NCBI GenBank assembly: GCA_947460875.1 | Contig: CANHGR010000005.1 | Location: 1-64,000 of the forward strand | Reading direction: 5' to 3' | DNA: 64,000 nucleotides | Source of the DNA: Sphingobacteriaceae bacterium | Lineage (GTDB): Bacteria > Bacteroidota > Bacteroidia > Sphingobacteriales > Sphingobacteriaceae | Shown here: positions 1 through 64,000 of the stretch, in pieces | Position numbering within the stretch: the first letter of the stretch is position 1 | Layout: each line of letters begins with the position of its first letter | The notes under the pieces: model-generated | Seen by the model: the letters and a program-made list of their open reading frames with translations, nothing else | Databases searched by the model: none | Told to the model about the DNA's origin: nothing | Position numbers and translations under genes: made by a program

Positions 1-808
1 AGTTGATCCCTTTGTTCTCTATTTTTTACCATATTATTATAAGATAATGCGTCAGCCGGATTATAGCTTTCCAATTGTGGTTTTGCAAGATCTCCTAAAG
101 CAATCTCCATTCTGAGATAGCTATATGAACATCTATCATTCGTTGCAACAAAATGAGACCCATCAAGATTATCTGAATCAACGAAAGACATATTATAACC
201 AAGATCAAGATTAATCATATCAGAAAGACCAACTTTCATTTCTAAGCCTACCGGCATAACAACCTGATGAATGTTACCACCATCAGTTTTGAAATAAACA
301 TGTGTTGCTATACTTGTCAAAGCGATTTTTGGACTGTAGCCCATTAAACCTGCTGCTGCAGTTACATAAGGGTTGCAGAACTATTTTGCGAACCATCCAG
401 TTAACGTTTGAAAGTCTAAACTATCCACTTAAGGCAGCAGCACAGTTGATATCAGTTTCAAATCCAACATTTGGTCTATTGGGAGCGGATCGATTTCCGA
501 GATTGTTGTTATTATCAGCTGTCAATTTTCCACGGAAATAGTCGGCGCGAATTCCAATTGACCGTTATATCTAATTTTTTGACAAACCTAGCCTCGCCAA
601 GTTCACTTTCCGAATTTGTGAGGTTGTTCTTTGCAATAAAGATAATCGGAGTTGTTACACCGCCGTTTAAGCCAAACGACCATATTCTAAAGGAACTACC
701 TGGATGCAATAGTGCAACTCCGGCTTCGGGTATCTCTTGCGCCATTACACTGCCCCTAAGAAACAACCCCGTAAAGACCACAATCAACTTTTAAAGTGTC
801 GTATTCAT
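1..808 (-). pseudogene. Decayed OmpA-like outer-membrane protein gene (5' part; continues beyond the window)
   Basis: Read on the minus strand from ATG at 808, the frame meets TAA at 791-793 (codon 6), then continues as a signal-peptide-like stretch (GLFLRGSVMAQE) and a barrel start (WSFGLNGGVTTPIIFIAKN). A frameshift near 560-570 moves the sequence to a frame reading YFRGKLTADNNNNLGNRS and then NRPNVGFETDINCAAALSG, which hits TAG near 412. After a further shift it resumes as VTAAAGLMGYSP and later GLEMKVGLSDMINLDLGYN and SFVDSDNLDGSHFVATND up to the window edge. This order matches the N-terminal barrel of Bacteroidota OmpA-family proteins as I remember them. At least two stops and two frameshifts make expression of a full protein impossible. 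Whether the C-terminal OmpA domain survives lies outside the window. The pseudogene call is firm; the family call is good but rests on recall. Confidence 0.8.
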
Positions 809-1051
809 GATTTTTATTTCAGTAAATACCAGTTTTCATTACAATCAATTAGAAAAAATACTGCTACTATCTAAAGAAGCCAATATAAAGCAGAATTTTA
901 TTCTAAATATTTGATTTACAATTTATTAAGATATTTTTCGGAAGCGTTAAAACAAAATAATACTACAGTTAATTGATTTTTTTTAAAAATTCGCCCTCGA
1001 TTTTGACCAATATAGTGTACGGTTGTACAATTACGGACTAAAATCAATCCG

Positions 1052-1059
1052 TACATTTG
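1052..1059 (+). promoter_or_regulatory. TAnnTTTG -7 box of queG
   Basis: TACATTTG matches the Bacteroidota -7 consensus and ends only 4 nt before the queG ATG, so the transcript would have almost no leader. A TTG lies at 1023-1025, 26 nt upstream of the box; that is a little farther than the usual -33 spacing. Confidence 0.55.
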
Positions 1060-1063
1060 CGCC

Positions 1064-1990
1064 ATGTTTAATAAGCATTCTGCTAACACTAAGCAAATAA
1101 AGGAGGAAGCGTTAAGATTAGGTTTTCTTTTTTGTGGGATATCAAAAGCAGACTTCCTCTCTGAAGAAGCGCAACGATTGGAGAATTGGTTAAAGAACGG
1201 ACTGCATGGAGAAATGCTGTATATGGAAAATAATTTCGATATGCGCCTGGATCCTAGAAGGCTGGTAGAAGGCGCAAAATCAATTATCTCTGTTGGAATA
1301 AATTATTACAACGACCTCAATCAGGTCGATTCTAATGCACCCAAAATATCGAAGTATGCTTACGGAAAAGATTATCACATCGTACTGAAGGATAAATTAA
1401 AGAAGCTGCTGAACTTTATTAGTGAAAATATTGGTGCTGTAGATGGGCGGGCATTTGTAGACTCAGCACCGGTCTTAGATAAAGCTTGGGCAAAACGCTC
1501 TGGATTAGGTTGGATAGGAAAAAATTCCAATTTGATAAACAAAGAGAAAGGCTCATTTTTTTTTCTGGCGGAGCTAATCGTGGATCTTGAACTGGAATAT
1601 GACCTTACTCCTTCGAATGACTATTGCGGAACTTGCACTAAATGCATTGAGGCTTGTCCGACTGAAGCCATTGTCGCGCCCTATGTCGTCGATGGCAGCC
1701 GCTGTATTTCATATTTGACTATAGAATTGAAAAATGCTATTCCAGATGAGTACAAAGGAAAAATGGACAATTGGATGTTTGGCTGTGATGTTTGTCAGGA
1801 TGTTTGTCCCTGGAATCGATTTTCCGTGCTCCATAATGAGCCTGCATTTAAGCCAAATGAGCTGCTCGAAATGAGTAAGCAGGAATGGGAAGACATCACA
1901 GTAGAAACCTTTAACAAGGTCTTTAAAGATTCTGCAGTAAAAAGAACGAAATACTCAGGATTGAAAAGAAATATAGCGTTTTTAAGATGA
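1064..1990 (+). CDS. queG: Epoxyqueuosine reductase QueG
   Basis: Cobalamin- and Fe-S-dependent enzyme that reduces epoxyqueuosine to queuosine at the wobble base of tRNAs for Tyr, His, Asn and Asp; cytoplasmic, last step of queuosine synthesis. The 308-residue protein has the DUF1730 N-terminal part with [13 protein letters not shown] (131-143; Asp133 is the expected catalytic acid). The first cluster motif is Cys188, Cys191, Cys194 and Cys198 (ending in CP). The second is Cys214 with Cys241, Cys244 and Cys248 ([10 protein letters not shown]). It is shorter than the E. coli enzyme and lacks the C-terminal HEAT-like repeats, as in many Bacteroidota. The start at 1064 fits family alignments from memory and the adjoining -7 box. 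It converges with the exonuclease gene, 5 nt apart. Confidence 0.93.
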
Positions 1991-1995
1991 TTAAA

Positions 1996-3003
1996 CTACT
2001 TTCCAAACTTCATTTTGAGTTGTGTGAGCATATCGATTGTAATTGGCTCTGATTTTTTAACTTTTTTTGTCTCAGTAGGTTTTACCTGCTGAGCCACATT
2101 TTGCTGGACTGGCTTCGAAAAAGTCTGAATTGGTTGAACATTTTCAACAATTTTTTTTAGAGGTGCAGATGATTCAGCCGGTTTTTTAGCAAGTGTTTTT
2201 TTTTCATTCCAACGCAACCAAATCTTTTCAAGGCAACGCTTCGTGTATAAGGGAAAATCTCCATGCTGCATCCAAGAGTAGTAACTTGGCTCAACTTGAA
2301 ATACATCTTCCACAAATTTCCCCTTGTGTTTTCCAAAATTAAAAACTTCCTGTCCTTTGTCGTTAAAAACCATCCTTCCGGCAAAATCAACGGGCTTATT
2401 TAGGTTAGTAAAAACATGAAGAGCATCTATATCATTTTGAACCGGCTTCGACCTACTACCCTTTTTATCTTCCCACTCAACATCTTTGTATCGATCTAAC
2501 TGCGCAAGCAACACCTCATAAGTCGCTTTAATGTCGGCCTCTGCAGAATGGGCGTTCTCAATATCTTTTCCACAATAAAACTGGTAAGCAGCTTTCAACG
2601 TACGCTGCTCCATTTGGTGAAAAATATTTTGAACATCTACAAACCGCCTATTATCAAGATCAAAATTGATACCTGCACGCAAAAACTCCTCTAGTAACAC
2701 TGGTATATCGAACTTATTCGAATTATATCCAGCTAAATCAGAATCGGAAAGAAATTCACTCAGTTCGTTGCCCACTTGTTTAAATGTGGGCTCATTCTTT
2801 ATATCTTCATCATAAATACCGTGAATTACAGACGATTCCAATGGGATAGGTATGCCAGGATTAAGGCGCATCGTCTTAACTTGCTCCGTCCCATCGGGCA
2901 TTGCCTTAAGAATAGATATTTCTACAATCCTGTCTGAAGCAACATTGACTCCGGTAGTTTCAAGATCAAAAAAGGCAAGTGGACGCTTTAAATTTAATTT
3001 CAT
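1996..3003 (-). CDS. DnaQ-like 3'-5' exonuclease with ExoX-type C-terminal domain
   Basis: DEDDh-type exonuclease of the DNA polymerase III epsilon family. All five catalytic residues are visible: Asp13 and Glu15 in FFDLETTG, Asp99 in NKFDIP, His152 and Asp157 in AHSAEAD. After the nuclease domain (about 1-175), residues 210-265 carry VFNFGKHKGKFVEDVF followed by SYYSWMQHGDFPLYTKR, resembling the small C-terminal domain of exonuclease X-like proteins. The last 60 residues are Lys/Pro-rich and probably disordered. It may act in DNA repair or proofreading of short ends; it is not the polymerase-bound epsilon subunit on sequence alone. It stands alone, converging with queG. Confidence 0.85.
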   Translation of the reverse strand: MKLNLKRPLAFFDLETTGVNVASDRIVEISILKAMPDGTEQVKTMRLNPGIPIPLESSVIHGIYDEDIKNEPTFKQVGNELSEFLSDSDLAGYNSNKFDIPVLLEEFLRAGINFDLDNRRFVDVQNIFHQMEQRTLKAAYQFYCGKDIENAHSAEADIKATYEVLLAQLDRYKDVEWEDKKGSRSKPVQNDIDALHVFTNLNKPVDFAGRMVFNDKGQEVFNFGKHKGKFVEDVFQVEPSYYSWMQHGDFPLYTKRCLEKIWLRWNEKKTLAKKPAESSAPLKKIVENVQPIQTFSKPVQQNVAQQVKPTETKKVKKSEPITIDMLTQLKMKFGK

Positions 3004-3146
3004 TCGATGATATAAAGATGGGAAAATAAATTGATTGAGACAGCAAAGGAAAGATTCGAAAAATTATTAAGTCTTCTAATGCACTGCTAAGTTTTCATTC
3101 AAAAAGAAGTCTTATAAAACTCGAGAATTAATAAAAATAAATACTG

Positions 3147-3263
3147 CTATCCAAAAATAATGATTCCTGAAATTATCCCTAACACCATAATGACGTATAA
3201 CAGTACTTCGGTTAAAGCAAAACGTTTATACTTAGTCCAGAAATTTTGATTGTTATCATTCAT
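3147..3263 (-). CDS. Small single-pass membrane protein, 38 residues
   Basis: ATG at 3261-3263, stop TAG at 3147-3149. The product starts MNDNNQNFWTKYKRF and continues into one hydrophobic segment (about residues 19-37, LYVIMVLGIISGIIIF). The start overlaps the stop of the thioredoxin gene upstream by 8 nt, so translational coupling is likely. The charged N-terminus followed by one membrane helix suggests an N-in membrane peptide. No family is recognised. Coding potential is supported by the overlap and by sensible composition, but not proven; it could be a chance frame. Confidence 0.55.
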   Translation of the reverse strand: MNDNNQNFWTKYKRFALTEVLLYVIMVLGIISGIIIFG

Positions 3264-3759
3264 TTGATTTTGAGTTTTGACCATCAATGGAAAGATACGC
3301 TTTATCTAGCTCATCATAATTAAAAGGCAATTCATAAAAACGCTGTAAATTCTTTGAATAATTTACAAATAAAGTTGCCGGCAGAGAGCCTTTCCAATCT
3401 TTGCTAACGCTAGCTATGTAACTATTTGGGACTTTCTCATCGATAAGAATAACCTCATTTAACAATTTATTTTTCCGGACGAAGGGCTTTACAGCACTCT
3501 CTAACTTCGACTTTTTATCGATACTAATAAGCAACACTTTCACAGGCCTCGCTTCGTAATATGATTGAAATTTTTCAAATACAGGCAGCTCTTTGATACA
3601 AGGCACACACCAAGTTGCCCAAAAATTAAGTACAAATAAAGTATCTTTTCCTTGCTTGAGGCGCACTTCTAACTGCTCGGGTTTCTGCAATATAACCGTC
3701 TGCGCTTCCGCTACTAAAACAAATAAAATACATGTCAGAACAAGCAACACTTTCTTCAT
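3256..3759 (-). CDS. Secreted TlpA-like thioredoxin-fold protein
   Basis: A signal peptide (residues 1-19, ending VLVAEAQ) precedes a thioredoxin fold with the redox pair Cys51-Cys54 in FWATWCVPC. This is the TlpA/ResA arrangement, used in the periplasm to reduce disulfides or support cytochrome maturation. Length (167) fits the family. The expected cis-proline loop is present as LPATLFV near residue 136. The sequence is divergent after the active site (IDKKSKLESAVKPFV), so the substrate cannot be named. A -7 box lies 8 nt upstream. The 38-residue membrane protein overlaps its 3' end. Confidence 0.82.
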   Translation of the reverse strand: MKKVLLVLTCILFVLVAEAQTVILQKPEQLEVRLKQGKDTLFVLNFWATWCVPCIKELPVFEKFQSYYEARPVKVLLISIDKKSKLESAVKPFVRKNKLLNEVILIDEKVPNSYIASVSKDWKGSLPATLFVNYSKNLQRFYELPFNYDELDKAYLSIDGQNSKSNE

Positions 3760-3767
3760 CGTTATCG

Positions 3768-3775
3768 CAAAAATA
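3768..3775 (-). promoter_or_regulatory. TAnnTTTG -7 box of the TlpA-like gene
   Basis: TATTTTTG on the minus strand ends 8 nt before the ATG at 3759. It is a full consensus match; no clear -33 TTG at normal spacing was seen. Confidence 0.5.
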
Positions 3776-3804
3776 AGCTTTTTAAAATAGTTGGAAATAA
3801 TAAA

Positions 3805-4353
3805 CTAACCTTTAGGCGTACCAGCTCGTGAAAAATAATTATAGTACCATGGGTCTTTGAGGTCGCTGATAATTACACCTCCACTGGCGGAAGCATGCAC
3901 AAATTTATTATTATGAAGGTATATACCTACGTGACTGAATTTTTGGCCACTTAGATCAAAAAAAACCAGATCGCCTTCCTTTAGCTCATCTTCATATTTG
4001 CGTTTCACACTTTCAGCCATTTGACGAGCAGTCCGCGGAACCGTAGTATGATATATTTCTTTATTAAGAATAGTTGTGAAGCCTGAGCAGTCAACACCAT
4101 CTTTGGTCATTCCAGCAGCTCGATAGGGAACGCCCATCCATTCGTCGATAAACGTATAAAGTTTTTCATTTCTTATCTCCTTTGCGGGGATACCAAGCAA
4201 GTTTGCATACCGTTCTATAACGCTACCTGTAACCATTGGCTTGCTTTTTACTTTTGAAGCGTCTGTGAAAATTTGCTTTGGCTTACAGGAAAATACCATC
4301 GCGAAAAACAAAAACAATAAAAATGCTTTTAGCTTAGGTTTTAATTGGATCAT
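3805..4353 (-). CDS. NlpC/P60 (C40) cell-wall peptidase lipoprotein
   Basis: Probable murein endopeptidase cutting the stem peptide between D-Glu and the diamino acid. Start chosen at 4353 because MIQLKPKLKAFLLFLFFAMV followed by FSC forms a lipoprotein signal with Cys23; an upstream in-frame start at 4428 would bury it behind 25 unlikely residues. The catalytic Cys89 sits in VDCSGF, His141 in SHVGIYL, and the third polar position is His153 in FVHAS. Length is 182. The protein should be anchored in the inner or outer membrane, facing the periplasm. It lies 100 nt downstream of proA in the same direction and may be co-transcribed, but shares no function with it. Confidence 0.88.
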   Translation of the reverse strand: MIQLKPKLKAFLLFLFFAMVFSCKPKQIFTDASKVKSKPMVTGSVIERYANLLGIPAKEIRNEKLYTFIDEWMGVPYRAAGMTKDGVDCSGFTTILNKEIYHTTVPRTARQMAESVKRKYEDELKEGDLVFFDLSGQKFSHVGIYLHNNKFVHASASGGVIISDLKDPWYYNYFSRAGTPKG

Positions 4354-4452
4354 CACTACAAGTTCGCGAGCTAGTTTCGGATGCGCAAACCAGGTTTCTC
4401 CACATCGCGTTAGTAAGTTTATAAACAACGACGTAAATCCGTTCTAACCAGG

Positions 4453-5700
4453 CTATCGAACTTGTCCGTCACCCTTCACAATCCACTTCTCTGTAACGAG
4501 CTTTTCTAGAGCGAATGGACCACGAGCGTGAAGCTTCTGAGTGGAAATTCCAATCTCGGCGCCGAGGCCGAACTCTCCTCCATCAGTAAAACGAGTTGAA
4601 GCATTTGAATATACCGCCGCTGCATCAACTTCATTTAAAAAACGATCGCAAAGCGAATTATTTTCAGAAACGATTGCTTCAGAATGCTTAGAAGAGTATT
4701 TACTAATATGCAATAAAGCACTTTCGAAACCATCTACAACTTTCATCGAACATTTGTAATCCAAAAACTCACGTCCAAAATCTTCAGGTTCTGCTTTTAC
4801 GAGGTATGGGTAGTTATGCTGCATCAAAATTTCAAACGAAGGCTCATCTGCAAATATTTCAACCTGAAATTCTTTTAGTTGTGGCGCAAGCAGTTTGAGT
4901 AATTCGGCGGCGACCGCTTGATCAACCAAAACGGTATCTAAAGCATTACAAACTGCGGGTCTGGTAACTTTTGCATTCGTTATAATGTCGGCAGCTTTCT
5001 GCAAATCGGCAGATTCTTCTACATAAGTATGACAAACTCCCGCACCGGTTTCAATTACCGGAACCAATGAATTTTCCCTTACATATTTTATTAACTGTTC
5101 TGAGCCGCGAGGAATTATAATATCAATGTAGCTTGTCGCGCTAAGCAGTTCTACAATAAATTTGCGGTCCGTTGGAAATAATTGGACGATATTGGTGTCA
5201 AGACCGAACTCTTCTAACACTTCCTGTATAATAGATACCAGACAAGTATTGGAAAAAAAAGCGTCGCTACCACCGCGCAACACACATACATTGCCTGAAC
5301 GAATGCACAACGCTGCTACGTCAATCGTTACATTTGGTCGCGATTCATAAATAACCCCTACCACGCCAAGAGAAACTGTTTTCTTTTGAATGAACAATCC
5401 CTTAGGATGTTTATATTCTAGCAATATTTTATTGGTTGGATCTGCCAGATTTGAAACATCGATTAGACTTTCAGACAGCGCATTTATCCTTTGAGGATTA
5501 AGCATTAACCTGTCCTTTTTAGGATCTGTGTCGGGAATCTGACTTAAATCCTTCTTGTTAGCCGCCACTATTTCGTCAATATTCTCGCAAAGACTCGCAG
5601 CCAGCCGTACCAATAAATCTTTCTTTTTTTCGTTAGACAACACCCTGATTTCGGCAGATGCTTTTGCAGCATTCTCTAATAAAACCTGTATTGAGTCCAT
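4453..5700 (-). CDS. proA: Gamma-glutamyl phosphate reductase ProA
   Basis: NADPH-dependent reduction of gamma-glutamyl phosphate to glutamate semialdehyde, second step of proline synthesis. The 415-residue length is standard. Family signatures include VGVIYESRPNVTIDVAALC (phosphate/NADP region), LRGGSDAFFSN, and ETGAGVCHTYVEESAD, which holds the catalytic Cys of this aldehyde-dehydrogenase-fold family. The C-terminus has FTDGGEFGLGAEIGISTQK followed by LHARGPF, a near-invariant ProA signature. It follows proB by 5 nt in the same direction, forming the usual proBA operon. Confidence 0.97.
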   Translation of the reverse strand: MDSIQVLLENAAKASAEIRVLSNEKKKDLLVRLAASLCENIDEIVAANKKDLSQIPDTDPKKDRLMLNPQRINALSESLIDVSNLADPTNKILLEYKHPKGLFIQKKTVSLGVVGVIYESRPNVTIDVAALCIRSGNVCVLRGGSDAFFSNTCLVSIIQEVLEEFGLDTNIVQLFPTDRKFIVELLSATSYIDIIIPRGSEQLIKYVRENSLVPVIETGAGVCHTYVEESADLQKAADIITNAKVTRPAVCNALDTVLVDQAVAAELLKLLAPQLKEFQVEIFADEPSFEILMQHNYPYLVKAEPEDFGREFLDYKCSMKVVDGFESALLHISKYSSKHSEAIVSENNSLCDRFLNEVDAAAVYSNASTRFTDGGEFGLGAEIGISTQKLHARGPFALEKLVTEKWIVKGDGQVR

Positions 5701-5705
5701 GTTAT

Positions 5706-6740
5706 TTATAATAATACAATATCATCCGCATGAGCAATCTCGAGATTTTGCACCTTTTGATCTTTATCAAACACTTGAGAAGAAACTTTAGCTCTTGCCA
5801 CTGCTACAACGAAATTGCTTTCATCCAGAATTTCAAATACTTCTCCCTTTTCAAAACGTTCTAACACTTTTTTAACTCCGACAGCCAATAAACTATGTCT
5901 ATTAACTAGAGCTTTATGAGCACCACCATCTATCTGTATCCGGCCAGTTACCAAACTGCCACTTGCAAGCCATTTTTTCCTTGCAGGAATCGAACATTCC
6001 TGTGCCAAACAAACAGTGCCTGTCTGCCCGCTAATTGCCTTGTTAATAGTTTCAATCCCTCTGATTCCAAAAATTACCACTTTTATACCCATTCTAGTGG
6101 CAAGCCGTGCGAAAGTAAGCTTCGAAACCATCCCTCCAAGACCAAGACTAGATTTTTCTTTGTCAGCGAGCGATAAAACATTTTCGTCGATATTATCGAT
6201 CGTCGAAACGACATGACCATCTCGGTCTAATACACCTGCTACAGACGTGCTGAAAAGCAGAAGCGTCGCTCCAAATCCAATTGCGATTAAGCTTGCCAGC
6301 TCATCGTTATCTGAAAATTTCAGTTCCAAGTTGCTAACAACATCATTTTCATTTGCAATTGGGATAATATTATTTGCCCAAAGTTCCTCGTAAGTTTTCT
6401 TCAGTTGAAGAAATTGATCACGGTTAGAGAAATGTTGCCGCTCACATAAACTCTGTGCAATAGAAATATTGTAGTTTTTAAAATATTCGGAATACTTATT
6501 TAACAGTAATGGATTACCGACCGCCGCAGCTGCCTTTTTCTCGCTAAGCGTGCCAGAATAATTTTTAAGAAATTTCTTTCCAGCGGCTACCGCTCCCGAA
6601 GAAACAAGCACCAAATTATATTCATGATGTATCAGCGAGACTTGCCTGGCGATATCAGACATTACGGCTTCATCCAACTCTCCGTTTGCATTGGTGATGG
6701 AAGCAGTTCCAAATTTTAATATAAGGATAGGTTTTGCCAA
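5706..6740 (-). CDS. proB: Glutamate 5-kinase ProB
   Basis: Phosphorylates glutamate with ATP to start proline synthesis and is the usual feedback point for proline. An amino-acid-kinase domain (about 1-245) opens with ILKFGTASITN and VLVSSGAVAAGKK, contains NENDVVS and FSDNDELASLIA, and ends with GIGGM-like GLGGMVSK. A PUA domain follows (about 265-344, RIQIDGGAHKALVNRHSLLAVG). Length 344 is slightly short. The start is TTG at 6740; no ATG is available nearby, and a -7 box is 17 nt upstream. First gene of proBA. Confidence 0.96.
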   Translation of the reverse strand: MAKPILILKFGTASITNANGELDEAVMSDIARQVSLIHHEYNLVLVSSGAVAAGKKFLKNYSGTLSEKKAAAAVGNPLLLNKYSEYFKNYNISIAQSLCERQHFSNRDQFLQLKKTYEELWANNIIPIANENDVVSNLELKFSDNDELASLIAIGFGATLLLFSTSVAGVLDRDGHVVSTIDNIDENVLSLADKEKSSLGLGGMVSKLTFARLATRMGIKVVIFGIRGIETINKAISGQTGTVCLAQECSIPARKKWLASGSLVTGRIQIDGGAHKALVNRHSLLAVGVKKVLERFEKGEVFEILDESNFVVAVARAKVSSQVFDKDQKVQNLEIAHADDIVLL

Positions 6741-6757
6741 AATTTAATTGAAAGATG

Positions 6758-6765
6758 CAAAGTTA
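6758..6765 (-). promoter_or_regulatory. TAnnTTTG -7 box of proBA
   Basis: TAACTTTG on the minus strand, ending 17 nt before the TTG start of proB. It supports the TTG start. Confidence 0.5.
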
Positions 6766-6807
6766 TAAAAACTTAAAGAAGCCCCACAGATTTTAACTGA
6801 TCAAAAA

Positions 6808-7686
6808 CTATATTTCGTCGAGCAGTGCTTTCTTGCTTGTATTTAGCATGTTGATATCTTCATTCGACAATTGGTGTGGCTCAAGATTAAGCGATCTCAA
6901 TGTTTCTATAATTACGTGACTAATGGCAATGCGGGAAAACCATTTTTTATCAGCAGGAATAATGTACCACGGAGCATAGGGTTTGGTAGTCGCAGAAATA
7001 GCATCTTCATACGCGCTCATATACCTATCCCATAACGCGCGTTCATTCACATCAAGAGAAGAAAATTTCCAATTTTTCAACGGCTCATCGATTCTGTCAA
7101 GGAAACGCTTTTTCTGTTCGCTTTTTGAGACATTTAAAAAGAATTTGATGATAACCGTGCCATTTTTACTTAGGTGTTCTTCAAATTCGCGAATACTCTC
7201 ATATCTTTCTTCCCAAAAAATATCGTCTAAAGCGTCCAAGTTAAAATCCGGAAGATTCTCTTTAGCGATCAGCTCCGGGTGAACCTTACAAACTAGGACA
7301 TTTTCATAGTGCGAGCGATTATGGATACCGAATTTAGACCGTTCCGGAAGTGCCTTATTATGCCGCCAGAGAAAGTCATGTAGATAATCTTCTTCCGACG
7401 GTTGCTTGAAACTATGTACCTGACAGCCCTGTGGATTAATACCACTCATCACATGTTGAATTGCGCTGTCTTTTCCAGCAGCGTCCATGGCCTGAAAAAT
7501 AATAAGCAGCGCGTGTTTCCCATTGACGTAGAATTTTTCCTGCAAATCAAGGAGCTCTTTTTTAGCGGCTTCCAGGAGTTCACCAGCATCTTCCTTTTGG
7601 TAGTCAGCTGAAAAATTTGTTGGGTGATCCGACAGAGTTAGTCTAACTCCTTCGTTAATAAGAAATTTTTTAGCTAATGAATACAT
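6808..7686 (-). CDS. ppk2: Polyphosphate kinase 2 family protein
   Basis: Polyphosphate:nucleotide phosphotransferase that uses polyP to phosphorylate nucleoside mono- or diphosphates, cytoplasmic. The Walker A-like QAMDAAGKDSA (residues 65-75), followed by MSGINPQGCQVHSFKQPS, is the PPK2 hallmark; later motifs are FLWRHNKALPERSKFGI, HNRSHYENVLV, and the lid region SKSEQKKRFLDRIDEPLKNW. A single domain of 292 residues fits the short PPK2 type. Its class (AMP-, ADP- or general NMP/NDP-specific) cannot be set by eye. It stands alone, upstream of proB in the same direction with a 67-nt gap. Confidence 0.93.
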   Translation of the reverse strand: MYSLAKKFLINEGVRLTLSDHPTNFSADYQKEDAGELLEAAKKELLDLQEKFYVNGKHALLIIFQAMDAAGKDSAIQHVMSGINPQGCQVHSFKQPSEEDYLHDFLWRHNKALPERSKFGIHNRSHYENVLVCKVHPELIAKENLPDFNLDALDDIFWEERYESIREFEEHLSKNGTVIIKFFLNVSKSEQKKRFLDRIDEPLKNWKFSSLDVNERALWDRYMSAYEDAISATTKPYAPWYIIPADKKWFSRIAISHVIIETLRSLNLEPHQLSNEDINMLNTSKKALLDEI

Positions 7687-7782
7687 TTGTAAAGATTATC
7701 TTTATCGCTGAACTTTTTAAGCTGTTACTACGTTCAATATAACAAGATGTTTCGTTAAAAGTTCGACATTGTTTAATAATCT

Positions 7783-10230
7783 ATGTTCAACGAGATCAAA
7801 AAAAAATCAGTCCGCTATACCCTTGTTTTTTTCTATTTACTTATTATTTTCTTTTGCGTTTTAGAGCTAAACTTTTTATGGATGTTTGGTTACTCTCCCA
7901 ATTCGAAAGATATAAGAAGTCCAAACATCGCTATTGCTTCAGAGCTTTATACTGTTGACGGTAAGCTTATAAGTCGTTATTACACTGAAAACCGGACGCC
8001 GGTAGAATTCGGCAAGATTTCGCCTTTCGTAATTAATGCGCTAGTCGCAACTGAAGATGTTCGTTTTTACAAACACATTGGCGTTGATGTCATTTCCTTA
8101 GTTTCTAGCACGATTTCAACCGCTAACGGCGACAAACGTGGTGCCAGTACAATAACACAGCAGTTGGCGAAAAATCTATATAGTACCCGCAACAATAGAT
8201 CACAAGGTTTGATTAGATACGTTCCAGGACTGAGGACGATCATTTATAAGCTTAAAGAATGGGTTACCGCCTATAAGCTGGAAAGTCATTATGATAAAAA
8301 CGAAATATTAACGCTCTATCTAAATACTGTCCCCTTTGGCAATAGCACCTTTGGCATTAAAACTGCAGCCAAACGCTACTTCAATAAAACACCAGACAGG
8401 TTGCAGGTTGATGAAGCGGCCCTCTTAGTCGGAATGCTAAAGGCAACCTCCACATATAACCCCATTAGAAATCCCGAAAAATCTATTGAGCGAAGAAATA
8501 TAGTACTATCACAAATGCATAAATATAACTTCATCACGGAAGATGAGTATAGGAAATATTTAAGTAGACCACTAAAACTTTCGGTGTCCGAAATCATTAC
8601 TGATAGCCAGGGTGATTCTTATCTACGCTCTGCGGTCGCACGATATTTGGAAAAATGGTGTCTGGAAAACGGCTATGATCTTTATGAAGATGGCTTAAAA
8701 ATATACACGACCATCGACTCAAAACTTCAACTCTATGCACAAAGCGCGGTGTCTTCACAAATGAAAACCCTCCAAAAAAGGTTCGAAAATGCATGGGGAG
8801 CTGAAGACCCTTGGCAGGATCTCGATGGCAATCCGATTCCTGATTTTGAAATGAGTCGAGCAAAACGACTTCCTTTATTTGCTAATCTTACAAAAAAATA
8901 CAAGGCAAGTCCAGATTCTATCAACTATTATTTGAATTTAAAAAAGAAAATGCGAATTTTCTCTTGGGAAGGAGACAAAGATGTAGTGTATTCTACACTC
9001 GATTCAATTGCATATTATTCAAAAATATTAAATGCCGGAATGATGAGCTTTGATCCATTTACCGGTCATATAAAAACCTGGGTTGGAGGAATAGATTTTA
9101 ATCATTTTAAGTATGACCACGTTAATCAAGCTAAAAGACAGGCAGGCTCAACATTTAAACCATTCGCATACCTTGCCGCATTACAAAGTGGATTAAATCC
9201 TTGCGATAAGTTTATTGATCAAGCAGTGAGTATCCCCTACGAAGAAAACGGCAAAAAACAGGTCTGGGAACCGAAAAATTCTAATTATGTCTTTACTGGT
9301 CGAGAAATGTCTTTGCGTTGGGCTATGGCAAAATCGGTTAACTCGATCACTGCCCAAGTGACGCAACAGGTCGGCCCGGAAAATGTCGTTAAGTACGCCC
9401 ATGCGGTCGGAATCGAAAGTGAACTTGAAGCCGTACCGTCTGTTGGTCTCGGTTCTTTCGATGTTTCAGTCTTTGAAATGGTTAGGGCATATGGAACCTT
9501 TTTAAATAAGGGCGTTAAAACAGAACCTATTCTGGTACATCAAATAACAGACCGAGACGGAAATGTGATTGAGAAGTTCAAAGCGGAGCAAAAAAGAGCT
9601 ATTAGCGAAGAAATAGCTTGGTTGATGTTATACATGTTTCGTGGTGGAATGGAAGAGCCTGAAGGCACCTCTCAAGCGCTTTGGTCTTGGTGGCCGGAAA
9701 TATCTACCAATGGCAATCAAATTGGTGGCAAAACTGGAACCTCTACTCAATATGTCGATGGTTGGTATATGGGTATTACAAAAGATTTGGTTACAGGAGT
9801 TTGGGTAGGATGCGATGAGCGTACGGCACATTTTCGCACTTCAGAAACTGGAGAGGGCTCAAGAACCGCATTGCCAATTTTCGGAAAATTTATGCAAAAA
9901 GTATATGGAGATCCTACAACCGGATATACCTACGGACGTTTTCCGAAGCCGGGAGTGGATATCACTAGAGACTATGACTGTACCACTGCTTGGTCAAAAC
10001 GAGATACGACAGACGCAGATAGCCTACAGTTTGATTCTCTGAAATTACTAGACTTACCGCAATCTTCTTTAGATTCAAATATTAGTCAGATAAAAATTGA
10101 TGTTCAAGAACCTGTAAACGAAAGCCCACGAGCTACAGACCCACGTCAAGTTATTCCAAAAACTGAGCCACCAAAATCAGCTCGGGAACAAAGACAGGAC
10201 GCTAGAAGAGAACGTAAAAGCAATGATTAG
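7783..10230 (+). CDS. Penicillin-binding protein 1A-type (class A PBP)
   Basis: Bifunctional murein synthase: glycosyltransferase 51 plus transpeptidase, inner-membrane anchored and periplasmic. One membrane helix spans residues 12-34. GT51 motifs are ATEDVRFYKHIG with catalytic Glu91, GASTITQQLAKNL (120-132) and the LYLNTVPFG region (177-185). The transpeptidase motifs are Ser455-Thr-Phe-Lys458 (GSTFKPF), Ser517-Val-Asn519 and Lys649-Thr-Gly-Thr652. The C-terminal tail after 730 is acidic, then Lys/Arg-rich (REQRQDARRERKSND) and likely disordered. Length 815 is ordinary. It is divergent from ppk2. E. coli homologues are mrcA/mrcB; the exact orthologue is not assigned. Confidence 0.96.
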   Translation: MFNEIKKKSVRYTLVFFYLLIIFFCVLELNFLWMFGYSPNSKDIRSPNIAIASELYTVDGKLISRYYTENRTPVEFGKISPFVINALVATEDVRFYKHIGVDVISLVSSTISTANGDKRGASTITQQLAKNLYSTRNNRSQGLIRYVPGLRTIIYKLKEWVTAYKLESHYDKNEILTLYLNTVPFGNSTFGIKTAAKRYFNKTPDRLQVDEAALLVGMLKATSTYNPIRNPEKSIERRNIVLSQMHKYNFITEDEYRKYLSRPLKLSVSEIITDSQGDSYLRSAVARYLEKWCLENGYDLYEDGLKIYTTIDSKLQLYAQSAVSSQMKTLQKRFENAWGAEDPWQDLDGNPIPDFEMSRAKRLPLFANLTKKYKASPDSINYYLNLKKKMRIFSWEGDKDVVYSTLDSIAYYSKILNAGMMSFDPFTGHIKTWVGGIDFNHFKYDHVNQAKRQAGSTFKPFAYLAALQSGLNPCDKFIDQAVSIPYEENGKKQVWEPKNSNYVFTGREMSLRWAMAKSVNSITAQVTQQVGPENVVKYAHAVGIESELEAVPSVGLGSFDVSVFEMVRAYGTFLNKGVKTEPILVHQITDRDGNVIEKFKAEQKRAISEEIAWLMLYMFRGGMEEPEGTSQALWSWWPEISTNGNQIGGKTGTSTQYVDGWYMGITKDLVTGVWVGCDERTAHFRTSETGEGSRTALPIFGKFMQKVYGDPTTGYTYGRFPKPGVDITRDYDCTTAWSKRDTTDADSLQFDSLKLLDLPQSSLDSNISQIKIDVQEPVNESPRATDPRQVIPKTEPPKSAREQRQDARRERKSND

Positions 10231-10494
10231 CTTGCAATATTTTGCCTATTTTCATTTTAATTTCATCTTTCAGAAATAGCTTCGACAAAGATTTGTGGTT
10301 AATTATGGAAGCGACAAATTTAAATCTAGGTGATAATTCTTGTTCGTATGTAAAAAGATACCACTTTAAGAGAAACCAAACCTAGAACTTTGAAAATTCT
10401 ATCACTAATTTGTTTTAAATTAATACTCTATAAATAGAAACTAAACAACCATAATCTTTTTTATACGTACATTAGTTTATAAAAAAAGCTTGGT

Positions 10495-13400
10495 ATGACC
10501 CACTTGAAAATGAAGAAAATAAAAGTATCCGTGCTGTTAGTCGGCATGCTGATTTTTACAGCTCTTATAAGTTCAATCACCGCTCATGGCCAATCACAAT
10601 TTGGACAAAATAAGGTTCGATACAAAAATTTAAAATTCAAGGTTTATCAGACTCCACATTTTGAGCTATACTATTATCTCAAGAACGACAGCCTCATAAA
10701 AAGATTTGCCCAAGAAAATGAAATCTGGTACGACCTTCATCAACAGGTTTTCAGGGATACATTTACGACAAAAAATCCATTCATTCTTTACGAAAACCAC
10801 CCCGACTTCCAACAAACAACTGCTTTGGAAGGAGAAATAAGTGTGGGTACCGGTGGTGTAACTGAGGGAATGAAGAACAGAGTTATAATGCCTGTAATGA
10901 CTCTAAATACGCAAACAAGACACGTTCAGGGCCACGAGCTTGTCCACGCATTTCAATATCATACATTGATCGAAGGAGACTCAACTAACCTTGAAAATAT
11001 TGGAAATTTACCGCTTTGGATGGTTGAAGGCATGGCTGAGTACCTGTCAATCGGTAAAGTTGATGCCTACACAGCAATGTGGATGAGAGATGCTTATCTG
11101 AATAAAAACATCCCTAGCTTAGATGAACTAACAAACAGTAATGAGTTTTTTCCTTATCGATACGGCCAGGCGTTTTGGGCGTACGTGGGGTCAACCTATG
11201 GCGATACTATAATTGTTCCGTTTTTTAAATCAACTGCAAAATATGGCTATCAACAAGCGATAAGGCGGACATTTGGCTATGACGAAAGAACACTTTCAGG
11301 ACTTTGGAAAGCAAGTATTGAAAATGCCTATAAGCCTTACCTAAAAGATACTGCACAAATCCCAATCGGTAAGAAAATAATCGATGAGAAAAACGGCGGC
11401 GATAGCTATAATGTAGCGCCCTCCGTTTCGCCGGATGGTAAATATGTAGCATTTATCTCAGAAAAAGATCTTTTAAGTATAGACCTGTTCTTGGCAAATG
11501 CACAAACTGGTGAAATTATCCGGAGCCTAACAAGCAAAACCACCAGTGCTCACGTCGATGAATTAAGTTTTATTGAATCGGCCGGCGCCTGGTCGCCAGA
11601 CAGTAGACGATTTGCTTCAAGTGTCTTTAGTGCTGGTCGTACACAGCTTTTGATAACTGACATTTCAAATGGTCGAACGTTAGAAACTTTACCGATGGGT
11701 GACGTAGGAGAATTTAGCAACCTTGCTTGGGCACCAAATGGTGAAGATATAGCTTTCTCGGGACTAAAAAACGGACAATCAGACATTTATATTTACAACG
11801 TTAGAAGTCGGCGCCTTACACAATTAACTAACGATCAGTTTTCAGATTACCAGCCAGATTTTTCGCCAGATGGAAAAAGTATTGTTTTTAGTAGTGATCG
11901 AACTACCTATGCCGGAATAGATAAAAAAGCGAATATTACTTTAAATCTCGCTGTGATTGATATCAGATCCAAAGTCGTTAAAGACATTCCGGTTTTTGAT
12001 GGAGCTAACAACCTAAATCCTCAATATTCTGCAGACGGAAGCCAAATCTACTTTCTGTCAAATAGAGATGGTTTTAGAAACATGTATAGATATACTCCAA
12101 TTGGCAGCAAAGTGGAGCAATTAACCGACTATTTTACTGGAATAAGTGGAATAACGGAGTACTCACCAGCAATCAGTGTTTCTCAAAGCGATAATATTGT
12201 CTACTCTTATTATCGCGCTCAGAAGTACACAATATACAATGCAAAAGCCAGCGATTTCATAGCAAAAGTTGTGGACCCTAACGATTTAAACTTTGACGCG
12301 GCAACATTACCTCCGCCTGTATCTGTAGGTGTTGATTTAATCAATGCCAATTTAAATAACTATGAAAGATTTGAACTTATTCCAAAAGACTCGATAAAGA
12401 CAATAGCTTACCGACCAAAATTTAAGTTAGATGCTCTGTCAAGCAGCGGTGTCGGTGCATCAGTAGGGCAGTTTGGTGCAGGTTTAAATAGTGGTATTCA
12501 AGGTATTTTTAGCGATATTCTTGGGCGAAACCAAATATTTGCTACAGCGATGATTAACGGCGAAATTTACGATTTTGGCGGTCAGGCAGTGTACGTAAAC
12601 CAAGAAGGAAGAATCAATTGGGGATTTTCAGCGTCTCATATTCCGTTTCAAAATGGAAATGTTTCTGAATCTGTCGAAAACCTAGACGGATATGGCCAGG
12701 CCTACAACCAACGATACGACATGATCCGTACGTTTCAAGACCAAGTACAACTTTTTGCTTCCTATCCATTTTCACGTGCCGCACGATTCGAAGTTGGGGC
12801 GGGAGGATCTCGTTTTAGTTATCGTGTAGACCGGTTCAATAATTATTATCAGCTCGATCCTAATAGTGGTCAAATTGGCTTTGGATTAGGAACCTCCCGC
12901 GAAAAACTAACTAAGCAAGAATTATCACAAACGTATGGTACTGGTGCACTTGAACCATTTAGTATATTTCAGCTGAGTACAGGATTTGTCGGCGACAACT
13001 CATTTTTCGGAGCCGTTGCACCATTAAGTGGATATAGATATCGGTTTGGAGCAGAAACCTACCAAGGAGATTATAAGTTAAATGTCTTAACTGCAGATGT
13101 TCGTAAATACTTACGCATTAAACCTGTGACATTTGCAGTTCGGGCCTTCAGTACTTCGCGTATTGGTCAAGACGCAGATAGACTTTTTCCGCTTTATCTA
13201 GGAGGATACCCGTTCTATTTCATACGAGGATATGATCCCAATTCATTTTATAGAACTGGGGGCGCAGCCGCGCAACCCGGGAAATTTGGATTAAACCAAC
13301 TTACTGGAACAAAAATAGCAGCATTTAACTTCGAAGTCCGCTTACCGTTTACCGGGCCTAAAAAATTAGCAGCGATTGAATCTAAATTTTTGGTTTCCGA

Positions 13401-13671
13401 CTTGAATTTGTTTTTTGATGCAGGCTTAGCGTACGACAAGGACTCTAAGGTTGCTTTTAACTCTCAACCAGGACTAGTTGGCACCGGAATAGACCCTGCA
13501 ACAGGATCTACAGTTAATATATACGAGCGCGTGCCTGCAATGAGTGCCGGATTATCTCTAAGAGTAAATTTATTCGGATACCTCATTCTGGAACCATATG
13601 CAGCGATTCCTTTCCAGCGCAAAGACGTAAATGGCGCGGTGTTTGGTCTAATTTTTGCACCGGGTTGGTAG
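10495..13671 (+). CDS. Protease-like / TolB-type propeller / outer-membrane barrel fusion protein
   Basis: A 1058-residue secreted protein of three parts. After a signal peptide (about 1-33, ending HGQSQ), residues 45-190 form a gluzincin-like metallopeptidase segment with HELVH (147-151) and a downstream Glu178 in WMVEGMAEYL, the expected third zinc ligand. Residues about 300-560 hold PD40/WD40-like beta-propeller repeats such as APSVSPDGKYVAFIS, LAWAPNGEDIAFSG, PDFSPDGKSIVFSSD and PQYSADGSQIYFLSN. From about 640 to the end lies a barrel of alternating strands (GVGASVGQFGAGLNSGIQG, then RFEVGAGGSRFSYR), ending with LILEPYAAIPF and LIFAPGW, which looks like the Omp85/BamA surface-antigen barrel. 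This predicts an outer-membrane protein with a large periplasmic or surface part. A second ATG at 10510 may be the real start. Function unknown. Confidence 0.75.
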   Translation: MTHLKMKKIKVSVLLVGMLIFTALISSITAHGQSQFGQNKVRYKNLKFKVYQTPHFELYYYLKNDSLIKRFAQENEIWYDLHQQVFRDTFTTKNPFILYENHPDFQQTTALEGEISVGTGGVTEGMKNRVIMPVMTLNTQTRHVQGHELVHAFQYHTLIEGDSTNLENIGNLPLWMVEGMAEYLSIGKVDAYTAMWMRDAYLNKNIPSLDELTNSNEFFPYRYGQAFWAYVGSTYGDTIIVPFFKSTAKYGYQQAIRRTFGYDERTLSGLWKASIENAYKPYLKDTAQIPIGKKIIDEKNGGDSYNVAPSVSPDGKYVAFISEKDLLSIDLFLANAQTGEIIRSLTSKTTSAHVDELSFIESAGAWSPDSRRFASSVFSAGRTQLLITDISNGRTLETLPMGDVGEFSNLAWAPNGEDIAFSGLKNGQSDIYIYNVRSRRLTQLTNDQFSDYQPDFSPDGKSIVFSSDRTTYAGIDKKANITLNLAVIDIRSKVVKDIPVFDGANNLNPQYSADGSQIYFLSNRDGFRNMYRYTPIGSKVEQLTDYFTGISGITEYSPAISVSQSDNIVYSYYRAQKYTIYNAKASDFIAKVVDPNDLNFDAATLPPPVSVGVDLINANLNNYERFELIPKDSIKTIAYRPKFKLDALSSSGVGASVGQFGAGLNSGIQGIFSDILGRNQIFATAMINGEIYDFGGQAVYVNQEGRINWGFSASHIPFQNGNVSESVENLDGYGQAYNQRYDMIRTFQDQVQLFASYPFSRAARFEVGAGGSRFSYRVDRFNNYYQLDPNSGQIGFGLGTSREKLTKQELSQTYGTGALEPFSIFQLSTGFVGDNSFFGAVAPLSGYRYRFGAETYQGDYKLNVLTADVRKYLRIKPVTFAVRAFSTSRIGQDADRLFPLYLGGYPFYFIRGYDPNSFYRTGGAAAQPGKFGLNQLTGTKIAAFNFEVRLPFTGPKKLAAIESKFLVSDLNLFFDAGLAYDKDSKVAFNSQPGLVGTGIDPATGSTVNIYERVPAMSAGLSLRVNLFGYLILEPYAAIPFQRKDVNGAVFGLIFAPGW

Positions 13672-13678
13672 AACCCCT

Positions 13679-13723
13679 AATACTAAAAAAGCCGCTTCGA
13701 TCTGAAGCGGCTTTTTTAGTATT
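13679..13723. terminator. Bidirectional intrinsic terminator
   Basis: Perfect 20-bp arms (13679-13698 and 13704-13723) around a 5-nt loop GATCT; the stem is GC-rich at its top (GCCGCTTC/GAAGCGGC) and flanked by A and T runs on both strands. It lies 8 nt after the barrel fusion gene and 8 nt before the stop of the convergent GIY-YIG gene, so it can serve both. Confidence 0.93.
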
Positions 13724-13730
13724 AATATGC

Positions 13731-14081
13731 TTATGCCTGCAGGTCTTGATAATTAAAGAGAGAAAGCGAGTTGATGCGCCTAATATTGTTTCTTTCGTAA
13801 TCCAAACCAATACTCAGGTCTAACCAATCAGGATTAACATCTCTGACAATCCTTTCTTTTTGACTGCGCGTAAACCTGCTAATTAGCTTAAACCGGTGCA
13901 AAGCAATTTGCTCTGTATTCAATTCCTCAAAATAAATGAGGCGTGTAAGTTGCGATGTGGCCTCAAAAAACAAATTGGGCACGTCTCGATAAAATTGCAT
14001 GGTTTTCATCAGATCAGTACTCATTCCAACATGCATTGTACCACGGTTTCGGTCGGTTACCACATAAACATACTTTTTCAT
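13731..14081 (-). CDS. GIY-YIG superfamily protein
   Basis: A 116-residue protein whose N-terminus (KKYVYVVTDRNRGTMHVGMS) follows the GIY-YIG pattern with YVY and HVG in place of GIY and YIG, then an Arg-containing helix (LTRLIYFEELNTEQIALHR) like that of small UvrC-type/YhbQ-like nucleases. The expected order is kept, but the key tyrosines are altered and the metal-binding Glu is not obvious, so nuclease activity is doubtful. It is transcribed divergently from the S24 repressor across a 122-nt gap holding a large palindrome, so the repressor may control it. The paralogue family is common in Bacteroidota as I recall; function unknown. Confidence 0.7.
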   Translation of the reverse strand: MKKYVYVVTDRNRGTMHVGMSTDLMKTMQFYRDVPNLFFEATSQLTRLIYFEELNTEQIALHRFKLISRFTRSQKERIVRDVNPDWLDLSIGLDYERNNIRRINSLSLFNYQDLQA

Positions 14082-14138
14082 AATCTAAAATTTTATCAGC
14101 TCTTACGTTTTTGTTATTTGTATTCTTTTGTATAAAAT

Positions 14139-14176
14139 ATTATTACTAATTTTATGAGCATAAATTTACTAATAAT
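14139..14176. promoter_or_regulatory. Operator-like imperfect palindrome in front of the S24 repressor
   Basis: Left arm ATTATTACTAATTTTATG (14139-14156), 2-nt centre AG, right arm CATAAATTTACTAATAAT (14159-14176). The arms match at 16 of 18 positions. It lies 27 nt upstream of the repressor start and 57 nt upstream of the divergent GIY-YIG start. A dimeric or tetrameric repressor binding here, and so autoregulation, is inferred from position and symmetry only. Confidence 0.55.
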
Positions 14177-14203
14177 TTTAGCATTTACAAATTTATTTTT
14201 AAA

Positions 14204-14974
14204 ATGAGCAATATTTCATCAAACCTTAAATTTCTACGTAAAAGAAAGGGCATTACACAACAGCAATTTGCCGATTTAAATAGCATAAAAAGATCGCTAG
14301 TCGGTGCTTATGAAGAAGATCGAGCTGAGCCTAAGTATGAGCTATTAAAGACGTTCGCAGAGTTCTATGAGATGAGTATGGATGAATTGATCACTGATAA
14401 GATCAATGATAAATGGAAACCAAAGCCATTAAGCGATCGTGGAAATCTAAGAATATTAAGCATTTCCGTCGATAATAGTGATCGTGAAAATATTGAGCTT
14501 GTGCCTATAAAGGCATGTGCAGGATATCTAAATGGTTATGCGGATCCGGAATTTATAGCAGAGCTTCCAAAGTTCCACCTTCCAATGTTCAGGCAAGGAA
14601 CATACAGAGCCTTTGAAATAACTGGAGATTCTATGCTTCCACTTCCGTCAGAAACAGTCATCATTGGAGAATATCTAGAAAACTGGAATGATCTTAAACC
14701 AGGCGATACCTACGTCTTTATTTCCAAATGTGAAGGCATTGTTTTCAAACGAGCAGGAAATAAATTTAAAGATTCGAAAACAATTAAATTAGTATCTGAC
14801 AACCCCGTATATGAGCCTTATACTATTCCGTCAGACGATATTCTGGAGATATGGAAGTCAAAAGCCTACATCTCAACCTCCTTCCCAGAACCAACTCCTG
14901 AACCTACAATGGAAAGCTTGACAAGCATGATGACCCAAATGCAAAAATCAATTGCAAATATTCAAAAAATGTAA
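14204..14974 (+). CDS. XRE-type repressor with S24 (LexA/CI-like) peptidase domain
   Basis: A DNA-binding helix-turn-helix of the Xre/Cro type occupies residues 7-62 (LKFLRKRKGITQQQFADL). The C-terminal S24 domain spans about 95-225, with Ser143 in TGDSMLP and Lys182 in VFKRAG as the likely Ser-Lys dyad. An Ala106-Gly107 pair (KACAGYLNG) sits where LexA and CI proteins self-cleave, so RecA-stimulated autoproteolysis is possible. The last 25 residues (PTPEPTMESLTSMMTQMQKS) are unlike LexA and may form a short coiled coil. No phage genes are nearby, so this is more likely a chromosomal stress regulator than a prophage repressor. Its palindrome at 14139-14176 suggests autoregulation. Confidence 0.85.
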   Translation: MSNISSNLKFLRKRKGITQQQFADLNSIKRSLVGAYEEDRAEPKYELLKTFAEFYEMSMDELITDKINDKWKPKPLSDRGNLRILSISVDNSDRENIELVPIKACAGYLNGYADPEFIAELPKFHLPMFRQGTYRAFEITGDSMLPLPSETVIIGEYLENWNDLKPGDTYVFISKCEGIVFKRAGNKFKDSKTIKLVSDNPVYEPYTIPSDDILEIWKSKAYISTSFPEPTPEPTMESLTSMMTQMQKSIANIQKM

Positions 14975-15059
14975 CAATTAAGTTACAATAATTGCGTTAA
15001 ACCTATTAGGTGTTTGTCGTCTAATCAATAACCTAATTACAAAATATTAAACCTAAAAA

Positions 15060-15692
15060 ATGAAAAAACTATTTATCATTTGCGCTTTAGTAACAAGCGC
15101 CGCTTCTTACAGCTACGCACAGGATCAAGGTGGATTTGGTGGTGGTCCAGGCGGAGCAGGTGGATATGGAGGCCGCGGTCAAGGGCAAGGAGGACAGAAT
15201 GCACAAGCACGAACACCTGAGGCAAAGTCCCAAACATATTTGGAAACGTTAATGGAATCGTTTATTTTGAATAAAGAACAGCGCGCTCAGACTTTAGCAA
15301 TTCTGATAAACGAAAATAAATCTTTAGACAGTTTAATGGCTACTATGGTTCCGCCTCAAGGCAGTCAACCTCAGCCTGGTGCTGCCCCGGATCCGGGCGC
15401 TATGCAATCAAGACAAGCACTTATGCAATCAATCCAGCCAAAAAGAAAAGCAATTATGGATGCAGCCGAAGCTCAGTTCATTTCGGTATTATCTGAAAAA
15501 CAAAGAAAGCTTTACCTTTCTTCTATTAAAGATCGACCGGAAACTCAAGGATTTGGTGTGACTGGCGGTCGTGGTGGACAACAAGGACAAGGTGGCCAGG
15601 GTAGAGGTCAAGGTGGTCAAGGTGGGTTTGGCGGAGGCGGTGGTGGATTTGGCGGTGGTGGTGGACGGGAATTTGGAGGGGGTGGCTTCTAA
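15060..15692 (+). CDS. Secreted Gly-rich Spy-like protein
   Basis: Signal peptide (1-20, KKLFIICALVTSAASYSYAQ), then a Gly/Gln-rich spacer (23-48), a helical core (55-165) and a long Gly-rich tail (from about 168: repeated GGQGG, GRGQGG and GGGG runs). The core has a leucine-rich helix followed by NKEQRAQTLAILINENKS and SVLSEKQRKLYLSSI, resembling the paired LTxxQ helices of the Spy/CpxP family. It is likely periplasmic or exported. Its closest relative in the window is the next gene, which shares the signal peptide style and helical core but has a shorter Gly-rich tail, so they look like paralogues. Function unknown. Confidence 0.75.
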   Translation: MKKLFIICALVTSAASYSYAQDQGGFGGGPGGAGGYGGRGQGQGGQNAQARTPEAKSQTYLETLMESFILNKEQRAQTLAILINENKSLDSLMATMVPPQGSQPQPGAAPDPGAMQSRQALMQSIQPKRKAIMDAAEAQFISVLSEKQRKLYLSSIKDRPETQGFGVTGGRGGQQGQGGQGRGQGGQGGFGGGGGGFGGGGGREFGGGGF

Positions 15693-15772
15693 CCTTGAAA
15701 ATAATTAACCCATTAATAAAAATTAAACTTTCTCACCCTATATTTATTAACCAATTTAAATCTAAAAATTAA

Positions 15773-16210
15773 ATGAAAAAATTACTAGTTATTGCAGCGC
15801 TTCTTGTAAGCGCAGTTTCTTTCAGTAAGGCACAAGGATACGGTCAACAAGGCACTCCTGAAGAACAAGCACAACGATCTCTTGACAGACCTTCTGTCGT
15901 TGCTCTTAACCTTACTGCAGACCAAAAAACAAAAGCAATGCCTATTCTCGTTGCTTACAACAAGGCAGTTGCTGATCTTAGAGCAAAGGCAATGGCGGGC
16001 GGCGGTGACATGCAAGCTGCTATGACAGAAATTCGTCCTAAAATGACGACTCTAGCAGATGAAAACGAGAAACTGCTAGTTGCTATGTTAACTGTAGACC
16101 AAAAGAAAGCATATGATGCTGCTCTTGCAACTGCTAAGCAAAACAATCCAAATGCTACTACAGTAATTATTGGTGGCGGACGTGGTGGTCAACGCCCTCC
16201 AGGTCAATAA
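15773..16210 (+). CDS. Small secreted Spy-like protein
   Basis: 145 residues with a signal peptide ending VSFSKAQ (residue 21). The core contains VALNLTADQKTKAMPILVAY (residues 43-62) and VAMLTVDQKKAYDAAL, two LTxxQ-like segments. It ends in a short Gly-rich tail (IGGGRGGQRPPGQ). It follows the previous gene after 80 nt and is closed by the terminator at 16226-16257, so the two form a likely unit. By analogy with Spy/CpxP, it could bind misfolded periplasmic proteins or metal; that is only an analogy. Confidence 0.75.
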   Translation: MKKLLVIAALLVSAVSFSKAQGYGQQGTPEEQAQRSLDRPSVVALNLTADQKTKAMPILVAYNKAVADLRAKAMAGGGDMQAAMTEIRPKMTTLADENEKLLVAMLTVDQKKAYDAALATAKQNNPNATTVIIGGGRGGQRPPGQ

Positions 16211-16225
16211 TTTGTTAACCGAATT

Positions 16226-16257
16226 AAAAAGGCGTCGACATTGTTCGGCGCTTTTTT
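16226..16257 (+). terminator. Intrinsic terminator after the Spy-like pair
   Basis: A 13-bp stem (16226-16238 with 16245-16257, including two G-U wobbles), a 6-nt loop CATTGT, and a T run through 16258. It lies 16 nt after the second Spy-like gene and upstream of the bioF promoter. Confidence 0.9.
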
Positions 16258-16328
16258 TGTTCCACGTCTTTTCGATTTAGTTAAAAATTCTTCTGCGCAA
16301 CCCAAGAAGCAAATCTCTTTTTATACTT

Positions 16329-16336
16329 TATCTTTG
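16329..16336 (+). promoter_or_regulatory. TAnnTTTG -7 box of bioF
   Basis: TATCTTTG ends 6 nt before the ATG at 16343. It also decides the start: the longer frame from 16241 would begin inside the terminator and upstream of this box. Confidence 0.6.
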
Positions 16337-16342
16337 AACTCA

Positions 16343-17467
16343 ATGGATAAAGTAAATTCATTTATAAATACGCGCCTTGAAAGCCGCAAAAAACTGGATT
16401 CTTTGCGTACTCTCCGTAAAGATAGAAGTTTGATAGATTTTTGCTCCAACGACTACCTCGGATTTGCATCATCAACAGAGCTTAAAAGTCTCATTAAAAA
16501 TGAGATCGCGAAGAATCCCGATTATTTAACGGGTTCAACAGGATCCAGATTGATTTCCGGTAACGATGAATTTACCGAGAAACTTGAAATGGAAATCGCT
16601 TTTTTTCATCGCGCAGAAGCTGGCCTTATCTTCAATTCTGGTTATGATGCAAACCTTGGCTTATTTTCATCAATAGCTCACAGGGGTGATACAATTATAA
16701 CAGACGAATTAATCCATGCATCAATTATCGATGGCACCCGATTAAGTGCCGCAAACCGCTTTGTCTTTAAACACAATGATTTACAAAGCCTGGAAGATAA
16801 ATTGCGATTAGCTAAGGGAAACATCTTTGTAGCTATCGAAAGCGTTTATTCAATGGATGGAGATGAAGCGCCTCTAGAGGCAATAGTAACCCTGGCAGAA
16901 AAATACAATGCGGCAATTATAGTAGATGAGGCTCACGCTACCGGCATCTTTGGCTTACGCGGTCGCGGACTAGTCCACGAATACAATTTGCAGGAGCGTA
17001 TATTCGCGCGAATAATCACATTTGGAAAAGCGCTGGGTACGTGCGGTGCCATTGTTTTAGGCAGCGAATCCCTTCGCTCCTACCTGATAAATTTTGCCCG
17101 TTCCTTCATTTATACAACAGCAGCGCCTTTCTATGCACATCTTAGTGTAAAAATGGCTTACCGACTTTTGGAATTTTCAGACCACCAACGATTAATTCAT
17201 CATAAAATAGAATTCTTTAAGCAAGCAGCTGAAGAAATCTCGATGCAATTTCTGAATAGCCGGTCTGCCATTCAGAGTCTAGTAATCGGCGGTAATCAAC
17301 AAACAAAAATTGCTTCAAAATTCTTACAAAAAAAAGGTTTTGACGTACGACCTATCCTACACCCTACCGTGCCTGAGGGAAAAGAAAGATTAAGGATTTG
17401 TCTACACACATTTAATACCGATAAAGACCTTGTAAATTTGGCAGCTACCCTAAAAGAGTTGAGATGA
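16343..17467 (+). CDS. bioF: 8-amino-7-oxononanoate synthase BioF
   Basis: PLP enzyme joining pimeloyl-ACP or -CoA with alanine, first committed step of the biotin ring. A 374-residue protein with the alpha-oxoamine synthase signatures FCSNDYLGFA, TGSTGSRLISGN, VDEAHATGIFG and the PLP lysine in ITFGKALGTCGA. BioF rather than 2-amino-3-ketobutyrate ligase is chosen because bioD follows with a 4-nt ATGA overlap. The start at 16343 (MDKVNSFINTRLESRKKLDS) gives the normal N-terminus and lies just after a -7 box. Confidence 0.93.
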   Translation: MDKVNSFINTRLESRKKLDSLRTLRKDRSLIDFCSNDYLGFASSTELKSLIKNEIAKNPDYLTGSTGSRLISGNDEFTEKLEMEIAFFHRAEAGLIFNSGYDANLGLFSSIAHRGDTIITDELIHASIIDGTRLSAANRFVFKHNDLQSLEDKLRLAKGNIFVAIESVYSMDGDEAPLEAIVTLAEKYNAAIIVDEAHATGIFGLRGRGLVHEYNLQERIFARIITFGKALGTCGAIVLGSESLRSYLINFARSFIYTTAAPFYAHLSVKMAYRLLEFSDHQRLIHHKIEFFKQAAEEISMQFLNSRSAIQSLVIGGNQQTKIASKFLQKKGFDVRPILHPTVPEGKERLRICLHTFNTDKDLVNLAATLKELR

Positions 17468-18081
17468 AACCTTTATTTATTACAGCCATCGGCACAGACG
17501 TTGGAAAAACTATTATTTCCGCGATTACTATAGAATCATTAAAAGCAGATTACTGGAAACCGGTGCAATGCGGAGACCTTCAATATTCGGACACAGAAAA
17601 AGTAAAAAATCTTATTTCCAATACCGAATCGGTATTTCACCCCGAAGCCTACCGCTTAACTCAGCCCTTTTCTCCACATAAGGCTGCAGACCTCGACCAT
17701 ACCTGTGTTGAATTAGAAAAGATTATCATTCCAAAATCTTCCAATAGATTAATCATCGAAGGTGCCGGCGGACTGATGGTGCCACTTAACGAGAGTACTA
17801 TGGTAATCGATTTGATCAAGAAACTTGATGCAGAGGTCATTCTAGTTTCAAAAAATTACCTGGGTAGCATCAACCACACCCTCTTATCTCTTTTAGCACT
17901 GCAAGCAAATAATATCCCCATTAGGGCAATTATATTCAATGGCTACCGCGATGATTATACCGAAAATGTTATTTTGAAATACTCGGGAATTAGTTCTGTG
18001 GCGCGAATACCTTTTATTGAAGTATTAAATAAAGAATCCATCAAGCGAGCGGGTGCCTCGATAGACGCATTAAATTTATAG
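17464..18081 (+). CDS. bioD: Dethiobiotin synthetase BioD
   Basis: ATP- and CO2-dependent closure of the ureido ring to give dethiobiotin. The N-terminal P-loop ITAIGTDVGKTIIS, the switch region YWKPVQCGD, the IIEGAGGLMVPLNE motif and the LVSKNYLGSINHT nucleotide-base segment are all standard. 205 residues is usual. It overlaps bioF by 4 nt and is followed 1 nt later by a hydroxyacyl-CoA dehydrogenase, so all three are one operon. No bioA or bioB is in the window. Confidence 0.95.
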   Translation: MKPLFITAIGTDVGKTIISAITIESLKADYWKPVQCGDLQYSDTEKVKNLISNTESVFHPEAYRLTQPFSPHKAADLDHTCVELEKIIIPKSSNRLIIEGAGGLMVPLNESTMVIDLIKKLDAEVILVSKNYLGSINHTLLSLLALQANNIPIRAIIFNGYRDDYTENVILKYSGISSVARIPFIEVLNKESIKRAGASIDALNL

Positions 18082-18082
18082 A

Positions 18083-18973
18083 ATGAAGAGTATCGCAGTA
18101 ATAGGCTCAGGAACCATGGGAAACGGAATTGCACATACTTTTGCGCAGTTTGGATACCAAGTTAATCTTATCGATATCAATGAATCAATACTTGATCAAA
18201 GTTTAGGTATAATTTCATCTAACCTAGAAAGACAAGTAAGCAAGGGAACAATTACTCGCGACAGAAAAGAAGGAACTTTAAATAACATCACACTATTTAC
18301 AGATCTAAAGACAGGAACTGAAAAAGCCGATCTAATCATCGAAGCGGCCACGGAAAATTCAGCAGTTAAAATTGATATTTTCAAGAGCTTGGATTCATTT
18401 TGCAAAGCTGACGCAATTTTAGCCAGCAATACATCGTCTATTCCGATAACGAAACTTGCCTCGGCAACTGCAAGACCTCAAAATGTCATCGGAATGCACT
18501 TCATGAATCCAGTGCCTTTAATGAAGCTTGTCGAGGTAATAAAAGGTCGAGAAACATCCGACAGAACTACCAAAATCATTATGGAGCTTTCTAGGGAACT
18601 GGGGAAATCGCCGGTTGAAGTAAACGATGCACCGGGTTTTGTGGCTAACCGCATCCTTATGCCGATGATAAATGAAGCGATTTATACCCTAAATGAAGGG
18701 ATTGCAGGTGTAAACGAAATCGATGAAGTGATGAAGCTTGGAATGGGTCATCATATGGGTCCATTACAACTTGCAGATTTCATTGGCTTGGATGTATGTC
18801 TCGCGATCCTGAATATTTTATTGGAAGGCTTGAAAAACGACAAATATTTACCTTGTCCCTTGCTTAAAAGCATGGTTTTAGCTGGCAATAAGGGGATCAA
18901 ATCCGGCAATGGCTTTTATAATTACGCTCAAATCGGAAAAGAGCTTACCGTTTCTGAGCAGTTCAGAAAATAA
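18083..18973 (+). CDS. 3-hydroxybutyryl-CoA dehydrogenase family protein
   Basis: NAD(P)-dependent interconversion of 3-hydroxyacyl-CoA and 3-oxoacyl-CoA. The Rossmann motif IGSGTMGNGIAHTFAQFG (6-23), the ASNTSSIPIT segment, IGMHFMNPVPLMKLVEV with the catalytic His, and VNDAPGFVANRILMPMINEA define the family. 296 residues is typical of the short Hbd/PaaH form. It starts 1 nt after bioD, so it is probably translated with the biotin genes. Whether it supplies an acyl precursor for biotin or is just carried along is unknown. Confidence 0.9.
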   Translation: MKSIAVIGSGTMGNGIAHTFAQFGYQVNLIDINESILDQSLGIISSNLERQVSKGTITRDRKEGTLNNITLFTDLKTGTEKADLIIEAATENSAVKIDIFKSLDSFCKADAILASNTSSIPITKLASATARPQNVIGMHFMNPVPLMKLVEVIKGRETSDRTTKIIMELSRELGKSPVEVNDAPGFVANRILMPMINEAIYTLNEGIAGVNEIDEVMKLGMGHHMGPLQLADFIGLDVCLAILNILLEGLKNDKYLPCPLLKSMVLAGNKGIKSGNGFYNYAQIGKELTVSEQFRK

Positions 18974-18975
18974 GC

Positions 18976-20751
18976 TCACATTTTCTCGGGAACATCGATT
19001 CCCAGTAAGCGCATCCCTTTTTTTAGAACAGCGGCAACCGCAGAAGAAAGCTGCAGCCTAAATATCCTCTCCTCTTCCTTTGCAGCTTTTAATATAGGCT
19101 CTTCATGATAGAACTTATTGTACATTTTTGCGAGCTCATAAATATAATTAGCAAGTTGCGCCGGACTGTATTCATTCGCAGAAACTTTAATGATTTTAGG
19201 GTAGTTACCTAACAAAATAATCAGTTCGCGCTCAGATAGTGTCAGCTCTGTATGGGTAATTTCCAATCCCAACAGGTGAGGTGCTTTAGCTAAAACAGAT
19301 TTAATCCGCGCATGAGTGTATTGAATAAATGGTCCAGTATTTCCCTGAAAGTCAATTGATTCATTGGGGTCAAATAAAAGCTGCTTCTTCGGATCTACAC
19401 GCAGCAGAAAGTATTTAAGCGCACCCATCCCTATCATCTGATATAGACTTGATCTTTCTTGTTCCGAAAGACCATCGACCTTACCCAACTCCTCCGTACG
19501 CTGTCGAGCGGTATCAACCATCTCATCGATCAGGTCATCAGCGTCAACTACCGTTCCTTCTCTTGACTTCATCTTCCCAGTTGGGAGATCGACCATTCCA
19601 TAAGATAAATGATGCAAACCCTTGGCCCATTCTTTCTCAAGCTTACTTAAAATCAAAAAAAGTACTTTAAAGTGGTAATCTTGCTCATTTCCAACCACAT
19701 ACAGCGACTCATCCATCTTGAAGTCATCGTATTTTAGTTGAGCAGTACCTAGATCCTGGGTAATATAAACAGAAGTGCCATCTGCTCTAAGTACAAGTTT
19801 TTGGTCAAGTCCATCGTTCGTTAAATCAATCCAAACCGATCCATCATCTTTTCTGAAAAATACTCCCTTTTCAACGCCCTCATTTACTATATCCTTACCT
19901 AAAAGGTAAGTGTTCGATTCATAATAGTACTTATCAAAATCTACCCCGAGTTTCCTATAAGTAATATCAAATCCTTCATAAACCCAGCTGTTCATTTTAC
20001 TCCAGAGATTAATGACTTCAGAATCATTCGCTTCCCATTTCTGGAGCATCGTTTGTGCCTCAACTATTATTGGTGCTACCCGCTTCGCTTCTTCTTCTGT
20101 CTTCCCTGATATCCTCAATTCTTCAATTTGTTTTTTGTATTCCTTATCAAAAAGCACATAATACTTTCCGGCTAGATGATCACCTTTCAGGCCACTGCTC
20201 TCAGGCGTTTCACCATTCCCAAATTTTTGCCATGCCAGCATCGATTTGCAGATATGTATCCCACGGTCATTTACCAGATTAACTTTAAAAACATCGTATC
20301 CGTACGCGCTTAGAATTCCCGAAACAGAATATCCGAGCAAATTATTTCGAATATGCCCCAGGTGGAGTGGTTTATTTGTATTAGGAGAAGAATACTCAAC
20401 CATAATTTTTTTTCCGTTCGCGGCAAATTGTCCGAATTCGGGTTTTAAAATTTCAGATTTGAAAGTCCTGATCCAATAACCATCGGATATGGATAAGTTT
20501 AGAAAACCCTTTATAACATTAAAGCCAGTAACTTGTGCAGTGTTTTGCAATAAATATTCGCCTATCTCTGCTCCCGTCTGCTCAGGTGATTTTTTAGAGA
20601 ATCGAGTAAACGCGAATGAAACAATCGTAATTTGTCCTTCAAATTCCTTTCGGGTTTCTTGCAGAGTAACTTGATCCTCAGAAATCCTGACGTCATATAA
20701 CTCGCTAACAGCATTGCGCGCTCCGGCGATAATAATATTGTCTATAGTCAT
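18976..20751 (-). CDS. argS: Arginyl-tRNA synthetase ArgS
   Basis: Class I aminoacyl-tRNA synthetase charging tRNA-Arg; cytoplasmic, essential. The HIGH motif is HLGH in SSPNTNKPLHLGHIRNN, and the KMSKS equivalent is GKMKSREGTV, the variant normal in this clade. The N-terminal tRNA-binding domain and the C-terminal DALR domain (FIQYTHARIKSVLAKA to GMRLLGIDVPEKM) are intact. Length is 591. It is divergent from arginine decarboxylase (102-nt gap), and converges with the dehydrogenase gene 2 nt away. Confidence 0.97.
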   Translation of the reverse strand: MTIDNIIIAGARNAVSELYDVRISEDQVTLQETRKEFEGQITIVSFAFTRFSKKSPEQTGAEIGEYLLQNTAQVTGFNVIKGFLNLSISDGYWIRTFKSEILKPEFGQFAANGKKIMVEYSSPNTNKPLHLGHIRNNLLGYSVSGILSAYGYDVFKVNLVNDRGIHICKSMLAWQKFGNGETPESSGLKGDHLAGKYYVLFDKEYKKQIEELRISGKTEEEAKRVAPIIVEAQTMLQKWEANDSEVINLWSKMNSWVYEGFDITYRKLGVDFDKYYYESNTYLLGKDIVNEGVEKGVFFRKDDGSVWIDLTNDGLDQKLVLRADGTSVYITQDLGTAQLKYDDFKMDESLYVVGNEQDYHFKVLFLILSKLEKEWAKGLHHLSYGMVDLPTGKMKSREGTVVDADDLIDEMVDTARQRTEELGKVDGLSEQERSSLYQMIGMGALKYFLLRVDPKKQLLFDPNESIDFQGNTGPFIQYTHARIKSVLAKAPHLLGLEITHTELTLSERELIILLGNYPKIIKVSANEYSPAQLANYIYELAKMYNKFYHEEPILKAAKEEERIFRLQLSSAVAAVLKKGMRLLGIDVPEKM

Positions 20752-20828
20752 AATTTTAAAAGCCTCACTCCCATAAAAACAGAAGATTATAATTTAGGAA
20801 GCTTATGCTTCAAGCGCTTTGCTTTTTT

Positions 20829-20836
20829 TATCTTTG
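20829..20836 (+). promoter_or_regulatory. TAnnTTTG -7 box of the arginine decarboxylase gene
   Basis: TATCTTTG ending 17 nt before the ATG at 20854. It lies in the 102-nt gap shared with argS. Confidence 0.55.
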
Positions 20837-20853
20837 CCAAAATTATATAAAAA

Positions 20854-22239
20854 ATGCAGAGTTACGCTGAATTTCTTGACCAGAGCGTTGGCTTCCCCCA
20901 AGAAGGCTTTGAAATGATTGAAGATGAATTATATTTTCATGATTTAAACCTCATGGAGATGATAGAAACCTATGGAACCCCCTTACGGTTTACATATCTG
21001 CCTATCATTAGCAAGAAAATACAACAGGCCAAGTTGCTTTTTCAATCCGCAATCGTTAAGAACAACTACCGCGGCGGTTACAAATATTGCTACTGTACCA
21101 AGAGTTCACATTTCAAACATATTGTCGAAGAAGCTTTAAGAAACGATATCCACCTTGAAACTTCATCTGCTTTTGATATGCCGATGATTGATATGCTTGA
21201 AAAAAAAGGTGCCTTAGATAAGAATATCACCGTTATTTGTAATGGATTCAAAACCTACCAATACAAGCAATATATTATTGATATGTTGCATGATGGCTAC
21301 TCAAATATCATCCCTATTCTGGATAGCAAAGAAGAATTTAATCTCTACGATGATGAATTGGATATCCACTGTAATCTTGGTATACGTATAGCAGCTGAAG
21401 AGCAGCCTGATTCGCAATTTTACACTTCCAGACTGGGTATCCGAATGGAGGATATTATTGACTTCTATAATAATAAGATTGCGTCTAATCCGAATTTCAA
21501 AGTTAAAGTTCTTCATTTTTTCATAAACTCAGGCATCTCAGACACCCCGTACTATTGGAACGAACTAGAGAAATACGTAACACTCTATTGCAAATTCAAG
21601 AAACTCAATCCTTATCTAACAACATTAGATATTGGCGGCGGAATGCCGTTTAAAGACTCGCTTGTGTTCGATTTTGATTATGAATATATGGTGAATGAGA
21701 TTGTGAAACGAATAAAAGAAATTTGTGCTGAACATGATGTGATCGAACCTGATATTATTACAGAATTCGGAAAATATACGGTTGCGGAAGCTTCAGGGAT
21801 ACTCTACAAGGTGTTGGGGCGAAAACAACAGAATGACCGCGAGAAATGGTTAATGTTAGATGGATCGTTCATTACAAATCTTCCTGATGTTTGGGCGTTG
21901 AACCAAAAATACATTTTGCTGCCTGTTAATAACTGGGACTCTGAGTATGAGCGTGTAAACCTTGGCGGAATAACGTGCGACGGACAAGATTACTATAATC
22001 AGGAAGCTCATATGAATAGCGTCTTCATGCCAAAAACCCGAAAAATTCAATATCTTGGATTTTTTAATACCGGTGCCTATCAAGAAGTTCTGAGCGGATA
22101 CGGTGGAATACATCACTGTTTACTCCCCTCTCCAAAACATGTCATTATTCGCAGAAACCGCGACGAAACATTCAATTTTGAGGTTTTTGGCGAAGAACAA
22201 AATAGTAAACAAGTAATGAAAATCTTAGGATACACGTAA
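20854..22239 (+). CDS. speA: Arginine decarboxylase (PLP fold-type III)
   Basis: Makes agmatine from arginine, the first step towards putrescine. The alanine-racemase-like barrel has the PLP lysine in YCYCTKSSHFK (residues 77-87), the glycine-rich phosphate loop TLDIGGGMPF and the FGKYTVAEASG segment. 461 residues corresponds to the short Bacteroidota type rather than the long E. coli biosynthetic SpeA. I recall the same start pattern (QSYAEFLDQSVGFPQEGF) in flavobacterial enzymes. Ornithine or lysine specificity cannot be wholly excluded. It lies back to back with argS, so arginine use for translation and polyamines is juxtaposed. Confidence 0.85.
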   Translation: MQSYAEFLDQSVGFPQEGFEMIEDELYFHDLNLMEMIETYGTPLRFTYLPIISKKIQQAKLLFQSAIVKNNYRGGYKYCYCTKSSHFKHIVEEALRNDIHLETSSAFDMPMIDMLEKKGALDKNITVICNGFKTYQYKQYIIDMLHDGYSNIIPILDSKEEFNLYDDELDIHCNLGIRIAAEEQPDSQFYTSRLGIRMEDIIDFYNNKIASNPNFKVKVLHFFINSGISDTPYYWNELEKYVTLYCKFKKLNPYLTTLDIGGGMPFKDSLVFDFDYEYMVNEIVKRIKEICAEHDVIEPDIITEFGKYTVAEASGILYKVLGRKQQNDREKWLMLDGSFITNLPDVWALNQKYILLPVNNWDSEYERVNLGGITCDGQDYYNQEAHMNSVFMPKTRKIQYLGFFNTGAYQEVLSGYGGIHHCLLPSPKHVIIRRNRDETFNFEVFGEEQNSKQVMKILGYT

Positions 22240-22246
22240 AAATTCG

Positions 22247-22780
22247 ATGGTTCGTTTGCTTCTTTCTATAGCCGCCATGGCTTTATGCCTAATCTCTTGC
22301 CGAAGCGAAAGTAAACCAATAGAAAACACTAACGCCTCTGAAATTCAAATAGACAGTATTGTTAAATTTATCACACTCGATTTCGAGATGGACGGCCGTC
22401 CGAGTAAAGCGGTAATAAATCTCAAATACAAAAATTTCGGAAATAAAAAAGCTTTTCCATTATCGTTGTTTATCACAATAAATACGGTAGATAAAGATTC
22501 AATAGGTTTTCCGACAAACAAGGAGGATACTCTTTTTCACCAGCTAGAAGACGAAATTCTAGCTAAATTAACCCCTTCAGGCAATTATTGTTATGTAGGC
22601 ACAACTACCATTTATGGCTACCGGGATATCCTGTTCTTTATTAAACCTAAAGACAAAATAAAATCAGAAAAAATATTAAAAACTATTCAAAAGAAAAATT
22701 CGAGAATTCAATCAATCACGTTTGACAATGACCCCGAATGGGAAAGCGTTGCTGAGTTCTACGAAGCAATAAAAATTTAA
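22247..22780 (+). CDS. Lipoprotein, possibly DUF695-like
   Basis: Signal peptide with lipobox LISC (Cys at residue 18) in a 177-residue protein. The body (FPTNKEDTLFHQLEDEILAK; then YVGTTTIYGYRDILFFIKP; SITFDNDPEWESVAEFYEA) resembles DUF695, a small alpha/beta domain of unknown function related in shape to RraB. It follows the decarboxylase by 7 nt in the same direction and overlaps the convergent pseudouridine synthase by 4 nt. The family call is tentative. Confidence 0.75.
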   Translation: MVRLLLSIAAMALCLISCRSESKPIENTNASEIQIDSIVKFITLDFEMDGRPSKAVINLKYKNFGNKKAFPLSLFITINTVDKDSIGFPTNKEDTLFHQLEDEILAKLTPSGNYCYVGTTTIYGYRDILFFIKPKDKIKSEKILKTIQKKNSRIQSITFDNDPEWESVAEFYEAIKI

Positions 22781-23514
22781 GTATCATACCTATCGAGTAG
22801 CTTTATTAGTGTTAAAAAATCTTTCGGATAAGGCGCATTGAAACTCATTTCCGTTTCTTTATTAATTTTTAGAGTAAGACTAACAGCATGTAAAGCCAGC
22901 CTTTTCATAATTGGCTGTTCCTCCTGATCTTTCCCTAGTCGATAAGCGCGTTTGATATCCGATAAAAAAACTAGATTACCTCCATAAAGCTCATCGCCGG
23001 CAATGGAAGCTCGCTGAGTAGCCAAATGTATGCGAATCTGATGCATTCTCCCCGTTTTAGGTCTGCAGTCAACCAGAGTATAATGTTTGTAAAATGTCAA
23101 GGAATTGAAAAGAGTTTCAGATGGTTTACCTTCCTGCTTGCTTATACTAACATTCTTGTTTCCGAGATTTAGAATGGGAAGGTCAACGATGACATTTTCA
23201 AACGCATGCGCACCTTCTATTAAAGCATGATATACTTTTTGCACTTTCCTATGCTCAAACTGCATGGAAACAAAGCGATAAGTCTCAGGATTTTTTGCAA
23301 TAATTAAAGCGCCAGAGGTTTCTTTGTCAAGTCGGTGACAAACCTGTGCGTCTGCAGCGTATTCTTTTGCTAATCGGATGAGGCTGGTTCCCTGACTTTT
23401 AACGATATCATCTTTGCCTGTCCTTTCATCTAAAGAGCTTAGAAAGGGTGGTTTATTTACAACAATTACATTATCGTCTTCAAACAGGATTGTATCCGCA
23501 AAACTATACTTCAC
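22777..23514 (-). CDS. RluA-family pseudouridine synthase
   Basis: Isomerises uridine to pseudouridine in rRNA or tRNA. The catalytic motif is HRLDKETSGALII (catalytic Asp in HRLD), with the downstream GRMHQIRIHLA motif and a C-terminal alpha/beta fold. There is no N-terminal S4 domain, and at 245 residues it is a minimal form, so the target (23S or tRNA) is not assignable by eye. The start is GTG at 23514; a -7 box TATTTTTG lies 17 nt upstream at 23532-23539. It overlaps the convergent lipoprotein gene by 4 nt. Confidence 0.92.
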   Translation of the reverse strand: MKYSFADTILFEDDNVIVVNKPPFLSSLDERTGKDDIVKSQGTSLIRLAKEYAADAQVCHRLDKETSGALIIAKNPETYRFVSMQFEHRKVQKVYHALIEGAHAFENVIVDLPILNLGNKNVSISKQEGKPSETLFNSLTFYKHYTLVDCRPKTGRMHQIRIHLATQRASIAGDELYGGNLVFLSDIKRAYRLGKDQEEQPIMKRLALHAVSLTLKINKETEMSFNAPYPKDFLTLIKLLDRYDT

Positions 23515-23531
23515 ATCAATTAAATAGGATG

Positions 23532-23539
23532 CAAAAATA
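23532..23539 (-). promoter_or_regulatory. TAnnTTTG -7 box of the pseudouridine synthase gene
   Basis: TATTTTTG on the minus strand, 17 nt before the GTG start at 23514, in the 50-nt gap after the response regulator gene. Confidence 0.5.
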
Positions 23540-23564
23540 CGGTTTTAGGTGGAGATTAACTTCG

Positions 23565-24254
23565 TTAAAGCGATTCGAATTTGTAGCCCACACCTTTAAC
23601 TGTGGCAACGTAGTTATCCCCCAGCTTTTCGCGCAGTTTACGAATATGTACATCTATAGTACGATTGGTTACGATTACGGAATCTTCCCAAATACTCTTT
23701 AATATGATTTCCCGGGTATAAACTTTGCCGGGTCTAGATGCAAGTAGATATAAAAGTTCAAATTCTTTTTTTGCTAATACGATCTTTTCTCCTCTGCGAT
23801 AAACCAAAAATGTCTCTCTGTCAATGATAAGATCAGCGATTTCAATCTTATTTTCGATTACCTCATCTGCCTGCGAGTTACGACGCAGGATCGCATTAAT
23901 TCTGCTAATTAAAGCCCGTGGCTTAATAGGTTTCGCGATATAATCATCCGCTCCAACATTAAAACCAGCGATTTCAGAATATTCTTCGCTTCTTGCCGTT
24001 AAAAATACCATAAAGGTATTCTTAAACTCTGGCATTGATCGAAGTAAACGGCATACCTCAATCCCATCCATCTTCGGCATCATGATATCGAGAATAATAA
24101 GATCGGGCAGAAATTTCTTAGCTTCGGTTATCGCGGCCTGACCATTTGCCGCCGTGTAAACCTGATAGCCTTCTTTCTTTAGATTATACTCAATCAGCTC
24201 AAGAATGTCAGGTTCATCGTCAACTATCAATATCTTGGGTCTGGTCGTGTTCAT
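23565..24254 (-). CDS. OmpR/PhoB-family response regulator
   Basis: Receiver domain (1-125) with VDDEP at 11-15, phosphoacceptor Asp56 in LIILDIMMPKMDG, Thr in FLTARSEEY and Lys in YIAKPIKP. A winged-helix DNA-binding domain follows (135-229; VYTREIILKSIWEDS, then NRTIDVHIRKLREKLG). 229 residues is standard. No sensor kinase is adjacent, so its partner must be elsewhere; PhoR-type kinases are usually next door in other phyla. It begins a leftward set, but the next gene is separated by its own promoter. Confidence 0.95.
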   Translation of the reverse strand: MNTTRPKILIVDDEPDILELIEYNLKKEGYQVYTAANGQAAITEAKKFLPDLIILDIMMPKMDGIEVCRLLRSMPEFKNTFMVFLTARSEEYSEIAGFNVGADDYIAKPIKPRALISRINAILRRNSQADEVIENKIEIADLIIDRETFLVYRRGEKIVLAKKEFELLYLLASRPGKVYTREIILKSIWEDSVIVTNRTIDVHIRKLREKLGDNYVATVKGVGYKFESL

Positions 24255-24357
24255 TTAATTTTAATTTAACGCTAAAATAAAGGCTATTTGGTATTTATAG
24301 ATTAAGCGAACATTAAGAAATTGTTAATACAGGTTTTAATTTAACAATTCTTTTACA

Positions 24358-25473
24358 CTATCTAAGTGTTTTGTTCAAGAAATCTTTCAATTCAGCTCCT
24401 CTGAGGTTCTTGGCTACAATTTTGCCCTCAGGATCGAGTATAAACGAAGCAGGTATTCCATCAACATGATATCGGCCTGCAACTTTACTATCCCATCTGT
24501 TCAAATCAGACACTTGCGTCCAATTCAGCCGATCGTCTTTGATAGCTTTTACCCATGCCTCTTTATTATCATCCAGGGAAACTCCAATAATCGTAAATCC
24601 TTTATCTTTAAACGTGTTATATTGAGCAACAATGTTCGGATTCTCAGCCCTACATGGGGCGCACCAAGATGCCCAGAAATCAAGGAGTACATATTTCCCG
24701 CGAAGACTTGAAAGTTTAACTAACTTACGTTCAGGTGTTGCTAACTCAAATTCAGGAGCTGGCTGTCCAACCGCCACTTCTTTAATAGCTAACATTTTGT
24801 CAACAAAAGACTTAACAGCTTTATTCTCTGGAAATTTTGTTTTGATAGCCTCGGCATAACCAATCAACTCCTTCTCATATCTTAACCTATTATCGTTATC
24901 AGGTTGATCGATGCTACTCACTGCGTAAAATCCAGCCAGATTATCTTTATTTCCTTCGCCAAAAGCAAAAGCTTCTTTTATAAACGCATCCATATTAAGC
25001 TGAAATTCGGGCAAGAAAACTCTTTCAAGAGAGTCTCTCGCTGAAGGCATCGCAGATACTAAATCGGTGTAGTCGCTTTGTATCTTTTGAAAGACCTTTC
25101 CATATTTCCCACTTAGCTGATTAAATTCCTTGATCTTTAGTGATTCTTCAGACCCGTCAATCGTGTAGGCGTTTGATGTATCCGAATAGTTGGTACTAAA
25201 CTCAATTTCGTCCCCATTTTTAGCCACTAAGAGGAAATTTTTGTCTCCAACTAACAACGTGTAAAAGTTTGGTCCAGTTGACGTCCGGGTAAATTGAAAT
25301 TCGTCGTTTTCATTCAAAAACGCCGAATCTACCAACTCATCCATCTCATAAAGAAGTACTCTTTTAATTCCTCCACTATTTTCAAGTTTACCTTCGATGC
25401 TAAACTTATCTTTGTCTTTACATGAAGCAATGGTGAATAAAACCGCAAATACTGCGAGTACAAATTTTCTCAT
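24358..25473 (-). CDS. TlpA-like lipoprotein with DUF4369 and thioredoxin domain
   Basis: Lipoprotein signal MRKFVLAVFAVLFTIASC (Cys18). The N-terminal part (25-120; KFSIEGKLENSGGIKRVLLY) resembles DUF4369, a Bacteroidota-specific domain that precedes thioredoxin folds. A helical linker (130-230) leads to a thioredoxin domain with FWASWCAPCRAENPN; the CxxC pair is CAPC, and DGIPASFILDPEG carries the cis-Pro. It is expected in the periplasm on a membrane, as a thiol-disulfide reductase. The ATG overlaps the gatB stop by 4 nt, so the two are probably co-translated. Confidence 0.9.
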   Translation of the reverse strand: MRKFVLAVFAVLFTIASCKDKDKFSIEGKLENSGGIKRVLLYEMDELVDSAFLNENDEFQFTRTSTGPNFYTLLVGDKNFLLVAKNGDEIEFSTNYSDTSNAYTIDGSEESLKIKEFNQLSGKYGKVFQKIQSDYTDLVSAMPSARDSLERVFLPEFQLNMDAFIKEAFAFGEGNKDNLAGFYAVSSIDQPDNDNRLRYEKELIGYAEAIKTKFPENKAVKSFVDKMLAIKEVAVGQPAPEFELATPERKLVKLSSLRGKYVLLDFWASWCAPCRAENPNIVAQYNTFKDKGFTIIGVSLDDNKEAWVKAIKDDRLNWTQVSDLNRWDSKVAGRYHVDGIPASFILDPEGKIVAKNLRGAELKDFLNKTLR

Positions 25474-26939
25474 TTTAATGATTCTAATTTTTTAATAATT
25501 TTTCCATTTGCAACTTTAGGGTCGATCTTTCCCTTCGTTAAGCGCATCACCTCTCCCATAAATAATCCAAGTACTGCCTTTTTACCGTTGTTATACTCGA
25601 TCACTTTTTCCGGATATTGAGATATCACATCTTCAATACACTTGCCCATTACATCGGTATCTGCATCGATCATCAGATTCAAATCTTTTACAATCTGCAT
25701 CATGTCCTTGTCAAGATTGTTTAATAATGCCGGAAAAAGTTGTTGTGTAGCTGCCGAATTACTTATGACACCTTCGTCAATTAACGAAATTATGTCTGCT
25801 ATAGATTTTGCTGTGATCGGCAGTTCTGAAATTGATTTGTTATGCTCGTTCAAGAACGACTGAACTGTCCCAATCAGCCAGTTCGTTGAAGCCTTATAAT
25901 TACTAGTGTATTTAATAATCTCTTCAAAAAAATCAGCTACTGCTTTCTCTGTGGTTAAAACACCCGCATCATATTCTGAAAGGCTGTAATCTGTCATGTA
26001 ACGTTGGATTCTAGTTTCGGGCAATTCGGGCAATTGAGCCTTCAGTTCTTTGATCCATTCTTCAGTCAGGTGTAAAGGTGGTATATCAGGCTCTGGAAAA
26101 TATCGGTAATCATAGGCCATTTCCTTCGAGCGTAAAACGGAAGTAACACCCGTTGCGGCATCGAAGTTCAACGTGTTCTGCTCAATATTTCTCCCCGCCT
26201 CTAACTCCTCAACTTGTCGTTTAAATTCATAATTAATAGCCTTTTGAATGCTTTTCAAGGAATTTAGGTTTTTGACTTCACATCGGTTTCCATACGATTC
26301 AGCGCCCCTTAACCGCACTGAAATATTTGCGTCGCAACGTAAACTTCCTTCTTCCATATTACCATCACAAATTTCAAGATACCGCACCAACTGTCTAATG
26401 GAAGCCAAAAATGCTGCAGCCTCTTCGGCAGATCTTAAATCCGGTTCAGATACTATCTCAATAAGCGGAACTCCCGCTCTATTTAAATCAATTAAAGAAT
26501 ACTTGGCGTCTTTATCGTGTAAGCTCTTGCCGGCATCTTCTTCCATATGGATCCGGTTGATTCGAATTACTTTTTCTTCCTGATTTTTTAATTTGATTTT
26601 TAGATAACCTTGAATACAAATGGGAGCTTCATCTTGTGTAATCTGATATCCTTTTGGTAAATCCGCATAGAAATAATTCTTCCTGTCAAAACGGTTTATA
26701 GCATTAATTGAACAGTTCGTTGCCAATCCCATTTTTACAGCATATTCAACCACCTTCTGGTTTACTTTAGGCAAAGTACCTGGCAACCCAAGAGACACCG
26801 GACTAATATGATGATTGGGTTCAGCCCCGAAAGAAGCAGAGTCAGACGAAAAAATTTTTGATTTTGTAGATAACTGGGCGTGTACTTCTAAACCAACGAC
26901 TAATTCATATTTATGCAAACTAGTGGACGAGACTTTCAT
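25470..26939 (-). CDS. gatB: Aspartyl/glutamyl-tRNA amidotransferase subunit B
   Basis: With GatA and GatC, converts mischarged Glu-tRNA-Gln (or Asp-tRNA-Asn) to the amide form. Signatures are YELVVGLEVHAQLSTKSKIF, LPGTLPKVNQKVVEYAVKMG, NRFDRKNYFYADLPKGYQIT, IHMEEDAGKSLHD and YRYFPEPDIPPL. The C-terminal YqeY/GatB domain is complete. 489 residues is normal. gatA and gatC are not in the window. First gene of a pair with the TlpA lipoprotein. Confidence 0.97.
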   Translation of the reverse strand: MKVSSTSLHKYELVVGLEVHAQLSTKSKIFSSDSASFGAEPNHHISPVSLGLPGTLPKVNQKVVEYAVKMGLATNCSINAINRFDRKNYFYADLPKGYQITQDEAPICIQGYLKIKLKNQEEKVIRINRIHMEEDAGKSLHDKDAKYSLIDLNRAGVPLIEIVSEPDLRSAEEAAAFLASIRQLVRYLEICDGNMEEGSLRCDANISVRLRGAESYGNRCEVKNLNSLKSIQKAINYEFKRQVEELEAGRNIEQNTLNFDAATGVTSVLRSKEMAYDYRYFPEPDIPPLHLTEEWIKELKAQLPELPETRIQRYMTDYSLSEYDAGVLTTEKAVADFFEEIIKYTSNYKASTNWLIGTVQSFLNEHNKSISELPITAKSIADIISLIDEGVISNSAATQQLFPALLNNLDKDMMQIVKDLNLMIDADTDVMGKCIEDVISQYPEKVIEYNNGKKAVLGLFMGEVMRLTKGKIDPKVANGKIIKKLESLK

Positions 26940-26979
26940 TTTCTGTACAAATACTGGTTTTAATAAGTAAAAAACTTTC

Positions 26980-26987
26980 CAAATATA
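26980..26987 (-). promoter_or_regulatory. TAnnTTTG -7 box of gatB
   Basis: TATATTTG on the minus strand, 40 nt before the gatB ATG, in the 71-nt gap to kdsA. Confidence 0.45.
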
Positions 26988-27010
26988 GTGTTTACGGTCA
27001 ATAAGAGGGC

Positions 27011-27826
27011 TTATAGAATAGCTTCGCGAATACGAAGTAACTTAACCAACAAATCTTCGAGTAAATCTAAATGAAGCATATTAGCGCCATCTGATTTTGC
27101 ATTCTGAGGGTCCGGATGAGTTTCAATAAACAGCCCATCAGCACCAACAGCGATGGCTGCTTTCGCAATGGTTTCTATAAGTGCAGGCTTTCCTCCAGTA
27201 ACCCCACTTAGCTGATTTGGCTGTTGCAACGAATGGGTACAGTCCATCACAACCGGAACGCCGAAAGACCTCATCTCGGGAATTCCACGAAAATCAACTA
27301 TAAGATCTTGATAACCAAAGGTATTGCCCCGATCGGTGAGTATTACATTTGTATTTCCAGCATCGTACACTTTATCAACGGCATGCTTCATTGATCCCGC
27401 CGATAAAAACTGGCCTTTCTTAATATTTATAGTTTTACCGGTGAGTGCCGCCGCAATCAACAAATCAGTTTGGCGACACAAAAAGGCCGGAATTTGAAGC
27501 ACATCTGCAAATTCAGCCGCCATCGCAACCTCGATACTCTCATGGATGTCTGTAACAACAGGAACAGCAAATTCTGATCGTATTTTGGCCAGTATCTTTA
27601 ACGCCTTTTCATCTCCTATACCAGTAAATGAGTCAATACGGGATCGATTTGCTTTTCTGTAAGAACCTTTAAAAATTAGCGGTATTCGGTGCTTTTCTGC
27701 TATACCTACGATACGTTCAGCTATCCTTAGCGCGATTTCCTCACCTTCGATTGCACATGGACCAGCCATCAGGAAGAAGTTCTTTGCATCGAGGTTTCTA
27801 ATCTGCGGAATCTGAGATAAATTCAT
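27011..27826 (-). CDS. kdsA: 3-deoxy-8-phosphooctulonate synthase KdsA
   Basis: Condenses PEP with arabinose-5-phosphate to give KDO-8-phosphate for the lipopolysaccharide core. Motifs are FLMAGPCAIEGEEIALRIAE, PLIFKGSYRKANRSRIDSFT, TDIHESIEVA, LCRQTDLLIAAA and DCTHSLQQPNQL. 271 residues is typical. Its ATG shares 1 nt with the recQ stop (TAATG), so it follows recQ closely. The substrate-forming KdsD is coded 2.3 kb away, on the other strand beyond recQ. Confidence 0.96.
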   Translation of the reverse strand: MNLSQIPQIRNLDAKNFFLMAGPCAIEGEEIALRIAERIVGIAEKHRIPLIFKGSYRKANRSRIDSFTGIGDEKALKILAKIRSEFAVPVVTDIHESIEVAMAAEFADVLQIPAFLCRQTDLLIAAALTGKTINIKKGQFLSAGSMKHAVDKVYDAGNTNVILTDRGNTFGYQDLIVDFRGIPEMRSFGVPVVMDCTHSLQQPNQLSGVTGGKPALIETIAKAAIAVGADGLFIETHPDPQNAKSDGANMLHLDLLEDLLVKLLRIREAIL

Positions 27827-30015
27827 TAATTTCCTAATTCTGATAAAAACTTAATTCTCATTAATTGTAGTTCCTCACGCGTATATTCATCTCCGCCGAG
27901 ATCTTGAAGGGCGTTTTCGATAGAATCGACTTCTGTACTTCGGAAGTAATCGAATACCTCACCCTGTCTATCTTCATCGATCATTTCATCAATGTAATAG
28001 TTAAGATTTAACTTGGTTCCTGAGTTAACAATTGACTCAACCTCTTTAAGAATGTCTTCATAGGACATCCCTTTTGACGATGCGATATCATCGAGCGCTA
28101 TTTGTCGGTCAATATTTTGAATAATTGAAACTTTTATGGCTGACTTATTGGCGGCGCTTTTGATAATTAAGTCGACCGGCCTTACGATGTCATTTTCTTC
28201 TACGTATGTCTTAATTACCTCGATAAACGCCGCTCCAAACTTGAGAGCCTTCCCCGATCCTACTCCATGAATCTGTTTCAGCTCATCTTGCGTAACAGGA
28301 TAATTGGTACACATTTCTTCTAGTGATGGGTCCTGGAAGATAACAAAGGGAGGCAGATTTTTTTGCTTTGCGACCCTCTTTCGGAGATCTTTAAGCAATT
28401 GTAACAGCTGAGTATCTAAAGCACTCCCGCCCTCCTGCGTTCCATCATCCTGATCATCGTCAGCCGACTCCATCGGTTGATTCAAAATAAACTTCACCGT
28501 ATATGGACTTTGAATAAAGCTTCGTCCGGATTTGGTAAGCTTTAGTAGTCCATAATTATCAATATCTTTTGATAGGTAATTATTTAAAACCGATTGCCTT
28601 AATATGGAGCGCCAAAGTACTAAGCCATCATTCTTCCCACTTCCAAATTCAGGTAACTTATTGTGATCGTACGATGAAATTTGTTGATTATCCACACCCA
28701 ACATAATATTTATAAGGTGGGCGTCGTCAAACTTTTCTCCTAAGTTCACAACAACTTTTAACAACTTTTGAAGCATTTCCGTTGCATCAAAATAGGATTT
28801 TTGTTGACGGCAATTATCGCACATGTTATTGCAGCCTGTTTCATTGAAGTTCTCACCGAAGTAATGTAAAATCTGCTTCCGCCTACAAACCGAAGATTCA
28901 GCATAATCAATGACCTCCTTTAGAATCTGCGTACCAATTTCGCGTTCAGAAACAGGCTTGTCTTTCATAAACTTGGCAAGTTTCTCTACATCCTTTTCTG
29001 AGTAAAAAGCAATACATACGCCTTCGCCGCCATCGCGCCCTGAACGGCCTGTCTCCTGATAATATCCCTCCATACTTTTTGGGATATCGTGATGAATGAC
29101 ATATCGCACATCAGGTTTATCGATACCCATTCCAAATGCAATTGTTGCTACGATTACATCAACATCCTCCATCAAAAACTTGTCTTGCGTATCTGTTCGC
29201 ACCTTTGCGTCAAGTCCAGCATGGTAAGGCAAAGCCTTTATCCCATTTAAAACCAAGGCTTCAGCAACCTCTTCAACTTTTTTTCGGCTAAGACAATAAA
29301 TGATACCCGATTTCCCAATGTTAGATTTTATGTATCGTATGATTTCCTTATTTACGTTCCGCTTGGCGCGAACATCATAAAACAAATTAGGTCTGTTAAA
29401 CGATGATTTAAACATCGTGGCGTTATTCATTTGCAGGTTCTTTTGAATATCCTGCTGCACTTTAGGAGTGGCTGTTGCGGTTAGCGCGATAATAGGAATA
29501 TTATCACCCAAATTATTGATCACCTGACGTATCTTCCGATACTCTGGACGAAAATCATGTCCCCATTCAGAGATACAATGAGCCTCATCCACTGCAACAA
29601 AAGAGAGGGTTATCATTTTCAAAAAGTCAACATTCTCGGCTTTGGATAAAGATTCCGGAGCAACATAAAGTAATTTAGTATCCCCTTTTAACACATCCTC
29701 CCTGACGCGCGTAATCTCCGCTTTATTCAGAGAAGAGTTTAAAAAATGGGCAATAATATCTGTACCGCCAAAGGCTCTAAGTTGATCCACTTGATTTTTC
29801 ATCAAAGCGATTAGCGGCGAAATTACGATCGCTGTTCCCTCAGACATTAAAGCAGGCAACTGATAGCAAACTGACTTGCCGCCCCCTGTCGGCATAATAA
29901 CAAACGTATCCTTCTTTTGTAGTATATTAGTGATAATTGCTTCCTGTTCGCCCTTGAAGTTATCAAACCCAAAAAAATTCTGCAAATTATCAAATAATGA
30001 TTTTTGAATCTCCAT
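27826..30015 (-). CDS. recQ: ATP-dependent DNA helicase RecQ
   Basis: 3'-5' helicase in recombination repair. Motif I is TGGGKSVC; the DEAH box is VDEAHCISEWGHDFRPEY; later motifs include TATATPKVQQDIQ and YYQETGRSGRDGG. Zinc-binding cysteines lie in CRRKQILHYFGE and CNNMCDNCRQQ. An RQC winged helix follows, then an HRDC domain near residues 540-620 and an extra C-terminal helical tail (from about 620) common in Bacteroidota. Start chosen at 30015 (MEIQKSLFDNLQNFFGFDNF) rather than 30108, because the 31 extra residues there are a hydrophobic run unlike RecQ and would overlap the kdsD start. Confidence 0.95.
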   Translation of the reverse strand: MEIQKSLFDNLQNFFGFDNFKGEQEAIITNILQKKDTFVIMPTGGGKSVCYQLPALMSEGTAIVISPLIALMKNQVDQLRAFGGTDIIAHFLNSSLNKAEITRVREDVLKGDTKLLYVAPESLSKAENVDFLKMITLSFVAVDEAHCISEWGHDFRPEYRKIRQVINNLGDNIPIIALTATATPKVQQDIQKNLQMNNATMFKSSFNRPNLFYDVRAKRNVNKEIIRYIKSNIGKSGIIYCLSRKKVEEVAEALVLNGIKALPYHAGLDAKVRTDTQDKFLMEDVDVIVATIAFGMGIDKPDVRYVIHHDIPKSMEGYYQETGRSGRDGGEGVCIAFYSEKDVEKLAKFMKDKPVSEREIGTQILKEVIDYAESSVCRRKQILHYFGENFNETGCNNMCDNCRQQKSYFDATEMLQKLLKVVVNLGEKFDDAHLINIMLGVDNQQISSYDHNKLPEFGSGKNDGLVLWRSILRQSVLNNYLSKDIDNYGLLKLTKSGRSFIQSPYTVKFILNQPMESADDDQDDGTQEGGSALDTQLLQLLKDLRKRVAKQKNLPPFVIFQDPSLEEMCTNYPVTQDELKQIHGVGSGKALKFGAAFIEVIKTYVEENDIVRPVDLIIKSAANKSAIKVSIIQNIDRQIALDDIASSKGMSYEDILKEVESIVNSGTKLNLNYYIDEMIDEDRQGEVFDYFRSTEVDSIENALQDLGGDEYTREELQLMRIKFLSELGN

Positions 30016-30064
30016 GTACTCATTAAAAAATTGCAAAAGCGCAATAATAAATATCAAAATAACA

Positions 30065-30072
30065 TATTTTTG
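30065..30072 (+). promoter_or_regulatory. TAnnTTTG -7 box of kdsD
   Basis: TATTTTTG, 35 nt before the TTG start of kdsD, in the gap divergent from recQ. Confidence 0.45.
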
Positions 30073-30107
30073 CGGGAAAATAGTACGAAATTTAAAAAAA
30101 ATTCTCA

Positions 30108-31073
30108 TTGAAGACTAGGCCTGAAATTCTCAGCATTGCTCATAACACCCTAAGAATGGAAGCAGAGGGCATTTCGGCTTTAATTCCTCGTGTAAATAAT
30201 GACTTTGCGGTGATTATAGAATATATTTTGCATCTAAAAGGCCGGGTAATCGTAACCGGCGTTGGAAAGAGTGCAATCATCGCTCAGAAAATAGTTTCAA
30301 CTTTTAACTCTACCGGCACACCTGCAGTGTACATGCATGCGGGGGATGCAATACATGGCGATTTAGGAATTATACAAAAAGATGATGTAGTCATGTGCCT
30401 CTCCAGAAGTGGAAACACAGCCGAAATAAAAGTCCTCATCCCCTTATTAAAACAATCAGGCAATAAACTTATCGGTATGGTTGGAGATTTAAATTCATAT
30501 CTAGCCAAACATTCAGATCTAGTTTTAGATGTAACGGTTGAAAAAGAAGCCTGCCCCCATAACCTCGCCCCAACAACGAGTACTACCGCACAAATGGCAA
30601 CGGGCGACGCCATAGCAGTTTGTCTACTTGAGTGTAGAGAGTTTACTCACGAGGACTTTGCGAAGTATCACCCAGGCGGATCATTAGGAAAACGACTTTA
30701 CCTAAAGGTTAAAGATCTTGCCATTAACAATGAAAAACCTTTTGTATCTCTAGATACGACAATAAAAGACGTAATCGTGCGAATTACAAAAAATCGTCTG
30801 GGTGCCGTAGCTGTACTTAATAAAAACAAGATTGAAGGTGTAATTACCGATGGCGACATACGGCGAATGATGGAACGCTATGACAGCATAAGTGGACTAA
30901 CTGCCCGCGACATTATGGGGACAATGCCGTACAGAATTTCGGAAGATGAATTGGCCGTTAATGCACTCGAATTAATGAGAACAAACAATATTACCCAGAT
31001 ATTAGTAGTAAAGGACAACGCGTATACCGGCATGGTGCATTTGCACGACCTTCTGCGTGAGGGCATAATTTAA
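30108..31073 (+). CDS. kdsD: Arabinose-5-phosphate isomerase KdsD/GutQ-type
   Basis: Interconverts ribulose-5-phosphate and arabinose-5-phosphate, feeding KDO synthesis. A SIS domain (about 30-175; VIVTGVGKSAIIAQKIVSTF, LSRSGNTAEI) is followed by two CBS domains (205-321; ITKNRLGAVAVL, then ELMRTNNITQILVV). 321 residues is normal. The start is TTG at 30108, giving the expected N-terminus (KTRPEILSIAHNTLRMEA). With kdsA across recQ and a mannose-1-phosphate guanylyltransferase 14 nt downstream, this is an envelope-sugar neighbourhood. Confidence 0.94.
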   Translation: MKTRPEILSIAHNTLRMEAEGISALIPRVNNDFAVIIEYILHLKGRVIVTGVGKSAIIAQKIVSTFNSTGTPAVYMHAGDAIHGDLGIIQKDDVVMCLSRSGNTAEIKVLIPLLKQSGNKLIGMVGDLNSYLAKHSDLVLDVTVEKEACPHNLAPTTSTTAQMATGDAIAVCLLECREFTHEDFAKYHPGGSLGKRLYLKVKDLAINNEKPFVSLDTTIKDVIVRITKNRLGAVAVLNKNKIEGVITDGDIRRMMERYDSISGLTARDIMGTMPYRISEDELAVNALELMRTNNITQILVVKDNAYTGMVHLHDLLREGII

Positions 31074-31087
31074 AATCAACTATACGA

Positions 31088-32170
31088 ATGAAAGATTCTT
31101 ATGCAGTTATAATGGCAGGCGGTATTGGAAGCCGCTTTTGGCCAGTAAGTAGAAGTAGCTACCCGAAACAGTTCATAGATATTTTGGGTACAGGAAAAAC
31201 CTTACTTCAGGACACCTACGATCGCTTTCTACAAATAGTTCCAAAAGAAAATATCTACATAGTAACAAACGAAAGTTACGTCGGACTTGTAAATGAGCAA
31301 TTACCGGGTTTAGACCAACATCAGATTTTAGCCGAACCAGTTATGCGCAATACTGCTCCTTGCGTGGCTTATGCTTGTCATAAGATCAATATGAACAATC
31401 CAAATGCAACAATTGTTGTTGCGCCTTCCGATCATCTAATTTTGAATACTCAAGAGTTCATAGATAACATCACCCAATCGCTGAAAACAGCTTTAATGCA
31501 CGATTGCTTGATTACGCTAGGTATTAAGCCTTCACGGCCTGACACTGGCTACGGCTACATTCAATTCACATCAAAAGTGCTTGAGAACGACTTCCATAAG
31601 GTTAAAACTTTTACCGAAAAGCCTAACTTGGAATTGGCAAGGACTTTTATTCAAAGCGGCGAATTTTTATGGAACGCTGGAATTTTTGTTTGGTCTTCGA
31701 AGTCGATCATCAAATCTTTTGAAACTCACTTGCCCGAAATGAATGAACTGTTTAAAGATGGTGAGTCAGTTTATAATTCGCCCAAAGAACAAGCATTTAT
31801 TCAAAATGCTTATTACCAATGCACCAATATCTCCATTGACTATGGCATAATGGAAAAAGCTGAAAATGTTTATGTGTTATCAACGGATTTCGGATGGTCT
31901 GATTTGGGCACCTGGTCGTCAATCTATCAATTAGCATCCAAAGACGATGTTGGCAATGCGGTTATTTCTGCAGACAAAGTAGTCATGAACAATTCTTCAA
32001 ACTGTTTAGTTAAGGTCCCAAAAGATAAACTCGTTATTTTGAATGGATTACACGATTTCATCGTAATCGAATCTAATAACATCCTAATGGTATGCCCCAA
32101 AGAAGAAGAACAAAATGTAAAACAGATCGTTGCAGATGTCAAAAACAAGTTCGGTGCTGAATACGTCTAG
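31088..32170 (+). CDS. manC: Mannose-1-phosphate guanylyltransferase
   Basis: Makes GDP-mannose from GTP and mannose-1-phosphate for surface polysaccharide or fucose synthesis. The nucleotidyltransferase signature MAGGIGSRFWPVSRSSYPKQ is at 10-29; also VAPSDHLI, GIKPSRPDTGYGYIQ, FTEKP, FLWNAGIF and SIDYGIMEKAENVYV. At 360 residues it has only the nucleotidyltransferase part plus a short beta-helix and no isomerase domain. It follows kdsD by 14 nt and overlaps rlmB by 4 nt at CTAG. Confidence 0.95.
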   Translation: MKDSYAVIMAGGIGSRFWPVSRSSYPKQFIDILGTGKTLLQDTYDRFLQIVPKENIYIVTNESYVGLVNEQLPGLDQHQILAEPVMRNTAPCVAYACHKINMNNPNATIVVAPSDHLILNTQEFIDNITQSLKTALMHDCLITLGIKPSRPDTGYGYIQFTSKVLENDFHKVKTFTEKPNLELARTFIQSGEFLWNAGIFVWSSKSIIKSFETHLPEMNELFKDGESVYNSPKEQAFIQNAYYQCTNISIDYGIMEKAENVYVLSTDFGWSDLGTWSSIYQLASKDDVGNAVISADKVVMNNSSNCLVKVPKDKLVILNGLHDFIVIESNNILMVCPKEEEQNVKQIVADVKNKFGAEYV

Positions 32171-32931
32171 GACATTCTCTGTCTCAGAACCTCGTACAGA
32201 ATTACACCCGCCGATACCGATACATTAAGGGATTCTATTTTACCCGCCATTGGAATTTTTGCCAAATGATCGGCAGTTCTTATTAGTTCGGTGGAAATGC
32301 CCTCTTCTTCCGACCCCAATATAATAGCAAGCGGAGCCGAAAAATCAATTGAATATATTAATTGATCTGTTTTTTCTGTGCAACAAACTATCTCTAATCC
32401 TGATTCCTGCAAAAATTTCACTGTTTTTTGCAAGCTCTCCTGGCGGCAAATCGGTATATTAAATAAAGCTCCTGCAGACGTTTTGACGGCATCAGGATTA
32501 ATTTGGGCTGAACCTTTAGAAGGAACGATAATAGCATTTACACCAGAGCACTCCGCAGTACGTGCAATGGCACCGAAGTTCCTCACATCCGTAATGCTAT
32601 CTAATATCAAAATCAAGGGTGTTTTTCCGTCCTCATAGACGGCAGGAATGATATCCTCTATTTTATAATAGGTTATTGGAGAAATAAAGGCAACAACACC
32701 TTGATGATTCTTCTGGGTTAAGCGGTTTAGCTTTTCAACCGGGACTTGCTGATAAACCAAGTCATATTCCTTCAATAGTGTACGGAGTTCTTGAAATATT
32801 TCACCAGATAACCCACGTTGCACATAAACACTTTCAATCTCTTTGCCACTTTTAATCGCTTCAATAACAGCACGAATACCAAAAATCAGTTGATTTGATT
32901 CGCGTTTTATTACCCCTGGTTTCATGCTCAT
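32167..32931 (-). CDS. rlmB: 23S rRNA (guanosine-2'-O)-methyltransferase RlmB-type
   Basis: SpoU-class SAM-dependent methyltransferase with a trefoil knot. A substrate-binding domain (about 10-85) precedes the SpoU domain with ILDSITDVRNFGAIARTAEC, the LGSEEEGIS loop and the IPMAGKIESLNVSVSAGVIL knot motif. 254 residues fits RlmB; TrmH-type tRNA targets cannot be ruled out. Its stop shares CTAG with manC. Confidence 0.92.
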   Translation of the reverse strand: MSMKPGVIKRESNQLIFGIRAVIEAIKSGKEIESVYVQRGLSGEIFQELRTLLKEYDLVYQQVPVEKLNRLTQKNHQGVVAFISPITYYKIEDIIPAVYEDGKTPLILILDSITDVRNFGAIARTAECSGVNAIIVPSKGSAQINPDAVKTSAGALFNIPICRQESLQKTVKFLQESGLEIVCCTEKTDQLIYSIDFSAPLAIILGSEEEGISTELIRTADHLAKIPMAGKIESLNVSVSAGVILYEVLRQRMS

Positions 32932-33082
32932 TTTCTCTGATTAATACTAGCTGCAAGGTAGTTATAATTTAGATTCTTTGTTTAATGCCATGCTTTTAAG
33001 AATTGTTTTGTACATCGATGTTAACATCCTAAAAAGTTCTAAACATCGCTATTTTTAATAATTTAACTTATCTAAAACACAG

Positions 33083-33102
33083 TTATCAACAACTTATCCA
33101 TA
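33083..33102. promoter_or_regulatory. Two DnaA-box-like sites upstream of dnaB
   Basis: TTATCAACA (33083-33091) and TTATCCATA (33094-33102) each differ by one base from TTATCCACA, in the same orientation, 11 nt apart (about one helical turn), in an AT-rich 286-nt gap before dnaB. They may be a DnaA-controlled promoter, or nothing; two sites alone do not make an origin. Confidence 0.35.
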
Positions 33103-33205
33103 TTTTATGTTAACAATTAATAAAGAGAACTTGCCCAATCAAAAATTCTCTTTGACGACTGGCATCCGTGTTTAAAACTTAAAAATTTAGACTTAATATT
33201 TTACA

Positions 33206-33213
33206 TATTTTTG
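33206..33213 (+). promoter_or_regulatory. TAnnTTTG -7 box of dnaB
   Basis: TATTTTTG, ending 4 nt before the dnaB ATG. Confidence 0.5.
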
Positions 33214-33217
33214 TTCA

Positions 33218-34786
33218 ATGAGTTTTGATAACGAACAAGATTTTATCCGGAATAAAACGGGCGGACAAACCGGCGAAAGACGGAACAAATTTCCTTCACT
33301 TAATACCGGACTAGGAAAATTACCCCCACAGGCAACCGATCTTGAGGCGGCGGTACTCGGTGCTTTAATGCTAGAAAAGGATGCCTTATCGGCGGTCATC
33401 GACATACTGAAGCCTGAGTTGTTTTATGAGCCTAGAAATCAAAAGATATTTCAGGCAATCCAAATATTATTTCAAAAATCTTCTCCTGTAGATATTTTAA
33501 CCGTTACAGCGCAACTTCGCCAACAAGGTGATCTTGAGATGGTTGGAGGAGCATATTATATAACAGAACTTACAAATAGAGTTGCGTCCGCTGCAAACAT
33601 TGAATATCATGCTCGGATCATCTCCCAAAAATACATCCAGCGTGAGCTTATTCGCATCTCTACAGAAATTATCAATAACGCCTATGAGGATACGACCGAC
33701 ATTTTCGATCTTTTAGATAATGCAGAGAAAAACTTGTTTGAAATCGCTCAGAACAATCTAAGACGTGATTCGCGCAAGATGGACGATATCATTAAAGAGT
33801 CATTGGACACTTTAGAAGCACTCAAAGACAAAGTGGATGGTTTAACCGGTGTACCCTCAGGATTTAGCGGTTTAGATCGGATAACATCTGGCTGGCAGCC
33901 GTCTGACTTGGTCATTATTGCAGCGAGGCCGGCAATGGGAAAAACGGCGTTTGTCTTAAGCTGTGCTCGAAATGCCGCGGTACAATTTCACAAACCCGTG
34001 GTTGTTTTCTCACTTGAGATGTCATCTCTACAACTTGTTAATCGTTTAATCTCCGGTGAAACTGAAATTGAGCAAGAAAAGATTCGGAAAGGAAGCCTTG
34101 CAGATTGGGAATGGCAGCAAGTGCACTCTAAAATCGGAAATTTAACGGAAGCTCCTCTATTTATTGATGATACTCCGGCCCTAAATATCTTCGAGTTTCG
34201 CGCCAAATGCCGTCGCCTAAAATCTCAATACGATATACAAATGATCATTGTTGATTATTTGCAATTGATGCACGGTAAAGGCGACAATAAAAGTGGAAAT
34301 CGCGAACAGGAAATTGGCAGTATTTCCCGCGCTTTAAAGTCTGTCGCAAAAGAGCTAAACGTGCCGGTAATAGCGCTATCTCAGTTAAGCAGAGCAGTAG
34401 AAAACAGGCCAGGAGGAAGTAAAAGACCACAACTCTCGGATTTGCGTGAATCCGGATCAATTGAGCAGGATGCTGATATGGTATTGTTCTTGTACCGACC
34501 GGAATATTATGGCCTCACTGAGGACGAACAAGGAAGATCTACAATAGGAATTGGCGAAGTTATTATTGCAAAACACAGAAATGGGGAAACTGGCACCGTC
34601 CCCCTACGTTTTATTGGAAAGTACGTTAAGTTTGTTGATCTCGAGGAAGATTTTTCAAGCAATACATCTTTTGGAAAAGAAGATCCCTTCGGAGCTATCT
34701 CTCCTTCTTCTGATTTTGAGAAACCCAATAATTTCATTATCCGCCCTTCCCGGATGGATAGTATGGATGATGAACAGCCTTTCTAA
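33218..34786 (+). CDS. dnaB: Replicative DNA helicase DnaB
   Basis: Hexameric helicase that unwinds DNA at the replication fork. The N-terminal helical domain (about 30-130; PPQATDLEAAVLGALMLEKD) is followed by the RecA-type core with Walker A IIAARPAMGKTAF, then FSLEMSSLQLVNRL, the Walker B IIVDYLQLM and ALSQLSRAVENRPG. 522 residues with no intein insert. The C-terminal tail is acidic. Its stop (CTAA) overlaps the convergent chromate transporter stop by 4 nt. Confidence 0.97.
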   Translation: MSFDNEQDFIRNKTGGQTGERRNKFPSLNTGLGKLPPQATDLEAAVLGALMLEKDALSAVIDILKPELFYEPRNQKIFQAIQILFQKSSPVDILTVTAQLRQQGDLEMVGGAYYITELTNRVASAANIEYHARIISQKYIQRELIRISTEIINNAYEDTTDIFDLLDNAEKNLFEIAQNNLRRDSRKMDDIIKESLDTLEALKDKVDGLTGVPSGFSGLDRITSGWQPSDLVIIAARPAMGKTAFVLSCARNAAVQFHKPVVVFSLEMSSLQLVNRLISGETEIEQEKIRKGSLADWEWQQVHSKIGNLTEAPLFIDDTPALNIFEFRAKCRRLKSQYDIQMIIVDYLQLMHGKGDNKSGNREQEIGSISRALKSVAKELNVPVIALSQLSRAVENRPGGSKRPQLSDLRESGSIEQDADMVLFLYRPEYYGLTEDEQGRSTIGIGEVIIAKHRNGETGTVPLRFIGKYVKFVDLEEDFSSNTSFGKEDPFGAISPSSDFEKPNNFIIRPSRMDSMDDEQPF

Positions 34787-36003
34787 TATAAGAGATATCC
34801 AAGAAGAACACCGCCTAAAATAACGAAAGCAGGATTGATTCTCGTAAATGTCAGGATTAAAAAACTTATTAATATCAGATTGATAGACATCGTGTTAAGT
34901 CGCAAAGGATGAAGCAATAATATAAATGCGGCAATTAAAAATCCCGCAGCGACAGCGTTAATGCCTGAAAGTGAATTTTTAATTCTTGTAATCTTTTTTA
35001 AGTCATTCCAGAAAGGAACAATAAATAGGATAAGTATCAATCCCGGCAGATTAATTCCAAGAACAGCAACCACACTTCCAACAATCTGACCCGGAATTCC
35101 GTAACCAACGTTTCTTAGAATTGTCGCGCCTAAAAAAGAAGTGAAAGAGAACATTGGACCCGGTATCGCTTGTTGAAACGCGTATCCGGAAAGAAACTCG
35201 TGCGAACTGAGATACTGTTTCATTTCAACAAATTCAGTAAACATGAGAGGTACCAAGACTTGCCCCCCGCCAAATACCATAATTCCGTTCCGGTAAAAAT
35301 TTTCAAATAATCTGATTGGTAGGCTAAAGGAAGACGTTTGATTGACAATCGACCCTAGGGCCGCAAACGTTAAGAGAATCCCAGCGAAATATAGAATTTT
35401 GTTTCGATTGATATTGGAAAATAACTTTACTCTGAGATTGGTTTCTTCCTCCGGTGCTTCTAATGCCGAGGAAATAATCCCACCCATCAAGATAAGTAGA
35501 GGAAAAACGTATGCATTCCTTAAGATTAGCGTCGTTATCACAGAAATTGCAGCAAGCCAAACTGCCGTTCGGCTTTGTAGAACAGATTTAGAAAATGTAT
35601 AAGCTGAATAAGCCACAATACCAACAGCAATTGGCTGTACAAATTCCATAATATGATCAAAGCGTTCCTCTTCATTCAGCGTGTTGTAGCTGATTGCAAT
35701 TACAGACATAAGAATAGCGGAAGGCAATACCCAAATTAAAAAAGTAACTATTGCTAATGGCACACCACCTACTTTAAACGCAATTCCAATTAATGTTTGA
35801 GTAGATGATGGACCGGGAAGTATCTGCGAGAGCGCATTCAACTCGAGTAGCTCTTTTTCAGTGATGTAATCTCTTTTTTGAACAAAGTTTTTAAGCATAA
35901 TACCCACATGTGCCTGTGCGCCCCCAAACGCAGTGAGTGTGTACAGAAGTACATCAAAAAGGAAGCGATACTTTTGCCTGTTTGAATTTTTAGTCATCTT
36001 CAT
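34783..36003 (-). CDS. chrA: Chromate transporter ChrA family
   Basis: Inner-membrane protein of the CHR family, 406 residues with two homologous halves. The first carries FGGAQAHVGIM and LPGPSSTQTLIGI; the second FGGGQVLVPLM and AIPGPMFSFTSFLGATIL. About ten hydrophobic segments are visible. The family exports chromate by proton or sulfate exchange, but many members have no proven substrate. It overlaps the upstream TPR gene by 14 nt, so the two are co-transcribed. Confidence 0.9.
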   Translation of the reverse strand: MKMTKNSNRQKYRFLFDVLLYTLTAFGGAQAHVGIMLKNFVQKRDYITEKELLELNALSQILPGPSSTQTLIGIAFKVGGVPLAIVTFLIWVLPSAILMSVIAISYNTLNEEERFDHIMEFVQPIAVGIVAYSAYTFSKSVLQSRTAVWLAAISVITTLILRNAYVFPLLILMGGIISSALEAPEEETNLRVKLFSNINRNKILYFAGILLTFAALGSIVNQTSSFSLPIRLFENFYRNGIMVFGGGQVLVPLMFTEFVEMKQYLSSHEFLSGYAFQQAIPGPMFSFTSFLGATILRNVGYGIPGQIVGSVVAVLGINLPGLILILFIVPFWNDLKKITRIKNSLSGINAVAAGFLIAAFILLLHPLRLNTMSINLILISFLILTFTRINPAFVILGGVLLGYLLY

Positions 36004-36322
36004 TTAATCCAATGGCGGAGTTATAAACCGACTGAAGTTCTGATAAGGCATGGTTATCTCTTAGTGTGTGTGCGATAAGCATTCCGGCTTGATACGTTTT
36101 AATCGCTTCTTCCTTTCGATCAAGTGCCTCATAAAGTTTACCAAGATGATAATAAGTTCCGACATAGTTCTGATGCTCGAGCAGCAGTATTTCAAAATAC
36201 TTTAATGCACTATTTGCATCTTTAATACCAAGATACTCAGTTGCGATAGCATACAACAAAAATGGATCGTTAGGCTCATTTTCAAGAAAGTCAAGGAGCT
36301 TTTCTAATCGGTTAGACTGCAT
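35990..36322 (-). CDS. Small TPR-repeat protein
   Basis: 110 residues made almost wholly of tetratricopeptide repeats: DPFLLYAIATEYLGIKDANS, YVGTYYHLGKLYEALDRKEE, then AIKTYQAGMLIAHTL. It lacks a signal peptide, so it is cytoplasmic. It overlaps chrA (14 nt). A scaffold or chaperone role is only a guess. Confidence 0.85.
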   Translation of the reverse strand: MQSNRLEKLLDFLENEPNDPFLLYAIATEYLGIKDANSALKYFEILLLEHQNYVGTYYHLGKLYEALDRKEEAIKTYQAGMLIAHTLRDNHALSELQSVYNSAIGLNEDD

Positions 36323-36344
36323 TTTTAAAAGCGGCTTTTTTAAC

Positions 36345-36352
36345 TAAATTTG
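36345..36352 (+). promoter_or_regulatory. TAnnTTTG -7 box of etfBA
   Basis: TAAATTTG, 13 nt before the etfB ATG, in the gap divergent from the TPR gene. Confidence 0.5.
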
Positions 36353-36365
36353 TAAAAAGAATCCG

Positions 36366-37103
36366 ATGAAAGTGTTAGTTTGTGTTAGTAACGTTCCAGA
36401 TACCACAACAAAAGTAACTTTTACCAATGATAATATGGAATTTAACACTGCCGGTGTGCAGTTCATCATAAATCCATATGACGAGATTGCTCTAGCAAGA
36501 GCGATTGAGCTTACTGAAGGTGGAAAAGGCACCGTTACTATTGTGAATGTAGGGAAAGCTGACACAGAACCCACTATCAGAAAAGCGCTTGCAATTGGTG
36601 CAGATGATGCTGTCAGAATTGATGCTACTCCTTCGGATGCTTATTTTGTATCATATAATATTGCCGAATACGCAAGAGATAAGAATTTTGACCTTATTTT
36701 AACAGGCCGGGAATCTATTGATTACAATGGAGCCCAGGTAGCTGCTATGGTAGGTGAGTTTTTAGATATTCCCTCATTCTCAATTATTAAGAAAGTAGAA
36801 TTCGATGGTAGTATCGCTACCGTAGATCGGGAGGTAGAAGGAGGAAAAGAAATCATCAACGTATCTACACCCTTTGTAGCAGGATGTGCCGAAGGTGTCG
36901 CTGCAGCGAGGATTCCAAACATGAGAGGAATAATGTCTGCCAGAACTAAGCGTCTTGAAGTGATTGCTGCTCTTGAATCTGGACAAAGCACGAGAATTAT
37001 TAAATACGAAGTACCTCCACAACGAAGTACTGTTAAAATAATTCCAGCTGACGAAGTAGGTAAACTTGTTGAATTGTTACACTCTGAAGCAAAAGTCATT
37101 TAA
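36366..37103 (+). CDS. etfB: Electron transfer flavoprotein beta subunit
   Basis: Carries electrons from acyl-CoA dehydrogenases to the quinone pool with EtfA. 245 residues with MKVLVCVSNVPDT, then INPYDEIALARAIEL, LILTGRESIDYNGAQVAAMV and the ETF-beta signature VAAARIPNMRGIMSARTKRL. Followed 11 nt later by etfA. Confidence 0.96.
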   Translation: MKVLVCVSNVPDTTTKVTFTNDNMEFNTAGVQFIINPYDEIALARAIELTEGGKGTVTIVNVGKADTEPTIRKALAIGADDAVRIDATPSDAYFVSYNIAEYARDKNFDLILTGRESIDYNGAQVAAMVGEFLDIPSFSIIKKVEFDGSIATVDREVEGGKEIINVSTPFVAGCAEGVAAARIPNMRGIMSARTKRLEVIAALESGQSTRIIKYEVPPQRSTVKIIPADEVGKLVELLHSEAKVI

Positions 37104-37114
37104 ACCAAAATACT

Positions 37115-38092
37115 ATGTCAGTTCTGGTATACGTTGAACATGCCGAAGGAAATTTTAAAAAGTCGGCCTTGGAAATTGTATCGTATTCAAAGGCAATTGC
37201 AGATCAATTAAAAACCAACCTGATTGCTCTCGCTATTGGTAACGTTTCTGATGAAAATCTTACTGCCCTTGGGAAATATGGTGCCGAAAAAGTTTTAAAT
37301 GTTTCTGATAAGAAACTGGATAATTTTGTAAATGAAGCCTATTCATTCGTAATTGCTGACACAGCGAAACAAGAAGCGGCAAATGTAATTGTCTTATCTA
37401 ACACTTTCAGTGGCAAAGGCTTAGCTCCGAGACTAGCAGTGAAGCTTAAAGCTGACTTTGTTTCCGGGGCCATTGAATTACCTGATATCCAAAATGAAAA
37501 ATTCGTTGTCAAAAAAACAACTTTCTCAGGAAAGGCTTTTGCATATGTTGAGCTTCTCTCTTCCATCAAACTAATTACGTTAACTATTAATTCCTATCAA
37601 TTGATCGAATCCGCAGTTAGCTCGAAGATTGTAAAAATTAGTCCAGAATTTAGAGATTCTGATTTTAGAGCAACGGTAAAACAAGTAGTTCGTTCAAACG
37701 ACAAAACACCACTGCCGGAAGCAGAGTTAGTGGTATCTGGTGGACGGGGCTTAAAAGGTCCGGAAAATTGGCACCTAATTGAAGATCTTGCTGATGCATT
37801 GGGAGCTGCAACTGCCTGTTCAAAGCCAGTTTCTGATGCAGATTGGCGTCCACATGAAGAACATGTTGGTCAGACAGGAATTTCTATTAGTCCGAATCTT
37901 TATATTGCCATCGGCATATCGGGGGCGATACAACATCTTGCAGGTGTAAGCTCTTCAAAAACAATTGTTGTCATTAATAAAGATCCCGAAGCACCATTTT
38001 TTAAAGCAGCTGATTACGGAATAGTTGGCGATGCCTTCGAAGTCGTTCCTAAATTAATCGAATCAATCAAAGAATTTAAAGCACAGAAATAA
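37115..38092 (+). CDS. etfA: Electron transfer flavoprotein alpha subunit
   Basis: FAD-binding partner of EtfB. 325 residues; the C-terminal FAD domain has VVSGGRGLKGPENWHLIEDL, RPHEEHVGQTGISISPNLYI, IAIGISGAIQHLAGV and VINKDPEAPFFKAADYGIVGD, the ETF-alpha signature. Downstream in the etfBA operon; a bifunctional nuclease follows after 34 nt. The hydroxyacyl-CoA dehydrogenase at 18 kb could belong to the same fatty-acid oxidation pathway. Confidence 0.96.
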   Translation: MSVLVYVEHAEGNFKKSALEIVSYSKAIADQLKTNLIALAIGNVSDENLTALGKYGAEKVLNVSDKKLDNFVNEAYSFVIADTAKQEAANVIVLSNTFSGKGLAPRLAVKLKADFVSGAIELPDIQNEKFVVKKTTFSGKAFAYVELLSSIKLITLTINSYQLIESAVSSKIVKISPEFRDSDFRATVKQVVRSNDKTPLPEAELVVSGGRGLKGPENWHLIEDLADALGAATACSKPVSDADWRPHEEHVGQTGISISPNLYIAIGISGAIQHLAGVSSSKTIVVINKDPEAPFFKAADYGIVGDAFEVVPKLIESIKEFKAQK

Positions 38093-38126
38093 TATAGATC
38101 CTTACAATCGGTTTATATCCTATTAC

Positions 38127-38732
38127 ATGAAAAAAATTAAACTAGATATTGTAGGCTTGTCTTACAGCCAAACCCAGTCGGGAGCCTATGCGCTGGTTTT
38201 AGGTGAATCTAATGGTCGGAGGCGGTTGCCGATCATTATTGGCGGTTTTGAAGCACAAGCTATCGCGATAGAAATCGAGAAAATGACTCCCAGCCGTCCC
38301 TTGACACACGACCTATTTAAGTCTTTCGCCGAGACCTATCGTATTTCAGTACAAGAAGTAGTTATATACAACCTCATTGATGGTATTTTTTATGCAAAAC
38401 TAATCTGCGGTGATGGCAAAAAGACAACCGAAATAGATGCTAGGACGTCTGATGCGATTGCTCTCGCTGTTCGTTTCGAATGTTCAATTTATACCTACGA
38501 ATTCATCCTATCAACTGCTGGAATAGTTATCGAAGGCAACGATTTCGCGTTCCTGGAAAACATTAATAGCACTCAAACAGAAGAAACAAGCATTAGTCCG
38601 GCGCCTACTACAAGCTTTTCACTGCTTAGCGAGGAAGACTTAAAAGAGAAGTTGGATCAGGCACTAAATGATGAGGCGTATGAGCGGGCCGCGAAAATCC
38701 GCGATGAAATATCAAGACGAAAGTCCTCTTAA
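38127..38732 (+). CDS. Bifunctional nuclease domain (DUF151) protein with UVR motif
   Basis: 201 residues. The BFN/DUF151 domain (1-130) contains IVGLSYSQTQSGAYALVLGE, RRLPIIIGGFEAQAIAIEIE and RTSDAIALAVRFECSIY. A UVR (UvrB/UvrC) motif closes the protein (residues 167-199, LKEKLDQALNDEAYERAAKI followed by RDEISRR). BFN domains have been reported to have DNase and RNase activity; the UVR motif suggests binding to a partner protein. It follows etfA by 34 nt and could be in the same transcript. Confidence 0.9.
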   Translation: MKKIKLDIVGLSYSQTQSGAYALVLGESNGRRRLPIIIGGFEAQAIAIEIEKMTPSRPLTHDLFKSFAETYRISVQEVVIYNLIDGIFYAKLICGDGKKTTEIDARTSDAIALAVRFECSIYTYEFILSTAGIVIEGNDFAFLENINSTQTEETSISPAPTTSFSLLSEEDLKEKLDQALNDEAYERAAKIRDEISRRKSS

Positions 38733-39162
38733 AAATTTATTTTACTCTTCCGAGCTTCTACAATTAAACCGTGTGAAGGAGCCTGCCTGCTCCCTTTCCA
38801 AAATAAACCCGATCGTCTAACTTCATAACATTGCCAACACCCGACATTAAGATAGCCGTATTTTAATTTTCCAGCGAAGCGATCGCAACCGGTGGCTATT
38901 CTCACCGACGTAAAGCCTGATTTGCAGTACATGAACTCACAAAAACCAATAAAAGCAATAGACAAATTATCGGCGCTTTTTGTGAAGATTGCAAATTATA
39001 ATAAATGTAAAATCCAGATCAACGGAACTAAAATGCAAAGAGAATTTTCGAAAGAATGAAAAACATTACTTTGAAGCTGATTTGTTCCTAAACCCCTAAA
39101 AATAGTCAGTATGTAGATATGCCAGTATTTTATTCTTCAGCTTCAATTTCGCCCATCTTTAT
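38733..39162. other. 430-nt gap with a possible lipoprotein-signal remnant
   Basis: No convincing gene. On the minus strand, TTG at 38994 opens 30 codons reading KAPIICLLLLLVFVSSCTA, a near-perfect lipoprotein signal with lipobox SSC, stopping at 38902-38904. A second minus-strand frame (38729-38965, 78 codons, Cys-rich: NVGCWQCYEVRRSGLFWKG) overlaps and continues to 38729. Together they may be a frameshifted small lipoprotein gene, or a real 30-residue lipoprotein; I cannot decide. Confidence 0.3.
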
Positions 39163-39170
39163 TACATTTG
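39163..39170 (+). promoter_or_regulatory. TAnnTTTG -7 box of the 87-residue gene
   Basis: TACATTTG, 19 nt before the ATG at 39190. It supports the small gene as real. Confidence 0.5.
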
Positions 39171-39189
39171 CAATTCTATACAAGTACAA

Positions 39190-39453
39190 ATGAGCACTTA
39201 CCGTAACCATTGGATTGAAGCTTTAAAGAATCAAGAACAAACTGCTTGGAATATTGATATTCATGGCCAGGCTATCGTCATCAACGTTCCACTGGATGAA
39301 GACTTTGCGAAAATCAAAGAAGATTTTTCAAAAAAGCTAGAAAATATAAAGACTGAGATCAGTCTACCGGAAGAATGGCTAAAATTCATTATTTACAATC
39401 AGAAAGGACGATTTGAATATATCATTAATCCAGAACTGCAGCATTCGAAATAG
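39190..39453 (+). CDS. Small hypothetical protein, 87 residues
   Basis: Cytoplasmic, charged, without signal or membrane segment: MSTYRNHWIEALKNQEQTAW, then VPLDEDFAKIKEDFSKKLEN and LPEEWLKFIIYNQKGRFEYI. A helical middle with a Lys/Glu pattern suggests a short coiled coil. No family recognised. A good -7 box and plausible composition support it. It converges with the PAP2-like gene 24 nt away. Confidence 0.7.
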   Translation: MSTYRNHWIEALKNQEQTAWNIDIHGQAIVINVPLDEDFAKIKEDFSKKLENIKTEISLPEEWLKFIIYNQKGRFEYIINPELQHSK

Positions 39454-39477
39454 AAAGACGCAATTGAGAGCATTGCT

Positions 39478-40164
39478 TTACTTAAAAACCGAGTCTGCGT
39501 AAGAATCAGGGCGGATCTTGAGCTTAAATATCTTTAAGGATAAATAATAACACAGGTATGCAAAAAATGGCGCACTAATTACGTCTATAGTAAAATGTAC
39601 TCGTTGTATCAACACAAGCATCCCCATAACAACAGTTGCGATCAATGCTGCAATGCGGTCAGTTCGGCGCTCTAGACATAAAAAAATCAAAAACTGCGTG
39701 GCTGTGTGACCCGAATAGAAAAGGTCTTTCGTCACAGGTCTCTCCCCATAAAAATAATTACTTATAACATCCCTAATTGGGATAAAATCATGAGGAGGAT
39801 TAAATGGTATAAGGGCGATTGATATAAACCTCAAAATGTTCAATAACAGGAAACCATAAAGAAAAAGAATAAAAATCGATGGATGCTGTAATGCCCTAAC
39901 GATAACCAAACTAGCCATTGCCCATGTGATTAGAAAAATCGGTACAGAAACGTCGTAAGCGGGAATAATTTTCAAAACAACGTCGTTTGGCACAAACCCA
40001 TTTCTCTGTTCAATAAATTGATAAAATATTGGAAATATTGGCAATAGAAGCAAAAAACCAGCCATTCCAAACAAAAACTGCTTCTTGAACACTGGCTCTT
40101 TCCAAGCATCTCCCCATTTTTGCAACACCACCACGTTTCCGTATCTAGTTTTAATTTCCTTCAT
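39478..40164 (-). CDS. PAP2/sphingomyelin-synthase-like membrane enzyme
   Basis: 228 residues with about six hydrophobic segments. FYSGHTATQFLIFLCLE (149-165) and RVHFTIDVISAPFFAY (188-203) match the two catalytic motifs of the PAP2_C/sphingomyelin-synthase group; the triad would be His153, His190 and Asp194. The upstream RFISIALIPFNPPHD segment also fits. This group transfers phospho-alcohol head groups between lipids (for example to ceramide). Sphingobacteriaceae are known for sphingolipids, so a ceramide head-group transferase is plausible, but a plain lipid phosphatase is possible too. Monocistronic, converging with the 87-residue gene. Confidence 0.78.
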   Translation of the reverse strand: MKEIKTRYGNVVVLQKWGDAWKEPVFKKQFLFGMAGFLLLLPIFPIFYQFIEQRNGFVPNDVVLKIIPAYDVSVPIFLITWAMASLVIVRALQHPSIFILFLYGFLLLNILRFISIALIPFNPPHDFIPIRDVISNYFYGERPVTKDLFYSGHTATQFLIFLCLERRTDRIAALIATVVMGMLVLIQRVHFTIDVISAPFFAYLCYYLSLKIFKLKIRPDSYADSVFK

Positions 40165-40239
40165 TAAGTCAATATAAAATTTAGGTTAACAAAGTTATTC
40201 TATTATCGGCCTTAAAAAACAACTAAAGACGAAAATCTT

Positions 40240-40638
40240 TTAGTATTTCCTCTTTTTAGCGGTAATCCTTGTAACGATACCTGTCATCGTCTCAAAAACA
40301 AGCCTATCTTCTTCTAACTCTCTAATGATGAATGGAAAGTCTCGTTTCCCTTTCTGTAGGTTCTCTGTAATTCTAATAATGTCACCCTCCAGTTTATAAG
40401 TACCATGCGACAAAGTTTTTTGCCCCCAAACAATCTCCATTTTCAAATCTTTTGAAAAAGAAATTGAGGGTGATTTCTCTGCAATCTCCCAATCTTTTAG
40501 AGTCAAACTGGAGTCGTTTAAATTTTCCACCTTCGTATAATTCCATACGCCATTGAGCGCTTCTTGAGAGGACTTATTGCCACAAGCGATCGAATTCCAT
40601 ATCAAACAAACCGCAGCAGCCAACCTAAACTTCATCAT
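40240..40638 (-). CDS. Small lipoprotein, lipocalin-like
   Basis: Start set at the Met at 40638 (MMKFRLAAAVCLIWNSIAC); the longer frame from 40758 adds 40 residues that overlap the divergent hydrolase. The lipobox SIAC gives a lipid-anchored protein of about 113 residues after cleavage. The body (LNGVWNYTKV, then MEIVWGQKTLSHGTYKLEGD and FETMTGIVTRITAKKRKY) has the alternating pattern of a small beta barrel seen in Bacteroidota lipocalin-like lipoproteins. Function unknown. Confidence 0.65.
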   Translation of the reverse strand: MMKFRLAAAVCLIWNSIACGNKSSQEALNGVWNYTKVENLNDSSLTLKDWEIAEKSPSISFSKDLKMEIVWGQKTLSHGTYKLEGDIIRITENLQKGKRDFPFIIRELEEDRLVFETMTGIVTRITAKKRKY

Positions 40639-40740
40639 ATAGCGTAAAAATAACAAAATTGCTACATCAACTTTACACAACATTAATTGAATAACAATCA
40701 GATTATTATTAATTTGATCGCTCAAACGAGCTATATACTG

Positions 40741-42015
40741 ATGCACTTCCTTAAACAAACCGCCAAATGCTGGATGCTACTGCTTTTTTTGTCGACCCAA
40801 TCTATTGCCCAGACTTTAGAAGAAGGCTCACCTGGGTTGGTTAGGGTATCTGCAGAGCGCTTAAACAGAATCGATAGTTTGTTGCAAAATGGCATTAACA
40901 ACAACTGGATAAACGGTGCTGTAGGACTTATTGCGCGGGATGGTAAAATAATCTATAAAAAAGCTTTTGGGTTAGACGATGTGAGTACCGGCAAGGCCAT
41001 GAGTACAGATGCTATTTTCAGAATCGCATCGCAAACAAAGGCGATAACCAGCGTTGGGGTGATGATCCTCTATGAAGAGGGCAAAATTGGATTGGATGAT
41101 GCTATTTCAAAATATATTCCCACATTTAAGAATCCGACGGTTATTGCGCAATACAATGCCGCTGACACAAGTTACACGACTGTTCCGGCCAGACGTGAGA
41201 TCACTATTCGTGATTTATTAACCCATACTTCAGGGATCGACTATGCTGTAATTGGTTCGAATAGAATGAAGGCAATCTATGCGAAATCAGGGATCCCGGT
41301 AGGATTTGAACATAGAGCACTGAATCTTGGCGAACAAATCAACAAGCTCGCAAAACTACCTCTTACCCACCAACCCGGAGAGCGATATACATACGGTCTT
41401 AGTGTTGACGTTCTAGGCTATTTAATTGAAGTGGTATCAGCTAAGACGCTGGACCAATTTCTACGAGAAAGGATATTCAATCCTCTAGCGATGAACGACA
41501 CTTACTTTTTTATTCCGACCGCTAAGCAATCCAAATTGGTATCACTATACACCGAAGATAGTCAGCGGAATCTGGTAAAATGGGAAAGTTATAACGGTAT
41601 TTCTGCAGACTATCCGAAATTGCAAGGAACGTATTATTCAGGCGGTGCCGGACTAAGTTCTACCATTAGCGATTATGCCATCTTCTTGCAAATGGTGCTC
41701 AACGGCGGTGAATATAACGGGAATCGGATTTTAAAGAAAACTTCCGTTGATCAAATGATTGTGAATCAAATTGGCGATTTGAATCGTGGCGCCAACAAAT
41801 TCGGATTAGGCTTTGAAATAATCAGCGCGGCAACGCAGCTGCGAAACGGGGTATCTGAAGGTTCATTTAGATGGGGTGGATATTTTGGCACCACTTATTG
41901 GGGCGATCCGAAAGAACGAATTATCGGCCTATTATTTTTCCAGCAATCGCCACTTAGGCATGGAGAATTGCAGGATCAATTTCATTCACTAGTGTATAAG
42001 GCGCTGGAAAAATAA
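40741..42015 (+). CDS. Secreted beta-lactamase-family serine hydrolase
   Basis: Class C beta-lactamase/DD-peptidase fold (S12). From ATG 40741 the signal peptide ends IAQ (residue 24). The SxxK motif is Ser97-Gln-Thr-Lys100 (RIASQTKAI); the second motif lies in GERYTYGLSVDVLG (Tyr conserved, Asn replaced); the C-terminal RWGGYFGTTYWGDP replaces KTG. 424 residues. Such proteins are usually peptidases or esterases; whether it hydrolyses beta-lactams is unclear. The next gene starts 66 nt after the stop. Confidence 0.9.
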   Translation: MHFLKQTAKCWMLLLFLSTQSIAQTLEEGSPGLVRVSAERLNRIDSLLQNGINNNWINGAVGLIARDGKIIYKKAFGLDDVSTGKAMSTDAIFRIASQTKAITSVGVMILYEEGKIGLDDAISKYIPTFKNPTVIAQYNAADTSYTTVPARREITIRDLLTHTSGIDYAVIGSNRMKAIYAKSGIPVGFEHRALNLGEQINKLAKLPLTHQPGERYTYGLSVDVLGYLIEVVSAKTLDQFLRERIFNPLAMNDTYFFIPTAKQSKLVSLYTEDSQRNLVKWESYNGISADYPKLQGTYYSGGAGLSSTISDYAIFLQMVLNGGEYNGNRILKKTSVDQMIVNQIGDLNRGANKFGLGFEIISAATQLRNGVSEGSFRWGGYFGTTYWGDPKERIIGLLFFQQSPLRHGELQDQFHSLVYKALEK

Positions 42016-42081
42016 CAGTGTGTCGGGTGAAAGGCCGAGGGTCTAAAGCCTATGATTCATCTCATATCTCATATCCAAACC

Positions 42082-43092
42082 ATGAAACTCCTCCTAACAT
42101 TACCAATTCTGCTACTTTCATTTCTTTTTGAGGAAAGAAAGTCGGGAAATCCATTAGACAATCTCCCCAAAAACATCGAGGTACTGACCTACTTTGGCGA
42201 ACGAGCAGATTTTTCCCCAGATAATCAAAGTATCGCCTTTATGGCAAAGAGTTTTGGAGACGCTATGGTGATCGATTTGAAAACAAGGAAGATTCGCTGT
42301 CTAACCTGCAATGTGCCCGGCGCTACATTTTTGCGCGTGATGCATTTATCAACAGGCGATTATATCTTAATCGGTCCCGAAAAATTTGAAAATATCAATA
42401 TCAGTCGCACCAGAGATAATGAGCTTTGGTTCTTGAGTAAAGAACGTGGATCGAAACCGGTAAAGCTGGGGATGAAAATGTATGAAGGCATGGCAATCTC
42501 TAAAAAAGGCATGAAAATCGCGGTAGCACAAATACGTGATCAAGCGCCTGAATTAGCAGTCGGGGCATCAAGAATTATCACAGCGGATGTGGATATTTCC
42601 GGTCCGGTGCCAAAGCTTATCAATCAAAAAACCTTACTTGAAAGTCCGGACAGAAGCTGCCGCTTCGAAGCCCAGGATTTCTACGACAGTGACAATAAGC
42701 TAACCTATGTATGCTATCAGCCTAATAATCAGTCGGCTGTAATGGGTGTCGATCTAAACACCAAGCAGGTCACTAATTTCACGAACAGCACAGGGTCTTA
42801 TAATGAAGTTGAAGGTATCTTCCCCGATGGGATGTATACTTGCGTAGAATCTGATAGGCAATGCGAATGGCTCGGCGGACAACGAGGGATATATAATATC
42901 GATATCTGGAAATTAAAACTCGACGGCACGGGAAAAAACTACGAGCGCTTAACTTTCTTTAATGATTATGAGGGTGGTAAAGCCTCTAACCCCGTTATTT
43001 CGGCAGATGGAAAATATATGGCATTTCAACACGCCCGAAATACTGATCCCGCGGGTGTAGGATATGGGCTTTTGTTGTATAAGTTTAAATAA
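42082..43092 (+). CDS. Secreted PD40/TolB-like propeller protein
   Basis: Start at the Met at 42082 (MKLLLTLPILLLSFLFEERK), giving a signal peptide; an upstream in-frame ATG at 42052 is less likely. Repeats such as ADFSPDNQSIAFMAKSFGDA, ISKKGMKIAVAQIRDQ and VISADGKYMAFQHARN are PD40/TolB-like blades. Pairs of cysteines (RCLTCNVP; CVESDRQCEW) suggest disulfides in the periplasm. 336 residues. Follows the serine hydrolase by 66 nt in the same direction. Role unknown; binding or scaffold more likely than catalysis. Confidence 0.75.
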   Translation: MKLLLTLPILLLSFLFEERKSGNPLDNLPKNIEVLTYFGERADFSPDNQSIAFMAKSFGDAMVIDLKTRKIRCLTCNVPGATFLRVMHLSTGDYILIGPEKFENINISRTRDNELWFLSKERGSKPVKLGMKMYEGMAISKKGMKIAVAQIRDQAPELAVGASRIITADVDISGPVPKLINQKTLLESPDRSCRFEAQDFYDSDNKLTYVCYQPNNQSAVMGVDLNTKQVTNFTNSTGSYNEVEGIFPDGMYTCVESDRQCEWLGGQRGIYNIDIWKLKLDGTGKNYERLTFFNDYEGGKASNPVISADGKYMAFQHARNTDPAGVGYGLLLYKFK

Positions 43093-43108
43093 CACGTATT
43101 ACTTTTCC

Positions 43109-43792
43109 CTACAACTCCCCTTCCAAAACCTTCCACACATTTTCGGCCAAAATCTTGTGTCCTTCTGCTGTTGGATGTATGCCATCACCTTGGTTTAGCT
43201 CGCGCACGCCACCTACTCCTTCTAACAAAAAGGGCACAAAAGCTAAATTATTTTTGGTGGCAAGGTTTCTAAAAATCAGACGGAACTCTGAGGCATACTG
43301 ACCGCCCATGTTTGGAGGCACCTCCATCCCTAATAAAACATGCTTAGCTGATGGATATTTCGCCTTTACTTTATCCGTAATTGCTTGTAGATTTTGTTCT
43401 GTTTCCTTTACGGGGATACCCCTCAGGCCGTCATTAGCACCAAGTTCTAACACAAACACATCAACTTTTTGCTTTAATAGCCAGTCGATCCTGCTTTTGC
43501 CGGCTGCCGTTGTTTCTCCACTCAGTCCGGCGTTAATAACTTTATATGGCAGCCTCAGCGAATCGATCTTTTTCTGAATCAAAGCCGGAAAAGCTTCCGA
43601 GGGGTCGACACCGAGACCTGCAGCAAGGCTATTTCCAAAAAACAGAATATTTTTTCTGGAAGCAGACGAGTCTGTCGATTTCAGATCAATAGCTCCTGTA
43701 CTGTCAGAGTTGTCTTCTACTTTAGTATTGCTTTGGCAAGCAGTAAACACCAACATCAAAAGACCAAAGAAGAAGAAACAATACTTGTTCAT
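43109..43792 (-). CDS. Arylesterase/thioesterase-I-like SGNH hydrolase lipoprotein
   Basis: Start at 43792 (MNKYCFFFFGLLMLVFTACQ) gives a lipoprotein with Cys19; upstream starts add 43 odd residues. Catalytic blocks of the TesA type: FFGNSLAAG with Ser55 (Asn replaces the usual Asp of GDS), GLSGETTAAG, LELGANDGLRG (Asn120) and GDGIHPTAEGH with Asp203 and His206. 227 residues. The divergent neighbours are a LolD-like ATPase and a FtsX-like permease, matching tesA-ybbA-ybbP of E. coli. Periplasmic esterase or lysophospholipase. Confidence 0.9.
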   Translation of the reverse strand: MNKYCFFFFGLLMLVFTACQSNTKVEDNSDSTGAIDLKSTDSSASRKNILFFGNSLAAGLGVDPSEAFPALIQKKIDSLRLPYKVINAGLSGETTAAGKSRIDWLLKQKVDVFVLELGANDGLRGIPVKETEQNLQAITDKVKAKYPSAKHVLLGMEVPPNMGGQYASEFRLIFRNLATKNNLAFVPFLLEGVGGVRELNQGDGIHPTAEGHKILAENVWKVLEGEL

Positions 43793-43937
43793 CAAGGTTC
43801 TTTCAGTAACATAAATTTTATGCATCATAATTGTTGTTTTATAATTATAGTGTAACAAAAATCCCAAATTACGACTCATATTATCCTCTTGACAAATAAA
43901 AAGGTAATATAGTAATCTCAACTAAATTTTAACAAGA

Positions 43938-44627
43938 TTGGCAATTCTCAACATTCAAAATCTAACTAAAACTTATTCAAGCGCTGGCAAAGATCTCACG
44001 GTGCTTGATCACGTAAATTTCTCGGTAGAAGAAGGCTCTACTTTAGCGATCGTCGGACCATCAGGAAGTGGAAAAACTACACTTTTGGGTCTATGTGCCG
44101 GCCTTGATCGTTCCAGCTCCGGCGTGGTAGAACTTTGTGGTGTGGCGCTCGACAACTTGAGCGAAGATGATCGTGCCCAAGTGCGCAATAAATACGTCGG
44201 ATTTATCTTTCAAAACTTCCAACTGCTGCCTACCCTTACAGCACTTGAAAATGTTATGATCCCACTGGAGCTTAGGGGCGAAAAAAATATTCGGCCACAG
44301 GCATTAGACCTGCTTGATAAAGTAGGACTAGCAGATCGCCAACATCATTACCCTTCGCAGCTTTCAGGCGGCGAACAACAGCGAGTTTCTCTAGCTAGAG
44401 CTTTCTCTAACAATCCGAGGATATTATTTGCCGACGAACCTACCGGAAACCTCGATGCTGAGACAAGTGATAAAGTTGTAAAACTAATATTCGACTTGAA
44501 CAAAGAAGCGGGCACTACATTAATTCTTGTTACACATAACCTTGATTTAGCTGCTCAAACACAGCGAATTATAAAAATAAAAGGAGGGGTGATAAATTCG
44601 GATATACTTACTTCAGCAAGCGTTTAA
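43938..44627 (+). CDS. ybbA: ABC transporter ATPase, YbbA/LolD-like
   Basis: 229 residues with Walker A GPSGSGKTTLLG, Q-loop FIFQNFQLLPTL, signature LSGGEQQRVSLARA, and Walker B ILFADEPTGNLD. The family powers FtsX-type permeases (MacB, LolCDE, Ybb). TTG start at 43938; no ATG nearby. Its stop overlaps the permease start by 1 nt (TAATG). Confidence 0.93.
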   Translation: MAILNIQNLTKTYSSAGKDLTVLDHVNFSVEEGSTLAIVGPSGSGKTTLLGLCAGLDRSSSGVVELCGVALDNLSEDDRAQVRNKYVGFIFQNFQLLPTLTALENVMIPLELRGEKNIRPQALDLLDKVGLADRQHHYPSQLSGGEQQRVSLARAFSNNPRILFADEPTGNLDAETSDKVVKLIFDLNKEAGTTLILVTHNLDLAAQTQRIIKIKGGVINSDILTSASV

Positions 44628-47167
44628 TGGAGAAGCAAAATCTAAATATACCCTGGCTTTTTACAATGGCTTGGCGCGATAGCCGCCGCAACCGTTCGCG
44701 TCTTTTTCTATTTGTCTCCTCCATCATTCTTGGTATTGCCGCGCTTGTCGCAATCTATTCATTCGAAGACAATCTTCGACGTGATATTGATATGCAGGCT
44801 GCCGCGCTGCTCGGCGCTGATCTACAGATTGATAGCAACCGTCCAATTGATCCGGAAATGCAAAAGCTTCTCGATTCTCTCGGGGATGAAAGAGCCAAAG
44901 AGCTAACCTTCGCCTCTATGATTTATTTCCCGCAAAGCGGTGGCACGCGATTGGTGCAAATACGTGCTTTGGAAGGAAAATTTCCGTTTTACGGTTCGCT
45001 TGAAACGACTCCACTAGAGGCGGGACAAGAATTCAGAAAGGGCCAGCGGGCCCTAGTCGACAAAACGCTAATGATGCAATTCAGTGCACATGTTGGCGAT
45101 TCAGTAAAAATTGGTGAACTATCTTTTGAAATTTCGGGCATATTAAACAATGCACCCGGGCAAACAGGTATTTCGACCACTGTAGCCCCTGCGGTTTATA
45201 TCCCGTTTAATTACTTGGAGCAAACGGGATTATCGAAAAAGGGCAGTCGCATTAATTATAACTTCTATTATAAATATAGCGAATCTGCTGACATAGAGGC
45301 ACTTGTTAAAAAAATTAAACCGCGGCTTGAAAAAGAAAGCCTGGATTATGATACGGTAGAATCGCGTAAGCAAAGCACTGGAAGGTCTTTTGAAGACCTA
45401 ACCGGATTTCTGGCTCTTGTTGGCTTTATTGCCCTCCTATTAGGATGCATCGGAGTAGCGAGCGCTATTCACATCTACATCCGCGAAAAGCTCAACACCA
45501 TTGCCCTTTTACGCTGCTTAGGCGCACAAGCAAAACAAGCTTTCTTGATCTATTTAATACAGATTGTAGGCGTAGGTTTTATCGGATCTTTGATTGGTGC
45601 TGCCTTGGGAACCATTATCCAACAGCTGCTACCCATTGTATTAAAAGACTTCCTGCCGGTTGCATTCACACTTTCAATATCCTGGATTTCAATAGGCCAG
45701 GGAATTATTCTAGGAGTGGTCATATCTATTCTATTTGCCTTGCTGCCCCTAATCTCTGTTCGTAATATTTCGCCATTAAACACTTTGCGGATGTCGTTCA
45801 GGGAAAGCAGTTTCTTCCGCGATCCTGTTAAGTGGGTTGTCTACTCGTTCATCGTCTTTTTCGTTTTCGCTTTCACCTGGCTCAATATGGGGGGCTTTAT
45901 GAAATCCGTTTACTTTACGGCGGGTATTCTTGGTTCATTTTTCATTTTAAGCGGAGCAGCCTGGCTATTGATGTGGTCGGCGCGACGATATTTTCCTTCT
46001 TCCTGGAGTTACCTTTGGCGTCAGGGTTTTGCAAACTTATACCGTCCTCAAAATCAAACACTTATCCTGATTGTTTCTATCGGACTCGGCACGGCGTTTA
46101 TCTGCACACTTCTTCTTATTCAGGACGTTTTGATTAGTCGGGTGACACTTTCTGCTCGTAATAACCAGCCCAATATGGTGCTTTTTGATATCCAAATCAA
46201 CCAAAAATCACAAGTGGCGGCGCTTACTAAAGCTAACGGCCTGCCTGTGATTCAGGAAGTACCTATCGTCACCATGGGAGTGGAAGAAATAAAAGGCATC
46301 AGTTATGCCGAGGCTGAAAAAGACACGAGCGACGGCTCACCGCGCGGCGCATTTAACAGAGAGGTTAGAGCTACCTTCCGCGATTCGCTAACAGATTCTG
46401 AAAAAATTATCGAAGGAACATGGTCGGGCAAAGCCGAACCCGGTAAACCGATATATGTTTCGCTTGAAAGCGGCTACGCAAGACGTCTTCGTGTTGAAAT
46501 TGGCGATAAAATGGTATTTAATGTTCAAGGTGTACTAACTCCGGTAACGGTTGGCAGTTACAGAGAAGTTGACTGGAACCGTGTTCAAACAAATTTCAGA
46601 GTCATTTTTCCAACCGGCGTTTTAGAGGACGCACCACAATTCCATGTGCTCATTACCCGCGTACCCTCTAGTGCGGCCTCAGCGGCCTTCCAGCAGGCCG
46701 TTGTTGCACGTTATCCCAATGTCTCTATTATCGATCTCGGATTAATCCTAAGCGTTCTGGATGAGATCCTAGACAAGATTGGATTTGTAATTCAATTTAT
46801 GGGGGCGTTTAGCATTATTACCGGACTAATTGTCCTGATCGCTTCGGTCCTAATAAGTAAATATCAACGGATTCAAGAAAGTGTATTGCTACGCACCATG
46901 GGAGCCAGCCGGAAGCAAATCCTGGTGATTACCGCACTTGAATATTTCTTTCTTGGTGCACTTGCATCTTTAACAGGCATTCTCCTTTCATTCGCAGGAA
47001 GTTGGGCTTTAGCTGTTTACAGTTTTGAAACATCCTTTAACCCTAATTTTTGGCCAGCCGTAATTCTGTTCTTTGCGATCTCCTCACTAACGGTAGGAAT
47101 CGGCTTGTTTAACAGTCGCGGTATTTTAAATCGACCGCCGCTTGAGGTATTGAGGAGGGAAGCGTAA
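44627..47167 (+). CDS. ybbP: ABC transporter permease, YbbP/FtsX family
   Basis: 846 residues, about the length of YbbP. One N-terminal helix (25-50) precedes a periplasmic domain, then FtsX-like transmembrane groups near 260-380 (TGFLALVGFIALLLGCIGVA), 410-460 and the C-terminal set (745-830; VLIASVLISKYQRIQESVLL, then RTMGASRKQILVI). Two FtsX domains are visible. It is co-translated with the ATPase. Together with the divergent arylesterase it may move or process lipids or lipoproteins at the inner membrane; that is inferred from context. Confidence 0.92.
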   Translation: MEKQNLNIPWLFTMAWRDSRRNRSRLFLFVSSIILGIAALVAIYSFEDNLRRDIDMQAAALLGADLQIDSNRPIDPEMQKLLDSLGDERAKELTFASMIYFPQSGGTRLVQIRALEGKFPFYGSLETTPLEAGQEFRKGQRALVDKTLMMQFSAHVGDSVKIGELSFEISGILNNAPGQTGISTTVAPAVYIPFNYLEQTGLSKKGSRINYNFYYKYSESADIEALVKKIKPRLEKESLDYDTVESRKQSTGRSFEDLTGFLALVGFIALLLGCIGVASAIHIYIREKLNTIALLRCLGAQAKQAFLIYLIQIVGVGFIGSLIGAALGTIIQQLLPIVLKDFLPVAFTLSISWISIGQGIILGVVISILFALLPLISVRNISPLNTLRMSFRESSFFRDPVKWVVYSFIVFFVFAFTWLNMGGFMKSVYFTAGILGSFFILSGAAWLLMWSARRYFPSSWSYLWRQGFANLYRPQNQTLILIVSIGLGTAFICTLLLIQDVLISRVTLSARNNQPNMVLFDIQINQKSQVAALTKANGLPVIQEVPIVTMGVEEIKGISYAEAEKDTSDGSPRGAFNREVRATFRDSLTDSEKIIEGTWSGKAEPGKPIYVSLESGYARRLRVEIGDKMVFNVQGVLTPVTVGSYREVDWNRVQTNFRVIFPTGVLEDAPQFHVLITRVPSSAASAAFQQAVVARYPNVSIIDLGLILSVLDEILDKIGFVIQFMGAFSIITGLIVLIASVLISKYQRIQESVLLRTMGASRKQILVITALEYFFLGALASLTGILLSFAGSWALAVYSFETSFNPNFWPAVILFFAISSLTVGIGLFNSRGILNRPPLEVLRREA

Positions 47168-47230
47168 GTAGGCAAAGGGTTTGGGGTGTAAGGTTTAGGG
47201 TCTGACGAAAAGAGAGCAAAGAATAAGGAG

Positions 47231-47320
47231 CAAGGAATAAGGCCTAGGCATTCGTAGATTTGGGCGGTTGTTTAAAATTAGTTATCCGATGAACTAAGTT
47301 CATCGGATAACGTGTCTCAA
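47231..47320. repeat. Palindromic repeat, copy A
   Basis: First copy of a repeat matching copy B (offset exactly +519) at about 67 of 90 positions, with no gaps. It contains a perfect 15-1-15 palindrome, GTTATCCGATGAACT / AGTTCATCGGATAAC (47281-47311). It follows the ybbP stop by 63 nt in an A/G-rich stretch and precedes the stop of the 81-residue gene. It could act as a terminator or hairpin RNA, or be a MITE remnant. Confidence 0.8.
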
Positions 47321-47344
47321 ACCCGCGTCTAGGGCTTTGTATAA

Positions 47345-47590
47345 TCAATATTTAACGAATTTTTTACTTTTCCTTAAAAGGCCGAAATAAATAAAAAAAC
47401 CGAGAATCGGCAGTAATGAGACAAAAAACAGATAATTAACTTTTTCCCTTTTTGTAAGGGCATTAGATCTAACAATGCTAAAAATTGGTGCGATTATAAC
47501 GCTGAGTATTAGAAAGAGAATCGCGTAAGCAAAAAAAAATCCATAAAATCCTTCATTATCATTTACATAAAAAATCAACGAAAGCGTCAT
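47345..47590 (-). CDS. Small two-helix membrane protein, 81 residues
   Basis: Two hydrophobic segments (about 15-42 and 52-70; VNYLFFVSLLPILGFFIYFG) joined by a basic loop (SNALTKREK), ending Lys-rich. The second helix resembles the PLDc_N-type membrane segment. No catalytic residues. It is flanked on both sides by copies of the same repeat, in the same orientation, which raises the possibility that this segment was inserted or duplicated as a unit. Start ATG at 47590. Confidence 0.6.
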   Translation of the reverse strand: MTLSLIFYVNDNEGFYGFFFAYAILFLILSVIIAPIFSIVRSNALTKREKVNYLFFVSLLPILGFFIYFGLLRKSKKFVKY

Positions 47591-47742
47591 TTTTTTGTGT
47601 TTAATCCTAAAATGAGAGCGTTTGGAATTGTAGTTGCAATTTAAATAAAATACTCAATCCAAAGATAAATTCTTTACACTCATTAATCGAATAAGAAGAA
47701 AGGAACAAGGGCTAAGGGCTAAGGCTTTTGAAGAAGATAGAA

Positions 47743-47860
47743 CAAGGAGTAAAGAATAAGGACTAGGCATTCGTGGAATTGAATAGTTTGTTGAACTTAG
47801 CGATCTGATGAACTTAATTCATCAGATCACGTGTTTTACGACTAGTGTCTTTACTCCTTG
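47743..47860. mobile_element. MITE-like element, repeat copy B
   Basis: 118 bp bounded by perfect 13-bp inverted repeats, CAAGGAGTAAAGA (47743-47755) and TCTTTACTCCTTG (47848-47860). Inside is an 11-bp palindrome GATCTGATGAA / TTCATCAGATC (47802-47828, 5-nt loop) that aligns with the palindrome of copy A. Copies A and B differ by a C:G to T:A pair in the stem, a compensated change. No transposase is present, so it would be non-autonomous; it could also be a structured RNA. Confidence 0.6.
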
Positions 47861-47917
47861 CTCCCTTTCCCTATTCCCTTAATTAGCTGTATTTTTACCA
47901 TCAATAGCTGACGCAAC

Positions 47918-48658
47918 ATGTTCAGGCATAAGGGAAAAACTAGAACGTTAAAGCATAATTTAAGAATTGCTTCCCTGCTTTCCTTTGTTGCGGGTATTGT
48001 GAACGTAGCCGGATTTCTGGCTGTGCAGCAATTAACCACGAATGTTACCGGACATTTTGCGTTTTTTGTGGATGAAGTTTTTAAACTGGAATTTCTACAT
48101 GCCTTCATCTACTTCCTCTACATCTTCGTCTTCTTTCTAGGATCTTTTACATCAAGCTTTTTGGTAGAGCTCATCTCACGTAAAAACCCCAATTACGCTT
48201 ACGTGATACCCGCGCTGATTGAGGCCGTTATCCTACTTTCGGTAGCTTTCTTTGGAGTGCTACTCATCCGGGAAAACCCAAATCTTTTAGCTTTTAGCTT
48301 GCTTTTCGCGATGGGTTTGCAGAATTCTTTAGTAACAAGCATATCCAATGCCACTGTAAGGACTACGCATCTAACGGGATTATTTACAGATTTGGGTATA
48401 GAACTATCTCAATTATTTTTCTACCGCGAACCTGATCAACGTCAAAAGCTTTATTCTTCTATAAAGCTGAGACTGGTGATCATTAGCTTTTTCTTTATCG
48501 GAGGTGTTATCTGCGGCATTTTCTATGCAATGATTGGGTTGTTTATCTTGGCTTTTGCTGGGATGTTACTCTTACTCGGAATCGGGTTTGACAGCTTCAG
48601 ATTAAGGATGATTATGATCAGAAGAAATAGTAGGAGGAACGCCGATCAAGCGGACTAA
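47918..48658 (+). CDS. DUF1275 (YoaK-type) membrane protein
   Basis: 246 residues with about six membrane segments. SLLSFVAGIVNVAGFLAVQQ, then LTTNVTGHFAFFVDEVF and NATVRTTHLTGLFTDLGIEL match DUF1275, an unassigned inner-membrane family. A basic tail (RRNSRRNADQAD) faces the cytoplasm. The region 47591-47917 upstream holds only repeat copy B and A/G-rich sequence. Confidence 0.9.
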   Translation: MFRHKGKTRTLKHNLRIASLLSFVAGIVNVAGFLAVQQLTTNVTGHFAFFVDEVFKLEFLHAFIYFLYIFVFFLGSFTSSFLVELISRKNPNYAYVIPALIEAVILLSVAFFGVLLIRENPNLLAFSLLFAMGLQNSLVTSISNATVRTTHLTGLFTDLGIELSQLFFYREPDQRQKLYSSIKLRLVIISFFFIGGVICGIFYAMIGLFILAFAGMLLLLGIGFDSFRLRMIMIRRNSRRNADQAD

Positions 48659-48795
48659 TGTGTCATGATTGTTTTTTAGCTTATTGAGATTGGTCCCAAA
48701 AGAACTATCTTTATCCCTAAGGCCCGACAACATTCAACAGCCCCACAAATTGCCTCTCTTATTAAAAACATTAGTCACCTTAAGAGAAACAAGAA

Positions 48796-49512
48796 ATGTT
48801 AGACCAATTAGATCTTTCGCAGGTTTTCGTACTCGATATTGAAACCGTCCCCCAGTATCCTTCCTACTATGAAATGTCAGAATACTTCCAAGAATTGTGG
48901 AATTTAAAAACACAAGCAAAAAGAATTGATCCGCCGGAAACGCCCGAAGAATATTATCCGAGGGCAGGAATTTGGGCCGAGTTCGGTAAGATTGTTTGCA
49001 TATCAATCGGTATTTTCAATAAGGAGCAGCAGCAAACAGGATTAAGGATAAAATCCTTTGCAAGCGAGGATGAAATAGAATTGCTCAAAGAATTCAGCAT
49101 ACTGCTAAGTAAGCAGTCGGCAAATCTAATTTTATGCGCCCATAACGGCAAAGAATTTGATTTTCCCTATCTATGCCGTCGGATGTTGATTAATGGACTC
49201 CCTATCCCCACTCAGCTGCAGGTGAGTGGAAAAAAGCCCTGGGAAGTTAATCATTTAGACACGCTCGATCTATGGAAATTCGGCGATTATAAAAATTATA
49301 CATCCCTAGATTTGCTCGCTGCCGTTTTCGGAATACCAACTCCAAAAGACGATATCCACGGCAGTGATGTTCATTGGGTCTATTGGCAGGAGCGTGATCT
49401 GAGCAGAATTAAAACCTACTGTCAGAAAGATGTGTTAACTACTGCACAGCTTCTTCTTCGCTTTAAAGGATTATCTTTGATACCAGAAGAGCTGATCACG
49501 ATCATTGAATGA
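48796..49512 (+). CDS. PolB-related 3'-5' exonuclease
   Basis: Predicted DnaQ-like exonuclease of the family related to the polymerase B proofreading domain. Motifs are FVLDIETVPQYPS (Asp and Glu of ExoI), CAHNGKEFDFPYLCRRML (ExoII) and YCQKDVLTTAQLLLRF (ExoIII). 238 residues. Cytoplasmic; DNA or RNA preference unknown. RNase R starts 30 nt downstream in the same direction, so they may share a transcript. Confidence 0.92.
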   Translation: MLDQLDLSQVFVLDIETVPQYPSYYEMSEYFQELWNLKTQAKRIDPPETPEEYYPRAGIWAEFGKIVCISIGIFNKEQQQTGLRIKSFASEDEIELLKEFSILLSKQSANLILCAHNGKEFDFPYLCRRMLINGLPIPTQLQVSGKKPWEVNHLDTLDLWKFGDYKNYTSLDLLAAVFGIPTPKDDIHGSDVHWVYWQERDLSRIKTYCQKDVLTTAQLLLRFKGLSLIPEELITIIE

Positions 49513-49542
49513 GGCTAAGCTTATTCTGCCATAAAAAATAGC

Positions 49543-51672
49543 ATGTCAAAAAAGAAGTCCAATAATTTCAAGCAGGTCATTTACAAGCTTGTTACCGATG
49601 TTTTCGAGAAATCGCACAACAAACCCCTTAATTATAAGCAGGTAGCTGCAAAACTAAACCTCGACGACCCCGAATCGCGAGAGCTGATCCTCGAAGTGCT
49701 CATTGAAGAAACCAAACGCGGTCTACTTTCCGAGCCTGAAAAAGGCAAATTTGTTCTCAAACAGCTAAAAACTTTCTTGACCGGAAAGGTGGACATGACC
49801 GCCAGCGGATCTGCCTTTGTTGTCCCGGACGATGAATTTGAAAAAGATATTTTTATTGCACCACTAAAACTTCGGAATGCTTTACATGGTGATACCGTAA
49901 AAGTATATGTATACGCCAAAAATAAAGGCAAGCATAAAGAAGGCGAAATTGTCGAAATCATCGAGCGCGCTAAAATGGAGTTTACAGGCATTGTAAAACG
50001 CTCTGAACGCTTTGCATTTCTGGTTCCGACCGACAAAAAAATGCTTCAAGATATCTTCATTCCCCTTTCTGAGCTAAACGATGCAGAAGACGGCGATAAA
50101 GCAGTAGCACTCATCACCGATTTCCCGGAAGGCACCAAGAACCCTGTCGGCACTATTACAAAAGTTCTAGGTAAGCAAGGAGAGCATAACACAGAAATGA
50201 ATGCCATCCTTGCCGAATATGGCTTCCCCCTCTCCTTCCCTCCGGAAGTTGAAAACGAAGCGAACGCGATTCCGGATGAAATCTCGCAAAAAGAAATTGA
50301 ACAGCGCAGAGACTTCAGAAATACACTCACCTTTACCATCGATCCATTCGATGCCAAAGATTTCGATGATGCCATCTCGTATAAAGTGCTCGATAACGGC
50401 AATTATGAAATCGGTGTCCACATTGCCGACGTATCGCATTATGTAAAACCTGATACCGCTTTAGATAAGGAAGCGTTTGATCGCGCCACCTCGGTCTATT
50501 TGGTAGACCGCGTGATCCCGATGCTGCCCGAGCATTTGTCTAATGGTGTCTGCTCTCTAAGACCCAATGAAGATAAACTTTGCTTCGCCGCAGTTTTTGA
50601 ACTCGATAAAGACGCAAACGTGATTACCCAATGGTTTGGTAAAACGATTATTCATTCGGATAAACGCTTCAGCTATGAAGAAGCTCAGGAACTGATTGAA
50701 GTTAAAACCGGTACGTATAGTGAGGAACTACTTATCCTAAATGGCTTAGCCTATAAACTTAGAGATCGAAAATTTAAAGCCGGTGCGATTAGCTTCGAGT
50801 CAACTGAAGTGAAGTTCAAACTGGATGCTAACGGAAAACCACTGGGCGTTTATATTAAAGAACGAAAAGATGCCCACAAGCTAATTGAAGATTTTATGCT
50901 TTTAGCAAACCGAAAAGTAGCTGAGTTTATTGCTACCAAAGGCAAAGGCAACCAAAAACTAACTTTTGTGTATCGCTCGCATGATGCGCCCAACGAACAG
51001 ACCCTATTAGGCTTCGCTCAGTTTGCGTCAAAATTCGGCTACAAGATCAATACAACCTCAGATCGTGAAGTAGCACGCTCCATGAATTATTTATTGGAAG
51101 ATGTGGAAGGAAAAAAAGAGCAAAATGTCCTCACACAATTAGCTATTCGATCCATGGCAAAAGCGATTTATACCACTAAAAAGTCGCGCCATTACGGACT
51201 AGCATTCGAATATTATACCCACTTCACCTCTCCTATCCGCCGTTACCCCGATGTGATGGTTCACCGCTTATTGGAGCATTATTTAAAAAACGGACAATCC
51301 GCAAACGAAGAAACGTATGAGAAAATGAGTCTTCATTCCTCGCAAATGGAGAAAAAGGCAGCTGATGCAGAACGAGCATCGGTCAAATACAAACAAGCCG
51401 AATACCTGGAAGGCAATGTTGGAAGCGTATTTAGCGGCATTATTTCGGGCATTACAGAATGGGGAATGTATGTTGAAATCATTGAAAACAAGTGTGAGGG
51501 CATGATTCGCTTGCGCGACATTACAGACGATTTTTATGTACTCGACGAAAAAAACTACTGCATTATTGGTCAGCGTAAGAAGAAAAAATATCAACTAGGC
51601 GATGAAGTTCAGATCAGAGTTAAAAAAGTTGACTTAAGCAAAAGACAGATTGATTTTTCTTTAGTGCAATAG
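49543..51672 (+). CDS. rnr: Ribonuclease R
   Basis: Processive 3'-5' exoribonuclease that degrades structured RNA. N-terminal winged helix (about 1-75), cold-shock domains (80-230), the RNB core with FTIDPFDAKDFDDAISY and IGVHIADVSHYVKPDTALD, then VYRSHDAPNE and TSPIRRYPDVMVHRLL, and a C-terminal S1 domain (VFSGIISGITEWGMYVEIIE). 709 residues. The polyprenyl synthase gene follows 13 nt later with its own -7 box. Confidence 0.97.
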   Translation: MSKKKSNNFKQVIYKLVTDVFEKSHNKPLNYKQVAAKLNLDDPESRELILEVLIEETKRGLLSEPEKGKFVLKQLKTFLTGKVDMTASGSAFVVPDDEFEKDIFIAPLKLRNALHGDTVKVYVYAKNKGKHKEGEIVEIIERAKMEFTGIVKRSERFAFLVPTDKKMLQDIFIPLSELNDAEDGDKAVALITDFPEGTKNPVGTITKVLGKQGEHNTEMNAILAEYGFPLSFPPEVENEANAIPDEISQKEIEQRRDFRNTLTFTIDPFDAKDFDDAISYKVLDNGNYEIGVHIADVSHYVKPDTALDKEAFDRATSVYLVDRVIPMLPEHLSNGVCSLRPNEDKLCFAAVFELDKDANVITQWFGKTIIHSDKRFSYEEAQELIEVKTGTYSEELLILNGLAYKLRDRKFKAGAISFESTEVKFKLDANGKPLGVYIKERKDAHKLIEDFMLLANRKVAEFIATKGKGNQKLTFVYRSHDAPNEQTLLGFAQFASKFGYKINTTSDREVARSMNYLLEDVEGKKEQNVLTQLAIRSMAKAIYTTKKSRHYGLAFEYYTHFTSPIRRYPDVMVHRLLEHYLKNGQSANEETYEKMSLHSSQMEKKAADAERASVKYKQAEYLEGNVGSVFSGIISGITEWGMYVEIIENKCEGMIRLRDITDDFYVLDEKNYCIIGQRKKKKYQLGDEVQIRVKKVDLSKRQIDFSLVQ

Positions 51673-51673
51673 A

Positions 51674-51681
51674 TATATTTG
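51674..51681 (+). promoter_or_regulatory. TAnnTTTG -7 box of the polyprenyl synthase gene
   Basis: TATATTTG, ending 4 nt before the ATG and overlapping the last nt region of rnr. Confidence 0.45.
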
Positions 51682-51685
51682 CCGC

Positions 51686-52657
51686 ATGTATTCCATTTCT
51701 AACCTTCAAGAACTTATTAACGGCGCGATTGCCGAAAAAAAATATCCAGAAGTGCCTTCTGAGCTGTACGAACCCATTAGCTATTTAATGTCTTTAGGCG
51801 GTAAGCGCATGCGCCCTGTAATGCTGTTGATGGCTTGCGACCTGTTTGAAGGCAGCATTCTAAAAGCTGTTGAACCTGCTATTGGTGTTGAGCTCTTCCA
51901 TAATTTTACGCTTGCGCATGATGATATCATGGATAAAGCGCCCCTACGCAGAGGAAAGCCAACGGTGCATGAGAAATGGAATGAGAATATTGCCATCCTT
52001 GCTGGGGATACTATGCTGGTTGAGGCCTTCAGGCAGATGATGCTGGTAGACGATAGCATCCTCAGATCGGTTTTAGATGTATTTAACGATGTTGCCGAAG
52101 GGGTATGCCAGGGACAACAAATCGACATGAACTTTGAGCAGATAGCCGAGGTGAGTGTAGATGATTATCTAAATATGATTCGCCTTAAAACGGCAGTTCT
52201 ATTAGGGGGAAGCCTTAAAATCGGCGCGCTTATTGGAGGTGCCAAGTCGGAACAGGCAGAACTAATCTATCAATTTGGCAAAGCCCTCGGCATCGCGTTC
52301 CAGCTGCAGGACGATATTTTGGACGTTTACGGAGATACCGCAAAATTTGGCAAGCAGATAGGCGGCGACATCACCTCCAATAAAAAAACTTTCCTGCTCA
52401 TTAAAGCGCTCGAAACTGCCGAAGGGCTGGACAAGGAAGAGCTAAACCATTGGCTGGGCATCCGGCAGGACGATGTAGCAAAAGTAAATTTCATCACCAG
52501 CATCTATAACCGACTGGGAATTAGACAGCTGGCCGAAATGGAAATGAATAACTATGCAGAAAAAGCGCTTCGCTACCTCAGCGAGTTAAGCGTAGACCCC
52601 ACGAAGAAGCAAGCCCTAAGGGTCTTTGCTGAAGAATTGTTGATTAGGGAGAATTAG
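51686..52657 (+). CDS. Polyprenyl diphosphate synthase
   Basis: Chain-lengthening prenyltransferase, probably making the long side chain of menaquinone. First Asp-rich motif HDDIMDKAPLRRGKPT, second QLQDDILDVYGD; also YLMSLGGKRMRPVMLLMA. 323 residues matches IspB/HepT-type enzymes; chain length is not predictable here. Tail ends in the 320-nt gap described next. Confidence 0.93.
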   Translation: MYSISNLQELINGAIAEKKYPEVPSELYEPISYLMSLGGKRMRPVMLLMACDLFEGSILKAVEPAIGVELFHNFTLAHDDIMDKAPLRRGKPTVHEKWNENIAILAGDTMLVEAFRQMMLVDDSILRSVLDVFNDVAEGVCQGQQIDMNFEQIAEVSVDDYLNMIRLKTAVLLGGSLKIGALIGGAKSEQAELIYQFGKALGIAFQLQDDILDVYGDTAKFGKQIGGDITSNKKTFLLIKALETAEGLDKEELNHWLGIRQDDVAKVNFITSIYNRLGIRQLAEMEMNNYAEKALRYLSELSVDPTKKQALRVFAEELLIREN

Positions 52658-52976
52658 CGATTTATTAGATTCTTCTGGTTTTTGGGTTTTGATGACGCGT
52701 GGTGGTTGATTACAGCGTAAATTAGTTCGTGATACGCGGTTGTATACTTAACAGACACGCAGCATGATCTGATAAAAGGAGTCCTTTTAAAGACCTATGA
52801 GATTGAAAAAATAAATAGCGTAGGGTATTTCATATTTTGGTGGTTCAAGCCAGTAGTGCGATAGAATATCCTGGTTGGAAATTGATGTTGGAAATTTTAC
52901 CTGTTCACCTGCAGTCGATTTTTACCGTTCCGCACAGTATAAAAACTTATATAAGCCGACGAAACAGACAAAATAA
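52658..52976. other. Gap before the glycine-zipper gene
   Basis: No gene supported. It holds one small perfect hairpin, AAAAGGA-G-TCCTTTT (52774-52788), whose 1-nt loop is too tight to be a classical terminator. The rest shows nothing recognisable. Confidence 0.4.
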
Positions 52977-53144
52977 ATGGAGACAGAAAACAAAAACAAA
53001 CCCTCAGGATATGATTTTGGAGTTTGGATTGCTATCGGAGTAGCCGTCGGAGTAGCCGTCGGAGTAGCCGTCGGTAATATCGAAATGGGAATAGCTATAG
53101 GTGTTGTTGCCGGTGTACTTTGTGGCTTGTCAAAAGGACCGTAA
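52977..53144 (+). CDS. Glycine-zipper membrane protein, 55 residues
   Basis: ATG 52977 to TAA 53142-53144. After a polar head (METENKNKPSGYDFG) the sequence is one long Gly/Val/Ala segment (WIAIGVAVGVAVGVAVG, then GIAIGVVAGVLCGLSKG), a glycine zipper that packs in membranes. Three exact 12-bp repeats (53037-53072) code for GVAV blocks, so it may vary in length between strains. No family name; similar small proteins exist across Bacteroidota as I recall. Confidence 0.65.
   Translation: METENKNKPSGYDFGVWIAIGVAVGVAVGVAVGNIEMGIAIGVVAGVLCGLSKGP
53037..53072 (+). repeat. Three tandem 12-bp repeats inside the glycine-zipper gene
   Basis: GGAGTAGCCGTC three times without change, in frame (12 bp = 4 codons). 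Slippage would add or remove one GVAV block. Confidence 0.9.
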
Positions 53145-53222
53145 ATAGATCCCCTCGCTGCAGCTTCCAAGGAACTAAGCGTGATCGTTTTAAAAAAATT
53201 AGATGAACCTAAAACACAGCTC

Positions 53223-53252
53223 GATTAGCTTCCGATAGCCGTCGGGCTAATC
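53223..53252. other. Hairpin upstream of the xylanase gene
   Basis: GATTAGC/GCTAATC outer stem and CCGA/TCGG inner stem with a 2-nt bulge and loop TAGCCG. It lacks an immediate T run (a T run occurs about 20 nt later), so a terminator is uncertain. Confidence 0.4.
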
Positions 53253-53330
53253 CCTACCATCTACCTCCATTTTTTTTGCATTTCTAATTATCTTCATTAC
53301 ATTTAATTGCTTAAACACTAAATAAACGAC

Positions 53331-54524
53331 ATGAACCAGACAAAAAAAGGTTTTCAGACTTCTCTATCTAAGAAATTGGCGTATGGCTTAATTTTTATAG
53401 CAGGCTTAATGCCATTATCTAGTTCAGCGCAAACAGCAGCAGCTATTGAAACATTAAAAGACACTTACAAAGACGCCTTTCTAATAGGTGCAGCGGTTAA
53501 TCCCTCGATAACATCGGGAAGAGACGCGAATGCACAAAACATTGTTCTCACTAACTTTAATTCGATTACGGTTGAAAACGCCATGAAGGCGGCACCCATC
53601 AATCCTCAGCCGGGCGTATACAATTTTGGCCCTGCCGATGATTATGTTGCCTTTGGCGAAAAAAATAAAATGTTTATCGTTGGCCATACCCTAGTTTGGC
53701 ATAACCAGGTCCCTGCCTGGTTTTTTACAAATGCCTCGGGAAAACCCAATACCAAAGAAGAGCAGATTGAACGGTTAAGAAGCCATATTGAGGCCGTGGC
53801 AGGCCGGTATGCCGGCCGTGTACATGGTTGGGATGTAGTTAATGAAGTATTCGAAAACGATGGCAGTTATCGTAATAACAATTGGGTAAACGCCTTTGCT
53901 AATGGAGATACCCTGGTCAAGTATGCATTTAAATTTGCCCAAAAATATGCGCCCAACACAGAACTATATTATAATGAATTTAATGCCTGGCGTCCAACCA
54001 AGCGCGATGCTATTGTTCGAATGGTAAAAATGCTCCAAAAAGAAAATATACGCATTGATGGCGTGGGCATGCAAGGCCACTGGGGCTTAAATTACCCTAA
54101 GAACAGCTATATTGAAGAAGCGATCGATGCGTACGCTGCCTGTGGAGTAAAAGTAATGATAACAGAGCTGGATGTCGATGTACTTCCTCTTAGCAAGGAA
54201 GGTCAGATAGCCGGCTGGGCGGCAAATGCAGATAAACAGTTGCTATCTGAAGAATTTGAAATTTTCCTGGATCCATATAAGAGCGGCTTACCGGAAAATG
54301 TGCAAAACGAGCTGACCAAGAGATACGAAGAATTGTTTGCAATCTTTTACAAAAAGAGGGATGCAATATCAAGAGTAACCTTTTGGGGAATACACGATGG
54401 GGCGAGTTGGAAAAATGGCTCGCCTATCCCTAGTCGGACCAATTACCCATTATTATGGGATAGGCAGTATAAACCTAAGCCTGCGTTCAATGCTGTATTG
54501 GCTGTGCCTCGAAATTCTAAATAA
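53331..54524 (+). CDS. GH10 endo-1,4-beta-xylanase
   Basis: Cuts beta-1,4-xylan, retaining mechanism. Signal peptide (1-33, ending SSSAQ). Catalytic acid/base Glu172 in DVVNEVFEND and nucleophile Glu279 in ITELDVD; also FNSITVENAMKAAPINPQPG and GHTLVWHNQVPAWFF. 397 residues, single domain, no carbohydrate-binding module. Exported. No SusC/SusD pair or other xylan gene lies beside it, so it is not in a typical polysaccharide utilisation locus. Confidence 0.97.
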   Translation: MNQTKKGFQTSLSKKLAYGLIFIAGLMPLSSSAQTAAAIETLKDTYKDAFLIGAAVNPSITSGRDANAQNIVLTNFNSITVENAMKAAPINPQPGVYNFGPADDYVAFGEKNKMFIVGHTLVWHNQVPAWFFTNASGKPNTKEEQIERLRSHIEAVAGRYAGRVHGWDVVNEVFENDGSYRNNNWVNAFANGDTLVKYAFKFAQKYAPNTELYYNEFNAWRPTKRDAIVRMVKMLQKENIRIDGVGMQGHWGLNYPKNSYIEEAIDAYAACGVKVMITELDVDVLPLSKEGQIAGWAANADKQLLSEEFEIFLDPYKSGLPENVQNELTKRYEELFAIFYKKRDAISRVTFWGIHDGASWKNGSPIPSRTNYPLLWDRQYKPKPAFNAVLAVPRNSK

Positions 54525-54841
54525 AAAGAGAGCTAATGCTTAAACAAACCTATGCAAGTCTTCAGCGACGGCATTAGTGTTACTGTATCTAAAACTAGTG
54601 CAAATCTTTACATTGACTATCGCGTCGTCATTACTTAATTGCTGATCATAGGTCAGGCTAGACTGCCCATGAGTTGGGCACATGAGAGCAACCGCTTGCG
54701 CCATTGAGACGAATTGAATAATAAGCGGCAAAAAATGGAAATCATACCGGAACATAATCAACGACTGGCTAAAGTCACTTTTTCTTCGGTTTATCCGCTT
54801 TATGTAACTAAAATGTAAAGAAAAGGACGGACAAAAGAAGA
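54525..54841. other. Gap after the xylanase gene
   Basis: 317 nt with no supported gene. A minus-strand frame at 54540-54761 has no family, promoter or signal and was not accepted. No repeat or hairpin of note. Confidence 0.4.
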
Positions 54842-55093
54842 ATGAAACCAGGTTATTTCATTGAGTGGCTGACCGGTTTTTACGGGAAAGCCCTTCAGGC
54901 GTTAGTTGACTAAAAAGTAATTTTTGGAACTTTTCTCAATAAAGCAACATTGAACGCAAACACCGACCTGATTAAAAGAGTAATTTGTGGTTATCGAATA
55001 GCGGGAATAGATAGTCCTCTAACCAAAAAAGTATGGTATCTCGACAAGTTGGTGGATGAACTAGCGAATGGAAGAAAATTGGAGAAAATTTGA
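54842..55093 (+). pseudogene. Small gene broken by an in-frame stop
   Basis: ATG 54842 opens MKPGYFIEWLTGFYGKALQA, then TAA at 54911-54913, then the same frame continues as FGTFLNKATLNANTDLIKRV, GYRIAGIDSPLTKKVWYLDK and LVDELANGRKLEKI to TGA at 55091-55093. Without the TAA it would be an 83-residue charged, helical protein. Both parts look protein-like and share a frame, so a single nonsense change (or a sequencing error) is the simplest reading. Family not recognised. Confidence 0.65.
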
Positions 55094-55282
55094 AGAATAC
55101 AATAAAACAGTTTGAAGACTAATAAGCTTCATCTAGTATAGTATAAAACTATTTTCAATCAATCTGAAACAATAGCAGCTACTTTAATTCAAGAAATATT
55201 CCCGGAACAACCGTAGCTACTTTTTCGATCAAAAATCTGAACAAAACGGCATCAAAATACGCTTGTTTTATTGGATAATTCC

Positions 55283-55798
55283 TTAGTTCCTAACCTTGTT
55301 CATCCGGTCTTGTGCGTCGGTTATTGTTCTACTTACCTCATCGATCAGTTGCCGGGCGGCATCTTTAATTTTAGGGTTATCATTATACTCGGTATCAAAA
55401 AGAATATGCTTCGTTTTGCGCTGGTACTTATACTCCAAATAATAATGAGGCGAATTCTTTTTATATCCGAGATTTCCTTCACCTGAAATGAGTTCGGGCA
55501 TATCCCAAAAACCTAAATCTGCTGCTTTCCGATGCAAGTAAAGCAAATCATCCTGAGTCAGTTTGACCGTGGTTTTGACTATCGAATCACGCTCGGTGAT
55601 GTACCAAAAATCGCCTGTTTTAGAGTTGAAGCGATTGACCAAACTATCGCCTAAACCGTAGTTTAATGTAATTGCGTCAAACTCCGTGAACTTATAAGGC
55701 GCATTTTTAATCATAATGCTGTAGTAATACACACAATACAAAACAAATGGTATAACGATACAAATCCCTAAAAATATTCTCTTGCCTCTCTCACTCAT
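55283..55798 (-). CDS. Hypothetical membrane-anchored protein, 171 residues
   Basis: One N-terminal helix (8-28; IFLGICIVIPFVLYCVYYYS), then a soluble domain outside the membrane (GDFWYITERDSIVKTTVKLT, LHRKAADLGFWDMPELISGE, HYYLEYKYQRKTKHILFDTE). The pattern of alternating strands with a short helix suggests a small alpha/beta fold. No family recognised. It is transcribed leftwards, 38 nt downstream of the symporter gene. Confidence 0.75.
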   Translation of the reverse strand: MSERGKRIFLGICIVIPFVLYCVYYYSIMIKNAPYKFTEFDAITLNYGLGDSLVNRFNSKTGDFWYITERDSIVKTTVKLTQDDLLYLHRKAADLGFWDMPELISGEGNLGYKKNSPHYYLEYKYQRKTKHILFDTEYNDNPKIKDAARQLIDEVSRTITDAQDRMNKVRN

Positions 55799-55836
55799 GA
55801 TTTTATTGGATGATTTTATTTACTGTAAAAAATATT

Positions 55837-57216
55837 TTAAAATTGAATTTCGTCAGGTGTAGGCTTGAATTCCTTCTCCCATTTTGCAATAACAACGGTA
55901 GCTAAACAGTTGCCAATTACGTTGACCGAAGTTCTGCCCATATCCATTAGCTCGTCTATCCCAAGAATGATGAATATTGGCCAAACAGGCATACCAAATG
56001 AGGAAGCAGTGCCTAATAAAATTACTAAAGATGCTCTGGGTACCCCAGCAACCCCTTTACTCGTTAACATCAGCGTAAATACAATCAATAGCTGCTGTCC
56101 AATCGTTAAATCCATCCCTGCCGCTTGTGACACAAATATGGCAGCTAATGAAAGGTATAAAGTTGTTCCGTCAAGATTAAAACTATAGCCCGTTGGCATG
56201 ACAAACGCTACGATCTTTCTAGGAACGCCGAGCTTTTCCATGTTTTCCATGGCTCGCGGCAGCGCCGCCTCAGAGCTGGTCGTTGCAAAGGCGATGGATA
56301 CCGGTCCGGCGATTGCGAGCAGAAATTTCTTGACCGGTACTCCAACTATTAAACCGATTGGCAGCAATACCCCCAACAAGAATACCAATAGCGAAACGTA
56401 CAAAGTAAGCAGCAGTTGGATAAGGTGTAAAAGAATACCCAGACCCATATGACCAACTGTATATGCGATGGCTGCTCCTACCCCAATTGGAGCAAAATAC
56501 ATCACGATGTTGGTAAACTTAAACATCACTTCCGAAAGGCTTTCAACAGCTTTGAGCATCGGTTGACGTTTCTCTTCGCGTACCATGGCCAAGGCTATCC
56601 CAAAAATAATGCTAAACACTACTATTTGCAGGATCTGGCCATCTACGATGGATTTAGCAATGTTTTCGGGGAAAATATGTAAAATGATATCGTTAAAGCT
56701 TTGAGGGGGAACGGCTTGTAACTCTTCTTGCGGTCCCGAGGGAAGTTCAATACCCACTCCTGCTTTAGAGATGTTGATGGCAGCTAAGCCGATAAATAAT
56801 GCGATCGTGGTAACGACTTCAAAATATAATATCGACTTCCATCCCATCCTACCAACTTGCTTCAAATCAGCATGTCCGGCGATCCCAAAAACGAGTGTAG
56901 CAAATAATAAAGGAGCTACAATCGTTTTAATCATCTTTAAAAACACCTTACTTAGCACTTGCAGATTCATCCCCACCGAGGGAAAATCATGACCAATTTC
57001 TGCTCCTACTACCATAGAAATTAGGATCCAGGTGGTTAAACTCTGCTTTTTAAACCCGTATAGAAACAAGCCTACGATAGCTAACCAACGAGAAGAAAAC
57101 AGTACCGTTGGCGGTATGTTAAGTAAGTTATAGGTATTTAACACAGCGAACAAGGCTGCGATAGAGATCGCGATAAGAGCCGCTATTCCTAAATGTGGCG
57201 CATTATTTTGCTTCAT
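55837..57216 (-). CDS. Dicarboxylate/amino acid:cation symporter (DAACS)
   Basis: Na+- or H+-coupled uptake of glutamate, aspartate or C4-dicarboxylates, inner membrane. The hairpin motif ATTSSEAALPRAMENMEK and the substrate motif GYSFNLDGTTLYLSLAAIF are typical of GltP/DctA; about ten hydrophobic segments. At 459 residues it has roughly 60 extra N-terminal residues with two helices (LGIAALIAISIAALFAVLNT) before the usual start. Substrate not resolved. Confidence 0.92.
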   Translation of the reverse strand: MKQNNAPHLGIAALIAISIAALFAVLNTYNLLNIPPTVLFSSRWLAIVGLFLYGFKKQSLTTWILISMVVGAEIGHDFPSVGMNLQVLSKVFLKMIKTIVAPLLFATLVFGIAGHADLKQVGRMGWKSILYFEVVTTIALFIGLAAINISKAGVGIELPSGPQEELQAVPPQSFNDIILHIFPENIAKSIVDGQILQIVVFSIIFGIALAMVREEKRQPMLKAVESLSEVMFKFTNIVMYFAPIGVGAAIAYTVGHMGLGILLHLIQLLLTLYVSLLVFLLGVLLPIGLIVGVPVKKFLLAIAGPVSIAFATTSSEAALPRAMENMEKLGVPRKIVAFVMPTGYSFNLDGTTLYLSLAAIFVSQAAGMDLTIGQQLLIVFTLMLTSKGVAGVPRASLVILLGTASSFGMPVWPIFIILGIDELMDMGRTSVNVIGNCLATVVIAKWEKEFKPTPDEIQF

Positions 57217-57238
57217 ATATTCGGTTTAGGGGTATCAA

Positions 57239-57246
57239 CAAAAGTA
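57239..57246 (-). promoter_or_regulatory. TAnnTTTG -7 box of the symporter gene
   Basis: TACTTTTG on the minus strand, 22 nt before the ATG at 57216. Confidence 0.45.
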
Positions 57247-57280
57247 ATTAATTAGATTTACGCAACAAACGAATGTTTTC

Positions 57281-57799
57281 ATGAACCCCGCCAAGCTAAA
57301 TGATCTAAAAAAGGAATTATTGAATCTGGATTCAAAAGCGCTTGTCGAAATATGCTTAAGAGTAGCAAAATACAAAAAGGAAAACAAGGAATTAGTAAAC
57401 TACTTACTGTTTAACGCAGAAGAACCATTAGAATACGCTGAATTGGTCAAGTCCAGTCTATTAGAGGAATTTGAAAACTTGTCAAAACATTATTACTACA
57501 GTATTAAGTCGCTCCGAAAAGTACTCCGCGCGATGAATAGACACATAAAGTATACCGGTTCCAAAGAATTCGAGATAGAAATTACTATTTGGTTCTGCGA
57601 TAATTTTCTTCGCTACGCCGACACTAAATCAGGTCAAAAACCCCTTAGAGCAATATTTGTACGTCAGATGGAACGAATTTCAAAGGTTCTTCCAAAGCTG
57701 CATGAGGATTTACAATTCGACTATCAGATCGAACTTGATAAACTACAGGAAATTGCAGCTGTTAAAATGAAAAACGAAAAGCTCCTCAATTTTCTGTAA
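57281..57799 (+). CDS. Hypothetical all-helical cytoplasmic protein, 172 residues
   Basis: Almost entirely helical and charged: LDSKALVEICLRVAKYKKEN, YAELVKSSLLEEFENLSKHY, then ITIWFCDNFLRYADTKSG and RQMERISKVLPKLHEDLQFD. No signal or membrane segment. It is divergent from the symporter and precedes a decayed region. No family recognised. Confidence 0.75.
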   Translation: MNPAKLNDLKKELLNLDSKALVEICLRVAKYKKENKELVNYLLFNAEEPLEYAELVKSSLLEEFENLSKHYYYSIKSLRKVLRAMNRHIKYTGSKEFEIEITIWFCDNFLRYADTKSGQKPLRAIFVRQMERISKVLPKLHEDLQFDYQIELDKLQEIAAVKMKNEKLLNFL

Positions 57800-57817
57800 C
57801 AAATTATAGCCGGGTCA

Positions 57818-57933
57818 GCCTGAAAGATATATCTGAATTAAATCGAACGAAGAACTTTTAAAGAAGTTTTCAGGCAAACTCCAGAAAAATATATCATGTA
57901 TGCGCTGGCTATACCAGCGATGATAGCTCCGTG
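57818..57933 (+). pseudogene. Possible remnant of an AraC-type HTH domain
   Basis: SLKDISELNRT (from about 57818) is joined, after a 1-nt shift, to TFKEVFRQTPEKYIMYALA and stops at TGA 57931-57933. The second part matches the C-terminal helix pattern of AraC DNA-binding domains, with the segment between the two helices missing. Weak evidence; too short to be functional. Confidence 0.4.
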
Positions 57934-58027
57934 AATGATTTGATGTAGGAAACCTTCATTAAATTCTAGCAAAATCTTGATAAGTTCAGTCACCAAGCTC
58001 TAATTTCCAGATAAAGAATTGCAGTTA

Positions 58028-58443
58028 ATGCTTTTCTCTCTAGCTTCAGTGATTTTTTTTGTTTTCTTTTATTTGGACAAACAGCACATTTGATGGTAAG
58101 GGCACTCCTGTTTCAATGTCTATTCTGATGGTATACTATCTATACTACATTTTTGCTAAGTTTCGCGACTATCGCAGCATCGATAATAGCGAACTCCTTT
58201 TAAACACACCTGAAGAATAGATCAATTATCTAAAATCTTATAGAAGAGAGCACTATATCCTAAACACTAGAATTTACCGCTCTAATTGCAGCGGTTTGGA
58301 TACCTATTTTAGGTGTTGTGATTACAATTGCATCGTTCTTAGGATGCTACCATTTCATGCAAATTTATATAAAGACAGAACAAAATAGACTGGATGAGAT
58401 GATCTAGAATCTCGAGCGACTAAAACACCAATTTGACGTTTAA
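58028..58443 (+). pseudogene. Decayed two-pass membrane protein gene
   Basis: Three successive frames carry pieces of one plausible protein: MLFSLASVIFFVFFYLDKQH (58028-58090); FDGKGTPVSMSILMVYYLYY followed by IFAKFRDYRSIDNSELLLNT to TAG at 58218-58220, read through as INYLKSYRREHYILNT; then from 58285 AAVWIPILGVVITIASFLGC, YHFMQIYIKTEQNRLDEMI, TAG at 58405-58407 and NLERLKHQFDV to TAA 58441-58443. At least two frameshifts and two internal stops. Hydrophobic helices and the charged tail look like a small helical membrane protein. No family recognised. Confidence 0.7.
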
Positions 58444-58466
58444 AAGGAATAATTTTTGATTTGAAC

Positions 58467-59093
58467 TTATTCTGTCGCTCTTTCTTCAGGTTCGCTAATG
58501 GTGAAAATATTACGGCTGAGACCGTATTCTACAACCTTCTTTCCTATTGATTTTGCGTCAACTCTATCCTCGTTAAATAATGGAAATTGGCGCCTTAATT
58601 TTCCGTCTTTGATATAGATCGAATCTAAGCCTCGATATTTCTTTTTAGTTGCCGATGTCAGGTCGGGAAATTTTAACTTCTGAGAACCGCCATTATAGTC
58701 AAATTCATAAACATTGAGAATAAACTTTTCAGGTTCATTCTCTTTCTTTATTTGAATGAAGATTTCCGGACTGCCATCTGCGTCCATGTCCATGTTCCAA
58801 ACATCTGCTATTTGGCCTTCGAGCTTGGCTAATGTAGAGGTGTATTCCGCTCTTGCAGAATCTGATCGTAAAATAAGAATTGAAGAAACTGAATCGGCAC
58901 CTCTACCCCAACTAAGAATATCAAATGTAAGTCCAGGTTTTATTTCTATACTTTTCTGAAAATGAAAAGGTTCAGGCAATCTGGCCTCAGTTAAAATAGG
59001 TTTGCTGTAAAGGTCAGGCTCTTGTGTACAGGCCGAAAAAAATAACATAATTCCCACGAGGGAAATTGGAAAAACGGTTTTCAAAAAATTCAT
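58467..59093 (-). CDS. Hypothetical lipoprotein
   Basis: Start set at 59093 (MNFLKTVFPISLVGIMLFFS followed by AC); 9 extra residues upstream would displace the signal. Lipobox FSAC gives a lipid-anchored protein of about 186 residues. The body has FDILSWGRGADSVSSILILR, NMDMDADGSPEIFIQIKKEN and EKFILNVYEFDYNGGSQKLK, with a DxDxDGxxE element like a calcium-binding or FG-GAP-style loop. Function unknown; 5 nt downstream of the hexosaminidase gene in the same direction. Confidence 0.75.
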   Translation of the reverse strand: MNFLKTVFPISLVGIMLFFSACTQEPDLYSKPILTEARLPEPFHFQKSIEIKPGLTFDILSWGRGADSVSSILILRSDSARAEYTSTLAKLEGQIADVWNMDMDADGSPEIFIQIKKENEPEKFILNVYEFDYNGGSQKLKFPDLTSATKKKYRGLDSIYIKDGKLRRQFPLFNEDRVDAKSIGKKVVEYGLSRNIFTISEPEERATE

Positions 59094-59125
59094 AAAGCAG
59101 TCTATTTTATTTTTGAACAAATCAT

Positions 59126-61432
59126 TTAATTGAACAATAGGCTAGCCGGGATTTCCGCTTTACTTTTGCCCGGTTGGGTCATAAACACCCTTAAATCGCC
59201 ACTGCCGCCACCTTGAAAATAACGAATCTGAATTTTATGGAAGCCCTTTAATAAATTAACAGCCGAGCCGAGTTCATACACCGCATGTTTTTGATCGTTA
59301 TCCAAGATCTCCTGATCACCGATCCATATTTTCGAACCATCGTCTGAATAGGTGGAAAAAGAATACTGCCCGTCTTCCGGAATGTTTATATACCCGTTAA
59401 AAATCAAACCATAAGCGCGCGCCTTAGTACGAAACTTGGCAACAGTCAACGCATTAGTAAGTCCCGTTTCTGCGGCTTTTGCAGTATCCAGTTGTTCTGT
59501 AAATTCATAATCGCCGGGAATAAAATAGTACTTGAGTCCGCTTTTCTGCCCGGAGTTAGCGACAGGAGCCAAAGGGAGCATGTTAGACAACACCGTGGTT
59601 GTAATGGCACTACGCTTCCCTGAAGGCGTGTAAACCACAGTTTTTAACACTCTCTTTTGATCTGCAGGAACGTTTATTTTAATTGGCTCACCATATAAAT
59701 AGCTTGTAGCGCCCGGAGTATAGCCGTCGATCGTATAATAAATCTTACTTCCATCTATCGGAGCCTTTAACGGGATCAGGAACTCTGAACCCAACATAGT
59801 GGTATCTTTAGCACCAATAGCTGTAGGGACGCGGTATTCAACGTCTGTATTATCCAATTTCGCCAGATGCCTTGCAACACGAACTTCAGAAAAATCTATA
59901 TAATTTTTTTGTTGAGGTGCTGTCCACGCAATTTCTGATAATGCATAAATACGTGGATAGATCATGTATTCAACCTTTGCCGGTGTTTTCATATACTCTG
60001 TCCAAACATTGGCTTGAACACCCAAAATATGTTTTTGCTGGTCGGGTGTCAGAGACGAGGGTGTTGGATCATAAGCATAAACTTCATTCAGGGGGTTTGA
60101 TCCTCCAATAGTTAAAGGCTCTTGAGTAGTTTTCCCTTGAAGGTGATCGAAGTAAATGAACGTTTGGGGCGACATGATAACATCATGGTTCAAACGTGCA
60201 GCGGCTGTACCCCCTTCAGTATTTCGCCAGCTCATCACGGTAGCATTTGAAGGTAATCCTCCATCCAAAATCTCATCCCAACCAATAATCGTGCGACCCT
60301 TAGAATTGACAAACTTTTCTATTCTATTAATGAAATAACTTTGCAGCTCTGCTTCGTTCTTCAATTTATTTTCACGAATTCTCTTTTGGCAATGTTGGCA
60401 GGCGCGCCATTTCGCTTTTGGCACTTCATCGCCGCCGATATGCACATAACTACCTGGGAATAAGTCGATAACTTCGATTAACACATCTTCTAGAAAAGTA
60501 AAAGTGCTGTCTTTGCCCGCGCAAAACACATCTTCAAACACTCCCCACTTTTCTGCCGTTTTAAATGGTCCAGGATGATCGCCACAGGCTAAATACGGAT
60601 AGGCTGCCAGAGCGGCCACTGAATGTCCAGGAAGCTCTATCTCGGGAATAACCGTAATAAACTTCGAAGCAGCATAGGCAACGATCTCTTTTGCTTCCAG
60701 CTGAGTGTAAAATCCGCCATAGGGCGTATTATCAAACCATTGCGGCATCCTATCGTGGAAATTACCGATAAGCGTCTGCGAGCGATATCCTCCAACGTCT
60801 GTCAGCTTTGGGTACTTTTTTATCTCGATACGCCAACCCTGGTCATCTGTCAAATGCCAGTGAAAAGTATTTAGCTTGTATTGAGCCAGAACATCTATGT
60901 ATTCCTTGATGAACGAAATCGGAAAAAAATGGCGACCCACATCAAGATGCATTCCACGATAAGCATAACGGGGTTCATCGATAATTTCTACGGATTGAAT
61001 CTTTGGGTGTGCCACTTTTTCAATTGGGAAAAGTTGAATGAGAGTTTGAAAAGCGTAAAACAATCCCGCGCCTTTGCCCGAAACGTTGATTTGACCCGGA
61101 ATAATGTTCAGCTGATAGCCTTCTGGATTGGTTCCTGCATATTCTGCGGACGAAAAACGGATTAATCCAACCGGTGCGTGAATAAAGTTCTTCGCAACAG
61201 GAATGTTCAACGAGTAGTTATCGTGAAGGAAATCGCTAAAGAGCTGAGCTATCTTTTGGTCTTGGTCATTTTCAAAAATAATCCCCGACTCTGCACTGAA
61301 TATAAATTGACCTTGATTGATTTTAACCGACCTAGGTGCAGGAATGATACCTAGATTAGGATCAGCACTTTGTGCAAATGAAAATAAGCTAAAACAGAAA
61401 AAAGCTAAAAGTAAAACCGCCAAATTTTTCAT
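59126..61432 (-). CDS. GH20 beta-N-acetylhexosaminidase with C-terminal PA14 domain
   Basis: Removes terminal GlcNAc/GalNAc from glycans or chitin; exported (signal peptide ending SFAQ, residue 21). Start at 61432 (ATG) rather than the upstream TTG at 61441, because the -7 box TAGCTTTG overlaps that TTG and ends 6 nt before the ATG. An N-terminal GH20b domain (23-150) leads to the barrel with YRGMHLDVGRHFFP, HWHLTDDQGWRIEIKKYP, and the catalytic Asp335-Glu336 in HIGGDEVPK. A chitobiase-like segment (530-620) and a PA14 domain (630-768; IFNGYINIPEDGQYSFSTYS, then DDGSKIWIGDQEIL) follow. 768 residues. Confidence 0.95.
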   Translation of the reverse strand: MKNLAVLLLAFFCFSLFSFAQSADPNLGIIPAPRSVKINQGQFIFSAESGIIFENDQDQKIAQLFSDFLHDNYSLNIPVAKNFIHAPVGLIRFSSAEYAGTNPEGYQLNIIPGQINVSGKGAGLFYAFQTLIQLFPIEKVAHPKIQSVEIIDEPRYAYRGMHLDVGRHFFPISFIKEYIDVLAQYKLNTFHWHLTDDQGWRIEIKKYPKLTDVGGYRSQTLIGNFHDRMPQWFDNTPYGGFYTQLEAKEIVAYAASKFITVIPEIELPGHSVAALAAYPYLACGDHPGPFKTAEKWGVFEDVFCAGKDSTFTFLEDVLIEVIDLFPGSYVHIGGDEVPKAKWRACQHCQKRIRENKLKNEAELQSYFINRIEKFVNSKGRTIIGWDEILDGGLPSNATVMSWRNTEGGTAAARLNHDVIMSPQTFIYFDHLQGKTTQEPLTIGGSNPLNEVYAYDPTPSSLTPDQQKHILGVQANVWTEYMKTPAKVEYMIYPRIYALSEIAWTAPQQKNYIDFSEVRVARHLAKLDNTDVEYRVPTAIGAKDTTMLGSEFLIPLKAPIDGSKIYYTIDGYTPGATSYLYGEPIKINVPADQKRVLKTVVYTPSGKRSAITTTVLSNMLPLAPVANSGQKSGLKYYFIPGDYEFTEQLDTAKAAETGLTNALTVAKFRTKARAYGLIFNGYINIPEDGQYSFSTYSDDGSKIWIGDQEILDNDQKHAVYELGSAVNLLKGFHKIQIRYFQGGGSGDLRVFMTQPGKSKAEIPASLLFN

Positions 61433-61438
61433 AGAACC

Positions 61439-61446
61439 CAAAGCTA
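61439..61446 (-). promoter_or_regulatory. TAnnTTTG -7 box of the GH20 gene
   Basis: TAGCTTTG on the minus strand, ending 6 nt before the ATG at 61432. It excludes a start further upstream. Confidence 0.5.
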
Positions 61447-61540
61447 AGAAACAAATGGGTGTATAGCAATTTAGGGGTGTAAATACAGTCTTGCAATTGA
61501 TTTTTAGCCGATGTTCCGAAGAATAATAAGAAAGTATTTG

Positions 61541-62497
61541 TTATACTGACACCGTATCTTCTTTTGCGGCCAGATATCGTTCTGCTTCCAGAGCAGCCAT
61601 ACAGCCTGTACCAGCTGCTGTAACTGCTTGTCTGAATATCTTGTCCTGCGCATCACCGCAAGCAAAAATACCTTCTATATTGGTCTGAGTACTATTAGGC
61701 TTGGTGATAAGATATCCCGTTTCATCCATATCTAACATCCCTTTAAATAGTGTAGTGTTCGGTGTGTGCCCGATCGCAACAAAGAAACCAGTAACGTCTA
61801 CCACACGTTCTACCTGTGTTTGATTGTTTAATATTCTGACACCTGTAACAACCTTGCCGTCACCTAAAATCTCTTGTGTTTCGGTATTATAATGGATCTC
61901 AATATTTGAAGTGTTAAGCACGCGATGTTGCATTGCCTTTGAGGCTCTGAATTCATCGCGACGAACGAACATGTGTACTTTATTGCAAAGTTTTGCTAAG
62001 TATGTTGCCTCTTCCGCCGCAGTATCTCCTGCTCCAACTATCGCAACGTCTTGTCCTTTGAAAAAGAAACCATCACACACAGCGCAGGCTGAAACACCAA
62101 AACCATTATATTTTTGCTCACTTTCTAAACCTAGCCAACGAGCAGTCGCGCCAGTTGCAATGATCACTGTATCAGCAGTTATAGTCTTATTTTCATCAAT
62201 AATCACTTTATGTACCGGTCCTGAGAAATATACTGAAGTAACATAGCCAAACCTGATTTCTGTACCGAAACGTTCTGCTTGCTTTCTGAAATCTTCCATC
62301 ATCTCCGGACCCATAATCCCCTGAGGATAGCCTGGAAAATTATCAACATCTGTGGTTTCAGTTAACTGTCCGCCAGGGACAATTCCGGTATACAAAACAG
62401 GCTTGAGATCTGCTCTTGCTGCGTAGATAGCGGCTGTATATCCTGCCGGACCTGAGCCAATTATAAGACAATGTACATGTTCGATTTCTTGTGACAT
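61541..62497 (-). CDS. trxB: Thioredoxin reductase TrxB
   Basis: FAD- and NADPH-dependent reduction of thioredoxin. FAD motif LIIGSGPAGYTAAIYAARAD (11-30), redox pair Cys138-Cys141 in SACAVCDGFFF, NADPH motif VAIVGAGDTAAEEATYLAKL, and GIFACGDAQDKIFRQAVTAA at the end. 318 residues. Monocistronic, following guaB in the same direction. Confidence 0.96.
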   Translation of the reverse strand: MSQEIEHVHCLIIGSGPAGYTAAIYAARADLKPVLYTGIVPGGQLTETTDVDNFPGYPQGIMGPEMMEDFRKQAERFGTEIRFGYVTSVYFSGPVHKVIIDENKTITADTVIIATGATARWLGLESEQKYNGFGVSACAVCDGFFFKGQDVAIVGAGDTAAEEATYLAKLCNKVHMFVRRDEFRASKAMQHRVLNTSNIEIHYNTETQEILGDGKVVTGVRILNNQTQVERVVDVTGFFVAIGHTPNTTLFKGMLDMDETGYLITKPNSTQTNIEGIFACGDAQDKIFRQAVTAAGTGCMAALEAERYLAAKEDTVSV

Positions 62498-62514
62498 AAG
62501 ATTTTAATGAGCGA

Positions 62515-62522
62515 CAAATTTA
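62515..62522 (-). promoter_or_regulatory. TAnnTTTG -7 box of trxB
   Basis: TAAATTTG on the minus strand, 17 nt before the trxB ATG. Confidence 0.5.
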
Positions 62523-62595
62523 GGTCTTTGATCTGAGATTAGTTTCCTGGCATTGTCAAAAAACACTCGATAAATTGACTATTTTTAGTGAGTTA

Positions 62596-64000
<1,405 letters not shown>

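What the first reader, a model, noticed from the sequence alone, without database searches (positions are those of the whole stretch)
47231..47860. Two-copy repeat with a covarying stem brackets a small membrane gene
Copies at 47231-47320 and 47750-47839 align without gaps at about 67 of 90 positions (hand count). Both centre on a palindrome with the same spacing to the shared CTAGGCATTCGT block. Within the stem a C:G pair in copy A is T:A in copy B, so the pairing is kept while the sequence changed. Copy B also has perfect 13-bp terminal inverted repeats (47743-47755/47848-47860). The copies are in direct orientation on each side of the 81-residue membrane gene. This fits a MITE family, a REP-like element with selected structure, or a small mobile unit carrying a cargo gene.
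Basis: partly seen in the sequence, partly recalled or inferred. Interest (0 to 1): 0.65.

Follow-up and report, generated by a model that had tools for sequence, protein, structure and literature searches.

The report
Dispersed REP hairpins with repeat arms
The two repeats are members of a scattered family of short DNA hairpins that sit mostly just after genes; related hairpins in other bacteria of the family flank a REP-type transposase gene, so this looks like a new local family of a known kind of bacterial repeat, and the small gene between the copies is probably a bystander.

Summary
The interpretation needs re-drawing.

The palindrome is a dispersed REP-like hairpin, with 15 copies found in this 2.2 Mb genome. 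A related 31-nt hairpin occurs in other genera of the family, often in clusters. In three other places it flanks a REP-associated tyrosine transposase (RAYT): intact on an IMG/VR contig, frameshifted in G116, and a remnant at the same locus in G157. Covariation is strong across loci and genera. It also occurs in place: at one orthologous site the same C:G to T:A swap separates two species.

The hairpins lie mostly after stop codons and rarely between divergent genes.

The 81-residue gene shows no sign of being cargo. No empty-site test was possible. Best reading: relics of RAYT-spread REPs, now 3'-end hairpins. Transposition and RNA function are inferred. Whether this genome still has a RAYT is open, because the one search made (Pfam Y1_Tnp) misses this RAYT type.

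The parts
47213..47334 (+). copy A: heptamer-armed element (purine array 47213-47243, conserved CTAGGCATTCGT block, REP hairpin, weak right end CGTCTAGGGC)
47281..47311 (.). REP-like palindrome of copy A, GTTATCCGATGAAC-TAA-GTTCATCGGATAAC, 33 nt beyond the 81-aa gene's stop; terminator-like on the minus strand
47693..47880 (+). copy B: heptamer-armed element (purine arrays 47693-47762, block, REP hairpin, pyrimidine array 47848-47880)
47800..47830 (.). REP-like palindrome of copy B, GCGATCTGATGAA-CTTAA-TTCATCAGATCAC
47743..47755 (+). left 13-bp inverted repeat of copy B, part of the (AARGARY)n array
47848..47860 (+). right 13-bp inverted repeat of copy B (complementary pyrimidine heptamers)
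47345..47590 (-). 81-aa small membrane protein, weakly PLDc_N-like (below Pfam cut-off), distant relatives of about 80 aa in genus g22; bystander rather than cargo

Best explanation
Copies A and B each carry one REP (repetitive extragenic palindrome), a 31-nt hairpin with core stem ATCCGATGA/TCATCGGAT. Shown: the hairpin is dispersed (15 copies) in this genome, recurs across the family, covaries, lies mainly downstream of genes, and in other genomes flanks a RAYT gene. Inferred: it was spread by a RAYT acting on the folded single strand, and the copies here are ageing descendants. Many then serve as shared 3'-end RNA hairpins (mRNA 3' stabiliser or weak bidirectional terminator), which keeps the stem paired while its letters drift. 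In this genome some REPs, A and B among them, sit inside a larger repeat whose arms are degenerate heptamer arrays, presumably grown by replication slippage. The gene between A and B is bracketed by coincidence or local duplication, not carried as cargo.
For: Dispersal: R2 finds 13 own palindromes at E up to 0.04, besides C4:159274 (set aside, conserved hairpin of another kind) and C8:85312 (inside a gene), plus C11:40339 with a long loop and C18:14954 at E 1.2, making 15. Family spread: R2 at E <= 0.001 in 26 of 151 genomes, 10 of 25 genera, with clusters in G033, G116, G070; some of these hits are other hairpins (L325-L331). Covariation: first 8 own copies, 97.9% of cells paired, 4 of 12 pairs with double changes, 0/500 shuffles; 15 hairpins from several genera and RAYT flanks, 98.3% paired, 27 double-change cells against 8.8 in shuffles. 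In-place compensation: at one orthologous convergent site G126 has ATCC-GATGA/TCATC-GGAT, G161 ATCT-GATGA/TCATC-AGAT, G108 a further C:G to G:C swap. RAYT link: L375, intact 191-aa RAYT (NCBIfam REP_Tyr_transpos E 4e-12, below its cut-off; MPNHFHL, YIHQNP) with hairpins 24 bp upstream and 9 bp downstream; L363, frameshifted RAYT with hairpin clusters on both sides; L368, remnant plus hairpin. Position: of 39 sites pooled over genomes 18 are convergent, 18 co-directional, 3 divergent, against 22/67/33 own gaps (Fisher p 0.001 and 0.014).
Against: No RAYT was found in this genome, though the only whole-genome search used a Pfam model that is weak for this RAYT type. In the own genome alone the positional bias is not significant (p 0.15 and 0.19); the background comes from crude ORF calls in the own genome only, and A and B count as co-directional unless the 81-aa gene is accepted (then convergent and divergent). 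B does not lie after a stop codon. The usual GTAG foot is missing. R2 was trained on 8 own copies, so the later hits lean toward its structure. Compensatory change can also arise by template switching between the arms without selection. The G116 and G157 RAYTs are one orthologous locus, so independent RAYT associations number two.
Confidence: 0.75

Rival explanations
1. Ordinary intrinsic terminators that look alike because they were copied locally or share composition; no REP history.
For: Many hairpins lie 2-25 nt after stop codons; copy A is followed by TAATTTT on the minus strand; the G108 orthologue is flanked by A- and T-tracts that extend its stem like a bidirectional terminator.
Against: The same stem recurs in about 15 loci here and in several genera, some in tandem clusters and around RAYT genes; most solo copies lack a T-tract; B and C1:60304 are not after a stop.
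Confidence: 0.14
2. Classical MITE with terminal inverted repeats, moved by a DDE transposase, possibly with the 81-aa gene as cargo.
For: Inverted arms, about 10 armed copies, and a second close pair (C2:53925 and C2:54678) that also brackets one gene.
Against: Arms are heptamer arrays of variable length found at unrelated loci and in genera without this core; no target duplication was noticed by eye (not tested systematically); own copies match each other at 78-89% over limited lengths; the bracketed genes are unrelated.
Confidence: 0.06
3. Binding site of a dimeric DNA-binding protein (dyad), conserved as DNA.
For: Near-perfect dyad symmetry and an almost invariant inner core GATGA/TCATC.
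Against: Pairs 1, 3, 6 and 7 swap as pairs, including to the reverse orientation; the half-site alone is not enriched (8 against 6.4 expected in 304 kb).
Confidence: 0.05

Closest known systems
REPs of the Bacteroidetes TnpA-Y1 subclass 2.6 (RAYT group 5), 'atypical secondary structures' (PMC6006769)
   Same: Hairpins flank a RAYT with NH-x-H and YIHQNP motifs and have copies elsewhere
   Different: The 31-nt sequence and its heptamer-armed form were not found in the papers searched; no RAYT found in the window's own genome
GTAG- and CGTC-tagged REPs (PMC3733652)
   Same: 20-40 bp palindromes, mainly in convergent and unidirectional gaps, downstream of genes
   Different: No unpaired GTAG or CGTC tag; the outer GTC/GAC letters are paired
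Heptamer simple-sequence repeats (PMC4679880, PMC4692102)
   Same: 7-bp degenerate arrays in intergenic DNA
   Different: Here often arranged as inverted purine-then-pyrimidine pairs around a core
BrickBuilt MITE of Porphyromonas gingivalis (PMC4596501)
   Same: Bacteroidetes intergenic repeat that combines tandem units and small inverted ends
   Different: 23-bp units, restricted to P. gingivalis, no sequence relation seen

Membership tests
REP (general) | 20-65 bp palindrome repeated in extragenic DNA of one genome | tested here: met
   15 copies of about 31 nt; one look-alike inside a gene set aside. Copy number is far below the >100 usual for REPs in Proteobacteria
REP (general) | mainly downstream of genes, in convergent or unidirectional gaps | tested here: met
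   36 of 39 sites pooled over own genome and relatives, p 0.014 for lack of divergent gaps; own genome alone not significant
RAYT-associated REP | copies flank a RAYT gene | tested here: met
   met for the family in L375, L363, L368; not seen in the window's genome
RAYT-associated REP | RAYT present in the same genome | tested here: inconclusive
   Y1_Tnp absent at E <= 0.001, but that model scores an intact RAYT of this type only E 0.0011; tblastn of about 438 kb of own loci (overlapping) found none
GTAG-tagged REP | GTAG/GTGG tetranucleotide at the 5' foot | tested here: not met
   seen at one site only (C2:95529) on reading the flanks
CGTC-tagged REP | unpaired CGTC at one end, CCA tail | tested here: not met
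   outer GTC/GAC letters are paired
TnpA-Y1 subclass 2.6 (the RAYT in L375) | NH[LIV]H and YIH[QN]NP signature, about 179 aa | tested here: inconclusive
   YIHQNP and 191 aa fit; the first motif is NHFH, outside [LIV]; no tree was made
MITE | fixed terminal inverted repeats and target-site duplication | tested here: inconclusive
   arms differ in length and sequence between copies; target duplication looked for by eye only; no empty site held
PLDc_N domain protein (81-aa gene) | Pfam PF13396 above its cut-off | tested here: not met
   14.5 bits against 23.3

The most novel reading that the evidence does not exclude
REP hairpins and slippage-grown heptamer arms combine into a composite element that spreads as a unit and is repeatedly turned into a bidirectional 3'-end signal, with two close pairs of copies each bracketing one gene.
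Probability: 0.15. Interest if true: 0.55.

Novelty: new member of a known kind. Interest (0 to 1): 0.42.

Why it matters
RAYTs of the Bacteroidetes type were reported to be flanked only by 'atypical secondary structures' (PMC6006769). Here is a concrete 31-nt consensus, its covariation, an orthologous site where compensatory change is visible between species, and an intact RAYT flanked by it, which makes binding and cleavage directly testable. It also documents purine-then-pyrimidine heptamer pairs as recurrent hairpin-forming intergenic repeats in several genera of this family.

Tried and rejected
Uptake-sequence idea: half-site not enriched. Known RNA family: Rfam gave only mir-3 at E 0.21, far below gathering. 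Plasmid relatives of copy A: none. Plasmid relatives of the RAYT N-part: none. Exact GTCATCSGATGA hairpin pattern in viral contigs: none. DNA match of copy B in 60 relatives: none outside the own genome. Orthologous empty site: the gene order after the permease is not kept in the 29 relatives read, and the genome-contig scan with the DUF1275 protein returned other bacteria, none evidently of this genus. R1 matches in relatives are carried by the heptamer arms, not the core. C4:159274 and C8:85312 were set aside. First hairpin coordinates for some copies were wrong and were corrected.

Full report
The window is part of a 2.21 Mb genome, 99% complete, with no other species of its genus held.

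Copies in the genome. BLAST and a covariance model from five armed copies give about ten heptamer-armed relatives and several palindromes without arms. A palindrome model raises the palindromes to 15 after setting two aside: C8:85312 lies inside a gene, and C4:159274 matches a hairpin with a T-tract kept at what looks like the same site in genus g14. Two armed relatives, C4:174367 and C12:44113, have degraded palindromes, and some have none.

Structure. In the first eight copies 97.9% of cells pair and four of twelve pairs show double changes; no shuffle reaches this. With 15 own sequences, one of them C4:159274, the picture holds, with the caution that the later ones were found by the model. 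In an alignment with other genera and RAYT flanks 98.3% pair with 27 double-change cells. At one orthologous convergent site the hairpins of G126 and G161 differ by C:G to T:A, as A and B do, and G108 by a C:G to G:C swap. Selection on structure, or template switching between the arms, could each produce this.

Origin. The model finds the hairpin in 26 of 151 family genomes, often clustered. In G116 a frameshifted RAYT lies between upstream and downstream clusters of hairpins; G157 keeps a remnant at the same place beside pgk. An IMG/VR contig carries an intact 191-aa RAYT with hairpins 24 bp before and 9 bp after it. NCBIfam matches these proteins to REP-associated tyrosine transposases, below its cut-off. 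The signature resembles the Bacteroidetes subclass 2.6 of PMC6006769, whose flanking structures were called atypical. The REPs here lack GTAG and CGTC tags (PMC3733652). A RAYT in the window's genome was not found, but the search was not sensitive enough to exclude one.

Arms. The inverted repeats of copy B are (AARGARY)n heptamers. The 19-nt pattern occurs 8 times here, 70 and 56 times in two g22 genomes, and rarely or never in most others. In the g22 listings I count ten pairs that run purine then pyrimidine within 250 bp and none the other way; 400 kb of g22 stretches held no pair, so they add nothing to this count. Period-7 repeats of many sequences are frequent in G064. Heptamer arrays are a known class (PMC4679880, PMC4692102). 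The arms and the palindrome are separate layers: relatives' armed elements do not share the palindrome, and most own palindromes have no arms.

Function. Sites lie mostly downstream of genes and seldom in divergent gaps, pooled over genomes; about half are within 25 nt of a stop codon. Copy A folds with a T-rich tail on the minus strand, where the 81-aa gene ends. This fits a 3'-end hairpin; no RNA data were available. The 81-aa protein has only weak relatives, and nothing ties it to the repeats beyond position.

Noticed in passing
L375:1780-3930: Intact RAYT with REP hairpins lies between the end of a cas9-like gene and cas1/cas2-like genes on an IMG/VR contig, with further hairpins after the cas9-like and after the cas2-like gene (gene names by eye, not by profile search).
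   Followed up: partly
L307:515-545 (G000:C4:159274) and L325-L331: Hairpin AACATCCGGAGATTT..AAATCTTCGGATGTT with T-tract, shared with several g14 genomes at what looks like the same site; probably a conserved terminator, not a REP.
   Followed up: partly
L188 and L182 (G000:C2:53925-54798): A second close pair of heptamer-armed elements brackets one gene.
   Followed up: partly
L276-L285 (G064): Period-7 degenerate repeats of many different sequences: 24 islands at lag 7, none at lags 4-6, 8 and 9.
   Followed up: partly
L365:13050-14250 (G070): Tandem cluster of REP hairpins interspersed with another palindrome, ATCCTGAA..TTCAGGATGACG, resembling a CGTC-type REP.
   Followed up: no
L373:3412-4130 (G012): Another RAYT-like gene (NHVH, YLHQNP) near a different palindrome (TTTAAGAG..CTCTTAAA).
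   Followed up: no
L187 (G000:C1:167747): Armed element with its ends inside out: pyrimidine array first, then purine array.
   Followed up: no
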